Part shown: positions 1 through 64,000 of the stretch, one piece after another
Layout of the letters: every line of letters begins with the position of its first letter
How positions within the stretch are numbered: the first letter of the stretch is position 1
NCBI GenBank assembly: GCA_003209755.1
Contig: QCPD01000004.1
Span: 1-64,000, forward strand
DNA length: 64,000 bases
DNA from: Prochlorococcus sp. AG-436-C14
GTDB lineage: Bacteria > Cyanobacteriota > Cyanobacteriia > PCC-6307 > Cyanobiaceae
Reading direction: 5' to 3'
The notes under the pieces: generated by a model
Databases searched by the model: none
The model's input: the letters and a program-made list of their open reading frames with translations, nothing else
Told to the model about the DNA's origin: nothing
Translations under genes and position numbers: made by a program

Positions 1-1
1 A

Positions 2-490
2 AAGCTCTCATTATTTGCAGAAGCAATAAATGCAAAATCCCATACAAATGAACCACAAGAAATCTCAAAAAAACTAGTCAAAGAACTAATTCAAAATAAT
101 TCAACTAATGCGCTTGAAATTGCAAATTTATTACTTCAAAGGCAAACAATTATAGCTCTATATAAAATTCAATCCTTACTTCAAGACGGAGAACCAGCTT
201 TAAGGTTAATTACAACATTGACTGGTCAATCAAGAGGATGGCTTTGGGTACATCTTTTAGATTTACAGGGAGGTCAAGACGTCAAAGAAATAGCAAAGCT
301 TGCTGGGATTGCTAATCCAAAACGTGTTTTTGTAATCCGCAAGCAAATTCAAGGTAAATCTTTGGAAACATTGCTTGAATTAATGAAAAAGCTTTTAAAA
401 ATCGAATCTTCAATAAAATCAGGAACCAATCCAATCGATTCTTTTAAAGATAATCTCCTATCAGAAAGTAAAATTTTGACTAATAACTGA
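2..490 (+). CDS. holA: DNA polymerase III delta subunit, C-terminal part (5' truncated by window)
   Basis: The reading frame is open from the first bases of the window, so only the last 162 residues are present. HolA is the clamp-loader subunit that opens the sliding clamp. The visible part is the helical C-terminal domain, with the stretch LLQDGEPALRLI followed by TGQSRGWLWVHLLDLQGG and a IANPKRVFVIRKQ segment, a pattern I recognise from cyanobacterial delta subunits. An internal ATG at 218 is not the true start because coding sequence continues upstream of it. lysC follows after 27 bases on the same strand. The family call is fairly sure; the N-terminal AAA+ fold lies outside the window. 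Confidence 0.85.
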   Translation, partial: KLSLFAEAINAKSHTNEPQEISKKLVKELIQNNSTNALEIANLLLQRQTIIALYKIQSLLQDGEPALRLITTLTGQSRGWLWVHLLDLQGGQDVKEIAKLAGIANPKRVFVIRKQIQGKSLETLLELMKKLLKIESSIKSGTNPIDSFKDNLLSESKILTNN

Positions 491-517
491 AATAATCAAA
501 AAGTTAACGAGAGTTCA

Positions 518-2284
518 ATGACATTGCTGGTTCAAAAATTTGGCGGCACTTCTCTAGGAAGCATTGAGCGAATACAAGCTGTCGCGCGAAGAATTAAATC
601 AAGTAAAGAAAAAGTGGACGATCTTGTAGTTGTTGTGTCGGCAATGGGACATCAAACTGATGAACTAACGCAGCTAGCCTCAGAAATAACTGTTGATCCT
701 CCTCGTCGAGAAATGGATATGCTCCTGTCAACTGGAGAGCAGGTTTCAATATCATTATTGACAATGGCCCTGAATGAGGTGGGGACATCAGCAATCTCCT
801 TAACTGGAACTCAAGCTGGAATTATCACAGAATCAGCTCATGGACGAGCCAGAATAATCGAGATAAGGACAGAACGTATAAAAAATCTCTTAGATCAAGG
901 TAAAGTCATTGTCATTGCTGGATTTCAAGGAACCAGTCTTGGCATAGGAGGAATTGCTGAAATCACAACTTTAGGAAGAGGAGGATCAGATACTTCCGCA
1001 GTCGCTTTGGCTGCATCTCTTGAAGCTGCTAAATGTGAAATTTATACCGATGTTCCTGGCGTTTTAACAACTGATCCAAGAATTGTTAAAAATGCAAAAT
1101 TAATGAAAAGTATTAGTTGTGATGAAATGTTAGAGCTGGCTAGCCTCGGAGCTTCTGTTTTGCATCCTAGAGCTGTTGAAATAGCAAGAAATTTTGGCGT
1201 AACTCTTGTCGTGAAGTCAAGTTGGGACAACCTTGATGGAACGACACTATTTAGTAAAAAAAATCATGTTTTTTCTAAAGGTGGAATAGAGCATCGGAGT
1301 CCTGTCGATGGATTAGAACTTGTTGAGAATCAAGCAGTCTTAGCTTTATCTAATATTCCAGATCGTCCAGGAATTGCTGCTGACCTTTTTGAATCTTTGT
1401 CAAAAGGTGGAGTAAATGTCGATCTAATTATTCAAGCAACACACCAAATCAGTTCTAACGATATTACTTTTACTGTTGCAGAAAATGAATTGCAGAATGC
1501 ACAAGCTCAATGTGAAAAACTCATTAATACTATTGGAGGTGAAATATCTTCTCAAAAGGGTCTAACTAAATTAAGTATCTACGGGGCTGGGATAATGGGA
1601 AGACCTGGAATAGCATCGTCTCTATTTCAAACTCTATCTGACTCTGGTATTAATATACGACTAATAGCAACTAGTGAAGTAAAAGTCAGTTGTGTTATTG
1701 ATGCAGAGTTAGGGAAAAAAGCATTACGTAGTGTAGGAGAAGTATTCAAGCTTACTAATAAACAAATTACACTGAATCCTATTATTGAAAATAACAACGA
1801 GCCAGAAGTAAGAGGCATAGCTTTAGATAAAGATCAAATCCAAATCAGTGTAAAGAATGTTCCAGATAAGCCAGGGACTGCTTCCACGATATGTTCAACA
1901 TTAGCTGAAAAAAATATCAGCTTAGATACAATTGTTCAATCAGAAAGAAAGCATAAGGATAAAACGAAAGATATTAGTTTTACATTAAAGAAAAATGATA
2001 GAAGCCATGCCAAATTTGCTTTGGAAGAATTGATTTCAAATTGGAAAGGAGCCAAACTAGAAGAAGGAGAATCCATAGTTCGAATTAGTGCAGTAGGCTC
2101 TGGAATGCCTTTCACAAAAGGAACAGCCGGCAAGATATTTAGAGCACTAGCAAATCAAAAAATAAATATCGAAATGATCGCTACTAGTGAAATAAGAACA
2201 ACTTGTATTATCTCAGAAAAATATGGTGAAAAAGCATTAAATGAAATTCATTCTTGCTTTAAATTAGGCGAAAATAAAAACTAA
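518..2284 (+). CDS. lysC: Aspartate kinase with four ACT domains
   Basis: Phosphorylates L-aspartate, the first step toward lysine, threonine and methionine. The N-terminus carries the kinase signature KFGGTSLGS (residues 7-15), and the kinase domain runs to about residue 250. The remaining 330 or so residues contain repeated ACT-type motifs (NIPDRPGIAADLF, GAGIMGRPGIASSLF, NVPDKPGTASTIC, GSGMPFTKGTAGKIF), making two tandem ACT pairs. At 588 residues this is the long cyanobacterial form rather than the roughly 400-450-residue two-ACT form. Feedback control by lysine or threonine through the ACT domains is expected from the family. Other genes of the pathway (asd, dapA) lie 6-8 kb away on the other strand. 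It converges with uvrB, leaving only 7 bases between stops. Confidence 0.97.
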   Translation: MTLLVQKFGGTSLGSIERIQAVARRIKSSKEKVDDLVVVVSAMGHQTDELTQLASEITVDPPRREMDMLLSTGEQVSISLLTMALNEVGTSAISLTGTQAGIITESAHGRARIIEIRTERIKNLLDQGKVIVIAGFQGTSLGIGGIAEITTLGRGGSDTSAVALAASLEAAKCEIYTDVPGVLTTDPRIVKNAKLMKSISCDEMLELASLGASVLHPRAVEIARNFGVTLVVKSSWDNLDGTTLFSKKNHVFSKGGIEHRSPVDGLELVENQAVLALSNIPDRPGIAADLFESLSKGGVNVDLIIQATHQISSNDITFTVAENELQNAQAQCEKLINTIGGEISSQKGLTKLSIYGAGIMGRPGIASSLFQTLSDSGINIRLIATSEVKVSCVIDAELGKKALRSVGEVFKLTNKQITLNPIIENNNEPEVRGIALDKDQIQISVKNVPDKPGTASTICSTLAEKNISLDTIVQSERKHKDKTKDISFTLKKNDRSHAKFALEELISNWKGAKLEEGESIVRISAVGSGMPFTKGTAGKIFRALANQKINIEMIATSEIRTTCIISEKYGEKALNEIHSCFKLGENKN

Positions 2285-2291
2285 AAATATA

Positions 2292-4328
2292 TCATTTACC
2301 CACTAACCTATGCCTTAATTTTTTTATACGATCTCTAAGAATTGCAGCCTTTTCAAAATCTAGATCTTTAGCTGTAATTTTCATTTTAGATTCTAATTTT
2401 TCAATTAACTCAGGCAAAGATTCTAAAGATACGCCACTATCAGAATCTTTAGAGCTATGGTCTATTAACTGATCAGCAATATCAACAAAATCATCGGAAT
2501 TTCCATCTTGATTTAATCTTCTTGAAAGCTCTAAAAAAGAAAGGATTGAATTATTTGCTTTCTTACCTGCTGCCTTAGGAGTTATTCCGTTTTCAATATT
2601 ATAAATATTTTGTATTTCACGGCGTCTTTCGGTCTCACTAATAGCCTTTGCCATAGATTCGGTCATTTTATCGGCATAGAGCAACGCTAAACCTTCAACA
2701 TGCCTTGCTGCTCGACCGATTGTTTGTATCAAAGATCTTTGAGCTCTTAAAAATCCTTCTTTATCTGCATCGAGAATAACAACAAGTGAGACTTCAGGTA
2801 AATCTAAACCTTCTCTAAGAAGATTAACTCCAACTAACACATCATATTCTCCAAGTCGTAAATCTTGAATAATTTCAATTCTCTCGATTGAATGAATCTC
2901 GGAATGTAAATAGCGAACTCTTATTTTATTTTCAGATAAATAATCTGTAAGATCCTCAGCCATTCTTTTAGTGAGAGTTGTTACAAGTATTCTTTGATTT
3001 TTTGATGCTCTTTTTCTAATTTCAAAAAGTAAATCATCAACTTGGCCATGTGTTGGACGTACTTCAACTAAGGGATCGAGAATCCCTGTAGGTCTTATCA
3101 CTTGCTCAACTATATTCCCAGTACTTTGAGACAATTCCCAATCACCAGGAGTCGCACTTATAAAAATAGTTTGTTTTGCTTTATTCCAAAATTCTATATC
3201 CTTTAAAGGACGATTATCAGCTGCACTTGGTAGCCTAAAACCATGATCTATTAAAACTTTTTTTCTAGCTTGATCTCCATTATACATAGCTCTTAATTGA
3301 GGACAAGTAACATGACTTTCATCAATAAGTAATAACCAGTCTTTAGGGAAATAATCAATTAAGCATTCTGGAGCAGAACCAGGTTCTCTACCCGATAGAT
3401 GACGAGCATAATTTTCAACTCCATTACAATATCCAACTTCTTTTAACATTTCCAAATCATAAATTGTTCGTTGTTCTAATCTTTGAGCTTCAAGCAATTT
3501 ACCCTCTTGATTAAGAAATTCTAATCTATCTTTTAATTCTTTTTTTATTGCTTTAATTGCAGATTCTAGGCGATCTTTTGGGGTTACAAAATGTTTTGCT
3601 GGATATATATTAATAGAGTCAATTTTATTTAATATTTCTCCAGTAGTCGGATCAATATAGCTTATACTTTCAACTTCATCTCCAAATAATTCGAGTCTTA
3701 CAAGTCTGTCATCATATGCAGGACCTATTTCTAATACATCTCCTCTAACTCTAAATCTACCTCTACTGATTTCAATATCATTACGTGTATATTGATTTGA
3801 AACTAATGATCTAAGACAAGATCTTAAATCAATACTTTGACCAACTTGAAACTTTACAGAAGCCTTTAAATATTCACTTGGAATTCCCAGGCCATATATA
3901 CAACTAATTGAGGCAACAACTATAACATCATCTCGTTCGAATAAAGATCTAGTTGCAGAGTGACGCAACATATCAATTTCTTCATTAATTGACGATGTTT
4001 TTGCTATATAAGTATCACTAACTGGAACATAAGCTTCTGGCTGATAATAATCATAATAAGATATAAAATATTCAACAGCATTTTCAGGAAAAAATTCCCT
4101 TAATTCATTACATAATTGAGCTGCAAGTGTTTTATTATGGGCTAAAACTAAAGCTGGCCTCCCAGTTTGAGCTATCAGATTAGCTATAGTAAAAGTCTTT
4201 CCTGTACCAGTAGCACCTAATAATGTTTGAAACTTTTCGCCACCATTTACCCCTCCAACGAGTCCTTTAATAGCTGCAGGTTGATCACCTTTTGGAACAT
4301 AAGGAGCTTGAAGTTTATATTCAGGCAT
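2292..4328 (-). CDS. uvrB: Excinuclease ABC subunit B
   Basis: Damage-verification subunit of nucleotide excision repair, working with UvrA and UvrC. The Walker A motif GATGTGKT is at residues 38-45. The beta-hairpin region that clamps DNA contains [12 protein letters not shown] near residues 92-103. Later helicase motifs include DESHVTCPQ and [10 protein letters not shown]-terminal UVR segment ([22 protein letters not shown]) that contacts UvrC is present, so the protein is full length at 678 residues. The start [10 protein letters not shown] matches the usual beginning of the family. It is convergent with lysC and on the same strand as the DUF561 gene upstream. Confidence 0.98.
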
Positions 4329-4420
4329 ATTCCGAATTAAATTCTAAAAACGACAAATTTATTAATTCCATAATCTTCAGATTTTTTATATCAAATAAAG
4401 TTTGAATTACCTTATAAAAC

Positions 4421-5200
4421 TCATTGGTTAATAGTGGAAAAGAATTTTAACGAATTTAAAGCCTGACGAAGACCTTTTACAGAAGCAACCATCGCTAATT
4501 CATTATTCAATTTATTGACAGCCGAACCAATCCCTACTCCAGCAGCCCCAACTGATATTGCCATGGGGACTGTAACTTCAGAGAGTCCAGAAGCACAAAT
4601 CACAGGTAAATCAAGATGGTTCTCCTTCAAAGCAGAGACTATAGAGAAAGTTCCAGCCAAAGTAGGAGACGCTTTTTCTATTAGACCTAAAATTCCAGGA
4701 CTAATGGGATGAGAGCTTGTCCCACCCTCTGTCTGAATTAAATCGACCCCTTTATCAGCAAGATCTAACGCTAATTGAGCTTGACTATCTAAAGGCAATA
4801 TATGGGGAACGGTAACTGACAAAACAACTTCAGGTAAAAGACGTCTAGATTCAACGGCTAAAGAGAGCACCTCTTCAGCTGAGAAAAAACGCCCATCTGG
4901 ATAAAAAGAATCAAAGTTCCCAATCTCAATAATTGATGCTCCTGCTTGAACAGCAGCAGGAAAGAGTCTTGGTTCTACCGAACTTACACATACAGGAATA
5001 TTCGAAGCCTGGACAGCTAGCTCTACTAATTTTGGCTCACAAGAAATGTCCAATAAGTCGGCACCCCCAATACCTGCGGCTTTTGAAATTCGAAATACTG
5101 ATTCTGGATTAAAATTACTTAAACCAGAAATTACTTTCAATAAAGATCTATTTTGAATACTCTTTTGAAGTGAAACTGGCAATGTCTGCAAACGTGTCAT
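4421..5200 (-). CDS. DUF561 / Ycf23-like TIM-barrel protein
   Basis: A 259-residue protein of the DUF561 (Ycf23) family, conserved in cyanobacteria and some plastid genomes and of unknown function. The sequence looks like a phosphate-binding TIM barrel. It has repeated strand motifs such as ADLLDISCEP and GASIIEIGNFDSFY, then VDLIQTEGGTSS, and a C-terminal GAAGVGIGSAVN loop of the kind that binds a phosphate group. No signal peptide or membrane segment is visible. It lies upstream of uvrB on the same strand with about 90 bases between them and is divergent from tilS. The family recognition is good; the enzymatic role cannot be read from the sequence. Confidence 0.8.
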   Translation of the reverse strand: MTRLQTLPVSLQKSIQNRSLLKVISGLSNFNPESVFRISKAAGIGGADLLDISCEPKLVELAVQASNIPVCVSSVEPRLFPAAVQAGASIIEIGNFDSFYPDGRFFSAEEVLSLAVESRRLLPEVVLSVTVPHILPLDSQAQLALDLADKGVDLIQTEGGTSSHPISPGILGLIEKASPTLAGTFSIVSALKENHLDLPVICASGLSEVTVPMAISVGAAGVGIGSAVNKLNNELAMVASVKGLRQALNSLKFFSTINQ

Positions 5201-5285
5201 AAAAGCATCAACTATTAACTTGATTGTGACACTGAGATAGCAAAAGAACTAAAAAAATGCGAATAGAACTCTGAAACCAAAGCAA

Positions 5286-6311
5286 ATGTCACAATCTTCT
5301 CAAAATGACAGGTCTTGGAGTAAATGGCATATGCGTTTGCACAAAAGGCTAAAACAAAATAAATCCCTGCTTCCTAGTAAATCCACCCTGCTTTTAGCCA
5401 TATCTGGGGGGCAAGATTCGATGGCACTTCTTAAATTAATTATTGATTTAAAAAGACTATATAAATGGCAAGTCGAAGTCTGGCATGGAGATCACCAATG
5501 GCATGAACAATCCGAGAAAACAAAAGAAGAGCTAAAACTTTGGTGTCTCAATAAGCAAATATCATTTCACTCTAATAAAGCAGACCAAAAAGAAGTCATT
5601 AACGAAGAAAAAGCAAGGGACTGGAGATATAAAAACCTAATAATGAAAGCTAAGTTATTATCATCAAATAATATATATTTTCCATGTACAAGAATATTAA
5701 CTGGTCACACAGCTACTGATCGTGCAGAAACAATCATTATGAACTTAGCAAGAGGAACTGATTTGATTGGACTTAGTACTCTTAAAGAACAAAGAACATT
5801 GGAGAATAATATAGAATTAGCAAGGCCAATACTAATCTTTAATAGAAACGAGACTCTTGAAATCTGCAAAGAGTTTGATTTGCCAATTTGGATTGATCCT
5901 TCAAATGAAAATATTAATTTAACAAGAAATAAAATAAGAAAAGAAATTTTACCAATTTTAAATTCAATCTATAAGGGAGCAGACTCAAGAATAGCCTCTT
6001 TAGCTAATAGACTTGAAAGTTATAGCGAAGATCAAAAATTATTTGCAAAAATAGCAATAGAATTTTGCCAAGGTGAAAAAATCAATTCTCTTTCGAGAAA
6101 AAAACTATGCGGTTTCACAAACTCTATTAGAAAAATAATTCTTACTAATTGGTTAAAAATAATAGGTGTAACAAGATTAACAGCTGTGCAAATTGAAGAA
6201 ATAAATGCAAAAACATCCCAAAGTAAACCACCTGGAAGCATCCATCTTCATGGAAACTTCCTAATAAAATGGGATAAAGAAGCTATTTATCTCTCAAACA
6301 AGAGTCATTAA
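5286..6311 (+). CDS. tilS: tRNA(Ile)-lysidine synthase
   Basis: Attaches lysine to C34 of the CAU-anticodon isoleucine tRNA so that it reads AUA. The PP-loop ATP-binding motif SGGQDS is at residues 40-45, preceded by LLLAI. It is followed by the family-typical HGDHQWH and by [22 protein letters not shown], the usual TilS signature. The region [24 protein letters not shown] is also typical. The length of 341 residues suits the short cyanobacterial form without a long C-terminal extension. It converges with the RNase J gene, with 20 bases between the stops. Confidence 0.95.
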
Positions 6312-6331
6312 AAGAAAAAATTTTTCGATTA

Positions 6332-8281
6332 TCAGCTAATTGCAGATCTGCGACGTCTTGTTCTTCCTGATGGCATTTCCTCAGAATTAGGTTCGATATT
6401 TGTTTTTTGTTCTGCTGGGGAACTCGTCTCTTTATTTGATACGGATACATTTGTTGGTTTAGGTGCTTTATCAGCGGATTTCTTAACTGCTTGTCGTGAA
6501 TCTGGCTGTAGATCAAGTTGAGGTTTATATGCACGAGTTCCACCTGGAGCAGGTTGAACAAGACAAAGAATTAATGGCTCTGCTTGAACCTCCCTTCTCA
6601 AGCGACGAGATAATCCTGATTCAACTTCTCTTTGCAAACCAATCCAATCGACCTCAACTGATTTTCCACCTGTCTTAAGAACAAGCTGTTTCCATCGATT
6701 TTCTAAGACCCAATTAATTTCTCTTTCAGTCCAATTAACCATCGTTTTAGCATCAACATTAGTAATAACACCACGAAGATTCACTCTAGGTGGAGCAACC
6801 ATGACTCCGTCAGTGCTAATTGGAGTAAGAACAGTGATTACCCCATCATCAGCAAGTTGCTGCCGTTCTTTTAATACTCGAGTATCAACTACCCCTGTTC
6901 TAGAAGAATCAAGTAATTCCACTCCTGATTTCACTGGAGACCCTTGAACAAGAGAATCAGGTCTTAATTCAGCAACATCCCCATTTTCCATTACTAATAC
7001 ATTTTCTGGATGAACCCCCATTGATACAGCAGTTTTTCCATGAAGAACTTGCATTCTGTACTCCCCATGCACAGGGATAAAATATTTAGGTCTAGTTAAT
7101 CCAAGCATCCATTTTTGATCCTCTTGGCATCCATGACCTGAAACATGAATACCCTTGTCTTTGCCATAAATAACTTTTGCACCCAATTTTATTAATTTAT
7201 CAATCGTATGCATGACGGAAATAGTATTTCCAGGAATAGGACTAGCCGAAAAAATAACAGTGTCACTAGTTTTCAACTGAACATGTTGATGCTCGCCTCT
7301 AGCAATACGACTCAATGCAGCCATTGATTCTCCTTGGCTACCTGTCATCAGTAAAAAAGTCTCTCTATCAGGCAAATCTCTAATCTGTTTAATTGGAAAA
7401 AATAAATCATCAGGGAAACGCATATATCCAAGTTCTCTTGCTTTCCCAACCACATTCAGCATTGAACGGCCGAGCAAGCCGACTTTTCTACCATTTTTCA
7501 TAGCTAGCTCTAAAAGCATTGCAACGCGATGAGTCGAACTTGCAAAAGTAGTAACCATTACTCTGCCCTCAGCAGTCGCAATGTATCTATCTAAATTTGG
7601 AAAAACAGAATACTCAGAGGGGGTGAATCCTGAAACTTCAGAATTAGTTGAATCAGACAAAAGGCAAAGAACACCTTTATCACCATAGTGAGCCATCCTG
7701 GCTAAATCTGAAGGCTGACCATCAGGTGGAGTATGGTCGAACTTAAAATCACCAGTAAAAAATACTACTCCTACTGGAGTCGTTACTGCGAAGGAATAAC
7801 TATCAGAAATTGAATGTGTATTTCTTACAAATTCAACTGAAAAATGTTGTCCTACTTTAATAACTTCTCTTGGTCCACATACTTGTATTGTTGTGCGATC
7901 AGCAACTCCTGCTTCCTCCATCTTTCCCCTCAGCATTGACATAGCAAGGGGTGGTCCATAAACAATGGGAATATTAAAGTTCTTTAAATGATGAGAAATT
8001 CCACCAATATGATCCTCATGTCCATGAGTTACCACCAATCCTCTTATTCGACTCTGATTTTCACGTAGGTAAGTAGTGTCTGGCATGACAACATTTACCC
8101 CATGCATCCCATCAGTTGGGAAAGCCAGCCCAGCATCAAGAATCATGATGTCGTTACCATATTCAAAGACACAAGTATTTTTTCCAATTTCCCCAAGGCC
8201 GCCTAAAGGAATAATCCTTAAGCAAGGAGATTTTGATTGATTATTTTTTGAATCTTGAGAATGCATAGAACTTGATGTCAT
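6332..8281 (-). CDS. rnj: Ribonuclease J (metallo-beta-lactamase / beta-CASP RNase)
   Basis: A 649-residue RNase with 5'-3' exo- and endonuclease activity, a main mRNA-decay enzyme in cyanobacteria alongside RNase E. The zinc-binding motif HGHEDHIGG starts at residue 86. FFTGDFKFDHTP and SDSTNSEVSGFTPSE follow, then the beta-CASP part with MTGSQGESMAAL and IPVHGEYRMQVLHG. The C-terminal 80 residues are low-complexity, rich in lysine, serine and proline, ending in a basic RTRRRRSAIS tail that may bind RNA. Upstream on the same strand, after 73 bases, is dapA. Whether the exonuclease or endonuclease activity dominates cannot be told from sequence. Confidence 0.95.
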   Translation of the reverse strand: MTSSSMHSQDSKNNQSKSPCLRIIPLGGLGEIGKNTCVFEYGNDIMILDAGLAFPTDGMHGVNVVMPDTTYLRENQSRIRGLVVTHGHEDHIGGISHHLKNFNIPIVYGPPLAMSMLRGKMEEAGVADRTTIQVCGPREVIKVGQHFSVEFVRNTHSISDSYSFAVTTPVGVVFFTGDFKFDHTPPDGQPSDLARMAHYGDKGVLCLLSDSTNSEVSGFTPSEYSVFPNLDRYIATAEGRVMVTTFASSTHRVAMLLELAMKNGRKVGLLGRSMLNVVGKARELGYMRFPDDLFFPIKQIRDLPDRETFLLMTGSQGESMAALSRIARGEHQHVQLKTSDTVIFSASPIPGNTISVMHTIDKLIKLGAKVIYGKDKGIHVSGHGCQEDQKWMLGLTRPKYFIPVHGEYRMQVLHGKTAVSMGVHPENVLVMENGDVAELRPDSLVQGSPVKSGVELLDSSRTGVVDTRVLKERQQLADDGVITVLTPISTDGVMVAPPRVNLRGVITNVDAKTMVNWTEREINWVLENRWKQLVLKTGGKSVEVDWIGLQREVESGLSRRLRREVQAEPLILCLVQPAPGGTRAYKPQLDLQPDSRQAVKKSADKAPKPTNVSVSNKETSSPAEQKTNIEPNSEEMPSGRTRRRRSAIS

Positions 8282-8354
8282 GGAAAAATTTATGTAAAAA
8301 AACTTGGTTGTTACCTAAAGGAAAGTCAAACCCACTCTGAAAAGAAGGAATAGA

Positions 8355-9263
8355 TCAAATCAATCTCAAAGAAGAAAGTATCTTCAAGAGTTCTTCTTTC
8401 ATTTCGCTGTTTAAAGAGACTAATGGACTTCGCGGAGGCCCAACAGACCAACCAATAAGTCGAAGTGCAGCTTTAACAGGAATGGGGTTTGTGGTTGCAA
8501 AAAGGGATTTAAAAAGAGGTTGTAGTGTCTCATGCAAATAAAGTGCCTCACTGTATTTTCCTTCTAAAAAACTTTCTATGATTTTCTTCAAATTAGGACC
8601 AACTAAATGGCTTGCGACACTAACAACACCTACAGCACCTACTGCAAGCATTGGTAAAAGCAAAGCATCATCACCGCTATAAATAGCTAAATTTGATCCA
8701 CAATAGTTTCTTAATTGAGTCACTTCCTCTGTTGTTCCACTTGCAGCTTTGAAACTGACTACATTACTGCAATCCATAAGCTTACTTACAATACTAGGCG
8801 AAATCGAACACCCTGTCCGCCCAGGGATGTTATAAAGCATCAAAGGTAACTTTGGAGAAGCATTGGCGATAGCGCGAAAATGAACTTCTAATCCTTCTTG
8901 AGGTGGTTTGTTGTAATAAGGCACCACAACTAACGCACCATCTGCGCCTGAATTTGCTGCTTCCTTTGTAGCATCAATTGCCTCAGAGGTAGAATTACTC
9001 CCTGTTCCAGCCAAAACTTTAGCTCTAGACCCCAAGGAATTTCTTACTGTTTCCAGCATTTTTTGTTGTTCTTGCCAAGTTAAAGTCGGTGACTCTCCTG
9101 TCGTTCCGCATACAACGATGCCATCTGAACCTTGATCTACTAAATAATTTGCCAAATCAGCAGCCAGTCCATAATCTACACGTCCATTTGAATCAAAGGG
9201 AGTCACCATTGCCGTTAGCATTCTTCCAAAAGGTGCTGGTGATAACAAAGCTGAATTACTCAT
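8355..9263 (-). CDS. dapA: 4-hydroxy-tetrahydrodipicolinate synthase
   Basis: Condenses pyruvate with aspartate semialdehyde, the first committed step of lysine and diaminopimelate synthesis. The class I aldolase features are present: CGTTGES at residues 52-58, the catalytic tyrosine in [11 protein letters not shown] (Y144) and the Schiff-base lysine in VVSFKAASG (K172). Length of 302 residues is normal. Its ATG overlaps the stop of asd by four bases (ATGA), so the two are translationally coupled, and asd makes its substrate. RNase J follows on the same strand. Confidence 0.97.
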
Positions 9264-10294
9264 GATTTTTTTGGCAGTAGAAGTTCAGCAATTTGCACTG
9301 CATTAAGTGCTGCTCCTTTGCGGATTTGGTCTCCACATAACCATAGTTCCAAAGCATTGGGGTTACTTATGTCCTGCCTTATACGACCAACAGATATGGA
9401 ATCTCTCCCATTCACATCTTGTGGCATAGGAAAACGATTGTTTTCCAAATCCTCAAGTATTTCAACTCCTTGCGCTGACTCCAAAATTTCATAAGCTTCT
9501 TCTACTGGGAAAGGCTTTGTAAATTCAATATTTACTGCTTCAGAATGCGCTCTTAAAACTGGAACTCTTACACATGTTGCAGTCAAAGAAAGCTGGGGAT
9601 CTCCAAGAATCTTCCGGGTTTCATTAACCATTTTCATTTCTTCCTCGCAATAATTATTTGGTTGCAAAGGTGAATTATGCAAAAAAAGGTTAAAAGCCAA
9701 GGAATAAGGAAGAACTTTACTTTTTGGAGTTACTCCATTTAAAACTTCTTGACTTAATTTTTGTAATTCTTCCATTGCCATTGCACCTGCACCACTAGCA
9801 GATTGATAAGTTGAGACAACAACTCTCTTAATCGGAATATGCCTAGTCAAGGGGGATAAAACCAACGCTAATAAAATTGTTGTGCAATTAGGATTCGAAA
9901 TTAAACCACTGTGCTTGATAGCATCGTCAGGATTGACTTCAGGAACAACCAAAGGAACATTGTTGTCCATTCGAAATGCACTTGAATTATCAATCATCAA
10001 AGCTCCTGAATTTTTAATAGCATCTTTCCACTTACGAGATATAGTGCCGCCAGCCGAAGCTAAAACTAGATCTACATTTCGAAAACTCTCTTGGGTTGTT
10101 TCTTGAACTCTTAACTTAGACCCACAAAAACTTTGAGTCTTCCCAGCGGAACGATGAGAAGCTAGTAAGATTAGTTTCTCAATTGGGAAAAATCTCTCTT
10201 CAAGCAAAGCCAATAATTCCTTACCTACAGCTCCGCTCGATCCAAGGATCGCAACTGTTAGAGGTCTATTTGGGAGAAGAAACTGTAGGTTCAA
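9260..10294 (-). CDS. asd: Aspartate-semialdehyde dehydrogenase
   Basis: Reduces aspartyl phosphate, the LysC product, to aspartate semialdehyde, using NADPH. The nucleotide-binding loop GSSGAVG is at residues 18-24 and the catalytic cysteine is in SNPNCTT (C137). A later [16 protein letters not shown] segment carries the substrate-binding histidine region. Length of 344 residues is usual. The gene is first in an asd-dapA-rnj leftward series and is divergent from tig, with 153 bases between the two starts that should hold both promoters. Confidence 0.97.
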
Positions 10295-10447
10295 GCTTGA
10301 TAAAGAAGATTAAAAGGTTTAACAAAAAATTTTTTCTTATTGGAAAAATCAACAAATAACAAATTTTTCGATACTTTTTAGGCCACAATAGCTTTGGAAG
10401 TGAATTAACGCTTTCTTACGCTAACCAAATTTGAGAATTCCGTTTCA

Positions 10448-11866
10448 ATGAGTGCTGCCAAATTAAAAGTAACAACCAGTTCGAAACCTAATAGCAGGAT
10501 TGCTGTAGAGGTTGAGGTGCCCGCAGATCGATGCAAAAATAGTTATGACGAAGCTTTAAGCAAGCTAAGCAGATCAATCTCAATCCCTGGTTTTCGCAAA
10601 GGTAAAGTTCCAAAAGCAGTAGTCATTCAGCAACTTGGAGTAAAAAGAATACAAGCATCTGCAGTAGAGTCACTATTGCAAAAAGTATGGACAGAAACAT
10701 TAGATCAGGAAGGAATTGAGCCTTTATGTGAGCCAGAGCTAGAAGATGGCTTTGAAACTATTTTGGAAAATTTTAATCCTGAAAAAATTCTTACTTTAAA
10801 ACTTGAAACTGATATTGCCCCTACTCCAACTTTAAAAAAGTCTTCAGGACTAACTGCTGAAGTTGAAAATTTAATCTTTGATCCAACAAAAGTAGATGAA
10901 CTTATTGAGCAATCCCGCGCGCAACTTGCAACTAAGGTGCCAGTTAGTGATCGTGCCGCAAAGAAAGGAGATATTGCGCTAGTTAGTTTTAAAGGGACTT
11001 TCTCAGATGACGGAAGCGAAATTGAAGGGGGAAGCGCGGATTCAATAGAAATAGAACTTGAAGAAGGCCGAATGATTCCTGGGTTCATTCAGGGCGTGAT
11101 TGGAATGAATATTAATGATGAAAAAACATTAAAGTGTGAATTTCCCAAGGATTATCATGAAGAAGCTGCTAAAGGGAGAAAAGCTGAATTCAAAGTCAGT
11201 CTGGAAGATTTAAAAATCAAAGAATTACCAGAATTAAATGATGAGTTTGCAAAGCAAGCCAGTGATAAAGAAAATATGACTGACTTACGCGCAGATCTTG
11301 AAAAAAGGCTCAAAGAGGATACTGAGAGAAAACAAGCGAAGAATCGTCAAGACTCACTTCTTGATGCTTTGGTCAAAGAGCTTGAAGTTGAGCTGCCAAA
11401 AAGTCTTATTGACCAAGAAGTTCGGGTAATTGTTGAACAAACAGCTCAAAATTTTGCTCAGCAAGGCATTGATGTCAAATCAATGTTTACTCCAGAGCTT
11501 GTGAAATCACTAATGGAGTCTTCAAAAGGAGAAGCAGAGAAAAAGCTTCGTCAAAAACTCGCTTTAAATGCTTTGGCTAAGTCGGAAAAAATTGACGTTT
11601 CACAAAAAGAAATCAATTCAAAACTAAAAGAAGTAGAAGCTGATATAAAACTTTCAAACGATAAAAATATCGATAAAGATCGTCTCAAAGAAGCTATTAC
11701 TGATGATTTGCTGCAAGAAAAATTATTTGTTTGGCTTGAAGAGAACAATACTGTCGTAGAAAAAGAACCTGATAAAACTAAGAATCCAAGCAAGGAGAAA
11801 AGTTCTAAAAAGAAAACAACAAATACAAATAAAGAAAAGAAAAGTTCTAAAACACCCAAATCCTAG
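10448..11866 (+). CDS. tig: Trigger factor
   Basis: Ribosome-associated chaperone and peptidyl-prolyl isomerase that meets nascent chains at the exit tunnel. The ribosome-binding signature GFRKGKVPK is at about residues 53-61. The FKBP-type isomerase domain follows (around 150-250, with DIALVSFKGTF and IPGFIQGVIGMN), then the long helical C-terminal chaperone arms. The last 35 residues are almost entirely Lys, Ser, Thr and Asn, a disordered basic tail. It begins a tig-clpP-clpX-dnaX rightward series; the first three are commonly neighbours in bacteria and link folding to proteolysis. Confidence 0.97.
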   Translation: MSAAKLKVTTSSKPNSRIAVEVEVPADRCKNSYDEALSKLSRSISIPGFRKGKVPKAVVIQQLGVKRIQASAVESLLQKVWTETLDQEGIEPLCEPELEDGFETILENFNPEKILTLKLETDIAPTPTLKKSSGLTAEVENLIFDPTKVDELIEQSRAQLATKVPVSDRAAKKGDIALVSFKGTFSDDGSEIEGGSADSIEIELEEGRMIPGFIQGVIGMNINDEKTLKCEFPKDYHEEAAKGRKAEFKVSLEDLKIKELPELNDEFAKQASDKENMTDLRADLEKRLKEDTERKQAKNRQDSLLDALVKELEVELPKSLIDQEVRVIVEQTAQNFAQQGIDVKSMFTPELVKSLMESSKGEAEKKLRQKLALNALAKSEKIDVSQKEINSKLKEVEADIKLSNDKNIDKDRLKEAITDDLLQEKLFVWLEENNTVVEKEPDKTKNPSKEKSSKKKTTNTNKEKKSSKTPKS

Positions 11867-11909
11867 TTTGTACACATAGATTAAAAGTATTAGCTATCAA
11901 AAATTTAAG

Positions 11910-12566
11910 TTGATTGAAGCAAGACAAAATCATCCCATTAATAGTTTATGGAATAAGTTCTTTCTGTATTCAGGGCCTGGAGTTCTGCCAACTGTAATCG
12001 AACAATCAGGGCAAGGTGATCGGGCATTTGATATTTATTCTCGATTACTTCGTGAAAGAATCATCTTTCTAGGGAGTGATGTAAACGATCAAGTTGCTGA
12101 TGCATTGGTGGCTCAAATGCTCTTTTTAGAAGCTGATGATCCAGAAAAAGATATTCAGTTATACATCAACTCTCCTGGAGGATCGGTAACTGCGGGGCTA
12201 GCTATCTATGACACCATGCAACAAGTTAGTCCGGATGTCATAACAATTTGCTATGGCCTCGCTGCAAGCATGGGGGCTTTTCTTCTCTCTGGAGGAACAA
12301 AAGGTAAACGACTTGCTTTGCCAAATTCCAGAATAATGATTCATCAACCTCTTGGTGGGGCTCAAGGACAAGCTGTAGAAATTGAAATTCAAGCCAAAGA
12401 AATTCTCTATCTAAAAGAAACTCTTAATTCGCTGTTAGCTGAGCATACTGGACAAAATATTGAAAAGATTTCAGAAGACACTGATCGAGACCACTTTCTT
12501 TCTCCTCAAGAAGCGGTTGAATATGGCCTGATCGATAAAGTGATTTCCAATCTCAACTCCATATGA
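11910..12566 (+). CDS. clpP: ATP-dependent Clp protease proteolytic subunit
   Basis: Serine peptidase that forms the ClpXP degradation chamber with the ClpX encoded next. The catalytic triad can be placed at S120 (GLAASMGAF), H145 (IMIHQPLGG) and D194 (DTDRDHF). The only sensible initiator is TTG at 11910: the protein is homologous from its first residues (IEARQNHP), and the next in-frame ATG is not until residue 70, well inside the fold. Length of 218 residues includes a short N-terminal segment probably removed on maturation. The gap to tig is 43 bases and to clpX about 110 bases. Confidence 0.96.
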
Positions 12567-12674
12567 ATCATTAAGGAAAGCTGACAATGCATCAATCCTC
12601 AATGATCCTATAAGTGGAGACTGAATAAAATTAACTATCCGGTCTATTTAATCTGTTTATTTTTTTAGAGCTCG

Positions 12675-14030
12675 ATGGCAAAATTTGAGGCCCATCTTAA
12701 ATGCTCCTTTTGTGGCAAAGCCCAAGATCAGGTGAGGAAGCTCATTGCTGGTCCAGGAGTATACATATGCGATGAATGTATCGATTTATGCAACGAAATT
12801 TTAGATGAAGAACTAATTGATAATCCAACTCATCCAAGAAGTGGACATGAACAAAGCCATAAAGCAAAAACTACCACAACAACAGCTAAACCTGCACCAA
12901 CTTTGGCTTCCATACCAAAGCCCATTGAGATTAAAAAGTTTTTAGATGATCAAGTTGTAGGGCAAGAACCAGCAAAAAAAATCTTATCAGTAGCTGTTTA
13001 TAACCACTATAAGAGACTTGCATGGAAAGGTGATGGATCTGGCGAGACTGATTTAACGGCAACAAAATTACAAAAATCTAATATTTTATTAATTGGCCCA
13101 ACTGGATGTGGAAAAACATTACTTGCTCAAACATTAGCCGAAATGCTTGATGTTCCATTTGCTGTTGCTGATGCGACAACACTTACTGAAGCAGGATATG
13201 TTGGGGAAGATGTAGAAAATATTCTCTTACGTCTCCTGCAAAAAGCAGATATGGATGTGGATTTAGCACAAAGAGGAATTATTTATATTGATGAAATTGA
13301 CAAAATTGCTAGAAAAAGTGAAAACCCATCCATTACCAGAGATGTATCTGGAGAAGGCGTGCAGCAAGCTCTTCTAAAGATGCTTGAGGGTACTGTTGCC
13401 AATGTGCCACCGCAAGGGGGCAGAAAGCATCCCTACGGTGATTCTATTCAAATTGATACAAGCCAAATACTCTTCATTTGTGGTGGAGCATTTGTTGGCT
13501 TAGACGATGTAGTGCAAAAAAGACTTGGCAAAAATTCAATTGGTTTCATACCAAATGAAAATAGGGCCAGACCTAAATCCAATAGAGATAGTAATTGTGC
13601 AGACTTAATTAATGATCTTGAGCCTGACGATCTAGTGAAATATGGGTTAATTCCAGAATTTATAGGAAGAATGCCTGTCAGTGCAATATTAGAACCATTA
13701 AATGCTAAAGCTCTTAAGTCTATTCTCACAGAACCAAGAGATGCATTAGTAAAACAATTTAGAACCTTATTAAGCATGGATAATGTAGAACTTTCATTTG
13801 ACGAAGATGCTGTTGAAGCAATTGCACAAGAAGCTTATAAAAGAAAAACTGGAGCTAGAGCTTTGCGAGGAATTGTTGAAGAAATCATGCTAGATCTAAT
13901 GTATAGCCTTCCATCTCAAACTAAGATTAAAAATTTTAACGTAACAAAAAAAATGGTTGATGAAATTACAGGCGGCAAAGTGGTTCCTCTCTTATCAAAT
14001 GAAAAAAGAATCGTTAAGGAATCTGCTTAG
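12675..14030 (+). CDS. clpX: ATP-dependent Clp protease ATP-binding subunit ClpX
   Basis: AAA+ unfoldase that feeds substrates into ClpP. An N-terminal zinc-binding domain has cysteines at 10, 13, 32 and 35. A Thr/Ala/Pro-rich linker leads to the AAA+ module with Walker A GPTGCGKT at 141-148, Walker B in [10 protein letters not shown], and the pore region [15 protein letters not shown]. Sensor residues lie in [14 protein letters not shown] near the C-terminus. Length of 451 residues is typical of cyanobacterial ClpX. A 154-base AT-rich gap with no visible gene separates it from dnaX. Confidence 0.98.
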
Positions 14031-14184
14031 ATCGAATAAACTTCTTGAATACCTTACTTAGATTTAATTAGAGAAATTATAAAATTTTCAAAAATTAAAT
14101 TAGTCAAATATTTGATGAATGATTATCAATTTTGAATATGATCAAATAAATCAAGATTAAATTTATAAATATTATAGTTGCATA

Positions 14185-15882
14185 ATGATAAAGACTTATG
14201 AGCCGTTACATCATAAATATCGCCCAACTAGCTTTGACGAGCTTGTTGGGCAAAGTCCAATTACATCTACGTTAAAACAAGCATTAAAAAGCGATCGAAT
14301 TGCACCTGCTTATATATTTTCTGGACCTCGAGGAACAGGCAAAACATCAAGCGCAAGAATTTTCGCAAAATCTTTAAATTGCTTAAAGAGCGAAACACCG
14401 ACAACTTCCCCATGCGGGGAATGTGAACTATGTAAAGGTATTAACTCTGGCAGTGCATTAGATGTAATTGAAATTGATGCAGCTTCCAATACAGGTGTTG
14501 AGAATATTCGTGAATTAATAGAAAGGTCTAGATTTGCGCCAGCGAAAGCTCGATGGAAAGTTTATGTCATAGATGAATGCCATATGCTCTCAACTGCAGC
14601 TTTTAATGCACTTCTAAAAACCTTAGAAGAGCCCCCCCGCCAAGTCGTATTTATTCTTGCTACAACAGATCCTCAACGTGTTTTACCTACCATTCTTAGT
14701 AGATGTATGCGCTTTGATTTTAGAAGAATAGGACTGCATGATTTAGAAAGTCATTTAATGAGTATTGCTAGAAATGAAGAAATTTCAATCAACGAAGATG
14801 CAATATCATTAATTGCGAAGCACTCCCAAGGAGGTTTAAGAGATGCTGAAAGTTTACTTGATCAAGTCAGTTTGCTTCCTCCACCAATAACTCAATTAAA
14901 CATAATTAATCTGATAGGGGCTGTTCCAGAAGAAGAATTAATTTTATTAGCTAAGTCTTTAATCGACAAAGATCCAGATTCTATTCTCAAGATTTGCAAT
15001 CGCCTAATTAATAAGGGAAAAGAACCAATTGCAATTTTACAAGGAATAGCATCTATTTTAAGAGACTTAGTTGTCACAAAAGTGACAAGCGAACCAACTA
15101 ATTTATGTAATATTTCTCAAGAGAATAGTGAAAACTTAAAAGACTTAGCAACGTCTATAAATCTTGATCAAATACTCAACCTACAAGCTAAGTTAAAAGG
15201 ATCAGAACACAATATAAGAAATAGTAATCAACCAAATTTATGGTTAGAAATTCATTTACTTGGAATGCTTTCAGATGAAAATTACGAAAAAAATAATAGA
15301 ATAAATCAATCCTTTGTCAAGCAAAGCACATCAGAGAATTATGAGCCTAAAAATAAAATTCATAAATCAGAAGTCATTAGCCCCAATATAGAAAAAGAAC
15401 TAATTAAAAAAACAGATTTTAAAGAGGAGTCGAAGACAAGTAAAACTTTAAATCTTGATGATATTTGGAAAAAAGTGATATCCATGTTAGAGCTCCCTTC
15501 AACAAAAATGCTACTTTCACAACAAGCTCGATTAATAAATCTAAACTCCGATTCTGCTGAAATAGCAATTTCAGAAAAGTGGATAAATATGATTCAAAGT
15601 CGAAAAAATCTGATTGAAGATGCTTTTTATAAAGCAAGGGGATCATCAACTAAAGTTCTTTTAATACAACAAAAAGATAACTTATACAATCATAAAAAAG
15701 ATGAAAAAGCTCCTCAGAAAATAGAACAAAAAAATCAATTTAAAATTGATAAAGAACCAAAAAAAAATAGTTTTAAAGAAGAAAAAATAGAACAAAAAAA
15801 TAATCTAGATACAAATTCTATTGATCAAAAAGCCAAGCAATTTGCAGACTTCTTTAATGGAGAAATTGTGAATCTGGAATAA
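14185..15882 (+). CDS. dnaX: DNA polymerase III gamma/tau subunit
   Basis: Clamp-loader motor subunit. Walker A GPRGTGKT is at residues 47-54, with zinc-ligand cysteines at 66, 77, 80 and 83. Walker B lies in VYVIDECHML, followed by the SRC motif in TILSRCMRFDF. After about residue 370 the sequence becomes low-complexity, rich in Lys, Asn and Glu, with a duplicated KIEQKN element, as in the tau-specific part of other DnaX proteins. A run of nine A residues at 15759-15767 lies in this tail. No intein is present. It converges with the glycosyltransferase gene, with 12 bases between the stops. Confidence 0.95.
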   Translation: MIKTYEPLHHKYRPTSFDELVGQSPITSTLKQALKSDRIAPAYIFSGPRGTGKTSSARIFAKSLNCLKSETPTTSPCGECELCKGINSGSALDVIEIDAASNTGVENIRELIERSRFAPAKARWKVYVIDECHMLSTAAFNALLKTLEEPPRQVVFILATTDPQRVLPTILSRCMRFDFRRIGLHDLESHLMSIARNEEISINEDAISLIAKHSQGGLRDAESLLDQVSLLPPPITQLNIINLIGAVPEEELILLAKSLIDKDPDSILKICNRLINKGKEPIAILQGIASILRDLVVTKVTSEPTNLCNISQENSENLKDLATSINLDQILNLQAKLKGSEHNIRNSNQPNLWLEIHLLGMLSDENYEKNNRINQSFVKQSTSENYEPKNKIHKSEVISPNIEKELIKKTDFKEESKTSKTLNLDDIWKKVISMLELPSTKMLLSQQARLINLNSDSAEIAISEKWINMIQSRKNLIEDAFYKARGSSTKVLLIQQKDNLYNHKKDEKAPQKIEQKNQFKIDKEPKKNSFKEEKIEQKNNLDTNSIDQKAKQFADFFNGEIVNLE

Positions 15883-15894
15883 TAAAAAACTTAA

Positions 15895-17223
15895 TCAAGA
15901 ACCAATATGATCCGTTTTTTCCCATATTAAAGTCTTACGGTATAATGACATTTTAATGACTATATAGGGGATAACAATAAACCAATGTGCAAGGTATATT
16001 GTTGCTCCAAATATATTAAAAAAGTTAGGTGATGGTAATCTTGGACCTTCACTTTTTTTTGAACACCCTTTCCAAAAAGCTAAACTTGAAATCCCAAATG
16101 CAACTATAGATAAAGGCCAATATAATGGCATTTCAAATAAAATAATTGATACAATAAAATCTACAAAAGATACAACTGGTAAAGCATATTGTAATAAGAA
16201 AAAGCAAGATAAATCTATTTTCTTAACGTTAGATAGGCTTTTTGATATCAACAAAGGCCAGTAATCGAAAAATCTTTGTAAACCTCCTTCAGCCCATCTT
16301 TTTCTTTGTCGAAATAAAGCTGGCAATGAATCGACTGCTTCCTCTTGAATAGGAGGATCCCACATTATTACTATTGGCGATCGGGTTAATAAAAACCTGA
16401 AACTTAAATCTAAATCATCTGTGATAGTTTGTTCATTAAATCCTCCACAAGATTCAAGAGCTTTTCTATTAATTAATTGGCCATTACCTCTTAACTCCGA
16501 AACACCACCACTAACAAGTCTACCTCTTTGAATAACAGCATCCATTGCCATCTCCATTGCTTGATATACCGCAATTTGATTTAATTCACAATTCACAACT
16601 GACTTTCGTAACTGCACACCAGACCATCCACCATGCAAAGCAAGAGCTATGGCTCTAAGTAATACATTGCTCTGTAATTGTGCATCGGCATCAAGAATAA
16701 ATAACCATTCTCCATCCGTTTTATTCAATACAGAATTCAGGGCTCCTGATTTACCCCCACCACTCATAAATGGGCGACTTAAAATATTAATTTTAGAGAA
16801 ACTTTTACTTAATTTTTGTAATAAGTCAGGTGTTCGATCTTGACTTCCATCATCAATTATCCATAGAGAAAGTTTCTCTTCTGGATATTCAATTGATAAA
16901 AGTCTTTTAACTAATCTCTCTATTACATTTTCTTCATCACGTGCTGCCACCAATACATCAACTTTTGGAAGAGTTTCAAAAAATTTTTCATCATTAATTA
17001 GATGCCCTTTTTCTAATTTATAGTTTTCCCTACGATCTCTTAAAACAACTCTTAATCCATACCCCCCCAATACCACAGCCAAAGTAATTGAAGGGAATAA
17101 ATTCTTGGAAGGCTCCATCAAATGAGGAAAAACTCCTGCCAAAGCGCAACAAATCAAAAACAATATTGATTTAATGCGTCGGTTTTCTCCACTGATTTTG
17201 GCTAAAGCCATGGAGTAGTCCAT
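15895..17223 (-). CDS. Membrane glycosyltransferase, family 2
   Basis: A processive-type GT-A glycosyltransferase of 442 residues, specificity unknown. The order of motifs is VDVLVAARDEENVIERLV (near 88-106), IIDDGSQDRT, the metal-binding DAD at 178-180, TDDLDL at 268-273, and QRKRW at 306-310, the Q/RxxRW signature of cellulose/chitin/hyaluronan-synthase-like enzymes. Hydrophobic segments near residues 18-34 and 43-60 and several after 330 suggest a membrane-embedded enzyme with a cytoplasmic catalytic domain. It may build a cell-surface polysaccharide or glycolipid. It follows the SpoIID-domain gene on the same strand with a 33-base gap, so envelope biogenesis is a reasonable inference for both. 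Confidence 0.85.
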   Translation of the reverse strand: MDYSMALAKISGENRRIKSILFLICCALAGVFPHLMEPSKNLFPSITLAVVLGGYGLRVVLRDRRENYKLEKGHLINDEKFFETLPKVDVLVAARDEENVIERLVKRLLSIEYPEEKLSLWIIDDGSQDRTPDLLQKLSKSFSKINILSRPFMSGGGKSGALNSVLNKTDGEWLFILDADAQLQSNVLLRAIALALHGGWSGVQLRKSVVNCELNQIAVYQAMEMAMDAVIQRGRLVSGGVSELRGNGQLINRKALESCGGFNEQTITDDLDLSFRFLLTRSPIVIMWDPPIQEEAVDSLPALFRQRKRWAEGGLQRFFDYWPLLISKSLSNVKKIDLSCFFLLQYALPVVSFVDFIVSIILFEMPLYWPLSIVAFGISSLAFWKGCSKKSEGPRLPSPNFFNIFGATIYLAHWFIVIPYIVIKMSLYRKTLIWEKTDHIGS

Positions 17224-17256
17224 TTATCAACAAATGACTCTAAGAGGCTTGCATAA

Positions 17257-18822
17257 CTAAGGCAAAAATCCAAATTTAGTTTTTGGATAATAATGAGAAA
17301 GAATTTGTTTGGTAGTCCATCCATTTTTTGCCAATTCTATAGCCCCAGACTGAGACATTCCTGCTCCATGTCCAAACCCTCCACCAGAAAAAAGCCATTT
17401 ACCTTCTTTAATTTCTTTAACAACAAATAATGTGCTGGGTAATTGTCTAAAAACACGTCGAATATCATCAAATTCGAGGGAAATTGCTGAACCAGTCATT
17501 CCATAAATGTTTAAAGAAGTCACTCTTCCACTAGTTCCTCTCTTTACAACCTTAATTTTATTTGGATAAAAAGTACTGCTAACTTTTTTTGCTTGATTGA
17601 GCTGTTTAGATATCTGATAGGAATCTAAAGTTCTTTCCCATCTAAAAAGTGGATGGTCAGAACCAAAAGCCTCAGACTTAGAAAATAAAAAAGATTTTAA
17701 ATATTTTTCATTTGATAAAGGCAAAGCAACTTTACGAGTCCACTGTTTTGGCCCATCCAAGCGCATTCGTAAATAAGGAACTTGATTAATTGACCATGCT
17801 TCATCTACAGAGGCCATTACTCCACCATTTGTCGCGTGATAAACAGTATTAATTGGCTTTTTATTCCAAGTCAAAATTTTGCCAGCAGTTTTTTTAATGG
17901 CCGCTTTAATTTTTTGATTGGCTTTAGATGGATCCTTGTAAACCTGGCATTGGGTATCACTGCAAAGATTATATCCATCTACTTTGAATCTATGACTATT
18001 AGCCACAGCCCAAGTTCTAGCTAAAACAGCCTGAGCTGCTAGTGCTGCTTCAGGGGAGCTTACGCCAATTTCATAAGGAACTACTCCATTTAAATATCTC
18101 TCAATAGGGACATGCTCCACTAAAGTCCAACTTCCATATGCATCTGGCTGGATCGAAAATGGACCCATATATATTCCCTTCTCCCAGCGCAACCCATCAG
18201 GGGCTTTCAAAGAAATAGGACCTTTAAGATCAATCTTCAGATTATTTCCATTTAAATAAGGAAAGACAAGCTTTGATACTTTTATTTTTCGATAGGTCGA
18301 CTTAAATGATTGTGGAATCTGGATATGACCGGCGACCCAAACCTCCCAATCAAACGGATGAGCAATAGTCGATTCAATACCTCTATCTTTTAAATCATTT
18401 GCCAATCTTTCAGCAGACTCGAAACTTGCAAAGGGACCAATTGTCTGACGAACAAATACTTTTGGTTCTAGTAATTGTTCTGATCGCCATTCAATATTAA
18501 TTTCTTTAGCCTTGCGAATGATTCCATTAGCATCTTTCAGAATCAACTTTCTGCCGTTACTTACAAGTCTCAAAGATGGCGAATTATTATTACCGATAAT
18601 TTCCTTTCCTAAATATGGCTTAATCCCAACAAGCAGCACATTTTTTTCTCGACTAATTACAGGCGTATTAGGAAGTGCCTGATGAGTTGCAAAAACCTCA
18701 ACTTTGCTAAGATTAGCTATGCAAAATTGATTTGAATCATGCACCCCAATCAAGAGAAGTAAACCACCAATCAAGAAACGCTTTTGACTCTGTAAATAAC
18801 TTTTAATCACAACAAAAATCAC
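17257..18822 (-). CDS. SpoIID/LytB-domain protein
   Basis: A 521-residue exported protein. The first 35 residues contain a basic start and a hydrophobic stretch (FLIGGLLLLIGV), looking like a signal peptide or anchor. A region near 122-165 (VRQTIGPFASFESAERLANDLKDRGIES) resembles a SPOR-type peptidoglycan-binding fold. The C-terminal half is a SpoIID domain: ERYLNGVVPYEIG, ALAAQAVLARTWAVAN, YHATNGGVMASVDEAW and the final GGGFGHGAGMSQSGAIELA. In Bacillus SpoIID is a lytic transglycosylase acting on denuded glycan; cyanobacteria do not sporulate, so a role in peptidoglycan remodelling is inference. It is divergent from rpmI. Confidence 0.85.
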   Translation of the reverse strand: MIFVVIKSYLQSQKRFLIGGLLLLIGVHDSNQFCIANLSKVEVFATHQALPNTPVISREKNVLLVGIKPYLGKEIIGNNNSPSLRLVSNGRKLILKDANGIIRKAKEINIEWRSEQLLEPKVFVRQTIGPFASFESAERLANDLKDRGIESTIAHPFDWEVWVAGHIQIPQSFKSTYRKIKVSKLVFPYLNGNNLKIDLKGPISLKAPDGLRWEKGIYMGPFSIQPDAYGSWTLVEHVPIERYLNGVVPYEIGVSSPEAALAAQAVLARTWAVANSHRFKVDGYNLCSDTQCQVYKDPSKANQKIKAAIKKTAGKILTWNKKPINTVYHATNGGVMASVDEAWSINQVPYLRMRLDGPKQWTRKVALPLSNEKYLKSFLFSKSEAFGSDHPLFRWERTLDSYQISKQLNQAKKVSSTFYPNKIKVVKRGTSGRVTSLNIYGMTGSAISLEFDDIRRVFRQLPSTLFVVKEIKEGKWLFSGGGFGHGAGMSQSGAIELAKNGWTTKQILSHYYPKTKFGFLP

Positions 18823-18840
18823 CTTTCATCAGTAATTTAA

Positions 18841-18903
18841 TAATTTTGGGTTGGCTTAAGTGAGCTTAAGGACGTATTCTTATAAACTAACTCTGCTTTA
18901 TCA
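18841..18903 (+). promoter_or_regulatory. Possible rpmI-rplT promoter/leader with CTTAAG pair
   Basis: The gap between the SpoIID-domain gene and rpmI contains a TATAAA element at 18881-18886, suitably placed as a -10 box, with the ATG 18 bases downstream of it. Just upstream are two copies of the palindrome CTTAAG at 18855-18860 and 18865-18870, separated by four bases, which could form an operator or a small hairpin. No clear -35 box is visible. Ribosomal protein operons are often autoregulated, but nothing here proves that. Confidence 0.3.
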
Positions 18904-19101
18904 ATGCCAAAGCTCAAGACCCGCAAAGCTGCTGCAAAGCGGTTCAAAGCAACAGGCACTGGCAAGTTCATGAGACGTCGTGCATTTCACAATCACTTAC
19001 TCGACCACAAGAGCCCTAAATTAAAAAGGCACCTTAAAACAAAAGCAGTCGTAGATGAACGGGATGCAGAAAACGTAAGTCTTATGCTTCCCTATGCATA
19101 A
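18904..19101 (+). CDS. rpmI: 50S ribosomal protein L35
   Basis: A 65-residue basic ribosomal protein of the large subunit. The start [25 protein letters not shown] is the characteristic L35 sequence, with the later [11 protein letters not shown] segment also typical. Length is exactly in the family range. It is followed 51 bases later by rplT; the rpmI-rplT pair is a conserved operon across bacteria. The infC gene that often precedes it elsewhere is not here. Confidence 0.98.
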
Positions 19102-19152
19102 ACTTTTTAAAAACGTTTATTAATTCAATTTCTTGATTTCGGATTATTAATT

Positions 19153-19500
19153 ATGGCACGAGTTAAAAGAGGAAATGTTGCTAGAAAACGTAGAAATAAA
19201 ATCCTTCGTCTAGCTAGAGGATTTAGAGGAGGGAATGGAACTCTTTTCCGAACTGCAAATCAAAGAGTAATGAAAGCCCTTTGTAATGCTTATAGGGACA
19301 GAAGACGAAGAAAGCGTGACTTCAGAAGACTTTGGATAGCTAGAATCAATGCAGCAGCAAGATTAAATGGATTAAGTTACAGCAAATTCATGGGTAGCTT
19401 AAAAAAAGCAGATGTAAGAATAAATAGAAAAATGTTGGCTCAACTTGCAGTTTCAGATCCTAAAACATTCACAAATATTGCGGTTAATTCAAAAGGTTAA
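19153..19500 (+). CDS. rplT: 50S ribosomal protein L20
   Basis: A 115-residue large-subunit assembly protein. The start [26 protein letters not shown] and the [23 protein letters not shown] block are diagnostic. The N-terminal extension binds 23S rRNA early in assembly, and in some bacteria L20 also represses its own operon. It is second in the rpmI-rplT operon. A weak hairpin followed by ten T residues overlaps the stop region. Confidence 0.98.
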
Positions 19501-19526
19501 AAATGCTTGAATAATGTTTTTTTTTT
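19487..19526 (+). terminator. Possible weak terminator after rplT
   Basis: The six-base arms ATTCAA (19487-19492) and TTGAAT (19507-19512) can pair across a 14-base loop, and ten T residues follow at 19517-19526. The stem is AT-rich and short and the T tract starts four bases after it, so termination efficiency is doubtful. The position just after rplT is right. Confidence 0.3.
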
Positions 19527-19646
19527 AAGTAATGAATAAATAATTAATTAAGATAAAAGAATACAGAAGAAATTCCAAAAATTAAGATGATAACGATAAT
19601 CAATAATTACCATATGCTCAACAAATTAGTATTTGAGTTTTAGACG

Positions 19647-20204
19647 ATGATAGTTAATCTTCCTCAAACTTATTTAATAGGACTATGTTTGCTTTTAGTA
19701 ATTATTGCTATTTTAGTAGGCAGGCAACTATATAAAGTAAGAAAAGATGAAATGAAGCTAATAAAATTAGAGAAAGAAGATTCAAATACAAAAGAAGATT
19801 CAGCTAAAATGTATGAATTAGCATCTGTGCAATTAAAGAAAAGACTATACCCACAAGCCACTTCCACGTTAAAACAAGCACTAAAGAAACTGGATGGAGA
19901 GCCACAAGAAGCTAAGGCACTTATAGAGAATGCATTAGGCTTTGCACTTGCTGCTCAAAATGATTTTAAATCAGCAGTCATTCATTACAAAAAAGCATTA
20001 ATAGCAAAATCTGAGTATCCAGTAGCACTTAATAATCTCGGCTTTGCTTATCAACGATTACTTAAAGAAGATGAAGCTTATAAAAACTATCTAGAGGTTT
20101 TAAAGCTAGATCCTAATAACAAAACTGCGATCTCTCAAATTAAAAGACTTGAACGTATAATTGGAAAAAATAAAGATCAATTATTGAATAAAAAAGGTTT
20201 CTAA
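19647..20204 (+). CDS. TPR-repeat membrane-anchored protein
   Basis: A 185-residue protein with one N-terminal membrane segment (about residues 8-25, TYLIGLCLLLVIIAILV). A charged linker follows, then about three tetratricopeptide repeats from residue 50 onward, including a canonical repeat around YPVALNNLGFAYQRLLKEDEAYKNYLEVLKLDPN. Such proteins in cyanobacteria act as scaffolds for assembly of photosynthetic or other membrane complexes, but nothing here identifies the partner. The most likely topology places the TPR domain in the cytoplasm. It lies between rplT and thiG on the same strand, with 28 bases to thiG. Confidence 0.75.
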   Translation: MIVNLPQTYLIGLCLLLVIIAILVGRQLYKVRKDEMKLIKLEKEDSNTKEDSAKMYELASVQLKKRLYPQATSTLKQALKKLDGEPQEAKALIENALGFALAAQNDFKSAVIHYKKALIAKSEYPVALNNLGFAYQRLLKEDEAYKNYLEVLKLDPNNKTAISQIKRLERIIGKNKDQLLNKKGF

Positions 20205-20232
20205 ATAAATTTTAATTCTTCATATTTTACCC

Positions 20233-21039
20233 ATGAAAAAAACAAATCAATTTCTCAAAATAGGAAAAAAAGAATTCAAAAGCCGTCTTCTTGTTGGAAC
20301 TGGTAAATACTCATCCTTAGACGTCATGCAACAAAGCCTAATAAATACAAAATGTGAAATAGTTACTGTCGCAGTAAGAAGAATTCAAGGACTAGAGCAT
20401 GGACATAAAGGATTAATGGAATCAATAGACTGGAAAAGTAAATGGATGCTCCCAAACACTGCAGGATGCTCAAATGCTGAAGAAGCTATTCGAATAGCAC
20501 GACTGGGCAGGGAGTTAGCCAAGTTGGCAGGTCAAGAGAATAATAATTTTGTCAAATTAGAGGTCATTCCTGACAAAAAATATTTATTACCCGATCCAAT
20601 TGGAACTTTAAAAGCAGCAGAACAATTAGTTAAAGAAGGATTTACTGTTCTTCCATATATAAATTCTGATCCATTAATTGCAAAACAACTTGAAGAAATT
20701 GGATGTGCAACTGTTATGCCACTTGGTTCTCCCATTGGATCAGCTCAAGGCATCAGAAATGCAGCAAATATTGCCATGATTATTGAAGAATCTCGAATTC
20801 CAATAATTATTGATGCAGGTATTGGAGTTCCCAGTGAAGCAGCTCAAGCATTGGAAATGGGTGCGGATGGGGTTCTAATAAATAGTGCTATTGCATTAGC
20901 TAAAAACCCAATTTTAATGGCTGAGGCCTTCTCTAAGGCCACTGAAGCTGGAAGAGGTGCTTATTTGTCTGGGAGGCTCAAAGAGCAACTACTTGCCAAC
21001 CCGAGCTCTCCATTAGATGGAGTTATTTCAAATAATTAG
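20233..21039 (+). CDS. thiG: Thiazole synthase
   Basis: Forms the thiazole phosphate moiety of thiamine from deoxyxylulose phosphate, dehydroglycine and the ThiS thiocarboxylate. The TIM-barrel protein has the opening RLLVGTGKY, the Schiff-base lysine in FVKLEVIPD (K108), [22 protein letters not shown], and the phosphate-binding [13 protein letters not shown] and [12 protein letters not shown] loops. Length of 268 residues is usual. ThiS and ThiH or ThiO are not beside it. No TPP riboswitch could be recognised upstream. Confidence 0.97.
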
Positions 21040-21089
21040 AGTAATTCGTTAAAAATTAGTAACGTAATAGCCTAATAAATAAAAAAACC

Positions 21090-21257
21090 ATGACAGTCAC
21101 TAAAGAAAGTCAAGGCAGGCTTAACGTTTTTGCAGATGAACCAAGAATTGAAATACTTACAAAAGAAAGCAGTGCCAACAAAGGTTCTTGGCTTTTTACC
21201 CTTGCTGGAGTTATCCTTGTAATTGGGCTTATCGCATATTCTTTAACAATCAAGTGA
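21090..21257 (+). CDS. Psb34-like / ssl1498-family small thylakoid protein
   Basis: A 55-residue ORF. The N-terminal half contains GRLNVFADEPRIEI, which resembles the LNNFAxEP signature of the ssl1498 family (named Psb34 in photosystem II assembly studies). The C-terminal half is one membrane helix (WLFTLAGVILVIGLIAYSL) ending in a short TIK tail. Members are light-harvesting-like single-helix proteins that bind PSII assembly intermediates near CP47. The start ATG at 21090 is the first in frame. It lies 56 bases before the sulfolipid genes. The reading frame looks real; the family assignment is from memory of the motif and is moderately sure. Confidence 0.65.
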   Translation: MTVTKESQGRLNVFADEPRIEILTKESSANKGSWLFTLAGVILVIGLIAYSLTIK

Positions 21258-21313
21258 AACCCTTGTAGTAGCTTGAATAATATGAGCATTTGCTCTTTCT
21301 TTTGGAGTTTAGA

Positions 21314-22507
21314 GTGAAAGTTTTCGTTCTTGGTGGTGACGGCTTCTGCGGATGGCCTTGTGCAGTAAATCTTGCTGACAAGGGTCATGATGTATTCATC
21401 GTGGATAATCTGAGTCGTCGAAAAATCGATATAGACCTTGAAGTTGAATCCTTAACTCCAATTACAAGTATTGGTGAAAGGATTAAAGCTTGGTCTGAGA
21501 TAGGTGGAAGACCTATTCAATTTTTTCATTTAGACCTTGCCTGTGAATATCAAAAGCTTTTAGATCTGTTGATCGAAGAAAAGCCTGATTCAATAATTCA
21601 TTTTGCTGAACAGCGTGCTGCTCCTTATTCCATGAAAAGCAGCGCAACCAAGAGATATACGGTTGATAACAATGTCAATGGCACTCATAATCTCCTGGCA
21701 GCAATTGTTGAATCTCAATTAGATATTCACATTGTTCATCTTGGTACAATGGGGGTTTATGGATATGGGTCCCATAGAGGCGCGACCATTCCAGAAGGTT
21801 ACTTAAAAGTAGAAGTACCTCAACCAGATGGCAGTCGTTTTGAAGAAGAAATACTTCATCCAGCAAGCCCTGGAAGCGTTTATCACATGACAAAAACGCT
21901 TGATCAATTGCTCTTTCTTTACTACAACAAAAATGACCAGATAAGAATCACTGATCTTCATCAAGGAATTGTATGGGGAACAAATACTGATGTCACAAGC
22001 CGTGATCCAAGACTGACTAATCGATTTGACTATGACGGTGATTATGGAACAGTATTAAATCGATTTTTAATGCAAGCTGCCATTGGTTATCCACTAACAG
22101 TTCATGGAACTGGTGGACAAACAAGAGCTTTTATTCATATTCAAGATTCAGTAAAATGTGTTCAACTGGCACTGGAGAATCCTCCAGAAAAAGGGGAAAG
22201 GGTGAAAATTTTTAACCAAATGACGGAAAGTCACCAAGTCGGAGAATTAGCCAAAAAAGTAGCCTCTCTCACTGGAGCAAAAATTAATTATCTTCCAAAC
22301 CCAAGAAACGAAGCAGTCGAAAATGATTTAATAGTAGATAATAGATGTTTTATTGAACTTGGATTAGATCCCACAACTCTCGATAATGGACTTTTAGAAG
22401 AAGTTGTTAATGTCGCGAAAAAATTCTCCAATAGATGTGATTTAAAACGAATACCTTGTGTATCTGCATGGACATCAACCCAAGCAAAAGCAATCAATAA
22501 AGCCTAA
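21314..22507 (+). CDS. sqdB: UDP-sulfoquinovose synthase
   Basis: Makes UDP-sulfoquinovose from UDP-glucose and sulfite for the thylakoid lipid SQDG. It is an extended SDR enzyme with the NAD-binding start KVFVLGGDGFCGWP. Active-site features include HLGTMGVYGYG and the YxxxK motif in SVYHMTKTLDQ, with a downstream RFDYDGDYGTVLNRF region typical of SQD1/SqdB. I place the start at GTG 21314, six bases after a GGAG ribosome-binding sequence at 21304-21307; a longer frame from 21290 would add eight unrelated residues. It gives 397 residues. SqdX follows after 36 bases. SQDG replaces phospholipids in phosphate-poor oceans, which suits the habitat. Confidence 0.96.
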   Translation: MKVFVLGGDGFCGWPCAVNLADKGHDVFIVDNLSRRKIDIDLEVESLTPITSIGERIKAWSEIGGRPIQFFHLDLACEYQKLLDLLIEEKPDSIIHFAEQRAAPYSMKSSATKRYTVDNNVNGTHNLLAAIVESQLDIHIVHLGTMGVYGYGSHRGATIPEGYLKVEVPQPDGSRFEEEILHPASPGSVYHMTKTLDQLLFLYYNKNDQIRITDLHQGIVWGTNTDVTSRDPRLTNRFDYDGDYGTVLNRFLMQAAIGYPLTVHGTGGQTRAFIHIQDSVKCVQLALENPPEKGERVKIFNQMTESHQVGELAKKVASLTGAKINYLPNPRNEAVENDLIVDNRCFIELGLDPTTLDNGLLEEVVNVAKKFSNRCDLKRIPCVSAWTSTQAKAINKA

Positions 22508-22543
22508 ACCTAACTAATACAAAATCTTGAAAAGACACGTTCA

Positions 22544-23692
22544 GTGAAAATAGCTTTCTTTACAGAAACTTTCCTACCCAAGGTTGATGGGATAGTCACT
22601 CGTCTAACTAAAACAATCCAAAATTTAGTTGAATCAGGCGATGAGGTTACTGTTTTTTGTCCAGAAGGCTGTCCATCAAGCTACATGGGTGCAAAAGTTA
22701 TAGGTGTCCCAGCGATGCCATTACCCTTGTATCCAGAACTCAAATTAGGGCTTCCTGGTCCAGGCGTTTCAGATGAATTAGAAAACTTTAAACCTGATCT
22801 TATACATGTAGTTAACCCAGCTGTTCTTGGATTGGGTGGTATTTGGCTAGCTAAAACAAACAATATTCCCCTTGTAGCCAGTTACCACACTCATTTACCT
22901 AAGTATTTGGAGCACTATGGAATGGGAATGTTAGAGCCTCTTTTATGGGAATTGCTAAAAGCTGCTCATAATCAAGCAACTCTTAATTTATGTACGTCCA
23001 CTGCGATGGTGCAAGAACTCTCAGAAAAAGGTATTCAAAATACCGCGTTATGGCAAAGAGGAGTTGATACAGATATTTTTAAGCCAGAACTAAGAGACGA
23101 AAAAATGAGAAAGCGTCTTTTAGGAAACTTTAGCGATGAAGGATCTTTATTGATATACGTCGGAAGACTCTCAGCAGAAAAACAAATAGAAAGAATTAAA
23201 CCTGTACTTGAAGCACTACCAAGCACTCGACTAGCTCTTGTTGGAGATGGTCCATATAGACAGCAATTAGAAAAAATTTTTCAAGGGACCTCAACTACCT
23301 TTGTTGGATATTTAAGTGGGAATGAATTAGCAAGTGCTTATGCCTCTGGTGATGCTTTCCTATTTCCTTCAAGTACAGAAACTTTAGGATTAGTTCTTTT
23401 AGAAGCAATGGCTGCTGGATGCCCAGTCGTAGGAGCAAATAAAGGAGGAATCCCAGATATCATTTCAGATGGGGAAAATGGATGTTTATACAATCCCGAT
23501 GGAGAGAAAGATGGGGCTTTAAGTTTAATTGAGGCTACAAAAAAATTATTGGGCAACGAATTAGAACGCACAGAAATGAGAAAGGCTGCTCGTTCAGAAG
23601 CTGAGAGATGGGGATGGGCAGGAGCTACAAAACAACTGAGAAGTTATTACAAAGACGTACTCGAGAAAAACCAATCAAATGTTGCTGCTTAA
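22544..23692 (+). CDS. sqdX: Sulfoquinovosyltransferase (SQDG synthase)
   Basis: Transfers sulfoquinovose from its UDP form to diacylglycerol, the last step of SQDG synthesis. It is a family 4 GT-B glycosyltransferase: the N-terminal domain opens with KIAFFTETFLPKVDGIVTRL, and the C-terminal domain carries LIYVGRLSAEKQIERI, ALVGDGPYRQQLE and the donor-binding FPSSTETLGLVLLEAMAAGCPVVG. The start codon is GTG at 22544. Length of 382 residues is normal. It forms an operon with sqdB. Assignment as SqdX rather than another family 4 enzyme rests on this linkage and on the N-terminal motif. Confidence 0.95.
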   Translation: MKIAFFTETFLPKVDGIVTRLTKTIQNLVESGDEVTVFCPEGCPSSYMGAKVIGVPAMPLPLYPELKLGLPGPGVSDELENFKPDLIHVVNPAVLGLGGIWLAKTNNIPLVASYHTHLPKYLEHYGMGMLEPLLWELLKAAHNQATLNLCTSTAMVQELSEKGIQNTALWQRGVDTDIFKPELRDEKMRKRLLGNFSDEGSLLIYVGRLSAEKQIERIKPVLEALPSTRLALVGDGPYRQQLEKIFQGTSTTFVGYLSGNELASAYASGDAFLFPSSTETLGLVLLEAMAAGCPVVGANKGGIPDIISDGENGCLYNPDGEKDGALSLIEATKKLLGNELERTEMRKAARSEAERWGWAGATKQLRSYYKDVLEKNQSNVAA

Positions 23693-23695
23693 TTT

Positions 23696-23956
23696 TTACG
23701 CAGCATGAGGGGGTGGAGTAGGAGAATCAAATGATTGCAAGGGTAATACCAAAGTTGCCCATGTAGAAAGTTTGGCTGGTCTTTGTTTCTTAGGTTGACG
23801 AACCCCAAATGGAACTCTAACAACATTGGTTCCAGCAACTTGTAAAAGTTCTCCTTTATTTAAAACAGATTCAAAACAATTTGAAAAAGAAGGCAATGAC
23901 AAATCATCCTTCTTTTTCATTTGATCTGGAAGATCAAAAGATGTTTGTTTGTTCAT
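23696..23956 (-). CDS. Conserved-looking hypothetical protein
   Basis: An 86-residue protein I do not recognise by function. The N-terminal 30 residues are polar, and the C-terminal half is compact (NKGELLQVAGTNVVRVPFGVRQPK...WATLVLPLQSF) with a proline- and alanine-rich end. No membrane helix or cysteine pattern is visible. I prefer the ATG at 23956, which has GGGGA four bases upstream; the longer frame from 24019 adds 21 residues of unconvincing composition. It is tail-to-tail with sqdX, with stops only 3 bases apart. The frame is probably a real gene because the DNA between sqdX and gcvP would otherwise be unusually long for this genome. Confidence 0.6.
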   Translation of the reverse strand: MNKQTSFDLPDQMKKKDDLSLPSFSNCFESVLNKGELLQVAGTNVVRVPFGVRQPKKQRPAKLSTWATLVLPLQSFDSPTPPPHAA

Positions 23957-24081
23957 TTGGTCCCCATATAATTTAAAGCTGCGGCAAAGATTAATAAAAA
24001 AATTTGCAAAACAGCCCAAAGATAACCAATAATTTGGTTTTCGTTTGAAATTTACCTAATAAAAGAAGTTTTAACCAGTCT

Positions 24082-27012
24082 TCAAATGGGATTCATATCT
24101 TCTAAATCTTGAACTGAAGGACAACTACATATCAAATTCCTGTCTCCATGGGCATTATTAATACGTGAAACTGATGGCCAAAATTTATATTTTTCTTGAT
24201 CAGACAATGGATAAGCTGCTTTTTTACGAGAATAAGGTCTATTCCAATCATCGGATGTAACTGTTTTTAAAGTATGTGGAGATTGTTTTAAAGGATTATT
24301 AATAGGATCAATCTTTCCTAATTTTATTTGTTCAATTTCTTCTCTTATTCCAATCATTGCATTACAAAAACGATCTAATTCAGACAAACTTTCACTCTCT
24401 GTAGGTTCAACCATCAAAGTTCCAGCTACCGGCCAACTAATTGTTGGTGCATGAAATCCATAATCCATCAACCTCTTAGCAACATCCTCAACTTCTATAC
24501 CTAAATGACTCTTTAAAGGTCGTAAATCTAAGATGCATTCATGGGCTACTAAGCCATTGGGATCTTTAAATAAAACCGGGTAATAAGGATCAAGTCGTTT
24601 TGCTAAATAATTAGCAGAAAGGATTGCGATTGAACTTGCTTTGCGTAACCCATCTTTACCCATCATTCGAATGTACATCCAACTGATCGGCAATATTCCA
24701 GCGCTGCCAAATGGAGCTGCAGAAACTGCAGAAATAGCCTTTTCTCCTCCACACTTAACAATTGAATGTCCAGGAAGATAAGGAACCAAATGGCCTGCAA
24801 CAGCTATGGGGCCTACGCCTGGGCCTCCTCCTCCATGAGGAATGGAAAAAGTTTTATGAAGATTTAAATGGCACACATCTATGCCATAGGATCCAGGCCT
24901 ACAAATACCTACTTGTGCATTCAGATTTGCGCCATCCAAGTAAACCTGACCGCCCTCTTGATGAATAACTTGGCAAATTTCACGAATATTTGGCTCAAAT
25001 ACTCCATGAGTTGAAGGATAGGTAACCATCAATGCAGCCAAATTCTTTGAATGAATCTTGGCTTTATTTTTTAAGTCTTCCAAATCAACATTGCCGTATT
25101 CATCGCATTTAACAGAGACAACTTTAAAACCAGACATTACTGCGCTAGCTGGATTAGTACCGTGAGCACTTGTTGGAATCAAGCAAATATTTCTATGCCC
25201 TTCTCCAAGAGACTGATGCCAAGAACGTATAACAAGCAAACCAGCAAATTCTCCTTGAGAACCTGCATTTGGCTGAAGAGAAACTCCCTGAAAGCCTGTT
25301 AACACAGACAGCCAACTTTCAAGGTCATTAATTATTTCCTTGAATCCGGCCAATTGAGCATGAGGAGCAAAAGGATGAATAGAAGAAAACTCGCTCCATT
25401 CAATGGGTAAAAGTTCCGCAGCTGCATTCAATTTCATTGTGCAACTTCCTAGAGGAATCATCCCTTGCACTAGAGAAAAATCTTTCGACACTAAAAAATG
25501 TATGTATCTCATTAAATCAGTCTCACTTTGATATTGATTAAATACCGATTGTTCAAGCCAAGGTTTGTCACGAAGTTGGATATCTATTAATGAATCATTT
25601 TCATTCATAAATGTAGAAAGATCGTTAACATTTTTTCCTTTAACTTGTGCAAGTATTTGATGCAATTTATAAATTTCTTCATCGCAAGTTAATTCATCAA
25701 AACTCACACCAAAACCCTTAGCGTTTTCAATATCTGATCCAATAGGAAGTACTCTAAGGTTATATCCTTCTTTAGAAGCTAACTGAATAACTTTTGATGC
25801 TTCAGGACAATAGATGTCAATACTATCAAACCCGGAATATCTCTCTAAGGGATACTCCAGATTAATTAAAATATATTCAAAATCTGATCTATATTTAAGA
25901 ATCTTTTTTGCAATTTTTTTGAGACCATTTGGACCATGATGAACTGCATAAAAGGAAGAAAGAATAGCTAATAAAACTTGAGCCGTACAAATGTTACTTG
26001 TTGCCTTATCTCTTCGAATATGTTGCTCTCTTGTTTGAAGTGCAAGCCTCAAAGCTTGATTGCCCTCTACGTCGACTGATTGGCCAACTATCCTCCCTGG
26101 TATTTGTCTTTTATATATTTCTTTAGTTGCAAAAAAAGCTGCATGTGGTCCGCCACATGCAATTGGAACTCCAAATCTTTGCGCACTTCCAACAACAATA
26201 TCCGCACCAAATTCACCCATTGGTTGAATCAAAACTTGAGCTAAGGGATCGATTGAAATTGTTACAATCGCATCACATTTATGTGCCTGATTAATTATTG
26301 AGCTTGGATCCCAAATACGACCATTTTTCCCAGGTAATTGAATAAGTATTCCAAAGACATTATTATCAATTTCAAAATTATTATTATCAAAGAACTCAAG
26401 TACAACTCCAAGTGGTTCACATCGAGTTTTTAACACATCAAATGTTTGAGGCAAAATTTCTTGATCTACTAAAAATTTAGTAGCATTTTTATTTTTTCTA
26501 ACAGCCAAACTCAAACTTATTGCCTCAGCTGCTGCAGTTGCTTCATCAAGTAAAGACGCATTTGATATGGGCAAACCTGTTAATTCACTTATTAAAGTCT
26601 GAAAATTAAATAAAGCTTCTAATCTACCTTGGGATATTTCTGCTTGATAAGGAGTATAAGCTGTATACCAATTGGGATTTTCTAGAACATTTCTTTGTAC
26701 AACTGGAGGTATAACTGTCGAATGATAACCCAGGCCAATCAACGATCGATTTTCAATATTTTTCCTTGAAATTATATTGATTTCTTTTAGCGCTTCATTT
26801 TGATCGCACCCAGATGAGATAGAAACACCATTGTTTTCCGAATCAAAAATTTCATTAGGAATTACAGAAGATATGAAATCTTCCAAATTTTCAAAACCGA
26901 GATGTTGAAGCATAAAAGCTTCTTCTTCGTTGGTTGGACCTACATGGCGAGACTTAAAAGTGAAATCCTTTAATTCTGCTTTTGACATGAGCTTGTTCTC
27001 AAGCACAAGCAA
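24082..27012 (-). CDS. gcvP: Glycine dehydrogenase (decarboxylating), P protein
   Basis: PLP enzyme of the glycine cleavage system; it decarboxylates glycine and passes the aminomethyl group to GcvH. In cyanobacteria it serves photorespiratory and one-carbon metabolism. The N-terminal half carries SRHVGPT and [33 protein letters not shown]. The PLP lysine is K720 in [17 protein letters not shown]. Full length, 976 residues, is homodimeric type (both halves fused). A start at an internal ATG (26988, MSKAELKD) is equally plausible. GcvH is encoded 76 bases upstream on the same strand; GcvT lies 20 kb away. Confidence 0.97.
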
Positions 27013-27088
27013 GTTAATTTATTGTGGGAAGGCCAGTGTACAGAAAAATTTCCTGATTTGTTGTAAGAAAAAATTATTAAGTAAAATT

Positions 27089-27475
27089 TTACGCAACAAT
27101 TTTCTTTGAATAAGTTTCTGAATCCATAAGCTCTTTTAATTGATCAGGGTTATCAGGACGAATTATTAATAACCATCCTTCACCATGAGGATCGTTTTGA
27201 AGTTCCTCTGGACTTGCCAATACAGAATTGTTTCTATGGACAATTTCTCCGCTAACTGGTGCATACATATCTTCTACAGCCTTTACTGATTCAACTGAAC
27301 CAAAGCTATCTCCTTTGACTATTGAGGTTCCTTCATCTGGTAGATCAACAAAAACGATATCTCCTAACTGATCTACCGCAAATTCACTGATACCAATTCG
27401 AACTAATGCATCATCAGCAAAAGCATATTCATGACTGTCAGCAAAACGAAAATGATCTGGGAAGGAAAAAGGCAT
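27089..27475 (-). CDS. gcvH: Glycine cleavage system H protein
   Basis: Lipoyl carrier protein that shuttles the aminomethyl group between GcvP, GcvT and the L protein. The lipoylated lysine is K65 within GSVESVKAVEDMYAPVSGEI, the standard site. The N-terminus HEYAFADDALVRIGISEFAVDQLGDIVFVDLP is typical. Length of 128 residues is normal. It lies directly upstream of gcvP and 20 bases downstream of the PF06838 enzyme, suggesting co-transcription. Confidence 0.98.
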   Translation of the reverse strand: MPFSFPDHFRFADSHEYAFADDALVRIGISEFAVDQLGDIVFVDLPDEGTSIVKGDSFGSVESVKAVEDMYAPVSGEIVHRNNSVLASPEELQNDPHGEGWLLIIRPDNPDQLKELMDSETYSKKIVA

Positions 27476-27495
27476 TGCGTCAAAACGAAAAACGC

Positions 27496-28761
27496 TTAAT
27501 CATTCTGGGGCAATTTGATCAATCCTGCCTGAAATAAATTAGATAATGCATGAATCAAAGCAATTTTGACATGAGAACGATGGCATCCTCCTTGAATAAA
27601 TAGATCAAATGGAGGTTTCATAGGGGCATCAGCAGAAAATTCACTCGTACTCCCATCTATGAAAGTTCCTCCAGCCATAACTAAGTTATTTTCATAACCT
27701 GGCATTGAAGCAGGTATTGGATCAAGAAAAGATCCAATGGGTGATTTTTCCTGAAAAGACCTACAAATAATTTGTAAAATTTCCGGATCGCCTATTCTTA
27801 CTACTTGGATTAAATCAGTTCGCATAGAACCTGGGGTTGGCAAAACTTGAAAGCCCAATTCGCTGAACGTAGTGGAAATAATCTCAGCACCAATAAGGGC
27901 CTCTGCAACCATTTGAGGTGCAAGAAAAAGTCCTTGTAAAATAGTCCTATTTAAGTCAAAAGTAATACCACTCTCAGATCCAATACCTGGAGCAGTCAAG
28001 CGAAAACATGCTTTATCCACTAATTCTGCTTTCCCGGCAATATATCCACCAGTAGGAACGATAGTTCCCCCTAAATTTTTTATTAAAGAACCTGCGATCA
28101 AATCTGCCCCTACTGACGTTGGTTCCTTACTTTCGACAAATTCTCCATAGCAATTATCAACAAAACAAATACAGTTAGGTTGGATTTTATGACATAAATA
28201 ACAAATCTCTTTAATAACCTCCATACTCAAAGATGGACGCCATGTATAACCACAACTTCGTTGTATAAAAATTAATTTTCTAGGTGTTTGTAAAGCTTTT
28301 TCTAAAGCTACAAAATCTATATTTCCATCATTATTTAAAGATATCTCGTCATAGTTAATACCAAATTCAATCAAGGATCCTTGACCATTACCCCTCAATC
28401 CAATGACTTCTTCAAGTGATTCGTAGGGTCTTCCAGTAACAGATAATAAATTATCTCCTGGTCTTAAGACTCCAAACAAAGATGATGTAATAGCATGCGT
28501 ACCGCTAACAAGCTGAAGTCTTACTACTGCTTTTTCAGCTTCTAAAACATCTGCAAAAATTTTATCAATTATGTCTCTCCCTAAATCTCCATGTCCATAT
28601 CCTGTTAATGATGCAAAATGTTGCACGTTTAAATGAGAATCAGAAAAAGCTTTTAATACTTTTTCTAATTTAAATGTTATACTGTCAGTCTTTTCTTGAA
28701 TTGATAAGTATAATTTTTTTTCTATATTATCAATAAAATTTTTAGCAGATTTTTTTAACAT
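27496..28761 (-). CDS. PLP-dependent methionine gamma-lyase-like protein (PF06838, 'aluminium resistance' family)
   Basis: A fold-type I PLP enzyme of the PF06838 family, whose members have been called aluminium resistance protein or methionine gamma-lyase; the physiological reaction is not established. Recognisable features are GYGHGDLGRDIIDKIFADVLEAEKAVVRLQLVSGTHAI, then FIQRSCGYTWRPS, the cofactor-binding FVDNCYGEF, and the probable PLP lysine in GSLIKNLGGTIVPTGGYIAG. I place the start at ATG 28761 (MLKKSAKNF, 421 residues). A TTG at 28797 abutting the upstream gene would add 12 residues. It lies upstream of gcvH-gcvP. Confidence 0.8.
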   Translation of the reverse strand: MLKKSAKNFIDNIEKKLYLSIQEKTDSITFKLEKVLKAFSDSHLNVQHFASLTGYGHGDLGRDIIDKIFADVLEAEKAVVRLQLVSGTHAITSSLFGVLRPGDNLLSVTGRPYESLEEVIGLRGNGQGSLIEFGINYDEISLNNDGNIDFVALEKALQTPRKLIFIQRSCGYTWRPSLSMEVIKEICYLCHKIQPNCICFVDNCYGEFVESKEPTSVGADLIAGSLIKNLGGTIVPTGGYIAGKAELVDKACFRLTAPGIGSESGITFDLNRTILQGLFLAPQMVAEALIGAEIISTTFSELGFQVLPTPGSMRTDLIQVVRIGDPEILQIICRSFQEKSPIGSFLDPIPASMPGYENNLVMAGGTFIDGSTSEFSADAPMKPPFDLFIQGGCHRSHVKIALIHALSNLFQAGLIKLPQND

Positions 28762-28797
28762 ATGATTTTCAATTAAGCATAAAGAAGTTTTATACAA

Positions 28798-29532
28798 TTA
28801 ATCTGAAAAAATAATTTCTAATTTTTCTTGATCTTTAAGTAATAAGCCTCTTTGCCGAAGATTCTCCAAAAAGTCATCGGCACCTTGCAAATTATTTGTA
28901 TTTAACAATTTATTAGTTGCATGTAAATCTAGCAATTCACCATCAAGTTCCTCCGCTGTGTAATCTTTTAAACCCGCCATAACTGCTTCAAATCTGTCTC
29001 TTCGTTGCTTTTTGCTTACTGGATATGCTGCCATAACTTGTTCTCTACACATTCTCCATGACCTTCCTTTACATAAATAGTCAGCCAACGCAGCGCTTAG
29101 CACTGGAGCCTCAGCTTCCTCAATAAACCAATCAAAGGAGGAAGGTAAAGACGCTAAACCAACAAAAATCTCAAAAAAGTCACCTGCAGAAAGAGGATTA
29201 TTATCATTTCCTTCAACAGCGATAGCTGATTCTTGAAGCGATCTATGCAACTCAGGATGAACGCTCAATATTTGACTTTCTATATTTTCTAAGCCGCGAG
29301 AAAGTACTTGATTTACTTTCCCTAAAGCAAAAAATACTTCAGGGCTAGGAGATACAAGTTTTCCATTTCGTAGATTTGAGATTTGAGAACTATGAACCCT
29401 TCCTAGATCCAAGCATTCAGCCAAAGCAGGAAGAACTTTATGAGACCAGCCATTGCGCTCATGCCATACATGCACTAGATGAGCCATAGCCCTTCTACCT
29501 GCAGTCAATTGGTCCCGAAAACTAGAGGTCAC
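28798..29532 (-). CDS. Hypothetical protein with putative HTH-like N-terminus
   Basis: A 244-residue protein with no function I recognise. Residues about 28-75 (KVLPALAECLDLGRVHSSQISNLRNGKLVSPSPEVFFALGKVNQVL) look like a Cro/XRE-type helix-turn-helix: an SQISNLRNG recognition-helix-like segment sits before a loop and a further helix. The rest is predicted helical and acidic, with no membrane segments. It abuts the PF06838 gene with no gap or a small one and is divergent from the desaturase gene, 79 bases apart. A transcription factor is one possibility, but the HTH call is by eye only. Confidence 0.6.
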   Translation of the reverse strand: MTSSFRDQLTAGRRAMAHLVHVWHERNGWSHKVLPALAECLDLGRVHSSQISNLRNGKLVSPSPEVFFALGKVNQVLSRGLENIESQILSVHPELHRSLQESAIAVEGNDNNPLSAGDFFEIFVGLASLPSSFDWFIEEAEAPVLSAALADYLCKGRSWRMCREQVMAAYPVSKKQRRDRFEAVMAGLKDYTAEELDGELLDLHATNKLLNTNNLQGADDFLENLRQRGLLLKDQEKLEIIFSD

Positions 29533-29611
29533 AAATCACATTCAAGATTGAAAGATAGACCTGATTAGGATCCTTATCGTATATTATATACACCAAATAG
29601 ACTGATCACTA

Positions 29612-30541
29612 ATGGTTTCAAGTTTGATCGAGGCTTCGGCTCCATTAAAAAAACCAGTCGCTGCCGATAAAGCTTTGGCTGCGTCAAAGAAACTCCAAGG
29701 GCATGTACCAAGACGGATTCATAATCAACGGGCTAGAAAAAGATGGGGAACAGTCATATTCATGTTTACAATTCATGCATTAACAATATTCACTTTGCAG
29801 GCTAAATTTTGGAGTTGGCAAGCATTTTCTGGATTTATTTTCTTGTATTGGGTCACTGCTTGCTTGGGAGTAACTACTGGATATCATCGTCTTCTTTCTC
29901 ATCGTTCTTTTCAAGTCCCAAAATGGCTTGAAAGATTTTTTGCAACTTGTGGAGCATTGAGTTGCCAACATGGACCAATTGATTGGGTTGGTCTTCATAG
30001 ACATCATCATACTTTTTCCGATACTGAAGCTGATCATCATGACAGCAACAAGGGATTCTGGTGGAGTCATATGGGATGGATGTTTGAAGATGTACCTGCC
30101 ATGAAAGCCGTTCCAAGACTTTCTGGAGATTTAATCAAAGATCCTTACTATCGCTTCTTAAATAAAAATTTTTTACTTTTGCAACTACCATTAGGAGCGA
30201 CGCTTTATTTAATTGGCCAATCAGCTGGCGTTGGAGGATGGGCAATGATCCTATGGGGAATTCCTCTAAGACTGGTTTTTGTTTATCACATAACTTGGCT
30301 AGTTAATTCAGCAACTCATTGCTGGGGTTCTATTGCATATGAGAGTGGAGATAATTCCAAAAATAATAAATGGGTTGCAGCTCTTACATTTGGAGAAGGG
30401 TGGCACAATAATCATCATGCTTTTCCTAATTCAGCGAAGCATGGCCTTCAACGAAATCAAATAGATCTAACTTGGCAACACATACGTTTTTTGAAAGCAA
30501 TTGGTTTAGCCAAAAAAATTAGACTCCCTGTCGCGTCGTAA
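29612..30541 (+). CDS. Acyl-lipid (delta-9 type) fatty acid desaturase
   Basis: Membrane di-iron desaturase that introduces a double bond into membrane fatty acids; in cyanobacteria the closest named type is DesC, acting on lipid-bound acyl chains with ferredoxin. The three histidine boxes are complete: HRLLSH at 92-97, HRHHH at 129-133 and HNNHH at 265-269. Hydrophobic stretches at about 48-65 and 71-90, and others around 180-215, fit the four-helix desaturase topology. Length of 309 residues is normal. Exact regioselectivity cannot be read, so no symbol is given. Cold or light regulation would be expected from the family. Confidence 0.93.
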   Translation: MVSSLIEASAPLKKPVAADKALAASKKLQGHVPRRIHNQRARKRWGTVIFMFTIHALTIFTLQAKFWSWQAFSGFIFLYWVTACLGVTTGYHRLLSHRSFQVPKWLERFFATCGALSCQHGPIDWVGLHRHHHTFSDTEADHHDSNKGFWWSHMGWMFEDVPAMKAVPRLSGDLIKDPYYRFLNKNFLLLQLPLGATLYLIGQSAGVGGWAMILWGIPLRLVFVYHITWLVNSATHCWGSIAYESGDNSKNNKWVAALTFGEGWHNNHHAFPNSAKHGLQRNQIDLTWQHIRFLKAIGLAKKIRLPVAS

Positions 30542-30584
30542 TATTACTAACAACAATTAAATAGTATTAATTCATTTTCAATCC

Positions 30585-31043
30585 ATGGCTAAGCGAGTTC
30601 AAGTTGTTCTAAATGAAGACATAAAAAGTCTTGGCAATGATGGTGACCTTGTTGAGGTTTCTCCTGGTTTTGCAAGAAACTTTTTATTGCCCAACAAAAA
30701 AGCATTACCTGTTACTCCAACTGTTTTAAAACAAGTTGAGCACAGAAGAGCAAAACAAGCAGAAAAAGAAGCTGCAAAAAAACAAGAAGCTATTGATTTC
30801 CAAACAGCTCTAACAACAATTGGAAGATTTACAGTCAAAAAACAGGTAGGAGAAGATGGAGTCTTATTTGGAACTGTGACAAATGGAGATGTAGCAGAAG
30901 TTGTAAAAGAAGCTACCAAAAAGGATATAGATCGCAGAGACATATCTGTCCCTGAGATACATGGTGTTGGGAAATATAAAGTGCAAATCAAACTTCATAA
31001 CGAAGTAAATGCTGAAATAAACCTTGAAGTTGCAAGTTACTAA
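30585..31043 (+). CDS. rplI: 50S ribosomal protein L9
   Basis: A 152-residue large-subunit protein with the elongated two-domain shape of L9. The N-terminal domain ([40 protein letters not shown]) is diagnostic, then comes the long lysine/alanine-rich helix ([18 protein letters not shown]) and a C-terminal globular domain ending in EINLEVASY. It lies 57 bases upstream of dnaB, a pairing (rplI-dnaB) conserved in many bacteria. Confidence 0.98.
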
Positions 31044-31100
31044 TAGTTGCATCTTTACCTGAACAAGCCAAAGTAGGTGTCCTTTTACAACAAGCAATAA

Positions 31101-32519
31101 ATGATAAGCACCCCCTCTTCAAATAACGGGGATTTTTCAAAACAAAGTAGAGATTTTGGAGCTTTTAATAATTCCAAGATTGAACAGCCTCGTTTTGAAG
31201 CTCAACCTGACCAAATCCCACCACAAAATTTGGAAGCTGAAGAATCTGTTCTTGGTGGAATTTTATTGGATCCTGATGCAATAGGACGAATAGCTGATTT
31301 GCTACAAGTTGAAGCTTTTTACACATCTGCTCATAGAGAAATATATAGAACAGCATTAATGCTTCATAGCCAAGGCAAACCTACAGATTTAACAGCAATG
31401 AGCGCTTGGCTTGCCGATACAAATTCTTTAGAAAAAGTGGGAGGCAACAACCGATTAGTTGAACTAGTTGAGCGGGTTACATCTACAGCTTCAATCGAAC
31501 AAGTTGCTAAATTAATCAGCGATAAATTTTTGCGCAGACAATTAATTAAATCTGGAAATGATGTGATCAAATTAGGCTTTGATCAAACCCTTCCAATGGA
31601 AGAAGCCATTGATCAAGCTGAACAAAAGATCTTTGCTATTAGCCAAGAGCAACCATCCAAAGGTTTAACACCTACTGCAGAAATTCTGACAAGTACTTTC
31701 AATGAAATAGAAAGTAGATCACTTGGTACATCAGTGGCAGGCATACCAGTTAATTTTTACGATCTGGATGCAATGACACAAGGACTTCAGAGGAGTGATC
31801 TAATAATTGTTGCAGGAAGACCAGCAATGGGAAAAACTTCAATTGTTCTTAATTTGGCTAAAAACGTAGCGCAACTTCATGACCTACCTGTTTGTATATT
31901 CAGTCTTGAGATGAGTAAAGAGCAACTAACTTACAGACTGCTATCAAGCGAGGTAGGCATTGAAAGTAGTCGACTAAGAACAGGACGTTTGCAACAAGAT
32001 GAATGGCCATTACTCGGTCAAGGTATTAATACACTTGGTCAATTACCAATCTTCATTGACGACAAACCAAATTCCAGTGTTCTTGAAATGAGGTCTTTAT
32101 GTCGTCGCCTAATTGCTGAACAAGGTAAAGACCTGGGACTAATTGTGATTGATTATCTACAACTAATGGAAGGCACTTCGCCCGATAATCGAGTTCAAGA
32201 AATCTCAAGGATTACTCGAGGTCTTAAGGGGATGGCAAGAGAACTTAAAGTCCCTGTAATCGCTTTATCTCAATTAAGTAGAGGAGTTGAATCAAGAACC
32301 AATAAAAGACCAATGCTTAGCGATCTACGCGAATCTGGCTCAATAGAACAGGATGCGGACTTGGTTCTAATGATTTATAGAGATGAGTATTACAATCCAG
32401 AAACAACTGATAGAGGAATTACAGAAGTTATCGTGACAAAACATCGAAATGGACCGGTTGGAACAGTTAAATTACTTTTTGAACCCCAATTTACTAGATT
32501 TAGAAATCTTGCTGCTTAA
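31101..32519 (+). CDS. dnaB: Replicative DNA helicase
   Basis: Hexameric 5'-3' helicase at the replication fork. The N-terminal domain starts after a 35-residue leader with QIPPQNLEAEESVLGGILLDPDA. The RecA-like domain has Walker A GRPAMGKT at 239-246 and Walker B in LGLIVIDYLQLM. DLRESGSIEQDADLVLMIYRDEYY and TKHRNGPVGTVKLLFEPQFTRF follow. The gene is uninterrupted at 472 residues; there is no intein, unlike some cyanobacterial dnaB genes. It follows rplI. Confidence 0.97.
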   Translation: MISTPSSNNGDFSKQSRDFGAFNNSKIEQPRFEAQPDQIPPQNLEAEESVLGGILLDPDAIGRIADLLQVEAFYTSAHREIYRTALMLHSQGKPTDLTAMSAWLADTNSLEKVGGNNRLVELVERVTSTASIEQVAKLISDKFLRRQLIKSGNDVIKLGFDQTLPMEEAIDQAEQKIFAISQEQPSKGLTPTAEILTSTFNEIESRSLGTSVAGIPVNFYDLDAMTQGLQRSDLIIVAGRPAMGKTSIVLNLAKNVAQLHDLPVCIFSLEMSKEQLTYRLLSSEVGIESSRLRTGRLQQDEWPLLGQGINTLGQLPIFIDDKPNSSVLEMRSLCRRLIAEQGKDLGLIVIDYLQLMEGTSPDNRVQEISRITRGLKGMARELKVPVIALSQLSRGVESRTNKRPMLSDLRESGSIEQDADLVLMIYRDEYYNPETTDRGITEVIVTKHRNGPVGTVKLLFEPQFTRFRNLAA

Positions 32520-32553
32520 TTGTTCGAAAATTAAATTCCTAAATGCTTAATTG

Positions 32554-34524
32554 ATGATTACTAAACAATCTTCAAATGAAAGTTTTGACGTAATTGTTGT
32601 AGGAGGTGGTCATGCAGGCTGCGAAGCTGCACTGACTTCAGCAAGATTAGGATTGAATACAGCTTTATTTACACTCAATTTAGATCGAATCGCATGGCAA
32701 CCATGTAACCCAGCAGTAGGGGGACCAGCTAAAAGTCAATTAGTTCATGAAGTTGATGCGCTAGGAGGGATTATTGGAAAATTAGCCGATTTAACAGCTC
32801 TTCAAAAAAGGGTACTTAACTCAAGCAGAGGGCCTGCAGTTCGAGCCTTGAGAGCACAAACAGATAAGCGGTTATATGCACATGAAATGCTAAAAATCCT
32901 TCAAAACACGCAAAATTTAAAAATTAGAGAGGCAATGGTTACTGGGCTAGAAATTGAACATAATCCCAAGCAGAATAAAAAAAACACACCAGAAATTCAA
33001 GAGAGAATTGGATTTATAAAAGGAATTAAAACCTATTTTGGAAGCGTTTTTCATGCAAAAGCAGTTGTACTTACAACAGGAACCTTTTTAGGAGGCAGAA
33101 TTTGGATTGGTAATCAATCAATGAGTGCAGGTCGAGCAGGAGAGCAGGCCTCTGAAGGATTAACTGAAGAATTACAAAAGTTAGGATTTACTACTGATCG
33201 TTTAAAAACAGGAACCCCTGCTCGCGTCGATAGACGAACTATTGATCTTGACTCCCTAGAAGAGCAATTGAGTGATGCTTCAGATAAATTCTTTTCTTTT
33301 GATCCTCTTTCTTGGAAAAGTGGGGAACAAATGAGTTGTCATATCACTCGAACAACGAAAGAAACTCACCAACTTATTAAAAATAATCTTCATTTAACTC
33401 CTATTTATGGAGGTTTTATTGATAGTAAAGGTCCAAGATATTGCCCATCTATTGAAGATAAAATTGTACGTTTTGCAGACAAAGATTCACACCAGATTTT
33501 CTTGGAGCCCGAAGGTAGAGATACTCCAGAAATGTATGTACAGGGTTTCTCAACTGGCCTACCCGAAAACTTACAATTAGAACTTTTAAGAACTCTACCA
33601 GGATTGAAACAATGCGTAATGCTTCGACCTGCTTATGCAGTTGAATATGATTACATACCAGCCACACAATTAGAAGCAACACTAGAAACAAAAAGAATAA
33701 GTGGTTTATTTAGTGCAGGGCAATTAAATGGAACAACAGGATATGAAGAAGCTGCTGCACAAGGTTTAGTAGCAGGTTTAAATGCTGCAAGATTAGTAAA
33801 TAATAAAGAAGGAATTATTTTTGAAAGAGAGAGTAGTTATATCGGAACTATGATTGATGATTTAGTTACAAAAGATTTAAAAGAGCCATATAGAGTCCTA
33901 ACTAGTAGAAGTGAATATAGATTAATTTTAAGAGGTGATAATGCAGATAGGCGATTAACTCCACTAGGTTACAAATTAGGGTTGATTGATGAAAGAAGGT
34001 GGAAAATTTTTAATGCTAAGCAACAATTGATCGATCATGAGAAAGCAAGATTAGAAAAAGAGCGCATTAAAGAAAGTGATAAATGTGCAAAAGAAATATA
34101 TGCCACAACTGGAACATCTATTAAAGGTTCAATAACACTAGCAAATTTTTTGAGAAGAACAAATATTCACTATAAAGACCTAATTAATTATAATTTAGCA
34201 ACCAACAGTATTCCTTTAGATGTTGAAGAAGGAGTTGAAATAGATATTAAATATACCGGTTATTTAGAAAGACAAAAAGCTCAAATAAATCAATTAAAAC
34301 AGCAAAGTAAAAAGTTATTACCAAAAAATTTAAATTACAATGATATAAAAACACTATCTAAAGAAGCGAGAGAAAAATTAACAATTTCTCAGCCAAAAAG
34401 TCTTGGACATGCTGCTCAACTTCCAGGTGTGAGCAAAGCAGATCTCACTGCACTTCTTGTATGGTTAAAAATAGAGCAAATGAAAAAAGCTGAAAGAAAA
34501 GATCCACTGCAAATAACAGGCTGA
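32554..34524 (+). CDS. mnmG: tRNA uridine-5-carboxymethylaminomethyl modification enzyme MnmG (GidA)
   Basis: FAD-dependent enzyme that, with MnmE, modifies wobble U34 of several tRNAs. The FAD-binding motif [12 protein letters not shown] is near residue 15. Family signatures include [47 protein letters not shown], and [26 protein letters not shown] chose ATG at 32554 over the TTG three bases upstream, giving 656 residues. The stop is 5 bases before the next gene, a chorismate-lyase-like protein. Confidence 0.97.
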
Positions 34525-34529
34525 TAAAA

Positions 34530-35117
34530 GTGAATTCACATCAATCTCAATTACCCTCCCCAGAAGTGATTTGGAAAGCCTCGAAAGAAAATGTTCTCTC
34601 AGGGAAAGGGAATCATAAACTCTCTGGAGCATGGCAATTAATGCTGTTGGGCGATGGCAGCCCAACAAGGCATCTAAAGCTTTTAACAGGACATGAAGTT
34701 GCCATAAAAGTCATATCTATGGCGATGGAAAATAATAATCAAAATGGAGTTCCAGAAGAAGTCACTGAACTAGAGCCACCTTTGATACGAAGACAAGTTT
34801 GGCTTACATGTGGAGACTTAACCTTGGCATGGGCTGAAAGCTGGTGGAATTATCAAGAAGCAGAAAAGCATCTGCACAATAAAGATCAACCAATATGGAA
34901 AAGCTTGACCCAAGGACGCTCAGAGCTTTTTAGAGAAGTTGACGGATTGGGATTAGTTAATGCAAATTGGCTGAAAGCAGAATTCAATGAAGATGGTCCT
35001 TTTTGGAGTAGGCATTATCGATTTTTTCGTCAACAAAAAGAATTAACTGTAATTAGAGAAGTTTTCAGCCCAAAGCTAGAAAAATGGTTAGGACCAATAC
35101 CAAGAAAGGCTTTTTAA
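34530..35117 (+). CDS. Chorismate lyase-like protein (cyanobacterial UbiC type)
   Basis: A 195-residue protein resembling the cyanobacterial chorismate lyase family (formerly DUF98), which splits chorismate to 4-hydroxybenzoate and pyruvate for plastoquinone synthesis. Visible features are LSGAWQLMLLGDGSPTRHLKLLTG at the start of the fold, the central PLIRRQVWLTCGDLTLAWAESWWN, and a C-terminal FWSRHYRFFRQQKELTVIREVFSPKLEKWLG. The initiator is GTG at 34530, five bases after the mnmG stop. The match is by motif memory; activity is not proven. Confidence 0.7.
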   Translation: MNSHQSQLPSPEVIWKASKENVLSGKGNHKLSGAWQLMLLGDGSPTRHLKLLTGHEVAIKVISMAMENNNQNGVPEEVTELEPPLIRRQVWLTCGDLTLAWAESWWNYQEAEKHLHNKDQPIWKSLTQGRSELFREVDGLGLVNANWLKAEFNEDGPFWSRHYRFFRQQKELTVIREVFSPKLEKWLGPIPRKAF

Positions 35118-35123
35118 TAACAA

Positions 35124-35657
35124 TTAGTATTTTCTTCGACTAGATCTTGGAATGTTTTTTCTTCTTTGAGGAGTTCGTTCATCTAGAAAAGAGTTCTTTA
35201 AATCGGGTGCATCTTGCTTCATTGTATTATCTTTTCTTTCCCACTTATTTAATTTAAAAGATTGATCATCTGGCCATTCATCCAGTTCGTCTGGATTCTT
35301 TCTCCTTCGTTCAATCTGAGGTGGTAAGGCTTTAGGAGCTCTTAAGGAAATAGCACTTAAAGGTCTTTTTATATTGTTTGTGCTTTCTTGCAACGGTTCA
35401 TCATCTAAATCTTCATTATCCAACCAATCGTCATCATCCTCAAAAAACCAATCAATTTTCTCTTCCATCCAACGACCAACTTTTTCGAAATTTGCTGAAG
35501 TCTCTTTATCTTGCCACCCTACCCTTCTTTGCCCAGGGCGATTACCTGCAACGCCATCTACAACCTGTTTTCCAGTTTGTATCCATTTGTCCATTCTACG
35601 ATCAAGGGGTGCTCGAGATCGCTGACGAATTTGATTACGATTGTTAAATGAGCTCAT
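35124..35657 (-). CDS. Hypothetical acidic/basic low-complexity protein
   Basis: A 177-residue, strongly charged protein with no recognised domain. It begins with a basic Arg/Gln-rich segment (NRNQIRQRSRAPLDRRMDKWIQTGKQVVDG). A tryptophan-containing stretch, GRWMEEKIDWFFEDDDDWLDNEDLDDE, follows and is very acidic. The C-terminal half is basic and ends in RSSRRKY. No membrane segment is seen. It converges with the chorismate-lyase-like gene, with stops 6 bases apart. The alternating charge blocks and conserved-looking W residues suggest a disordered protein that might bind nucleic acid or a protein partner; this is inference. Confidence 0.6.
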   Translation of the reverse strand: MSSFNNRNQIRQRSRAPLDRRMDKWIQTGKQVVDGVAGNRPGQRRVGWQDKETSANFEKVGRWMEEKIDWFFEDDDDWLDNEDLDDEPLQESTNNIKRPLSAISLRAPKALPPQIERRRKNPDELDEWPDDQSFKLNKWERKDNTMKQDAPDLKNSFLDERTPQRRKNIPRSSRRKY

Positions 35658-35748
35658 CTTTTAAATTTAACGCTTTCAAACCAACAAGTGAATCACCGTA
35701 AAGATGAAATTATCCACAAATTCAAATAAAAGCCAATTAAAGAAAAAA

Positions 35749-36300
35749 TTATTTCTTACTTCTAGAAAAAGGCTGAAATTCAAGTACGCATTTTTGATCC
35801 CATCGACCGCCAAAATAATTATTACAACAACTGCGGCAGGCAGCGCCTTTAACAATACGTCGATAACTGAACCTTCTTTTACATGAAGGACAAGTTGCCA
35901 CCCATTTGGGGATTCTTTTTGATATGGGGAACGAGTGTCGAACTGTTACTTTGAAATCGTTTTGAGCAGAATTGATCTCTGCCATTCGTTTATGAAAATT
36001 AGACCCATGTGCCTCTTCAACTTTGAGGACAAGATCAATCCAGGCATGAATCATTTCATGGCACAAGGTACTCATCAATGCCTTTTGGGGCAGATTCTCT
36101 AATACTGGTCTAGAAAGAATTATTTCACTAGCTTTAACTCCGAAGAAATTCGTTTTACTTCTATAGATCCCAGCCGTAGTGCGCATGCGGCCATCACTCC
36201 AACGAAGAGAGACTCTGGGAACTTCATTCTCGAGCAAAGAGTTCTGAAAATATTGTCTGTTTAATTCAAGAAATAATGGTAAAACAGGTATTAAAGACAT
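35749..36300 (-). CDS. SprT-like zinc metalloprotease family protein
   Basis: A 183-residue protein of the SprT-like family. The metal-binding HExxH motif is HEMIH (H81, E82, H85) in STLCHEMIHAWIDL, followed by AHGSNFHKRM, where the third ligand would be expected. The C-terminus is a zinc ribbon (CPSCKRRFSYRR...CRSCCNN). SprT-like proteins include DNA-protein crosslink proteases such as SPRTN, but bacterial members are mostly uncharacterised. It is divergent from the next gene, with 118 bases between them. Family call is fairly sure. Confidence 0.8.
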   Translation of the reverse strand: MSLIPVLPLFLELNRQYFQNSLLENEVPRVSLRWSDGRMRTTAGIYRSKTNFFGVKASEIILSRPVLENLPQKALMSTLCHEMIHAWIDLVLKVEEAHGSNFHKRMAEINSAQNDFKVTVRHSFPISKRIPKWVATCPSCKRRFSYRRIVKGAACRSCCNNYFGGRWDQKCVLEFQPFSRSKK

Positions 36301-36418
36301 TGATGCAGAGAACTCGTTAGCATTATTATTCCGATAACATTCTGTCTAACTATCAATAACAAACAAGCTAATCTCATGGCTAATAAGTCAGAATCTTTAA
36401 CTAAACGGAATTAAAAAA

Positions 36419-36841
36419 ATGGATAGTGCTCTTATCAAAGCAATTGGATTAAAAGCTCTCTTGGTTGGAGTTGGCGCACTTCTCCTTTTTTGGACTTTTA
36501 ACGCAATCAAACTCGTCATAAGTGCTAGAGGTATTAATCCTCTTGTGAAAAAGTTTTTTGATCAGATTGCAGCTGGCCGAATAGATGGGGCTTATAGACT
36601 TACTACAAAAGCTTATAAATCACATGTCAATAGACAAGACTTCATCAAATTTTTGGGTAGCTTGCAATTAAATCGATATAGAAACTTGAAGTCAGGGCGA
36701 CCAAGAATAGAAGACAATCAAATAATGCTCACACTCAGCTTGAAATCAGAAGATAAGAAAAATGAAATGCCGCTGGACTTCACTTTTATTAAAATAAACG
36801 AAAATTGGCAAATAGATCGTATTGCGAAAGCCAATACATAA
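36419..36841 (+). CDS. Hypothetical membrane-anchored NTF2-like protein
   Basis: A 140-residue protein with one N-terminal membrane helix (about residues 10-33, LKALLVGVGALLLFWTFNAIKLVI). A domain follows that resembles the NTF2-like/DUF4864 fold: VKKFFDQIAAGRIDGAYRLTTKAYKSHVNRQDFIKFLGSL, then beta-rich sequence ending FTFIKINENWQIDRI. The pattern of a helical hairpin and a closing strand with a tryptophan is common in small cone-shaped NTF2-like domains. No function can be named. It lies 18 bases upstream of ligA on the same strand. Confidence 0.6.
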   Translation: MDSALIKAIGLKALLVGVGALLLFWTFNAIKLVISARGINPLVKKFFDQIAAGRIDGAYRLTTKAYKSHVNRQDFIKFLGSLQLNRYRNLKSGRPRIEDNQIMLTLSLKSEDKKNEMPLDFTFIKINENWQIDRIAKANT

Positions 36842-36856
36842 TGAAGCGAAATGTGA

Positions 36857-38932
<2,076 letters not shown>

Positions 38933-38951
38933 AAATTATTTGAATTTAAAA

Positions 38952-39110
38952 ATGGATAAGAATCTAATCTTTTCTTTAATTAAAACAGAATGTGGACGCA
39001 CAAAATATGAAATGCTTGCCTCTAAAAAAGGTATCTTTAATCGCATAAGACTTTATTGGTTTATTGTATTTGCAGCGATTGAGGATTGGAATTTAAAAAC
39101 TGATGATTAA
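38952..39110 (+). CDS. Short hypothetical protein (52 aa)
   Basis: An ATG-initiated 52-codon frame in the gap between ligA and the convergent TVP38-like gene. It begins MDKNLIFSLIKTECGRTKYEMLASKKG, then has a basic and aromatic segment RIRLYWFIVFAAIEDW that could be a short amphipathic or membrane-associated helix. It ends two bases before the stop of the neighbouring gene on the other strand, so it fills the gap neatly, as real genes do in this genome. I do not recognise it. No strong ribosome-binding sequence is visible. Confidence 0.45.
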   Translation: MDKNLIFSLIKTECGRTKYEMLASKKGIFNRIRLYWFIVFAAIEDWNLKTDD

Positions 39111-39112
39111 TC

Positions 39113-39730
39113 TTATGATTGAGAATCCTGAGTGAGTTTTCTTGTTGAACGTAAAACTAAAATAACAACTAAAATAGTCGATAAAATACTAATTAAGCTC
39201 CAAATAAACGAACTAGTATCAGATCTTCCTGAGAGTACTGCACCAAAATTTGAAACTTTGAGTGCTAAGGAACCTAAGCTGCAATATAAAATTGTGCCAG
39301 GTAATATCCCAATCATTCCAAGAGTAAAATCACGAACTTTTACCTCACTCAAGCCATATGTAAAATTAAGTAAGCCAAATGGAAAAAGAGGAGAAAGTCT
39401 TGTGAGAAGAATGACTTTGAGACCCTCATTTTTAACAGCTTTCTCCATTATTTGAACTTTTGGAAAATTGGAAACCTTTTTTCGAGCCCATTCTTTTAAA
39501 AAAGTTCTCCCTAAATAAAAAGTTAGATGAGCTCCAATAAAAGCTCCCACAAAAACCACCGAACTTCCAAGCCAGGTGCCATAAAGGAAGCCAGACAACA
39601 TGGAAAGCCATGAGCCTGGCAACAAACAAGACACCCAAAAAACATACACCAAAGCAAAAACCAAAATTCCAAAAGGGCTACTTAAAAAAGGAATGAAATT
39701 ATTAACCAGAGTTTCTAAGTTGTTAGACAT
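39113..39730 (-). CDS. TVP38/TMEM64 (DedA-like, VTT domain) membrane protein
   Basis: A 205-residue integral membrane protein of the VTT/SNARE-associated Golgi domain group. The core has LSGFLYGTWLGSSVVFVGAFIGAHLTFYLGR followed by ILLTRLSPLFPFGLLNFTYGLSEVKVRDF, the typical re-entrant-loop signature with its arginine and proline. The C-terminus has two further helices and a basic tail. Related DedA proteins are thought to be lipid or ion transporters; the substrate here is unknown. It sits between valS and ligA on the valS strand. Confidence 0.85.
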   Translation of the reverse strand: MSNNLETLVNNFIPFLSSPFGILVFALVYVFWVSCLLPGSWLSMLSGFLYGTWLGSSVVFVGAFIGAHLTFYLGRTFLKEWARKKVSNFPKVQIMEKAVKNEGLKVILLTRLSPLFPFGLLNFTYGLSEVKVRDFTLGMIGILPGTILYCSLGSLALKVSNFGAVLSGRSDTSSFIWSLISILSTILVVILVLRSTRKLTQDSQS

Positions 39731-39742
39731 AGTTAAGAGAGT

Positions 39743-42544
39743 TCAATCCAATCCCATTAGACGCTCTTTGACTAGACGGACTTGCGCTTCTGACTCCGTT
39801 AAGTTTGCTCTGCATTCCTCAACAACCTCTTTAGGTGCTTTATCAACAAAATTTTTATTTGCTAGACGTCCAGAGAGACTTTCTATTTCCTTTTGTGCTT
39901 TATTTAAATCTTTTTCCAGCCTTGATCGTAAAGAAGCAATATCTATCAATCCTTCAATAGGAAGAACCACTTCTAACTCTCCACTTACACCGGCTAAAGC
40001 TTTCATAGAAGGTAATGATTTTGCTTCCTCTGGAGATAATATTTGGACTTCCTTAGCCTTAGTCAAAACAGCAATATCATTGATTGATGTTTTTAGAGTA
40101 TTTTGCAAGACTTCCTTGCCAGAGACCAACATGACAGGAACTTTTTGAGAGGGTTTCAACCCAGCAACTGCTCTTAGATTGCGAATCAATCTGATAGATG
40201 CAAATAAATCAGAGAAAGAACTCTCTAAATCAATATTCAAGTCTTGTTCATTTAATTTTGGCCAAGGCTGCAAAGCTAGAAATTGATCCTCAGCTAAACC
40301 AGTTAATCCATGCCAAAGCTCCTCTGTTAAATGAGGCATTAGAGGATGAAGCATAATCAAAAGATCACTTAAAACTTTGTATAAGATACTTTTCGCTATT
40401 TTTTGATCTAATAATTCATCAGGAGAAAAATTTTCTGAAGTATTCAATCGACGTTTGATTAGTTCTAAATACCAATCACAAAAATCATTCCAAGCAAATT
40501 CATATAATCCCTTAGCTGCCTCTCCTAAAGCATAATTTTCATATCGATTAACAGTCTCACGATTGACTCGAGCAAGTCTTGATAAAATCCACTTGTCTGA
40601 TAATTGCAACTTCGATAAATCATATTTCTCCAAATTTTCACAATCTTGACCCTCAAGATTGATAAGAGCAAATCTAGTTGCATTCCAAAGCTTATTAGCA
40701 AAATTTCTAGAGGCCTCAACCGTTGCTGAAGTTTGATTTTTACGATCAAAGTCAAGACGTATATCTTGTCCAGCGCCGGCAACTTCACGAACAAGAGCAA
40801 ACCTCAAAGCATCTGTTCCATATCTTTCTATTAGTAATAAAGGATCAATACCATTTCCTGCACTCTTACTCATCTTTCGATTCTGCTCATCTCTAACAAG
40901 TCCATGAATATAAACGTCAGAAAATGGCATCCTCTCCGTAAAGACTCCAGCCATCATTGTCATTCTTGCTACCCAAAAGAAAATAATGTCAAAGCCAGTA
41001 ACTAGTGTATTGGTGGGATACCAACGTTGAAAATCAGGATGAGTTGCATCAGGCCAACCTAATGTGGAGAAAGGCCATAATCCACTAGAGAACCATGTAT
41101 CTAGAACATCTTCATCTTGCTCAATTTTTACTGAATCTCCATATTGTTCACGTGCTAATTTTTTAGCTTCATCTTCGGTTCTAGCGACAATATACGGTGT
41201 TTCATTAACAACTTTATTATCTGTTTGACTAATCACAAACCAAGCCGGAATGCGATGTCCCCACCATAATTGTCTACTAATACACCAATCTCTGATATCA
41301 GTTAACCAATCTAGATAAACTTTTGACCATCTATTTGGAATAAATTTAGGTTGTCCTTTCTCTAAAAATTCAGAACAACTTTTGGCTAAAGGATCCATTT
41401 TGACAAACCACTGAGTTGACAACAATGGCTCTACTGGTACTTTCCCTCTGTCAGAAAAAGGGACACTATGTTTATAAGCTTCTATTTTGGTTAAAAGGCC
41501 AATCTCCTTTAAAGAATCAACAACAGCTTCACGAGCCTCAAAACGATCCAAGCCTTCAAATTGACCTGCATTGTGATTCATTGTTCCTTTTTTAGTCATG
41601 ACTGTTATTTGAGGTAAGTCATGTCTCTGACCTATCTCAAAATCATTAGGATCATGAGCTGGAGTAACTTTGACACATCCAGTTCCAAAATCTTTATCTA
41701 CATGAGGGTCTCCAATAATGGGAATAGTTCTGCCAACTAGAGGCAAAGTAAGTTGCTCCCCTATGAGATCTTTATACCTTTCATCTGATGGGTTCACAGC
41801 AACTGCGACATCACCAAGCATCGTCTCAGGACGTGTAGTCGCTACTTCTAAGTAACTAATTTGTTTCGCACTTGATAGGGATGATGTGACTAACGGATAT
41901 CGAAAATGCCATAGATGTCCATCTACTTCTTTCATTTCAACCTCTAAATCACTCACAGCAGAACCAGAGGCAGGGCACCAATTCACTAAATATTCTCCTC
42001 TATATATCAATCCTTTTTCATATAAACGAACAAATGCCTCGGAAACAGCTTTACTCAGGCCCTCATCCAATGTAAATCTCTCTCTACTCCAATCTACGGA
42101 ATATCCTAAACGCTTTAATTGATCAACAATTCTTCCACCACTTTTTTCTTTCCACTCCCAAGCTTTTTCCAAAAAGGAAGCTCTACCAAGATCACGACGA
42201 TTTTTGCCTTCTTCCTTTAGTTGTCTCTCGAGAATATTTTGAACCGCAATTGAAGCATGGTCTGTTCCTGGAAGACAAAGAACATTCTTTCCTTTTAATC
42301 TCTTATACCTGACAACTGTATCGATTAAGGCAGTATTAAAAGCATGCCCCATATGCAGACTACCTGTGACATTTGGGGGAGGAATAACAACGGAGAACGG
42401 GTCTCCAGGGGCTGATGGATCAGGTTTAAAAACTCCTTTTTCTTCCCAAGCTTTCTGCCAGCGATTTTCAGTACCAACTGGATCATATGTTTTAGGAAGC
42501 CCTGAGGCTTCAAATAATTTTGTAGTTTTTGCCCGCTCGATCAC
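39743..42544 (-). CDS. valS: Valyl-tRNA synthetase
   Basis: Class I aminoacyl-tRNA synthetase charging tRNA-Val. The HIGH-like motif is HMGH in [15 protein letters not shown], and the KMSKS motif is in [13 protein letters not shown]. Between them lies the CP1 editing domain ([18 protein letters not shown]). The C-terminal coiled coil ([40 protein letters not shown]) is characteristic of ValRS. Length of 933 residues is normal for a full enzyme. Its substrate tRNA-Val(UAC) is encoded about 1.2 kb away on the same strand. Confidence 0.98.
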
Positions 42545-42617
42545 AGAAAAAAAATGTGTTTAATTTAATTTACTCATTCCCGACAAAAGTTTTACATCAT
42601 TCTTGCTTTTCCTAAAT

Positions 42618-43082
42618 TCAAATGTCACTTTTCACGTTCCAAGGAATCGAAACTATTGAGTCATGCCTTTCCCATACAGCCGAAGATAAAGAAACCTTTT
42701 CACTTAAACCAATCTTTTGTAAGGCTTTAACTACATCGTTATCATCAATCTCCTTATCTATAGTGATGGGCATTATCAAAACCTGCGCTTCTGCAGGATC
42801 AGCCATCACATGTAATGACAAATCTTCTAAAGCTCTTTCAAAAAATATTTTTCTCATTCGACTTGTTAAGAGAGAGCCCATAGCTTGCGCAAACAATTCC
42901 AAGCTTTCTTTGTCTCCAGAAAGCCCACAATTTAAACTTAACCAGATTAAAAATTTAACCCAGCTATCCACGCTCCACAGTGGCTGAAAGCTATCTCGCT
43001 TACTATAAATTAATTCCATCAATGCAAATTCAAATGCTTTTGCTTGAATAGAAGTGCGAGATATTTGTTCCATAGAAGACAT
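42618..43082 (-). CDS. Hypothetical protein (154 aa)
   Basis: A soluble-looking protein with no recognised domain. The N-terminal half is helical (AKAFEFALMELIYSKRDSFQPLWSVDSWVKFLIWLSLNCGLSG), and the C-terminal half is mixed and carries SLHVMADPAEAQVLIMPI. I place the start at the ATG at 43082, preceded by GGAG three bases upstream; ATG at 43073 is also possible, and the longest frame uses TTG at 43091. It is divergent from the small gene at 43137 and upstream of valS on the same strand with 73 bases between. It resembles a lineage-conserved hypothetical rather than a known family. Confidence 0.6.
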   Translation of the reverse strand: MSSMEQISRTSIQAKAFEFALMELIYSKRDSFQPLWSVDSWVKFLIWLSLNCGLSGDKESLELFAQAMGSLLTSRMRKIFFERALEDLSLHVMADPAEAQVLIMPITIDKEIDDNDVVKALQKIGLSEKVSLSSAVWERHDSIVSIPWNVKSDI

Positions 43083-43136
43083 TTTCTCCAACTACAGCCA
43101 AACTAGTGTTTATTGTTCATTATCTGTTTATTTGTC

Positions 43137-43388
43137 ATGGATCTGAACGACCCTGAACTTGAGTTCTCCGATCTTGTCTACGCATATCAAAGCTGGGTAA
43201 TTGCTGTAATCAACGATGAAAAATTAAATAGTAAGGAAAAGTTGCTTACAGAAGAAATATCGGATGATGCTTTAAATGCTATGAGATTCTTACCAGGCGA
43301 AGTAACTAGTGCCATTGAAACAAGTTTAGCTCGCGTCTATGAAGTTGATTCTGAGGAACTCTCTTCAATCTTGTTTCCAGAAGAATAG
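43137..43388 (+). CDS. Small acidic hypothetical protein (83 aa)
   Basis: An 83-residue acidic protein beginning MDLNDPELEFSDLVYAYQSWVIAVIND and ending in SLARVYEVDSEELSSILFPEE. It looks wholly helical with no cysteines, no membrane helix and no motif I know. The longer frame from 43113 would add eight hydrophobic residues; the ATG at 43137 is preferred because it opens the soluble sequence. It is divergent from the 154-residue hypothetical, sharing a gap of about 55 bases. Confidence 0.6.
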   Translation: MDLNDPELEFSDLVYAYQSWVIAVINDEKLNSKEKLLTEEISDDALNAMRFLPGEVTSAIETSLARVYEVDSEELSSILFPEE

Positions 43389-43426
43389 AATCAATTCTCT
43401 AATTGTTTTAAGAAATTATTGAGCTT

Positions 43427-43765
43427 TTAAAGTTTTCTAAAACCCGATCCACATGGAGAAGCTTCTGCCCCTTTTGGCGTGCTAATTAGAAATCCACCTC
43501 CACTTAAATCACCAAAATAATTCAGCTTTAGACCTTGAAAAAATAGGACTTGATCTTGGCGAGCATACAAAGTAATGCCATCAGCTCTAGCGAGGGGAAC
43601 ACCATCATTTTTTCCTGGCCTAATTCTTATAAATTTCCATCCCTGTCCAGACTTATCATCCAATAGATCAATATGCATAACTCCTGGTGTTCCAGTAAAA
43701 GCAGCTTGCCTATTTAACTCTGCTACTGCTGTTGCTGAAATTTTTAATCCAGGACCATTTTGCAT
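43427..43765 (-). CDS. Divergent A-type Fe-S carrier homologue (IscA/HesB-like)
   Basis: A 112-residue protein with the layout of the IscA/SufA/HesB family: an opening LKISATAVAELNRQA, a central GVMHIDLLDD and a C-terminal GGGFLISTPKGAEASPCGSGF. Family members normally use three cysteines, one mid-protein and a CGCG-type pair at the end. Here only one cysteine exists in the whole protein, in the C-terminal CGSG. It therefore cannot bind a cluster in the classical way on its own and may have another role. It lies 20 bases downstream of tRNA-Val on the same strand. Confidence 0.7.
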   Translation of the reverse strand: MQNGPGLKISATAVAELNRQAAFTGTPGVMHIDLLDDKSGQGWKFIRIRPGKNDGVPLARADGITLYARQDQVLFFQGLKLNYFGDLSGGGFLISTPKGAEASPCGSGFRKL

Positions 43766-43785
43766 AAATTAAAGAATAATCTAGA

Positions 43786-43857
<72 letters not shown>

Positions 43858-43962
43858 ATACAACTTTTAGTCCTTAGACTAATTCATGTACTTTATACCT
43901 CAAGCTGCTCGGTTGTTGAGAATTAATCATAATTAAATCAACGATTCAAAAAAAATCGTTTT

Positions 43963-44811
43963 ATGAGCTTCGTTACAGCTCTCTCAGGACAACTAAAAAT
44001 GACAAACACAAACCAAATAAATTTAGACAAAAAAATCAATAAACTCCTTCAAGTAGTTTCAGACCTACGAGATCCAATCAATGGTTGTCCTTGGGATCTT
44101 AAGCAAACTCATCGTTCGTTGATCCCATATGTTTTAGAGGAAGCCTATGAAGTTGCTCACGCAATACGAGAAGAAAATCCTAACGAATTAAAAGAAGAGC
44201 TTGGAGATCTCTTATTACAAATAATTTTGCATGCTCAAATAGCAAAAGAAAAAAACTTATTTGATATGGGAGATATCATTAACATAATCACTGAAAAGCT
44301 AATTCGCAGGCATCCACATGTATTTCAAAAAAAAGCAGCAGTAAGTATAAAAGAAGTGGAATACTCTTGGGAAAAAATAAAGAATAAAGAGAGACCATTA
44401 AGTAACTCAAACACCCCAATTAGTGACCGATTAAAATTAAAGATAAGACCTCAACCTTCAACGAAAGCAGCACTAATTATCTCTAACAAAGCTTCAAAAA
44501 ACGGATTCGAATGGGAAAAAAGTGATCAGATCTGGGATAAATTGTATGAAGAATTGGAAGAATTAAAAGATGCATTAAAAGCGGATCAGCCCATCAAGGC
44601 AGAGGCTGAAATAGGAGATGTATTATTTACATTGATCAATATTGCAAGATGGCATAAAATATCTATAGAAGAAGGATTAGCGAAGACTAATCAAAAATTC
44701 CTACAACGATTAAATTATATAGAAGAAAATATAGAGGGCGAATTACATTCCCAATCAAGAAAGAATTTAGAGAAATTCTGGGAATTAGCGAAGATTAATC
44801 TCAAGCATTAA
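43963..44811 (+). CDS. mazG: Nucleoside triphosphate pyrophosphohydrolase MazG
   Basis: A 282-residue two-domain NTP pyrophosphatase that hydrolyses NTPs and dNTPs to monophosphates, with roles in pool cleaning and ppGpp control. The first MazG domain has GCPWDLKQTHRSLIPYVLEEAYEVAHAI and the metal-binding EELGDLLLQIILHAQIA. The second has NGFEWEKSDQIWDKLYEELEELKDAL and EAEIGDVLFTLINIARW. The frame opens at 43963, though an ATG at 43999 gives a more typical N-terminus. The gap to speE is 10 bases. Cyanophages of this group also carry mazG, but this looks like the full-length cellular gene. Confidence 0.93.
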   Translation: MSFVTALSGQLKMTNTNQINLDKKINKLLQVVSDLRDPINGCPWDLKQTHRSLIPYVLEEAYEVAHAIREENPNELKEELGDLLLQIILHAQIAKEKNLFDMGDIINIITEKLIRRHPHVFQKKAAVSIKEVEYSWEKIKNKERPLSNSNTPISDRLKLKIRPQPSTKAALIISNKASKNGFEWEKSDQIWDKLYEELEELKDALKADQPIKAEAEIGDVLFTLINIARWHKISIEEGLAKTNQKFLQRLNYIEENIEGELHSQSRKNLEKFWELAKINLKH

Positions 44812-44821
44812 TATTATAATT

Positions 44822-45688
44822 ATGAATAACAGACTAAAGACAAGGTCAGATTGGCTTGACGAGTATCATCAAGGAGTTAGATATGGACTGCTTGGAAACT
44901 TAATAATAGAAGAGTCTAGTCCTTTTCAAAAAATTACCATCTTTGAAAGCAAGAGATATGGCAAAGCACTATTACTTGATGATTGTTGGATGACGGCAGA
45001 AAAGTCTGAAAAATGTTATCACGAATGTCTTATTCATCCTGCATTATCTTGTTCTACGCAAATAGATAATATTTTAATTATTGGAGGAGGTGATGGGGGT
45101 AGTGCAAGAGAATGTTTAAAATATAAAGAGGTTAAGTCTATCGATTTAGTTGAAATCGATCTAAGAGTTATTGAATTAAGTAAAAAGTATTTACCTGCTA
45201 TAGGAGGGAATGCATGGTCTGACTCAAGATTGCATTTACAAATTAAGAATGGAATTGATTGGGTAAAACATTCAAAAGAAAATTCATATGATGTGATTAT
45301 TATTGATGGCGCAGATCCTATTGGACCCTCCAAAGAATTATTCAGCAATTCGTTTCTGACAGATTGCAAACGAATATTGAAACGAGGAGGAGTTTTAGCA
45401 ACTCAAAGTGAATCACCAGAATCTTTCCGGCAAATTCATATAAATATTGTCAAAGTTCTGCGTGAAATTTTTGACTACGCAGATCCAATGTATGGATCTG
45501 TATCCATTTACCCAAGCGGTTTATGGAGCTGGACATTTGCATCTATGGAGCAGCCCAAATATATGAATCCAAAAAGAAGTCGCGTGAATGAAATCTCTGA
45601 AAATTGTCAGATTTGGAGTGAGCGATGGCAAAAAGGTGCATTTAATATTATTCCTGCATTCATAGAAAGAGAGCTAGCAAAAAAATGA
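44822..45688 (+). CDS. speE: Spermidine synthase
   Basis: Aminopropyltransferase making spermidine from putrescine and decarboxylated S-adenosylmethionine. The Rossmann motif ILIIGGGDGGSARE is near residue 82, with the acidic residue in VEIDLRVIELSK. The catalytic IIIDGADPIGPSKELFSNSFL matches the DxxDPxGP pattern of the family. Length of 288 residues is normal. Its stop overlaps the start of speB by four bases (ATGA), so polyamine steps are coupled: agmatinase makes the putrescine this enzyme uses. Confidence 0.95.
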   Translation: MNNRLKTRSDWLDEYHQGVRYGLLGNLIIEESSPFQKITIFESKRYGKALLLDDCWMTAEKSEKCYHECLIHPALSCSTQIDNILIIGGGDGGSARECLKYKEVKSIDLVEIDLRVIELSKKYLPAIGGNAWSDSRLHLQIKNGIDWVKHSKENSYDVIIIDGADPIGPSKELFSNSFLTDCKRILKRGGVLATQSESPESFRQIHINIVKVLREIFDYADPMYGSVSIYPSGLWSWTFASMEQPKYMNPKRSRVNEISENCQIWSERWQKGAFNIIPAFIERELAKK

Positions 45689-46584
45689 GCAAATCCAACG
45701 TCAAGGATCTATCACTATTTAATAACGATGGTGCAATATTCATGGGAGGACAAAGAAGCATCGATCAATGCAAAGTGTCGCTGTTAGGAGTTCCTTATGA
45801 TGGAACTTGTTGCTTTAGACCTGGCGCGAGATTCGGTCCTTCTGCTGTTAGGGAAGATAGCTATGGAATTGAAACATATTGTCCGCAATTAAATTTAGAT
45901 TTAGAAGATATCAAATTTGCTGATTTAGGTTCATTAGATATTCCCCTTGGAGATGCCAAACTAACAATTGATTACGTAAAAGACGCGATAGATATTTTAC
46001 TTAAAAATAATTTAAAGCCTCTAATTATTGGTGGAGAACATTCAATAACAACTGGAATTATTCAATCAATAATTACCAATTATCCTGAATTAATAATGAT
46101 TCAATTAGATGCTCACGCAGACCTTAGAGATGAATGGTTAGGTAGTAAGTTTAGTCATGCTTGTACCATGAAAAGATGTTTAGAAATACTACCTAGCAAA
46201 AATATCTTTCAAATAGGAATAAGAAGTGGAACAAAATCGGAATTTATTGAAATGAATAATACTAAAAGATTAATTCAACATACTTATGGAGAGAATGCTA
46301 AATATTTAGAAGAAGCTCTAAAAAATTTCAAAGGGAAGCCAATCTATTTAACTTTTGATTTAGATTGGTTTGATCCATCTATAATGCCGGGAACAGGCAC
46401 TCCCGAGCCCGGAGGCTATTTCTGGGGAGATTTTGCAGCAATAATAGATGTTCTTAAATCTCATAACTTAATTGGTGCTGATGTAGTCGAATTATCTCCC
46501 AAATTAGATAACACTGGTATTAGTAGCATCCTTGCTGCAAAAGTTATACGTTCATTAATTATGTTATTGGACAAATCATCCTAA
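45685..46584 (+). CDS. speB: Agmatinase / arginase-family ureohydrolase
   Basis: A 299-residue manganese enzyme that hydrolyses agmatine to putrescine and urea, or a related guanidino substrate. The metal ligands are visible in GGEHSITTG, QLDAHADLRDEW and TFDLDWFDPSIMPGTGTPEPGG. Overlap with speE favours the agmatinase assignment over arginase, as both would then serve polyamine synthesis. A role with other guanidino compounds cannot be excluded from sequence alone. Confidence 0.9.
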   Translation: MSKSNVKDLSLFNNDGAIFMGGQRSIDQCKVSLLGVPYDGTCCFRPGARFGPSAVREDSYGIETYCPQLNLDLEDIKFADLGSLDIPLGDAKLTIDYVKDAIDILLKNNLKPLIIGGEHSITTGIIQSIITNYPELIMIQLDAHADLRDEWLGSKFSHACTMKRCLEILPSKNIFQIGIRSGTKSEFIEMNNTKRLIQHTYGENAKYLEEALKNFKGKPIYLTFDLDWFDPSIMPGTGTPEPGGYFWGDFAAIIDVLKSHNLIGADVVELSPKLDNTGISSILAAKVIRSLIMLLDKSS

Positions 46585-46603
46585 AAAATTTGAATTTAAA
46601 TTC

Positions 46604-46819
46604 TCATTCAACTAATACCTTTCCAAAATCGAGTTGTTGATGAACAAATTTTTCAGAAATCTTTGGGAAATTAGGTTCTTTTTTTATCCAATGACCACAA
46701 GAAACAAATGAAGATATCTCAGAATGTATTTTTATCTTTCTAAGTTTGCACCATGAGAATGAATCAAAATGACTTGAAACACACTGATTGCAGCTCCTAC
46801 AAGATCTTTTTACAGTCAT
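46604..46819 (-). CDS. Small cysteine-rich hypothetical protein
   Basis: A 71-residue protein with six cysteines, five in the first 41 residues: CRSCNQC, then SWCKLRKIKIH, then FVSCGHW with a histidine following. The spacing suggests a small zinc- or Fe-S-binding knuckle. The rest is short and polar. It runs opposite to speB and gcvT and sits between them. The Cys pattern and the clean filling of a gap that would otherwise be about 365 bases favour a real gene. I do not recognise a family with certainty. Confidence 0.6.
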   Translation of the reverse strand: MTVKRSCRSCNQCVSSHFDSFSWCKLRKIKIHSEISSFVSCGHWIKKEPNFPKISEKFVHQQLDFGKVLVE

Positions 46820-46949
46820 TAAGTCTTAACCCAAGACTCATAGAGTAGTAAAACTTTCCGGATCGAGCCACAAAGCATTAAATTTAGTCTTAGAAATTCT
46901 TAAAGGTTCAGGTTATTACTTGTGAATTTCTTTTACCGTTCAACAAAAA

Positions 46950-48068
46950 ATGAAATTACTACAAACTCCTCTTTATCAAGAATGCAAAAAATTAGGCGGT
47001 AAAATGGTCCCTTTTGCAAATTGGGAAATGCCTGTTAGTTTTTCTGGGTTAATAGAAGAACACAATGCAGTAAGAAAAAATGTTGGAATGTTCGACATAT
47101 CTCACATGGGTGTTGTCCAATTAAAAGGTAAAAATATCAAAAGCGCATTACAAAATTTAGTTCCCTCAGACGTGTTTCGAATAGGACCTGGTGAAGCGTG
47201 TTATACAGTTTTTTTAAAAGAAAATGGAGGAATTCAAGACGATCTAATCATTTATGATCAAGGATTTTTAGATACAAAAGAAGAAAGTATCGTTCTAGTC
47301 ATTAATGCCGCAAGAAAAGAGTCTGACATTGAATGGTTGAATTTAAATCTTTCTAAAAACGAAATCACAATATCTGAATTCATGCCTGAGGGTGCATTAA
47401 TTGCCATACAAGGTCCAGAATCAATCCGTACTTTGGAGAAAATTCTTCAAGAGCCTTTATCCGATTTGCCACGTTTTGGCCACAGAGTTATTAGTTCTAA
47501 ACCCGAAATAAGCAACTCAAAAGAATCAATTTTTATTGCAAGAACTGGTTATACAGGAGAGGAAGGTTTCGAATTTTTATCATCACCAGAAACAGCCAAG
47601 TCCATCTGGAAAAGCCTAATTGCATCAGGAGTTACTCCATGCGGGCTTGGAGCAAGAGATACACTGCGATTAGAAGCTTCTATGCATTTATATGGCAACG
47701 ATATCAACTTAGATACAACTCCCTTTGAAGCTGGCTTAGGTTGGTTAGTTCATTTAGAAATGCCCAATGATTTCATAGGTAGGAAGGCTCTAGAAAAGCA
47801 GGCAGAAGATGGAACGCGAAAAAAACTTGTTGGTATTAAAGTCCAGGATAAAGGAATTGCAAGGAAAGGATATCCAGTTTTATACAACAGCGAAACTGTT
47901 GGAATTGTAACAAGCGGAACTTGGTCTCCAACATTAAAAGAACCTATAGCTCTTGCCTATGTGCCAAGCGAAATTGCAAAAGTAAATACTCAATTAGAAG
48001 TAGAAATTAGAGGGGAAAAACATCCTGCAATAATCGTAAAAAGACCTTTCTATCGAAAAGGTTTTTGA
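46950..48068 (+). CDS. gcvT: Aminomethyltransferase, glycine cleavage T protein
   Basis: Transfers the methylene group from the GcvH-bound intermediate to tetrahydrofolate, releasing ammonia. Family marks include the opening LLQTPLYQECKKLGGKMVPFANWEMPVSF, the folate-binding NVGMFDISHMGVVQLKG, RTGYTGEEGFEFL, and GARDTLRLEASMHLYGNDI. The C-terminal beta-barrel ends in a basic KRPFYRKGF. Length of 372 residues is normal. It is separated by 20 kb from gcvP-gcvH. I could not see a glycine riboswitch in the 130 bases upstream. Confidence 0.96.
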   Translation: MKLLQTPLYQECKKLGGKMVPFANWEMPVSFSGLIEEHNAVRKNVGMFDISHMGVVQLKGKNIKSALQNLVPSDVFRIGPGEACYTVFLKENGGIQDDLIIYDQGFLDTKEESIVLVINAARKESDIEWLNLNLSKNEITISEFMPEGALIAIQGPESIRTLEKILQEPLSDLPRFGHRVISSKPEISNSKESIFIARTGYTGEEGFEFLSSPETAKSIWKSLIASGVTPCGLGARDTLRLEASMHLYGNDINLDTTPFEAGLGWLVHLEMPNDFIGRKALEKQAEDGTRKKLVGIKVQDKGIARKGYPVLYNSETVGIVTSGTWSPTLKEPIALAYVPSEIAKVNTQLEVEIRGEKHPAIIVKRPFYRKGF

Positions 48069-48142
48069 GCAAGTAGAAACTGTGTTGTGCATAAAAGCCG
48101 GTCTTTGTGGGAAACTCATTACTCATGATGATTGAGAATTTC

Positions 48143-49963
48143 ATGCGCGATAAAACTTGTGGAGAACTACGAGCTTCCGCAATAGGCGCAAATGTTCAAC
48201 TATGTGGTTGGGTAGATCGCAGAAGGGATCATGGCGGAGTAATTTTTATTGATCTAAGAGACCGCTCTGGAACACTTCAAATCACAGTTGATCCAGATCA
48301 AGGGGAGGATCTTTTTAGCATTGCTGAAAGTCTAAGAAATGAGACTGTTCTTCAAATCAATGGATTAGTCAGAGCAAGGCCTGAAGAAGCTATTAATACA
48401 AAAATCCCAACCGGTGAAGTAGAAGTCTTAGCGAAAAATATAAAAATTCTCAATGCTGTCACTAGTACACTCCCCTTCTCGGTTTCAATTCATGATGAGG
48501 AGAGTATTAAAGAGGAAATCAGGCTAAGGCATAGATATCTAGATCTCAGAAGAGAGAGGATGAATAATAATCTGCGATTGAGACATAACACTGTCAAAGC
48601 CGCTAGAAATTTTCTTGAAAACGAAGGATTTATAGAAGTTGAAACCCCTATTTTGACTCGCTCAACTCCTGAAGGAGCCAGAGATTACTTAGTCCCCTCA
48701 CGTGTATGTGGTGGCGAGTTTTTTGCTTTACCGCAATCTCCACAATTATTCAAACAATTATTGATGGTTGGTGGAGTTGAACGTTATTACCAAGTCGCAC
48801 GTTGTTTTCGTGATGAAGATTTACGCGCAGACAGGCAACCAGAATTTACTCAATTAGATATTGAAATGAGTTTTATGGAAGAAAAAGAGATCATTGAATT
48901 AAATGAAAAATTAATTGTAAACATATGGAAAAAAATCAAAGGGATTGATCTCCAAACTCCATTTCCAAGAATGACTTGGCAAGAAGCTATGGATCGGTTT
49001 GGAACTGACAGACCTGATACTCGATATGGAATGGAACTTGTCAACACAAGTGATTTATTTTCCAAAAGTGGATTTAAAGTTTTTTCAAATGCTATTTCCT
49101 CTGGTGGATGCGTTAAATGCATCACCATTAAGGATGGAAATAATTTAATTAGTAATGTCAGAATCAAACCAGGTGGAGATATTTTTAGCGAAGCCCAAAA
49201 GGCTGGCGCTGGTGGACTGGCATTTATCAGAGTTCGAGATAATGAAGAAGTCGATACTATTGGAGCCATAAAAGATAATTTAACTACCTCGCAATTAAAA
49301 GAACTCTTATTAAAAACCCAAGCTAAACCTGGTGACCTAATCCTTTTTGGTGCAGGGCCCACAAACATTGTTAATAGAACCTTAGATAGAGTTCGTCAAT
49401 TTATTGCGAAAGATCTAAAAATAATCTCAGACAACGAATTAAAAACTAAATGGAATTTTCTTTGGGTCACTGATTTTCCTATGTTTGAATTCAATTCTGA
49501 TGAAAATCGTCTAGAAGCAATTCATCATCCTTTCTGCGCGCCTAAGCCTGAAGATATTGGTGAATCAGAAAGATTATGGAAAGACAAATTACCCAATTCA
49601 AATGCTCAAGCGTATGATCTGGTTCTTAATGGATTAGAAATTGGTGGAGGATCTTTAAGAATTCACAACTCAGAACTTCAAAAAACCGTACTAGAAGTAA
49701 TTGGTCTATCTAAAAATGAGGCAGAAGAGCAATTTGGTTTTTTAATTGATGCGCTTTCAATGGGTGCTCCTCCACATGGTGGGATTGCATTTGGACTCGA
49801 CAGAATAGTTATGCTCTTATCCAATGAAGATTCAATTAGAGATACTATTGCTTTTCCAAAAACACAACAAGCTCGTTGTTCCATGGCTAAAGCCCCTGCA
49901 AACGTGGAAAACAAACAATTAGAAGACCTCCATATAGCTTCTACTTGGATAGATCCTGATTGA
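48143..49963 (+). CDS. aspS: Aspartyl-tRNA synthetase
   Basis: Class II aminoacyl-tRNA synthetase; in organisms lacking AsnRS it may be non-discriminating, which the sequence alone does not settle. The OB-fold anticodon domain has [26 protein letters not shown]. Motif 2 is in [28 protein letters not shown], and motif 3 is [14 protein letters not shown]. The GAD insertion domain of bacterial AspRS is present between motifs 2 and 3. I place the start at ATG 48143 (MRDKTCGEL, 606 residues); GTG at 48107 would add 12 residues that do not resemble the family. Confidence 0.96.
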
Positions 49964-50066
49964 ATTGATAGAAATTAGCGGTAAACACATTATCTTAAAG
50001 AGAAAATATGTAAATTTCTTGGCCTTTACCTGGATCAAGGTAGCTTAAAGAATGATTGAAAAGTAA

Positions 50067-51734
<1,668 letters not shown>

Positions 51735-52376
51735 ATGGAATCATCTCTACCAGTAGTGGAATGTTTTCATTCTCTACAAGGTGAAGGAGAACATGCAGGT
51801 AGAAGCGCTTACTTCATCAGATTAGCTAGTTGTAAAGTTGGATGTCCTTGGTGTGATACAAAAGATTCATGGAATTCAGACTTTCATCCAAAAAAAAGCT
51901 TGATAGATTTATCAACTCAAACAGCCAAAGCCCAAAAAGAAGGTGCAGCCTTTGTTGTAATCACCGGAGGTGAGCCATTACATCATAATTTAGATCATCT
52001 CTGTAAAGAAATTAGAGAATCTACACTCAATCAAGAGAATAAATCTATTCCAATTCATCTCGAAACAAGTGGCGTAGATATGTTAAGTGGTAACCCAGAC
52101 TGGATAACATTATCTCCCAAACGACATTATCCTCCACGCCTTGATAATCTCTTATCTTGCCAAGAGTTAAAAGTTGTTATTCAAAACACTGAAGATTTAC
52201 TTTTTGCTAAAGCAATGGCTGATTTAATAAAAAATAATGGAAAAATTAAACCCCAATTATTTTTGCAAGCAGGATGGGAAAATGAAGAGGGTCAAACACT
52301 TGCGATCAAGTTTGTCAAAAACAATCCGGATTGGAGATTAAGTATGCAAACTCACAAATGGCTAGGTGTACTCTAA
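51735..52376 (+). CDS. queE: 7-carboxy-7-deazaguanine synthase
   Basis: Radical SAM enzyme of queuosine synthesis that contracts carboxy-tetrahydropterin to 7-carboxy-7-deazaguanine. The substrate-binding FHSLQGEGEHAGRSAYFIRL opens the protein. The Fe-S cluster motif is CKVGCPWC (C-x3-C-x2-C), followed by DTKDSW. ITGGEP is the SAM-binding loop. Length of 213 residues is normal for this small radical SAM protein. It starts immediately after the pyrG stop and precedes queC by 47 bases. Confidence 0.95.
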   Translation: MESSLPVVECFHSLQGEGEHAGRSAYFIRLASCKVGCPWCDTKDSWNSDFHPKKSLIDLSTQTAKAQKEGAAFVVITGGEPLHHNLDHLCKEIRESTLNQENKSIPIHLETSGVDMLSGNPDWITLSPKRHYPPRLDNLLSCQELKVVIQNTEDLLFAKAMADLIKNNGKIKPQLFLQAGWENEEGQTLAIKFVKNNPDWRLSMQTHKWLGVL

Positions 52377-52423
52377 ACATCTATATAAATGAGATTTTGC
52401 TTCATTAGATTAAAATAAAAATA

Positions 52424-53101
52424 ATGATTGAACAGACGACAATTGCATTACTTTCCGGAGGAATTGATTCAGCTACAGCTGCTTGTATCGCTATGGAAGC
52501 TGGGCAAAAAGTAATTGGATTATCATTTGATTATGGTCAACGACATCTTAAGGAGTTACAAGCAGCAGCAGATTTAGCAAAAGATTTAAATCTTGAAGAT
52601 CATATAACAATAAAGATTGATTTATCTTCTTGGGGAGGGTCCTCATTGACCGACAAGTCACAAACAATACCCACTAAAGGCATACAAAAAAATACTATTC
52701 CTAACACTTACGTTCCTGGTAGAAACACTATTTTTGTTGCTATTGGGTTGAGTCTTGCAGAAGCTCGAGGAGCCAATCGAATAGCGTTAGGAATAAATGC
52801 AATGGACTATTCTGGATACCCAGACTGTAGACCGGATTATTTAGAAGCCTATCAAGAATTAGCTAACTTATCGAGCAGAGTAGGGCGCGAGGGGAAAGGG
52901 ATAAAACTCTGGTCTCCACTACTAGATTGGGAAAAAACAAAAATTTTTAAAGAGGCATTACGCTTAAAAATTCCTATCAAAAAAACATGGAGTTGCTATC
53001 AAGGTGAAAGTAAACCGTGTGGGAGATGTGATAGTTGTCGTATTAGAGATAAAGCATTAAAAGAAATAGGTCGCGAAGATCTATGTAGTCAAAATATCTA
53101 G
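52424..53101 (+). CDS. queC: 7-cyano-7-deazaguanine synthase
   Basis: ATP-dependent enzyme converting the QueE product to preQ0, the precursor of queuosine. The PP-loop motif is [12 protein letters not shown] at the N-terminus. The zinc site near the C-terminus is [15 protein letters not shown] (C-x7-C-x2-C-x2-C). [21 protein letters not shown] and [18 protein letters not shown] are typical. Length of 225 residues is normal. Its TAG stop overlaps the GTG start of pabB by one base. Confidence 0.96.
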
Positions 53102-54441
53102 TGAATAACATTAAACGGCGATTATGTCAGTGGGAATCACCTGAGCTAGTAGCTTACAAATTGATTCAAGAATGGGGAGAAGCAGGATTTATATGGCTTG
53201 ATGGCGATGGGAGTGATTTAGGTCGATGGGTTACCTTAGGCATTAATCCTTTAGAACAGTTTTGTTCTAGAGAATTAGAACTTTCAAAGAAGAATTCACA
53301 TCCTTTTAAGATTTTACGCGAATTACCACCAGGGCATTGGACTGGTTGGCTGAGTTATGAAGCTGCATATTGGACAGAGCCACAAAATCCATGGCAAAAA
53401 AGTTCTATGGCAACTTTATGGATAGCCTCTCATGACCCTATATTAAAATTTGATCTCCATAGGAAAGAGCTCTGGCTAGAAGGCCAAGATGAAAAGCGCA
53501 TCTCAATTATGGAACATTTTCTAAACAGTACTTTTCACCAAAAGCTTTCCAAAGCTCACTCTGAAGCGACAAAACAAACAGAACGCAAACATAGTATTCC
53601 CCTTGAATCTTGGGACTGGAAGTTAACAAGTCAAGAATATTCTGAAAGAGTTGATGAGATCAAAGAGTGGATTGCGAACGGTGATATCTTTCAGGCTAAT
53701 CTAACTACCTCATGCCAAGCACCATTACCAGAATCCATGCGTCCAATAGACGTATATTCAAAACTTAAAAAATGCTCCCCTGCTCCATTTGCTGGAGTAA
53801 TTATCGGCGATCAGATGGCCAAAGGAGAAGCTATTATATCAACTTCACCAGAAAGATTTTTAAAAGCTTTACCCAGTGGTGAGGTGGAAACGAGACCAAT
53901 CAAAGGAACTAGACCCAGAGATAGAGATCCAGAAAAAGATGCTGATTGGGCAGCGGAGCTTATTTGCAGTCCAAAAGATCATGCTGAGAATGTAATGATT
54001 GTAGATCTACTAAGAAATGATCTTGGAAGAGTATGCCAACCTGGTTCAATCAAAGTCCCTCATCTACTAGTTTTAGAAAGCTATTCACAAGTTCATCATC
54101 TCACTTCAGTAGTTAAAGGTACACTCAATACAAATAAAACTTGGGTTGACTTGCTTGAAGCATGCTGGCCAGGAGGTTCAGTAACAGGAGCACCGAAGCT
54201 TAGAGCATGTAAAAGATTGTATGAACTTGAACCAACAGCGAGAGGTCCATATTGTGGATCAATATTAAATATAAATTGGGATGGGGTACTTGATAGTAAT
54301 ATTCTCATTCGATCTTTAATGATTAAAGAATCCTCTATCACTGCTCATGCTGGATGTGGAATTGTTGCAGATTCAGATAGTCAAAAGGAAGCTGAGGAAA
54401 TGAATTGGAAATTGATGCCACTTTTAAACGCATTAACATGA
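53101..54441 (+). CDS. pabB: Aminodeoxychorismate synthase component I
   Basis: Chorismate-binding enzyme that makes 4-amino-4-deoxychorismate for folate. The active-site motif reads PIKGTRPR; the lysine there is characteristic of PabB, whereas anthranilate synthase has alanine at that place (PIAGTRPR). Other conserved pieces are IANGDIFQANLTT, CSPKDHAENVMIVDLLRNDLGRVC, and WPGGSVTGAPKLRAC. The start codon is GTG at 53101, overlapping queC by a single base. Length is 446 residues. The glutamine amidotransferase partner (PabA/TrpG) is not in the window. Confidence 0.93.
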   Translation: MNNIKRRLCQWESPELVAYKLIQEWGEAGFIWLDGDGSDLGRWVTLGINPLEQFCSRELELSKKNSHPFKILRELPPGHWTGWLSYEAAYWTEPQNPWQKSSMATLWIASHDPILKFDLHRKELWLEGQDEKRISIMEHFLNSTFHQKLSKAHSEATKQTERKHSIPLESWDWKLTSQEYSERVDEIKEWIANGDIFQANLTTSCQAPLPESMRPIDVYSKLKKCSPAPFAGVIIGDQMAKGEAIISTSPERFLKALPSGEVETRPIKGTRPRDRDPEKDADWAAELICSPKDHAENVMIVDLLRNDLGRVCQPGSIKVPHLLVLESYSQVHHLTSVVKGTLNTNKTWVDLLEACWPGGSVTGAPKLRACKRLYELEPTARGPYCGSILNINWDGVLDSNILIRSLMIKESSITAHAGCGIVADSDSQKEAEEMNWKLMPLLNALT

Positions 54442-55271
54442 CTGAAAATAAGAACGAAAAATTAGGCTGGATTAATGGTCACTGGGGAGTCTTCAAAGAT
54501 TTAAAAGTGCCAATTAATGATCGAGGTCTCAACTTTGCAGATGGAATCTTTGAAACGATTTTCATTTTGAATGGAGTTCCGCAGCTTCTTAATGAGCATT
54601 TAAATAGATGGGAAAAAAGTGCAAGTATTTTAGAAATGAATCCTCCACCATCAAAAGAATGGTTGATTTCACTTATTGAAGATGGCATTAACCGATCGCA
54701 ATTAAATAATGTCAATGGAGTAATTCGTATTAATTGGACTCGAGGAGCATCAAAACAACGTGGAATTGATATCAGCAAGACAAGCCATCATAGTTTTTGG
54801 TTGGAGATAGATTCTTATCAACCAAATTTTGAATCTATATCTACAATAATTAGTCAAACGGAAAGAAGAAATTCTTTTAGCCGATTGAGTTTTTGTAAAA
54901 CATTTTCCTATAACCAAGGGATTCAAGCGCGCATAGAAGCAAAGAAAGCAGGCTTTAATGATGCAATATTATTAAATAGTCAAGGTGAAATATGTTGCGC
55001 CACTACAGCAAATATATTAGTAAAAAGAGAAAATAATTGGTTGACTCCACCATCTAATAGTGGTTGTCTACCTGGCATAATGCGTCAACGAGGAATTGAA
55101 ATGAATATAATAAAAGAAGCTCTCATTGAAGCCACACCAAAAGATAATGATGAATGGTTTTTAATTAATAGTTTAAGTTGTCACCCAATCCATAAAGTCA
55201 ACCAAAAAGAATTAAACATATCAACTAATCCTAAAAAGTTTTGGTTAAGTTTATTAAAATCTAAAGATTAG
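54438..55271 (+). CDS. pabC: Aminodeoxychorismate lyase-like class IV aminotransferase
   Basis: PLP enzyme of fold type IV. The N-terminal part has INDRGLNFADGIFETIF, and the PLP lysine is in CKTFSYNQGIQARIEAKKAGFNDAILLN, a pattern shared by aminodeoxychorismate lyase and branched-chain aminotransferases. Its ATG overlaps the pabB stop (ATGA), which favours the PabC role of splitting aminodeoxychorismate to 4-aminobenzoate and pyruvate. A longer frame from 54405 would overlap pabB by 37 bases and is not preferred. Length is 277 residues. The reaction is an inference from operon context. Confidence 0.85.
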   Translation: MTENKNEKLGWINGHWGVFKDLKVPINDRGLNFADGIFETIFILNGVPQLLNEHLNRWEKSASILEMNPPPSKEWLISLIEDGINRSQLNNVNGVIRINWTRGASKQRGIDISKTSHHSFWLEIDSYQPNFESISTIISQTERRNSFSRLSFCKTFSYNQGIQARIEAKKAGFNDAILLNSQGEICCATTANILVKRENNWLTPPSNSGCLPGIMRQRGIEMNIIKEALIEATPKDNDEWFLINSLSCHPIHKVNQKELNISTNPKKFWLSLLKSKD

Positions 55272-55286
55272 TATCTTAAAGACTAT

Positions 55287-56072
55287 CTATATAGGAATAG
55301 GAAATGTCACTTCAGCTGGTGGAGGAGAGCAAGCCTCTATTTGAAAATCAACAACAGAACCTATTACAACGATAGAGGGAGAGACTAAATTTTCAATTTC
55401 TACTCGATCAAAAAGATTCACTAATTGAGACTTAATAAAACGTTGTCCAACAACAGTTCCCTGCTGAATCACTGCTGCAGGGGTAGATGGATTCATCCCC
55501 CCAGCAATTAATTCAGTAGAGATGAACTTTAAATTATGTACACCCATGTATATCACTAATCCGTCACTAGATTTTGCTAGAGAGCGCCAATTAACAGATG
55601 GACGCTTTTTATCAATCCCTTCGTGTCCAGTCACAAAAGTCACTGAAGATCCAGCAAGCCTATGAGTAATAGGTATACCTACATAAGCTGGGGCAGCAAT
55701 ACCAGAGGTGACTCCGGGTACAACCTGGACCGGGACACCTTTTTTATGAAGATAGGATGCCTCTTCCGCTCCTCTACCAAACAAAAATGGATCACCACCT
55801 TTTAATCTAACAATACAAGAATAACTCTTTGCTAAATCAAACAAAATATCATTCGTTCTCCTCTGAGGAACCGAATGATGACCACGCCTCTTACCTACTG
55901 AATGAAGTTGACAATTTGAAGAAACTAATTCAAGTAGTTCTACAGGAACTAAAGAGTCGTATACAAGCGCATCACATTTCCTAATTAGTTTTTGCGCTTT
56001 AACTGTTAATAAATCGGGATCACCAGGACCTGCTCCAACAAGATGCACAGTGCCAAACTGATTTGTATTCAT
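55287..56072 (-). CDS. cobA: Uroporphyrinogen-III C-methyltransferase
   Basis: Methylates uroporphyrinogen III twice to precorrin-2, on the route to siroheme and cobalamin. The SAM-binding opening is VHLVGAGPGDPDLLTVKAQKLI. DALVYDSLVP and RLKGGDPFLFGRGAEEASYL are diagnostic, followed by VVPGVTSGIAAPAYVGIPITHR. Length of 261 residues indicates the single-domain form, not the CysG fusion. It overlaps the CbiX-like gene by four bases. NirA needs siroheme, so its place next to nirA is functional; it converges with pabC. Confidence 0.96.
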   Translation of the reverse strand: MNTNQFGTVHLVGAGPGDPDLLTVKAQKLIRKCDALVYDSLVPVELLELVSSNCQLHSVGKRRGHHSVPQRRTNDILFDLAKSYSCIVRLKGGDPFLFGRGAEEASYLHKKGVPVQVVPGVTSGIAAPAYVGIPITHRLAGSSVTFVTGHEGIDKKRPSVNWRSLAKSSDGLVIYMGVHNLKFISTELIAGGMNPSTPAAVIQQGTVVGQRFIKSQLVNLFDRVEIENLVSPSIVVIGSVVDFQIEACSPPPAEVTFPIPI

Positions 56073-56962
56073 GGCAAGTTACCCAAAATATCAACAAGAC
56101 CACCATGAATAATATCAATCTCCAGCAAAGATTTAAGCTGCTCTCCTTTACTATCAATTTCTACATTTTTATTAGGAGTCAAAAGATAGGGAATAGGAAG
56201 ATAATTCTTCTGCTTTTTAAAAGTATCTTGATTCCATCTAGACCATGAATAAAGAGGAATATTTAGGAATTTTTCTAAGGACTTAAGAAAAACACTTGAA
56301 GTATCTGAAGAGACAGGGTGATGAATCAATGCAGGTTTAACAAAAGGACTCTGACTAGTTATCAGATCATCTATTAATGATAGCCATGGGATAAAAGAAC
56401 CTAGGAAAGGAAACAATTTTATATTTTGTCCATCTTCTTGCAAACGTTTAAATATTTTTGGTACATCAATACAAACATGACTTCCAGGTAACAAAAAAAG
56501 AGGAACTAAAAACACTGATCTATTACCGATATCAATTTGTTCTGGATTGTCATCAGTTAAAGCCTCTATTGAAACAGAGCGATTTTTAAGCCTTTTTAAT
56601 TGATCAACCAAAGAAAGAAGAGATGGATGTATCTCACCACCTCGAGAACCATGAACTAATAAATGTAAATGGTGAGGAGGCTCACAATTAATTCTATTTG
56701 GTAACAAAGACAACTTTTGATGGACATCTGAAGATGTATTAGTACTTTCAACTAATTTATTAAAATTGAGATGATGAGAAATTCTAGATACTCGAGAACA
56801 AATAATTTCAGGCGAGGAGAGGGGGTTGATCGAAGGAACACTCAATACAGAGGAAGAAAAAGATTCAAAAGTACTTTTCATCGAGACCTCTTTGCTATGA
56901 AAGAGGTTTGGGAAATGCTCAAAAGTGGAGCGATTAGAAGCCTCGGAGAAATTGGACGCCAA
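56069..56962 (-). CDS. CbiX/SirB-like sirohydrochlorin chelatase family protein
   Basis: A 297-residue protein whose central and C-terminal parts resemble the CbiX/SirB family that inserts iron (or cobalt) into sirohydrochlorin. The motif HLHLLVHGSRGGEIHPSL begins near residue 96 and contains the probable metal-binding histidine. IEALTDDNPEQ and FLVPLFLLPGSHVCIDVPKIFK follow. The first 95 residues are serine-rich and have no domain I recognise; an internal ATG at 56881 could be an alternative start. Four-base overlap with cobA indicates coupled translation. Divergent from nirA, so both share the regulatory gap. The metal and exact reaction are inference. Confidence 0.75.
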   Translation of the reverse strand: MASNFSEASNRSTFEHFPNLFHSKEVSMKSTFESFSSSVLSVPSINPLSSPEIICSRVSRISHHLNFNKLVESTNTSSDVHQKLSLLPNRINCEPPHHLHLLVHGSRGGEIHPSLLSLVDQLKRLKNRSVSIEALTDDNPEQIDIGNRSVFLVPLFLLPGSHVCIDVPKIFKRLQEDGQNIKLFPFLGSFIPWLSLIDDLITSQSPFVKPALIHHPVSSDTSSVFLKSLEKFLNIPLYSWSRWNQDTFKKQKNYLPIPYLLTPNKNVEIDSKGEQLKSLLEIDIIHGGLVDILGNLP

Positions 56963-57015
56963 TACTAAATGAGAAATTTTGAAACCAATTAATCAATTAA
57001 ATGGATAGATATGAT

Positions 57016-57029
57016 GTATTGAATAATAC
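57016..57029. promoter_or_regulatory. NtcA-type binding box 1
   Basis: The sequence GTATTGAATAATAC is a perfect GTA-N8-TAC, the consensus for NtcA, the CRP-family nitrogen regulator of cyanobacteria. It lies 53 bases upstream of the CbiX-like start and 86 bases before nirA. The centre is at 57022.5. A TSS 41.5 bases to the left would fall near 56981, about 19 bases before the CbiX-like start, so the leftward genes may be its target. No strong -10 was found by eye in that direction. Confidence 0.75.
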
Positions 57030-57049
57030 CAAAATGAATAAAAAATTTT

Positions 57050-57063
57050 GTAAAAACTGATAC
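57050..57063. promoter_or_regulatory. NtcA-type binding box 2
   Basis: The sequence GTAAAAACTGATAC is a second perfect GTA-N8-TAC, starting 34 bases after the first. Its centre is at 57056.5, which would put a class II activated start near 57098, inside the 52 bases before the nirA ATG. TAATTA (57088-57093) and TATAAA (57092-57097) are possible -10 elements; the first has the 22-25-base spacing usual for NtcA promoters. It is the better candidate for nirA control. Confidence 0.75.
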
Positions 57064-57115
57064 AACTGAAGTTTAGATTTTAAAGGTTAATTATAAATAT
57101 AAACTCTCAATACTA

Positions 57116-58777
57116 ATGGTTCAATACTATCTCGAAGGCAAAAAACTAAATAAAGTAGAAAAAAATAAAGCTGCTAAGGATGGACTCGAAATCGGAAAGG
57201 ATATAGACAAATTTGCTGCAATGGGATGGGAGCAAATGGATAAAACTGATTTAGAATTAAGATTGAAATGGTATGGGATGTTTTGGAGACCCAAAACCCC
57301 TGGAAAGTTTATGTTAAGGCTAAGAATACCTAATGGAATAATCAATGCAGAACAATTAAAAGTAATTGCATCAATTGTTGCGAGATATGGAGAGAATGGA
57401 AGTTGTGATATAACAACTAGGCAAAATATACAACTTAGAGGTATTTTGATTAGTGATTTGCCTGAGATATTAAATAGGTTAAAAAGAGTAAACATATCAA
57501 CAACTCAATCTGGATTTGATAATCCAAGAAATGTTACTGGAAATCCCATCGCTGGAGTTGATCCAGAAGAGATTATAGACACGAGGATATATACATCAAA
57601 AATGCAAGATCATTTAACTAATCAAGGTAAAGGAAACTCAGAATTTTCAAATCTTCCAAGGAAATGGAATACAGCTATAGCAGGCTCTAAAGATAATTTT
57701 CTTTTACATAATGATTTGATTTTTCATCCAGTTAAAATTAATGGGGTTTTAGGTTTTAGTGTTTGGATTGGAGGTATACTTTCATCAGTAATGAATGAAT
57801 ATGCAGTTCCGTTGAATGCCTGGGTTGAAGAAGAAAAAATTTATGAATTAACATCAGTTATTTTATCCCTCTGGAGAGATAATGGGGAACGTAATATAAG
57901 ACCTAAAGGTAGGTTTAGATTTTATTTAGATAAAATTGGGATTGAAAAATTTAGAGATCTTATCGAAAAACAATATGGAGCATTAAAAGAAGATCCAGGT
58001 TCAATATTTTCAGATAAACCAAGGTCATTTTTTGGGATTCATTCTCAAAAACAAAAAGGTAAATATTTTGCAGGAATTCATGTGCCAGTAGGCCGTCTTT
58101 TGGCTGAAGATTTACAAGATCTAGCAAGTATAAGCGAAAATTTTGGTGATAAAGAAATAAGACTTACCGAAGACCAAAATATTATTATTACTGGTATAGA
58201 TACAAATCTAATTGAAGAATTTAAGGGGCAATCTATCTTACAAAAGTTTCCATTAGAACCAGACACTATTACAGCAGGTACTGTTTCTTGTACTGGAAAT
58301 ACCTATTGTGGTTTCGCTCTCACAAATACAAAAGATCAAGCTTTAAAAATCTCACATGAATTAGACAAAGAATTAGATTTGAAAGACGAGTTAAAGATTC
58401 ATTGGACAGGGTGTCCTAATAGTTGTGGGCAAGCCTACATGGGAGGAATTGGTTTAACGGGTAAAAAAGCTAAAGACAAAGAAGGAAAAACCGTTGAAGC
58501 TTATGATATAAGCATTGGTGGATCACAAGGACCTAATTATAAATTAGGCGAATTAATTAAAAAATCTGTCCCTCAAGATGAACTAAAAGATGTACTAAAA
58601 GATTTACTTATCTCAAATTTTGATGCAAAAGAAAAAATATTTTTAAGTAAAAAATCTGGTTCATTAACTCGATTTATGAATTGGTTTAGTCCTCTTGGCA
58701 AAGATAAACCGCTGATTAATCGAGCTAATGGCAGCCCCGACATCTTTTCCAAATTTATGAATCGAATTAGTAATTAA
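57116..58777 (+). CDS. nirA: Ferredoxin-nitrite reductase
   Basis: Reduces nitrite to ammonium with six electrons from ferredoxin. The siroheme/[4Fe-4S] cysteines are C392 and C398 (CTGNTYC), C433 and C437 (CPNSC). The two nitrite/sulfite reductase half-domains are evident, with LRLRIPNGIINAEQLK and NGSCDITTRQNIQLRG in the first. The protein is 553 residues, about 40 more than I would expect from the freshwater cyanobacterial enzyme. The excess is a C-terminal tail from about residue 512 (GSLTRFMNWF onward). That tail is repeated in the following chimeric ORF. Its promoter gap has two NtcA-type boxes. Siroheme genes lie divergently and the transporter FocA downstream. Confidence 0.96.
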   Translation: MVQYYLEGKKLNKVEKNKAAKDGLEIGKDIDKFAAMGWEQMDKTDLELRLKWYGMFWRPKTPGKFMLRLRIPNGIINAEQLKVIASIVARYGENGSCDITTRQNIQLRGILISDLPEILNRLKRVNISTTQSGFDNPRNVTGNPIAGVDPEEIIDTRIYTSKMQDHLTNQGKGNSEFSNLPRKWNTAIAGSKDNFLLHNDLIFHPVKINGVLGFSVWIGGILSSVMNEYAVPLNAWVEEEKIYELTSVILSLWRDNGERNIRPKGRFRFYLDKIGIEKFRDLIEKQYGALKEDPGSIFSDKPRSFFGIHSQKQKGKYFAGIHVPVGRLLAEDLQDLASISENFGDKEIRLTEDQNIIITGIDTNLIEEFKGQSILQKFPLEPDTITAGTVSCTGNTYCGFALTNTKDQALKISHELDKELDLKDELKIHWTGCPNSCGQAYMGGIGLTGKKAKDKEGKTVEAYDISIGGSQGPNYKLGELIKKSVPQDELKDVLKDLLISNFDAKEKIFLSKKSGSLTRFMNWFSPLGKDKPLINRANGSPDIFSKFMNRISN

Positions 58778-58860
58778 TTCGATTTTATAAAAAATTATTT
58801 TTCTTACTTTTTAAATTTATGACTCAAAGTACTTCTCAAATGAGCTACGTCTTACCTAAA
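58658..58860 (+). repeat. Tandem duplication, copy 1 (nirA tail to chimeric ORF start)
   Basis: First unit of a 203-base tandem duplication. It covers the last 39 codons of nirA, the 41-base gap after it and the first 14 codons of the chimeric ORF. Positions 58694-58824 are identical, base for base by eye, to 58897-59027, at an offset of exactly 203. Outside that core the two copies still align but differ: roughly two-thirds identity on the left (36 bases) and four-fifths on the right (about 32 bases). Confidence 0.95.
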
Positions 58861-58980
58861 GATTCTATTTCTCGTTTCATGAATTGGTTTAACAACCTTG
58901 GCAAAGATAAACCGCTGATTAATCGAGCTAATGGCAGCCCCGACATCTTTTCCAAATTTATGAATCGAATTAGTAATTAA
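58819..58980 (+). CDS. Chimeric small ORF: FocA N-terminus fused to NirA C-terminal tail
   Basis: A 53-codon frame from ATG 58819 to TAA 58980. Residues 1-13 (MTQSTSQMSYVLP) parallel the FocA start (MTASASQMDYVLP). Residues 18-53 parallel the NirA tail, with the last 27 residues identical to NirA's last 27. It was produced by the tandem duplication. The frame is intact, and the FocA-like and NirA-like parts are in frame with one another. It has the same upstream sequence as focA, with no clear Shine-Dalgarno in either. Whether it is translated is unknown. It could be a relic, a spacer maintaining the operon, or a small peptide that binds NirA or FocA partners. Confidence 0.5.
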   Translation: MTQSTSQMSYVLPKDSISRFMNWFNNLGKDKPLINRANGSPDIFSKFMNRISN

Positions 58981-59063
58981 TTCGATTTTATAAAAAATTA
59001 TTTTTCTTACTTTTTAAATTTATGACTGCAAGTGCCTCTCAAATGGATTACGTCTTACCAAAT
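58861..59063 (+). repeat. Tandem duplication, copy 2 (chimeric ORF tail to focA start)
   Basis: Second unit of the 203-base tandem duplication. It covers the NirA-like end of the chimeric ORF, the 41-base gap and the first 14 codons of focA. The left flank carries several third-position differences from copy 1 in the FMNWF region, while the 131-base core, including both the coding tail and the non-coding gap, is identical. Each copy contains a TTTTATAAAA stretch that could act as a -10 element for the reading frame that follows. Confidence 0.95.
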
Positions 59064-59933
59064 GAATTGGTAGATGGAATGATTGCTGCAGGTGGAAAGA
59101 AATCATCTGTAAGCGTAAAAAACTTACTAATAAGAGGCTTCTATTCAGGAGCAATTTTAGGTTTAGCTACATGTCTTGCAATTACTATAGGCATTCAATC
59201 TGGGATGCCTTGGTTAGGTTCTTTCATATTTCCTTTTGGTTTTGCAAGTATTGTTCTTTTTGGAATGGAGCTTGTTACTGGTAATTTTGCTTTACTGCCT
59301 ATGGCTGTATGGGCAGGTAAAAGTTCTTGGACTGCAACTGTAAGAAATTGGCTATGGGTTTGGATCGGTAATTTTCTAGGTACAGCATTTGTTGCCGTAC
59401 TACTTTCAATTAGTTTATCTAGTGCTGGAAATGTAGATCCTTTAGCTGCTGCTGAAGGTGGAAAAGGATGGGCAGTTGTAGCAGCAAAAATAATAGCTAT
59501 ACATAAGGCAAACACAGTTATTAAATATGAAGCACTCGGAAGTACTGGTTTTTTCCTTGCATTTTTACGTGGAGTAATTGCAAACTGGCTGGTTTGTTTA
59601 GGTGTAACAATGGCACTTGTAAGTAAAAGTGTTCCAGGAAAGATACTTGCTTGCTGGCTACCTATAACTGCATTCCAAACAATGGGAATGGAGCACATAG
59701 TAGTTAATATGTTTTTGCATACAACTGGTCCTCTACTTGGTTCGGGTATTCCTTTTACAAAAGTAATTTTTTGGAATTTCTTGCCAGTAACGATTGGAAA
59801 TATTGTTGGAGGAATGGTATTTATTGGAATGCTTTTCTATAGCACCCACAAAACTCCTATCTCTAATGTTTTACCAGACGTAAAAGATGAAAAATTAGAA
59901 CGAGAGCTCGAAGCACAACTTGGTGCAAGATAA
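59022..59933 (+). CDS. focA: Formate/nitrite transporter family protein
   Basis: A 303-residue membrane channel/transporter of the FNT family, expected here to import nitrite. Six hydrophobic segments can be followed: GAILGLATCLAITIGI, FIFPFGFASIVLFGMELVTGNFAL, LWVWIGNFLGTAFVAVLLSI, FLAFLRGVIANWLVCLGVTMAL, ILACWLPITAFQTMGMEHIVVNMF and VTIGNIVGGMVFIGMLFY. The MELVTGNFAL and MGMEHIVVNMF motifs are FNT signatures. The N-terminal 13 residues are copied in the upstream chimeric ORF. A strong hairpin follows the gene. Nitrite specificity is inferred from the position between nirA and the other genes. Confidence 0.95.
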   Translation: MTASASQMDYVLPNELVDGMIAAGGKKSSVSVKNLLIRGFYSGAILGLATCLAITIGIQSGMPWLGSFIFPFGFASIVLFGMELVTGNFALLPMAVWAGKSSWTATVRNWLWVWIGNFLGTAFVAVLLSISLSSAGNVDPLAAAEGGKGWAVVAAKIIAIHKANTVIKYEALGSTGFFLAFLRGVIANWLVCLGVTMALVSKSVPGKILACWLPITAFQTMGMEHIVVNMFLHTTGPLLGSGIPFTKVIFWNFLPVTIGNIVGGMVFIGMLFYSTHKTPISNVLPDVKDEKLERELEAQLGAR

Positions 59934-59961
59934 AATTAAAAAGATTAAATTTTAAACTAAA

Positions 59962-60000
59962 TTAAGAAAGCCTAGAAAGTTGTATTCTAGGCTTTCTTAA
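59962..60000 (+). terminator. Strong hairpin after focA
   Basis: A perfect 16-base inverted repeat: TTAAGAAAGCCTAGAA at 59962-59977 pairs with TTCTAGGCTTTCTTAA at 59985-60000 across a 7-base loop. It starts 28 bases after the focA stop. The A run at its left and TTCTTAA at its right let it act in either direction as a Rho-independent-like terminator or as an RNA-stabilising 3' end. It separates nirA-focA from the HEAT-like gene, leaving about 150 bases for a new promoter. Confidence 0.8.
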
Positions 60001-60151
60001 TATATCTACTATTTAATAGTTATTAATAGGATTATAAAAGATTTTCAATTAATCTCTAAAGAAATCAGATACTTGACTTGATCAATCAACAAATAGTAAA
60101 TTAAAAAATTACTCTGATTAATTATTTTTTAATCCACTCAATTTAAATTCT

Positions 60152-60862
60152 ATGATTATTGAAGAAAATAATATATGGGATACAATTAATAACGCAAAAA
60201 AAACCAAGCCTAGCGCTGAATGGCTTAAGGATGCATACAATCCAAAGATTAACTTTGAGCTCAGGCAAGAAATCGCAATTCGCTTAGGACAATTATCAAA
60301 AGTAGGATGGATAAAAATAAAAGATCTACTTAAGACGTATGGAAATAAAGATGAACTAATCCTTGCTGCAGGACTTACTTATCAAGATGATGCCAAAGAA
60401 TGGCTCTTAAACCATCTTTATAGTGATGACACAATGAACATCAAAGTCGTAGAAGCTTTGGCTTGCTGGGGAGGAAGCTTACCGATTGAGCTTATTAAAA
60501 AAACATTAGAAGAAAAAAGTGCTCAAATGAAAATAGCTGGTTTAGAATTATTAAAATTCAAGGCTCATTTACTTTCTGATTTTGATTTACTTGACATAGC
60601 AAAATCTCCTTTAAATGATTTCAGAGAAGAGATAGTGATCAAAACACTGACAATCATTCAACGACGTGAAAGCTTAAATATCTGTGAAGCCATCCGCGAT
60701 GTAATACTAAAAGGCTCGGATAAATCTGCATACTATGGACTAATGGCTCTTGGTTCAATCGGTACTGAAATTAGTAAAAATATCCTATTTGATTTAGTTA
60801 AAAATTTAAAGAATGCTGAGCGCAAAGAACTTGCAAAAAAACAACTTGACTTTGAAATATAA
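60152..60862 (+). CDS. HEAT-repeat-like alpha-solenoid protein in the nitrite cluster
   Basis: A 236-residue soluble protein composed of successive helical pairs, resembling HEAT/Armadillo repeats. The segments NFELRQEIAIRLGQLSKVGWIKIKDLL, MNIKVVEALACWGGSLPIELIKKTL, FREEIVIKTLTIIQRRE and SAYYGLMALGSIGTEISKNILFDL each look like one repeat. No enzyme motif is visible. It is followed 6 bases later by the TrpD2-like gene. Solenoid proteins usually act as adaptors, so a role in assembling or regulating nitrite reduction is possible; this is inference. I do not recognise a named family. Confidence 0.7.
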   Translation: MIIEENNIWDTINNAKKTKPSAEWLKDAYNPKINFELRQEIAIRLGQLSKVGWIKIKDLLKTYGNKDELILAAGLTYQDDAKEWLLNHLYSDDTMNIKVVEALACWGGSLPIELIKKTLEEKSAQMKIAGLELLKFKAHLLSDFDLLDIAKSPLNDFREEIVIKTLTIIQRRESLNICEAIRDVILKGSDKSAYYGLMALGSIGTEISKNILFDLVKNLKNAERKELAKKQLDFEI

Positions 60863-60868
60863 ACTCCA

Positions 60869-61927
60869 ATGACAAATAAATATGAAGAATTTAAAACCTA
60901 TTTAAAAAAAATAGGTAGTGGTGAGTTTACAGGAAAAAGTCTTACTCGCGAAGAAACTAAAGCAGCTATCAAACTGATGCTGAAAGAAGAAGCAAGTGCA
61001 GCACAAATTGGTGGTTTCATGATTGCACATAGAATTAGACGTCCTATCCCTGAAGAATTAGCCGGAATGATTGACGCCTATATAGAACTAGGACCAAAAA
61101 TTCAATCACCTAGTAATCAACGTCAACCTATATTTTTTGGGATGCCTTTTGATGGTCGAAAAAAAACTGCACCTATATATCCTCTAACAACTTTACTGTT
61201 ACTAACGCAGAAACAGCCTGTTATTTTACATGGTGGTTCTCGTATGCCTGTGAAATACGGCGTTACTCATCACGAACTCTTTAAAGCCTTAGGAATAAAT
61301 TTAACTGGTCTATCCATAGAACAACTGCAAAGTTTTTTCAACCATAACGACCTAGCTTTAATACATCAGCCAGATCATTTTCCGCTAGCTGAAAATTTAA
61401 TTCCTTACAGAGATCAAATAGGTAAGCGACCACCTCTAGCCAGTATGGAATTAATCTGGACATGTCATCAAGGAAATCATCTACATATAAGTGGCTATGT
61501 TCATTCACCTACTGAAGAAAGACATTGGAAGACCTTAGAGCTTATGGGAGAACAAAATGTGATGACTATCAAAGGACTGGAAGGTGGAATAGATCTTTCA
61601 ATTAGTCGTTCATCAACAATTGGACAGTACAAAAATCAACATGGAACTAGAACTGTTTTTCATCCCAAAGACTACGAATGTTATGGAAAAGATATTGAAT
61701 GGAGCGACATCACAGAATGGAAGAGATTTGCTTTACAAGCTCTTAATGGCGAGGGTCCTTTAATAAAAGCACTTGAATGGAATTCTGGTATTTACTTTTT
61801 TTATGCAGGCTTAAGCTCTGATATTAAAGAAGGAATTAATAAAGCAAAAGAAATAATCAATTCAGGACTTGCTATCAAGCACTTAGAAAAATTAATTGAT
61901 TGGAGTAAAGAAAATATTGATTCCTAA
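60869..61927 (+). CDS. TrpD2-like family 3 glycosyl/phosphoribosyltransferase homologue
   Basis: A 352-residue homologue of anthranilate phosphoribosyltransferase. The N-terminal helical domain is clear: LTREETKAAIKLMLKEEASAAQIGGFMIAHRIRRPIPEELAGMIDAY. In TrpD the PRPP-binding loop is GTGGD; here the equivalent place reads GMPFDGRKKTAPIYPL, so the usual motif is lost. HGGSRMPVKYGVTHHELFKALGINL stands where TrpD has its second substrate-binding segment. It therefore should not be called a tryptophan-synthesis enzyme. It is paired with the HEAT-like gene 6 bases upstream. The natural substrate is unknown. Confidence 0.8.
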   Translation: MTNKYEEFKTYLKKIGSGEFTGKSLTREETKAAIKLMLKEEASAAQIGGFMIAHRIRRPIPEELAGMIDAYIELGPKIQSPSNQRQPIFFGMPFDGRKKTAPIYPLTTLLLLTQKQPVILHGGSRMPVKYGVTHHELFKALGINLTGLSIEQLQSFFNHNDLALIHQPDHFPLAENLIPYRDQIGKRPPLASMELIWTCHQGNHLHISGYVHSPTEERHWKTLELMGEQNVMTIKGLEGGIDLSISRSSTIGQYKNQHGTRTVFHPKDYECYGKDIEWSDITEWKRFALQALNGEGPLIKALEWNSGIYFFYAGLSSDIKEGINKAKEIINSGLAIKHLEKLIDWSKENIDS

Positions 61928-61946
61928 AAGTTTTTAAAAAATAAAT

Positions 61947-62441
61947 TTAATACAAAGTTTTTTCCATCAAATAACGAGAAAAATGCACACCACCTATTTG
62001 AATTTCTTCAGGGGAAATAATTGTCCATCCATGACGTAAAAGCAGTTGATAACTACATAAACTTGCCTCAGTTTTTAAATTAATAGGTCTATCTTTGAGA
62101 GTATCTTCTTCAATTTGATGTAATAGAGCTGTTGCATGCCCCTGCCGCGACGAACGCCCTCGGCAATAAAGTAATGCCAAGCGATTATGGGGATATTTCA
62201 AAGCAAATGCTTCAATCGTTTGATTAACACAACTCACCCAGCCCACGCCTTGCTTAAGAGGTTTGTCTAATATGCCAGGAAGATAAGCCAAAGCTGACCA
62301 CGCTTCAATCTGTTCTTGGCTATATAAGGATTGATCGCAAGTTCGAATAGCATCTTCATAAACTTCTCGTAGAGCCATTTCATCAGAACTCTCACAAGGT
62401 CGCAAATATCGATTTAGACTGTTTCTATTAAATGAAGCCAA
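61947..62441 (-). CDS. GNAT-family N-acetyltransferase
   Basis: A 164-residue protein with the Gcn5-related acetyltransferase layout: YLRPCESSDEMALREVYEDAI at the start, a central strand and acetyl-CoA loop region LALLYCRGRSSRQGHATALLHQIEEDTL, and the late LKTEASLCSYQLLLRHGWTII, typical of the final helix and strand. The acetyl-CoA loop (RSSRQGHA) matches the R/QxxGxG/A pattern. The substrate is unknown. It runs opposite to the TrpD2-like gene (stops 19 bases apart) and divergently from the MFS gene (46 bases). Confidence 0.85.
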   Translation of the reverse strand: MASFNRNSLNRYLRPCESSDEMALREVYEDAIRTCDQSLYSQEQIEAWSALAYLPGILDKPLKQGVGWVSCVNQTIEAFALKYPHNRLALLYCRGRSSRQGHATALLHQIEEDTLKDRPINLKTEASLCSYQLLLRHGWTIISPEEIQIGGVHFSRYLMEKTLY

Positions 62442-62487
62442 GTTCTCTGACAGTATGAGAGGGTGAATAAATTATGAGTTATTTGCT

Positions 62488-63732
62488 TTGAGAAGGCTAA
62501 AAATTCCCACACTTTTAGGAGCTTTCATAACACTTCTAGATGATCGATTAGGTGAAACTATTGTTTTGCCTTTATTACCTTTTTTATTAGAGCAATTCAC
62601 CACAAGCGCGACGACTCTTGGTTTTCTAACTGGAACTTATGCAATATCCCAGTTTGCTGCAGCCCCATTAATTGGAGCTTTGAGTGATCGTTTCGGTCGT
62701 AAACCGATCATGATCACATGTGTCTCAGGTTCAGTAATAGGAATATGTCTATTTGCATTAACTGTAAGCCTGAATTGGGATAATTATTTACCTTTATGGG
62801 CCTCAACAATACCTTTATCTTTACTGTTTTTAGCCAGGATAATTGATGGTATCAGTGGTGGTACAGCAGCTACTGCTACTACAATACTTGCAGATATATC
62901 AACTCCCGAAAATCGCGCAAAAACTTTTGGTTTAATTGGAGTAGCGTTTGGTTTAGGTTTTATTCTTGGGCCAGGATTGGGAACAGCCCTTGCTAAATTT
63001 AGTGTTACTTTACCGGTATGGGTCGCAAGCGGATTTGCAATATTTAATCTTATTTTTGTCATTTGGTTTTTACCTGAAACACTGCCAAAAAACAAAAGAA
63101 ATTTATTACCAAGAAAAAGAGATTTGAATCCAATTAGTCAGCTATTAATTGTATTTAAAAACCCCTTAGCTAGAAGACTTTGCTTATCATTTTTTGTTTT
63201 CTTTATGGCATTTAATGGTTTTACAGCTATTTTAGTCCTTTATTTAAAAGAAAAATTTGGATGGAGTCCCGAATTATGTAGTGCTGCTTTTATTGTCGTT
63301 GGAGTTATCGCGATGATTGTTCAAGGAGCACTAATTGGTCCTCTTGTAAAAAGATTTGGGGAATCGAGATTAACTTTTACTGGTATTGGCTTTGTCATGA
63401 CTGGATGTATTCTTTTGACGCTCGCAAATGTAGACACGTCAATTCCTCTTGTATTTACTGCCGTCGCAATACTTGCAATGGGCACTGGTCTAGTAACTCC
63501 TAGTTTAAGAGCACTAATTTCAAGAAGACTAAGTTCTATCGGTCAAGGAGCAGTATTAGGAAATCTGCAGGGTTTACAAAGTCTTGGCACTTTTCTTGGA
63601 GCAATTGCAGCAGGACGCTCATATGATCTTTTGGGTCCAAGAAGTCCATTCTTTGGCACAATATTGCTTCTACTATTAGTTATGTTTTTAATTTCAGGGA
63701 AAAGTCTTACCAAGCAAAAAGCAAGCGCCTAG
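62488..63732 (+). CDS. Major facilitator superfamily transporter (TetA-like drug/H+ antiporter type)
   Basis: A 414-residue membrane protein with about 12 hydrophobic segments. The MFS motif A is GALSDRFGRKPIM between helices 2 and 3. GLIGVAFGLGFILGPGLGTAL is the helix-5 antiporter motif (motif C-like) seen in proton-coupled drug exporters. A longer hydrophilic loop (LPKNKRNLLPRKRDLNPISQ) separates the two halves. The start appears to be TTG at 62488. The substrate is unknown; nothing ties it to nitrite. It precedes ppk by 63 bases. Confidence 0.9.
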   Translation: MRRLKIPTLLGAFITLLDDRLGETIVLPLLPFLLEQFTTSATTLGFLTGTYAISQFAAAPLIGALSDRFGRKPIMITCVSGSVIGICLFALTVSLNWDNYLPLWASTIPLSLLFLARIIDGISGGTAATATTILADISTPENRAKTFGLIGVAFGLGFILGPGLGTALAKFSVTLPVWVASGFAIFNLIFVIWFLPETLPKNKRNLLPRKRDLNPISQLLIVFKNPLARRLCLSFFVFFMAFNGFTAILVLYLKEKFGWSPELCSAAFIVVGVIAMIVQGALIGPLVKRFGESRLTFTGIGFVMTGCILLTLANVDTSIPLVFTAVAILAMGTGLVTPSLRALISRRLSSIGQGAVLGNLQGLQSLGTFLGAIAAGRSYDLLGPRSPFFGTILLLLLVMFLISGKSLTKQKASA

Positions 63733-63795
63733 ACTGATAGATCATCCAGCCATTAAAATAATAATAATTTAAAATTGAATAAAAAAGTTATAGAT

Positions 63796-64000
63796 ATGAC
63801 TACTCCAAAAATCAATAATGAAACTTATATTAATCGTGAGCTAAGTTGGATAGATTTTAATAAACGTGTTTTAGAACTTGCTATTGAAGAGGAAACACCA
63901 TTACTAGAAAAAATTAAATTTAGTTCAATCTTTAGCAATAATTTAGACGAGTTTTTCATGGTCAGAGTTGCTTCATTAAAATCACAAGTAGAAGGTGGGA
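63796..64000 (+). CDS. ppk: Polyphosphate kinase, N-terminal part (truncated by window end)
   Basis: The first 68 codons of a gene that continues beyond the window. The sequence after a 10-residue leader is [58 protein letters not shown], the highly characteristic N-terminal domain of Ppk1. The enzyme polymerises ATP gamma-phosphate into polyphosphate. The start ATG at 63796 is the first in frame. Confidence 0.95.

Follow-up and report, generated by a model that had tools for sequence, protein, structure and literature searches.

Between the nitrite reductase gene nirA and the nitrite channel gene focA (nitM) of Prochlorococcus sp. AG-436-C14 lies a 53-codon open reading frame (ORF) that resembles both of its neighbors. 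Is this ORF a by-product of local duplication or a gene in its own right, and if a gene, with which neighbor does it belong? An earlier note, made from the DNA alone, had described it as a new chimeric mini-gene, built by tandem duplication from the start of focA and the tail of nirA, and had argued from its open frame that it is not neutral debris. We examined this locus within a window of 64,000 nucleotides (the whole stretch of DNA analysed; contig QCPD01000004.1, positions 1 to 64,000) and compared it with related loci in cyanobacteria and their phages.

A duplicated nirA-focA junction carries an in-frame chimera

All features described here are on the forward strand. nirA (57116-58777) encodes a ferredoxin-nitrite reductase of 553 residues whose NCBIfam match stops at residue 507, the remaining 46 residues being an added tail. 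This tail matches a profile of the small-protein family described below (3.5e-19) and carries two motifs, R1 (SLTRFMNWFS, 58661-58690) and R2 (DIFSKFMNRISN, 58739-58774). After a 41-nt spacer (58778-58818) comes the small ORF (58819-58980; 53 residues, MTQSTSQMSYVLPKDSISRFMNWFNNLGKDKPLINRANGSPDIFSKFMNRISN), then a second 41-nt spacer of identical sequence (58981-59021), and then focA (59022-59933), which encodes a formate/nitrite channel of 303 residues. The last 21 residues of FocA (59868-59930) are charged and are the counterpart of a segment that inhibits the NitM proteins of MIT9313 and CC9311 (PMC4390861). Downstream, a gene of 236 residues without Pfam or NCBIfam match (60152-60862) is probably the nirX named in PMC6370341 and PMC10119275, because nirX adjoins nirA where focA is missing; we found its homolog after nirA in 14 of 16 focA-less loci.

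The tandem duplication claimed earlier is real. A single direct repeat of 195 nt (58668-58862 and 58871-59065; unit 203 nt, 92% identity, ungapped) spans the end of nirA and the start of the small ORF in its first copy, and the end of the small ORF and the start of focA in its second. The resulting frame is chimeric as described: residues 1-13 (58819-58857) match the FocA sequence MTASASQMDYVLP at 10 of 13 positions, supporting derivation from the focA start, and residues 19-53 match the last 35 residues of NirA at 33 positions, with NN in place of SP. The ORF has its own R1 (DSISRFMNWFN, 58861-58893) and R2 (DIFSKFMNRISN, 58942-58977), which fall in predicted helices at residues 14-26 and 43-52. 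An AT-rich palindrome, with 10-bp arms by eye, lies over the stop codons of nirA and the small ORF (58760-58784 and 58963-58987) with T-rich DNA 3' of it, and was duplicated along with the repeat unit.

The ORF is shared and selected within the genus

We searched 41 genomes of the genus, including the window's own, at the protein level and obtained matches in 22. Seventeen of these carry the full-length ORF, in 18 copies, and in five (G002, G003, G005, G006 and G007) it lies on a single contig; this recurrence excludes an assembly artefact of the window genome. None of the matches compared across these 41 genomes contains an internal stop. In G006 (locus L006) the small ORF is present in two tandem copies between nirA and focA, so the repeat unit expands. 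Four genomes (G012, G026, G028 and G030) match in the NirA frame only and have a nirA-focA gap of 42 bp, and the ORF of G010 is shorter and different. Unequal exchange is consistent with both the two copies of G006 and the four genomes without a free copy. Relatives with names, among them AG-402-P16 and AG-409-A10, are single cells, and on the basis of these names and the literature we take the clade to be LLI Prochlorococcus.

Using one ORF from each of the 17 LLI genomes, we obtained a dN/dS of 0.12 for the whole ORF, 0.18 for codons 1-19 (from few changes) and 0.10 for the rest, indicating purifying selection. The corresponding values in the same genomes are 0.10 for the last 34 codons of nirA and 0.11 for codons 1-20 of focA. 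Synonymous diversity, again from few changes in codons 1-19, is 0.056 there versus 0.25 in the part shared with nirA, pointing to a chimeric start that is younger than the surrounding alleles or constrained at the DNA level.

The copies in the small ORF and the nirA tail evolve in concert. With one ORF per genome and the second G006 copy excluded, the two copies differ at 5.5 positions per 102 nt within genomes versus 10.0 between genomes, and none of 20000 permutations gave a value as low. The spacers are identical to each other in 13 of 17 genomes, an observation to which we give no weight because 56 of 272 between-genome comparisons are identical as well. The earlier argument from the open frame thus holds for the outer codons, which are under selection, but is weaker for the shared part, which evolves in concert with nirA.

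The ORF belongs to an old family of small genes upstream of focA

Searching 300 genomes of the family with the window ORF as a single sequence, we matched 115 genomes in 37 of 59 genera, two of them (G028 and G030) only in NirA. This search reads through stop codons and counts them, and they turned up only in two weak NirA-frame matches. We then assembled 100 loci from 99 genomes, comprising the matches outside the genus, G010 and a second copy in G136; these loci were picked by match and are uninformative on loci without a match, which were examined separately. Every locus has a free frame of at least 40 residues, 94 of them 44-49 residues long, and 99 start with ATG, the start being our own choice of the ATG nearest to the motif. 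The ORF lies between nirA and focA in most loci; the exceptions are five loci where NirA is unlinked and two copies, L110 and L116, that lie at a distance from both genes. Pairs within genera at moderate synonymous difference give a dN/dS of 0.30 overall, with individual genera ranging from 0.09 to 0.45, some of these values resting on a single pair.

The consensus of the free ORFs, MxxxxxxxDLFSRFVNWLSxxGxDKPxINRxxGxQDxFSRLMNRISG, contains the same helix motif twice, as R1 (DLFSRFVNWLS) and as R2 (DFFSRLMNRIS). Among 351 pairs of 11-column windows in alignment A1, the R1/R2 pair scores best (26.4, versus a mean of -10.3 and a standard deviation of 7.0), and none of 2000 column permutations matched it (best 13.7). 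In an earlier repeat test, 93 of 100 sequences could be parsed and 0 of 5000 shuffles reached the score, which is partly built in because the search patterns fix shared positions; the fixed-column test is free of that bias. Both motifs are amphipathic. For the window ORF, their hydrophobic moments were reached by 4 (R1) and 25 (R2) of 2000 shuffles, and for the consensus by 7 and 93 of 2000. An AlphaFold2 model of the window ORF, of moderate confidence (mean pLDDT 68.6, from nine near-identical sequences), has helices at residues 14-26 and 43-52 and a short one at 33-36.

The window ORF matches the family profile over R1, linker and R2 (3.3e-22, the window form being one of the 26 profile rows). 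In 292 genomes of the phylum, the profile matched 16, all of the family Cyanobiaceae. The window ORF has no match in Pfam or NCBIfam, and two free homologs gave only chance-level matches there (best E 0.059 and 0.074, far below the cut-offs). Judged by alignment and position, the 53-residue ORF is the rearranged, chimeric LLI version of a small gene that is old and conserved and lies just 5' of focA in marine picocyanobacteria.

Some copies depart from this pattern. Divergent copies lie far from nirA and focA, namely the second copy in G136 and a similar one in G159 (L110:1999-2130 and L116:2091-2207). A copy in G069 (contig C26, 16681-16794) contains two stops. In G127 (contig C1, 415577-416466; L092), focA is broken by stops and the adjoining small ORF is still open.

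The NirA tail most simply derives from the small gene

The earlier note had drawn the body of the ORF from the NirA tail. Against this, the same free ORF of R1, linker and R2 precedes focA in many genera whose NirA has no R1-R2 tail. NirA ends near the equivalent of residue 507 in many other genomes (for example, with FGAKPR), and outside the LLI set an R1 or R2 tail on NirA was detectable in only 12 of 100 loci, the tail being R1-like and lacking R2 in ten (profile E 1.1e-5 to 8.7e-3). The LLI tail consists of R1, linker and R2. In G010 (L025), which belongs to the same GTDB genus, the NirA tail is R1-like only and stands beside an ordinary free small ORF. The direction of descent given earlier is therefore largely reversed: because free ORFs precede focA where NirA has no R1-R2 tail, the LLI tail was, most simply, acquired from the small gene, in an inferred order of events. 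In that order, R1 of NirA would have recombined with R1 of the small gene, which gave NirA its R2; the segment from R1 through linker, R2 and spacer to the focA start would then have been duplicated in tandem, and the second copy would thereby have received its FocA-derived beginning. Comparison with the free ORFs thus indicates that in the LLI form the first 13 residues of the small gene are replaced by the FocA N-terminus. The duplication, the FocA-derived start and the selected frame stand; the birth of a new gene from the NirA tail does not.

R2 is found at the NirA C-terminus in four separate clades of the NirA tree: LLI, G191/G203, G089 and G579. An intact free copy was not found in G089, in G579 or in four LLI genomes; G579 is 68% complete, though we read its nirA-focA stretch. 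These fusions may also have spread by transfer between lineages. They illustrate that the helix of a small gene can pass into a neighboring enzyme by local duplication and recombination.

The small gene follows focA rather than nirA

FocA was matched in 134 of the 300 family genomes. A free small ORF is present in 112 of these 134, versus 1 of the 166 genomes without focA (Fisher p about 2e-58, relatedness ignored; the counts are of genomes, not independent events). The same holds among the 142 genomes with the focA-linked NirA type (E below 1e-200), where the small ORF occurs in 106 of 125 with focA versus 1 of 17 without. In the other 16 focA-less genomes, neither the locus nor a whole-genome profile search yielded a small ORF, and NirA has no R1/R2 tail. 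On a NirA tree built from 139 cores, these 16 loci are spread over at least four clades: the groups are LLI genomes with a second NirA type, genus g18 (probably high-light Prochlorococcus), G149/G196, G218/G294, and the weakly placed G065. In the exception, G159, the NirA match is partial (residues 4-397 of 501) and the small-ORF copy lies elsewhere, upstream of a gene resembling purT. Conversely, five genomes (G111, G122, G137, G158 and G165) have the small ORF directly before focA and a NirA of another type (E near 1e-140; 46% identity in G158). NirA ends 2 to 3.6 kb from focA in four of them, and in G137 none was found within the 5 kb fetched.

We also considered the 22 genomes with focA that lack a free match. 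Three carry the motif on NirA only (G028, G030 and G089), two encode a FocA without the charged C-terminus (G245 and G299), and two have ORFs found by profile only, divergent and full-length in G298 and truncated in G309. In the remaining 15 (ten of genus g9, and G094, G063, G115, G051 and G019), we found neither small ORF nor fusion; the side upstream of focA is cut off or incomplete in G019 and G051, and the absence in g9 comes from whole-genome searches of all ten genomes and reading of six loci. The FocA C-terminus is present in the match in all 15 and altered in the six g9 loci read. There it reads KDTKLARELAAELGAR or nearly so, a possible co-change. In genus g5, the profile matches 19 of 34 genomes, one of them (G579) in NirA, and in G574 and G582 nothing lies between nirA and a focA complete to its last residue. 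The small ORF is thus not strictly required for focA, none having been found in these 15 genomes, between nirA and focA of G574 and G582, or in the part read of a phage record that carries both focA and nirA.

Relatives of the small protein on phage-like contigs

A 48-residue relative, found by profile search, is encoded on two phage-like IMG/VR contigs (57.5 and 81 kb; L215:3001-3147 and L216:3001-3147). It is 63% identical to the first row of the profile and lies near psbA and a gene for family-A DNA polymerase. The contigs are identical over the 16 kb compared and perhaps represent one virus. No focA or nirA turned up in the two records, which may be fragments, making this a weak negative. 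A viral scan with the LLI form gave no match, nor did INPHARED phages searched with the viral form. A degenerate R1 pattern run over viral contigs hit five stretches, two on the same two contigs and three without a relative. The viral ORF matches phrog_1986 too weakly (0.0073) to be assigned to it.

The phage record that carries focA and nirA (L224) is a different one and resembles a scaffold described in PMC8115048. We found no small ORF in 8.3 of its 11.6 kb. A 62-residue ORF there (L224:4252-4440) overlaps the end of focA and has no profile match to the small protein.

Discussion

What might a protein of about 47 codons do for a channel that it nearly always accompanies? Full-length NitM of MIT9313 and of CC9311 is inactive in S. 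elongatus and becomes active when its C-terminus is removed, and NitM of CC9605 naturally lacks this segment; the authors inferred a reversible activating mechanism acting on the C-terminus (PMC4390861). That 2015 paper left open how the self-inhibited channel is switched on. In our set, both FocA proteins without the C-terminus (G245 and G299) come from genomes that also lack the small ORF, a single event since the two form one clade on the NirA tree. The LLI FocA C-terminus reads KDEKLERELEAQLGAR (59868-59930), versus the usual HDEKLERELAAELGAR.

A functional tie of the small ORF to FocA and NirA, on which the earlier note had speculated, is plausible. We consider it a serious possibility, though short of probable, that the small protein is translated and is a partner of FocA/NitM, most likely relieving inhibition of the channel by its own C-terminus, and that R1/R2 on NirA couples channel to enzyme. 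One helix might hold the charged C-terminus of FocA and the other NirA or another protomer; R1/R2 on NirA would then link channel opening to the enzyme that removes toxic nitrite. An activator fits better than an inhibitor, or else the peptide is unrelated to gating, because NitM without the peptide is inactive in S. elongatus. In its fullest form, which we hold only tentatively, the peptide would be the activator of NitM, its active helix would have been transferred repeatedly to nitrite reductase, confining channel opening to places where nitrite can be reduced, and the free cyanophage copy would open the host's channel during infection.

The alternative that survives best, somewhat doubtful in our estimation, is that the small protein acts on NirA alone, through its folding, activity or oligomeric state, and that the linkage to focA is operon habit. 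R1 or R2 does occur on the NirA C-terminus in several clades, and in WH7803 the small ORF shares its transcript with nirA (PMC9430850). However, 16 of the 17 focA-less genomes with this NirA type, all except G159, have neither small ORF nor R1/R2 tail, and five genomes keep the ORF with focA even though their NirA is of another type and non-adjacent. It is unlikely that R1 and R2 are helices that gather NirA and FocA at the membrane or on a scaffold, without gating the channel; two amphipathic motifs that are modular on NirA would suit such anchoring, but the published inactivity of full-length NitM is left unexplained. Action of the sequence in cis on focA, as spacer, processing site or translational coupler with the peptide irrelevant, seems improbable. 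The position before focA is fixed, and in WH7803 expression kinetics are separate from those of nirA, with RNA processing suggested by the authors (PMC9430850); against it stand conservation at the amino-acid level, R2 at the end of NirA, and a phage copy that has no focA close by. Finally, it is barely credible, and contradicted by the data, that the ORF is neutral debris of a recent duplication whose frame gene conversion with nirA and focA keeps open. The copies do evolve in concert (5.5 differences per 102 nt within genomes, 10.0 between them), but the ORF is open in 17 of 17 LLI genomes, with a dN/dS of 0.18 in codons 1-19, which are not common with nirA, and outside LLI it is open at a dN/dS of 0.30 where only 12 of 100 loci have an R1/R2 tail on NirA.

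As a candidate partner of the channel, the small gene has a setting in which it may matter: near the ocean's nitrite maximum, using nitrite is considered a core trait of LLI Prochlorococcus (PMC6370341). An operon gene of about 47 codons that is nearly always absent without the channel, and that is found fused to NirA in separate clades, offers a candidate for the activator that experiment can test.

The conserved gene is partly known already, and what is new is the LLI form. SynWH7803_RS12335, of 44 residues, lies between nirA and nitM of Synechococcus WH7803, is co-transcribed with both and strongly induced, and has two predicted helices (5-17 and 34-43) and similarity to NirA of CB0101 and NATL2A; its function is not given in the portions of PMC9430850 available to us. 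The free small ORFs resemble it in position, length class and two helices, and from these features and the reported NirA similarity they are apparently of the RS12335 type. The window ORF likewise is a free ORF between nirA and focA with a profile match and two helices joined by a linker. The LLI form differs from RS12335 in its FocA-derived start and in a body common with the NirA C-terminus. We found no paper in the open-licence literature that links the WH7803 ORF with C-terminal inhibition of NitM.

Two other identities were considered and rejected. NirP1 is also a small cyanobacterial protein tied to nitrite reductase, but it is mostly 76-86 residues long with a predicted beta fold, and one Cys and three Trp are conserved in 485 homologs; it is reported to be absent from Prochlorococcus (PMC10907346). 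The window ORF has 53 residues, no Cys and one Trp. The ORF is not nirX either, as the 16 focA-less nirA loci lack the small ORF and 14 of them have the homolog of the 236-residue gene.

The NitM system of PMC4390861 concerns the same channel and operon and, as far as the available text goes, names no factor; the tie to the small ORF is our own. The closest precedent for the proposed control is FocA/PflB of E. coli, an FNT channel that is controlled through direct contact by an enzyme acting on the channel's substrate (PMC5572259). There, PflB is reported to contact the N-terminal helix of FocA, and the parts of that paper available to us describe no small peptide.
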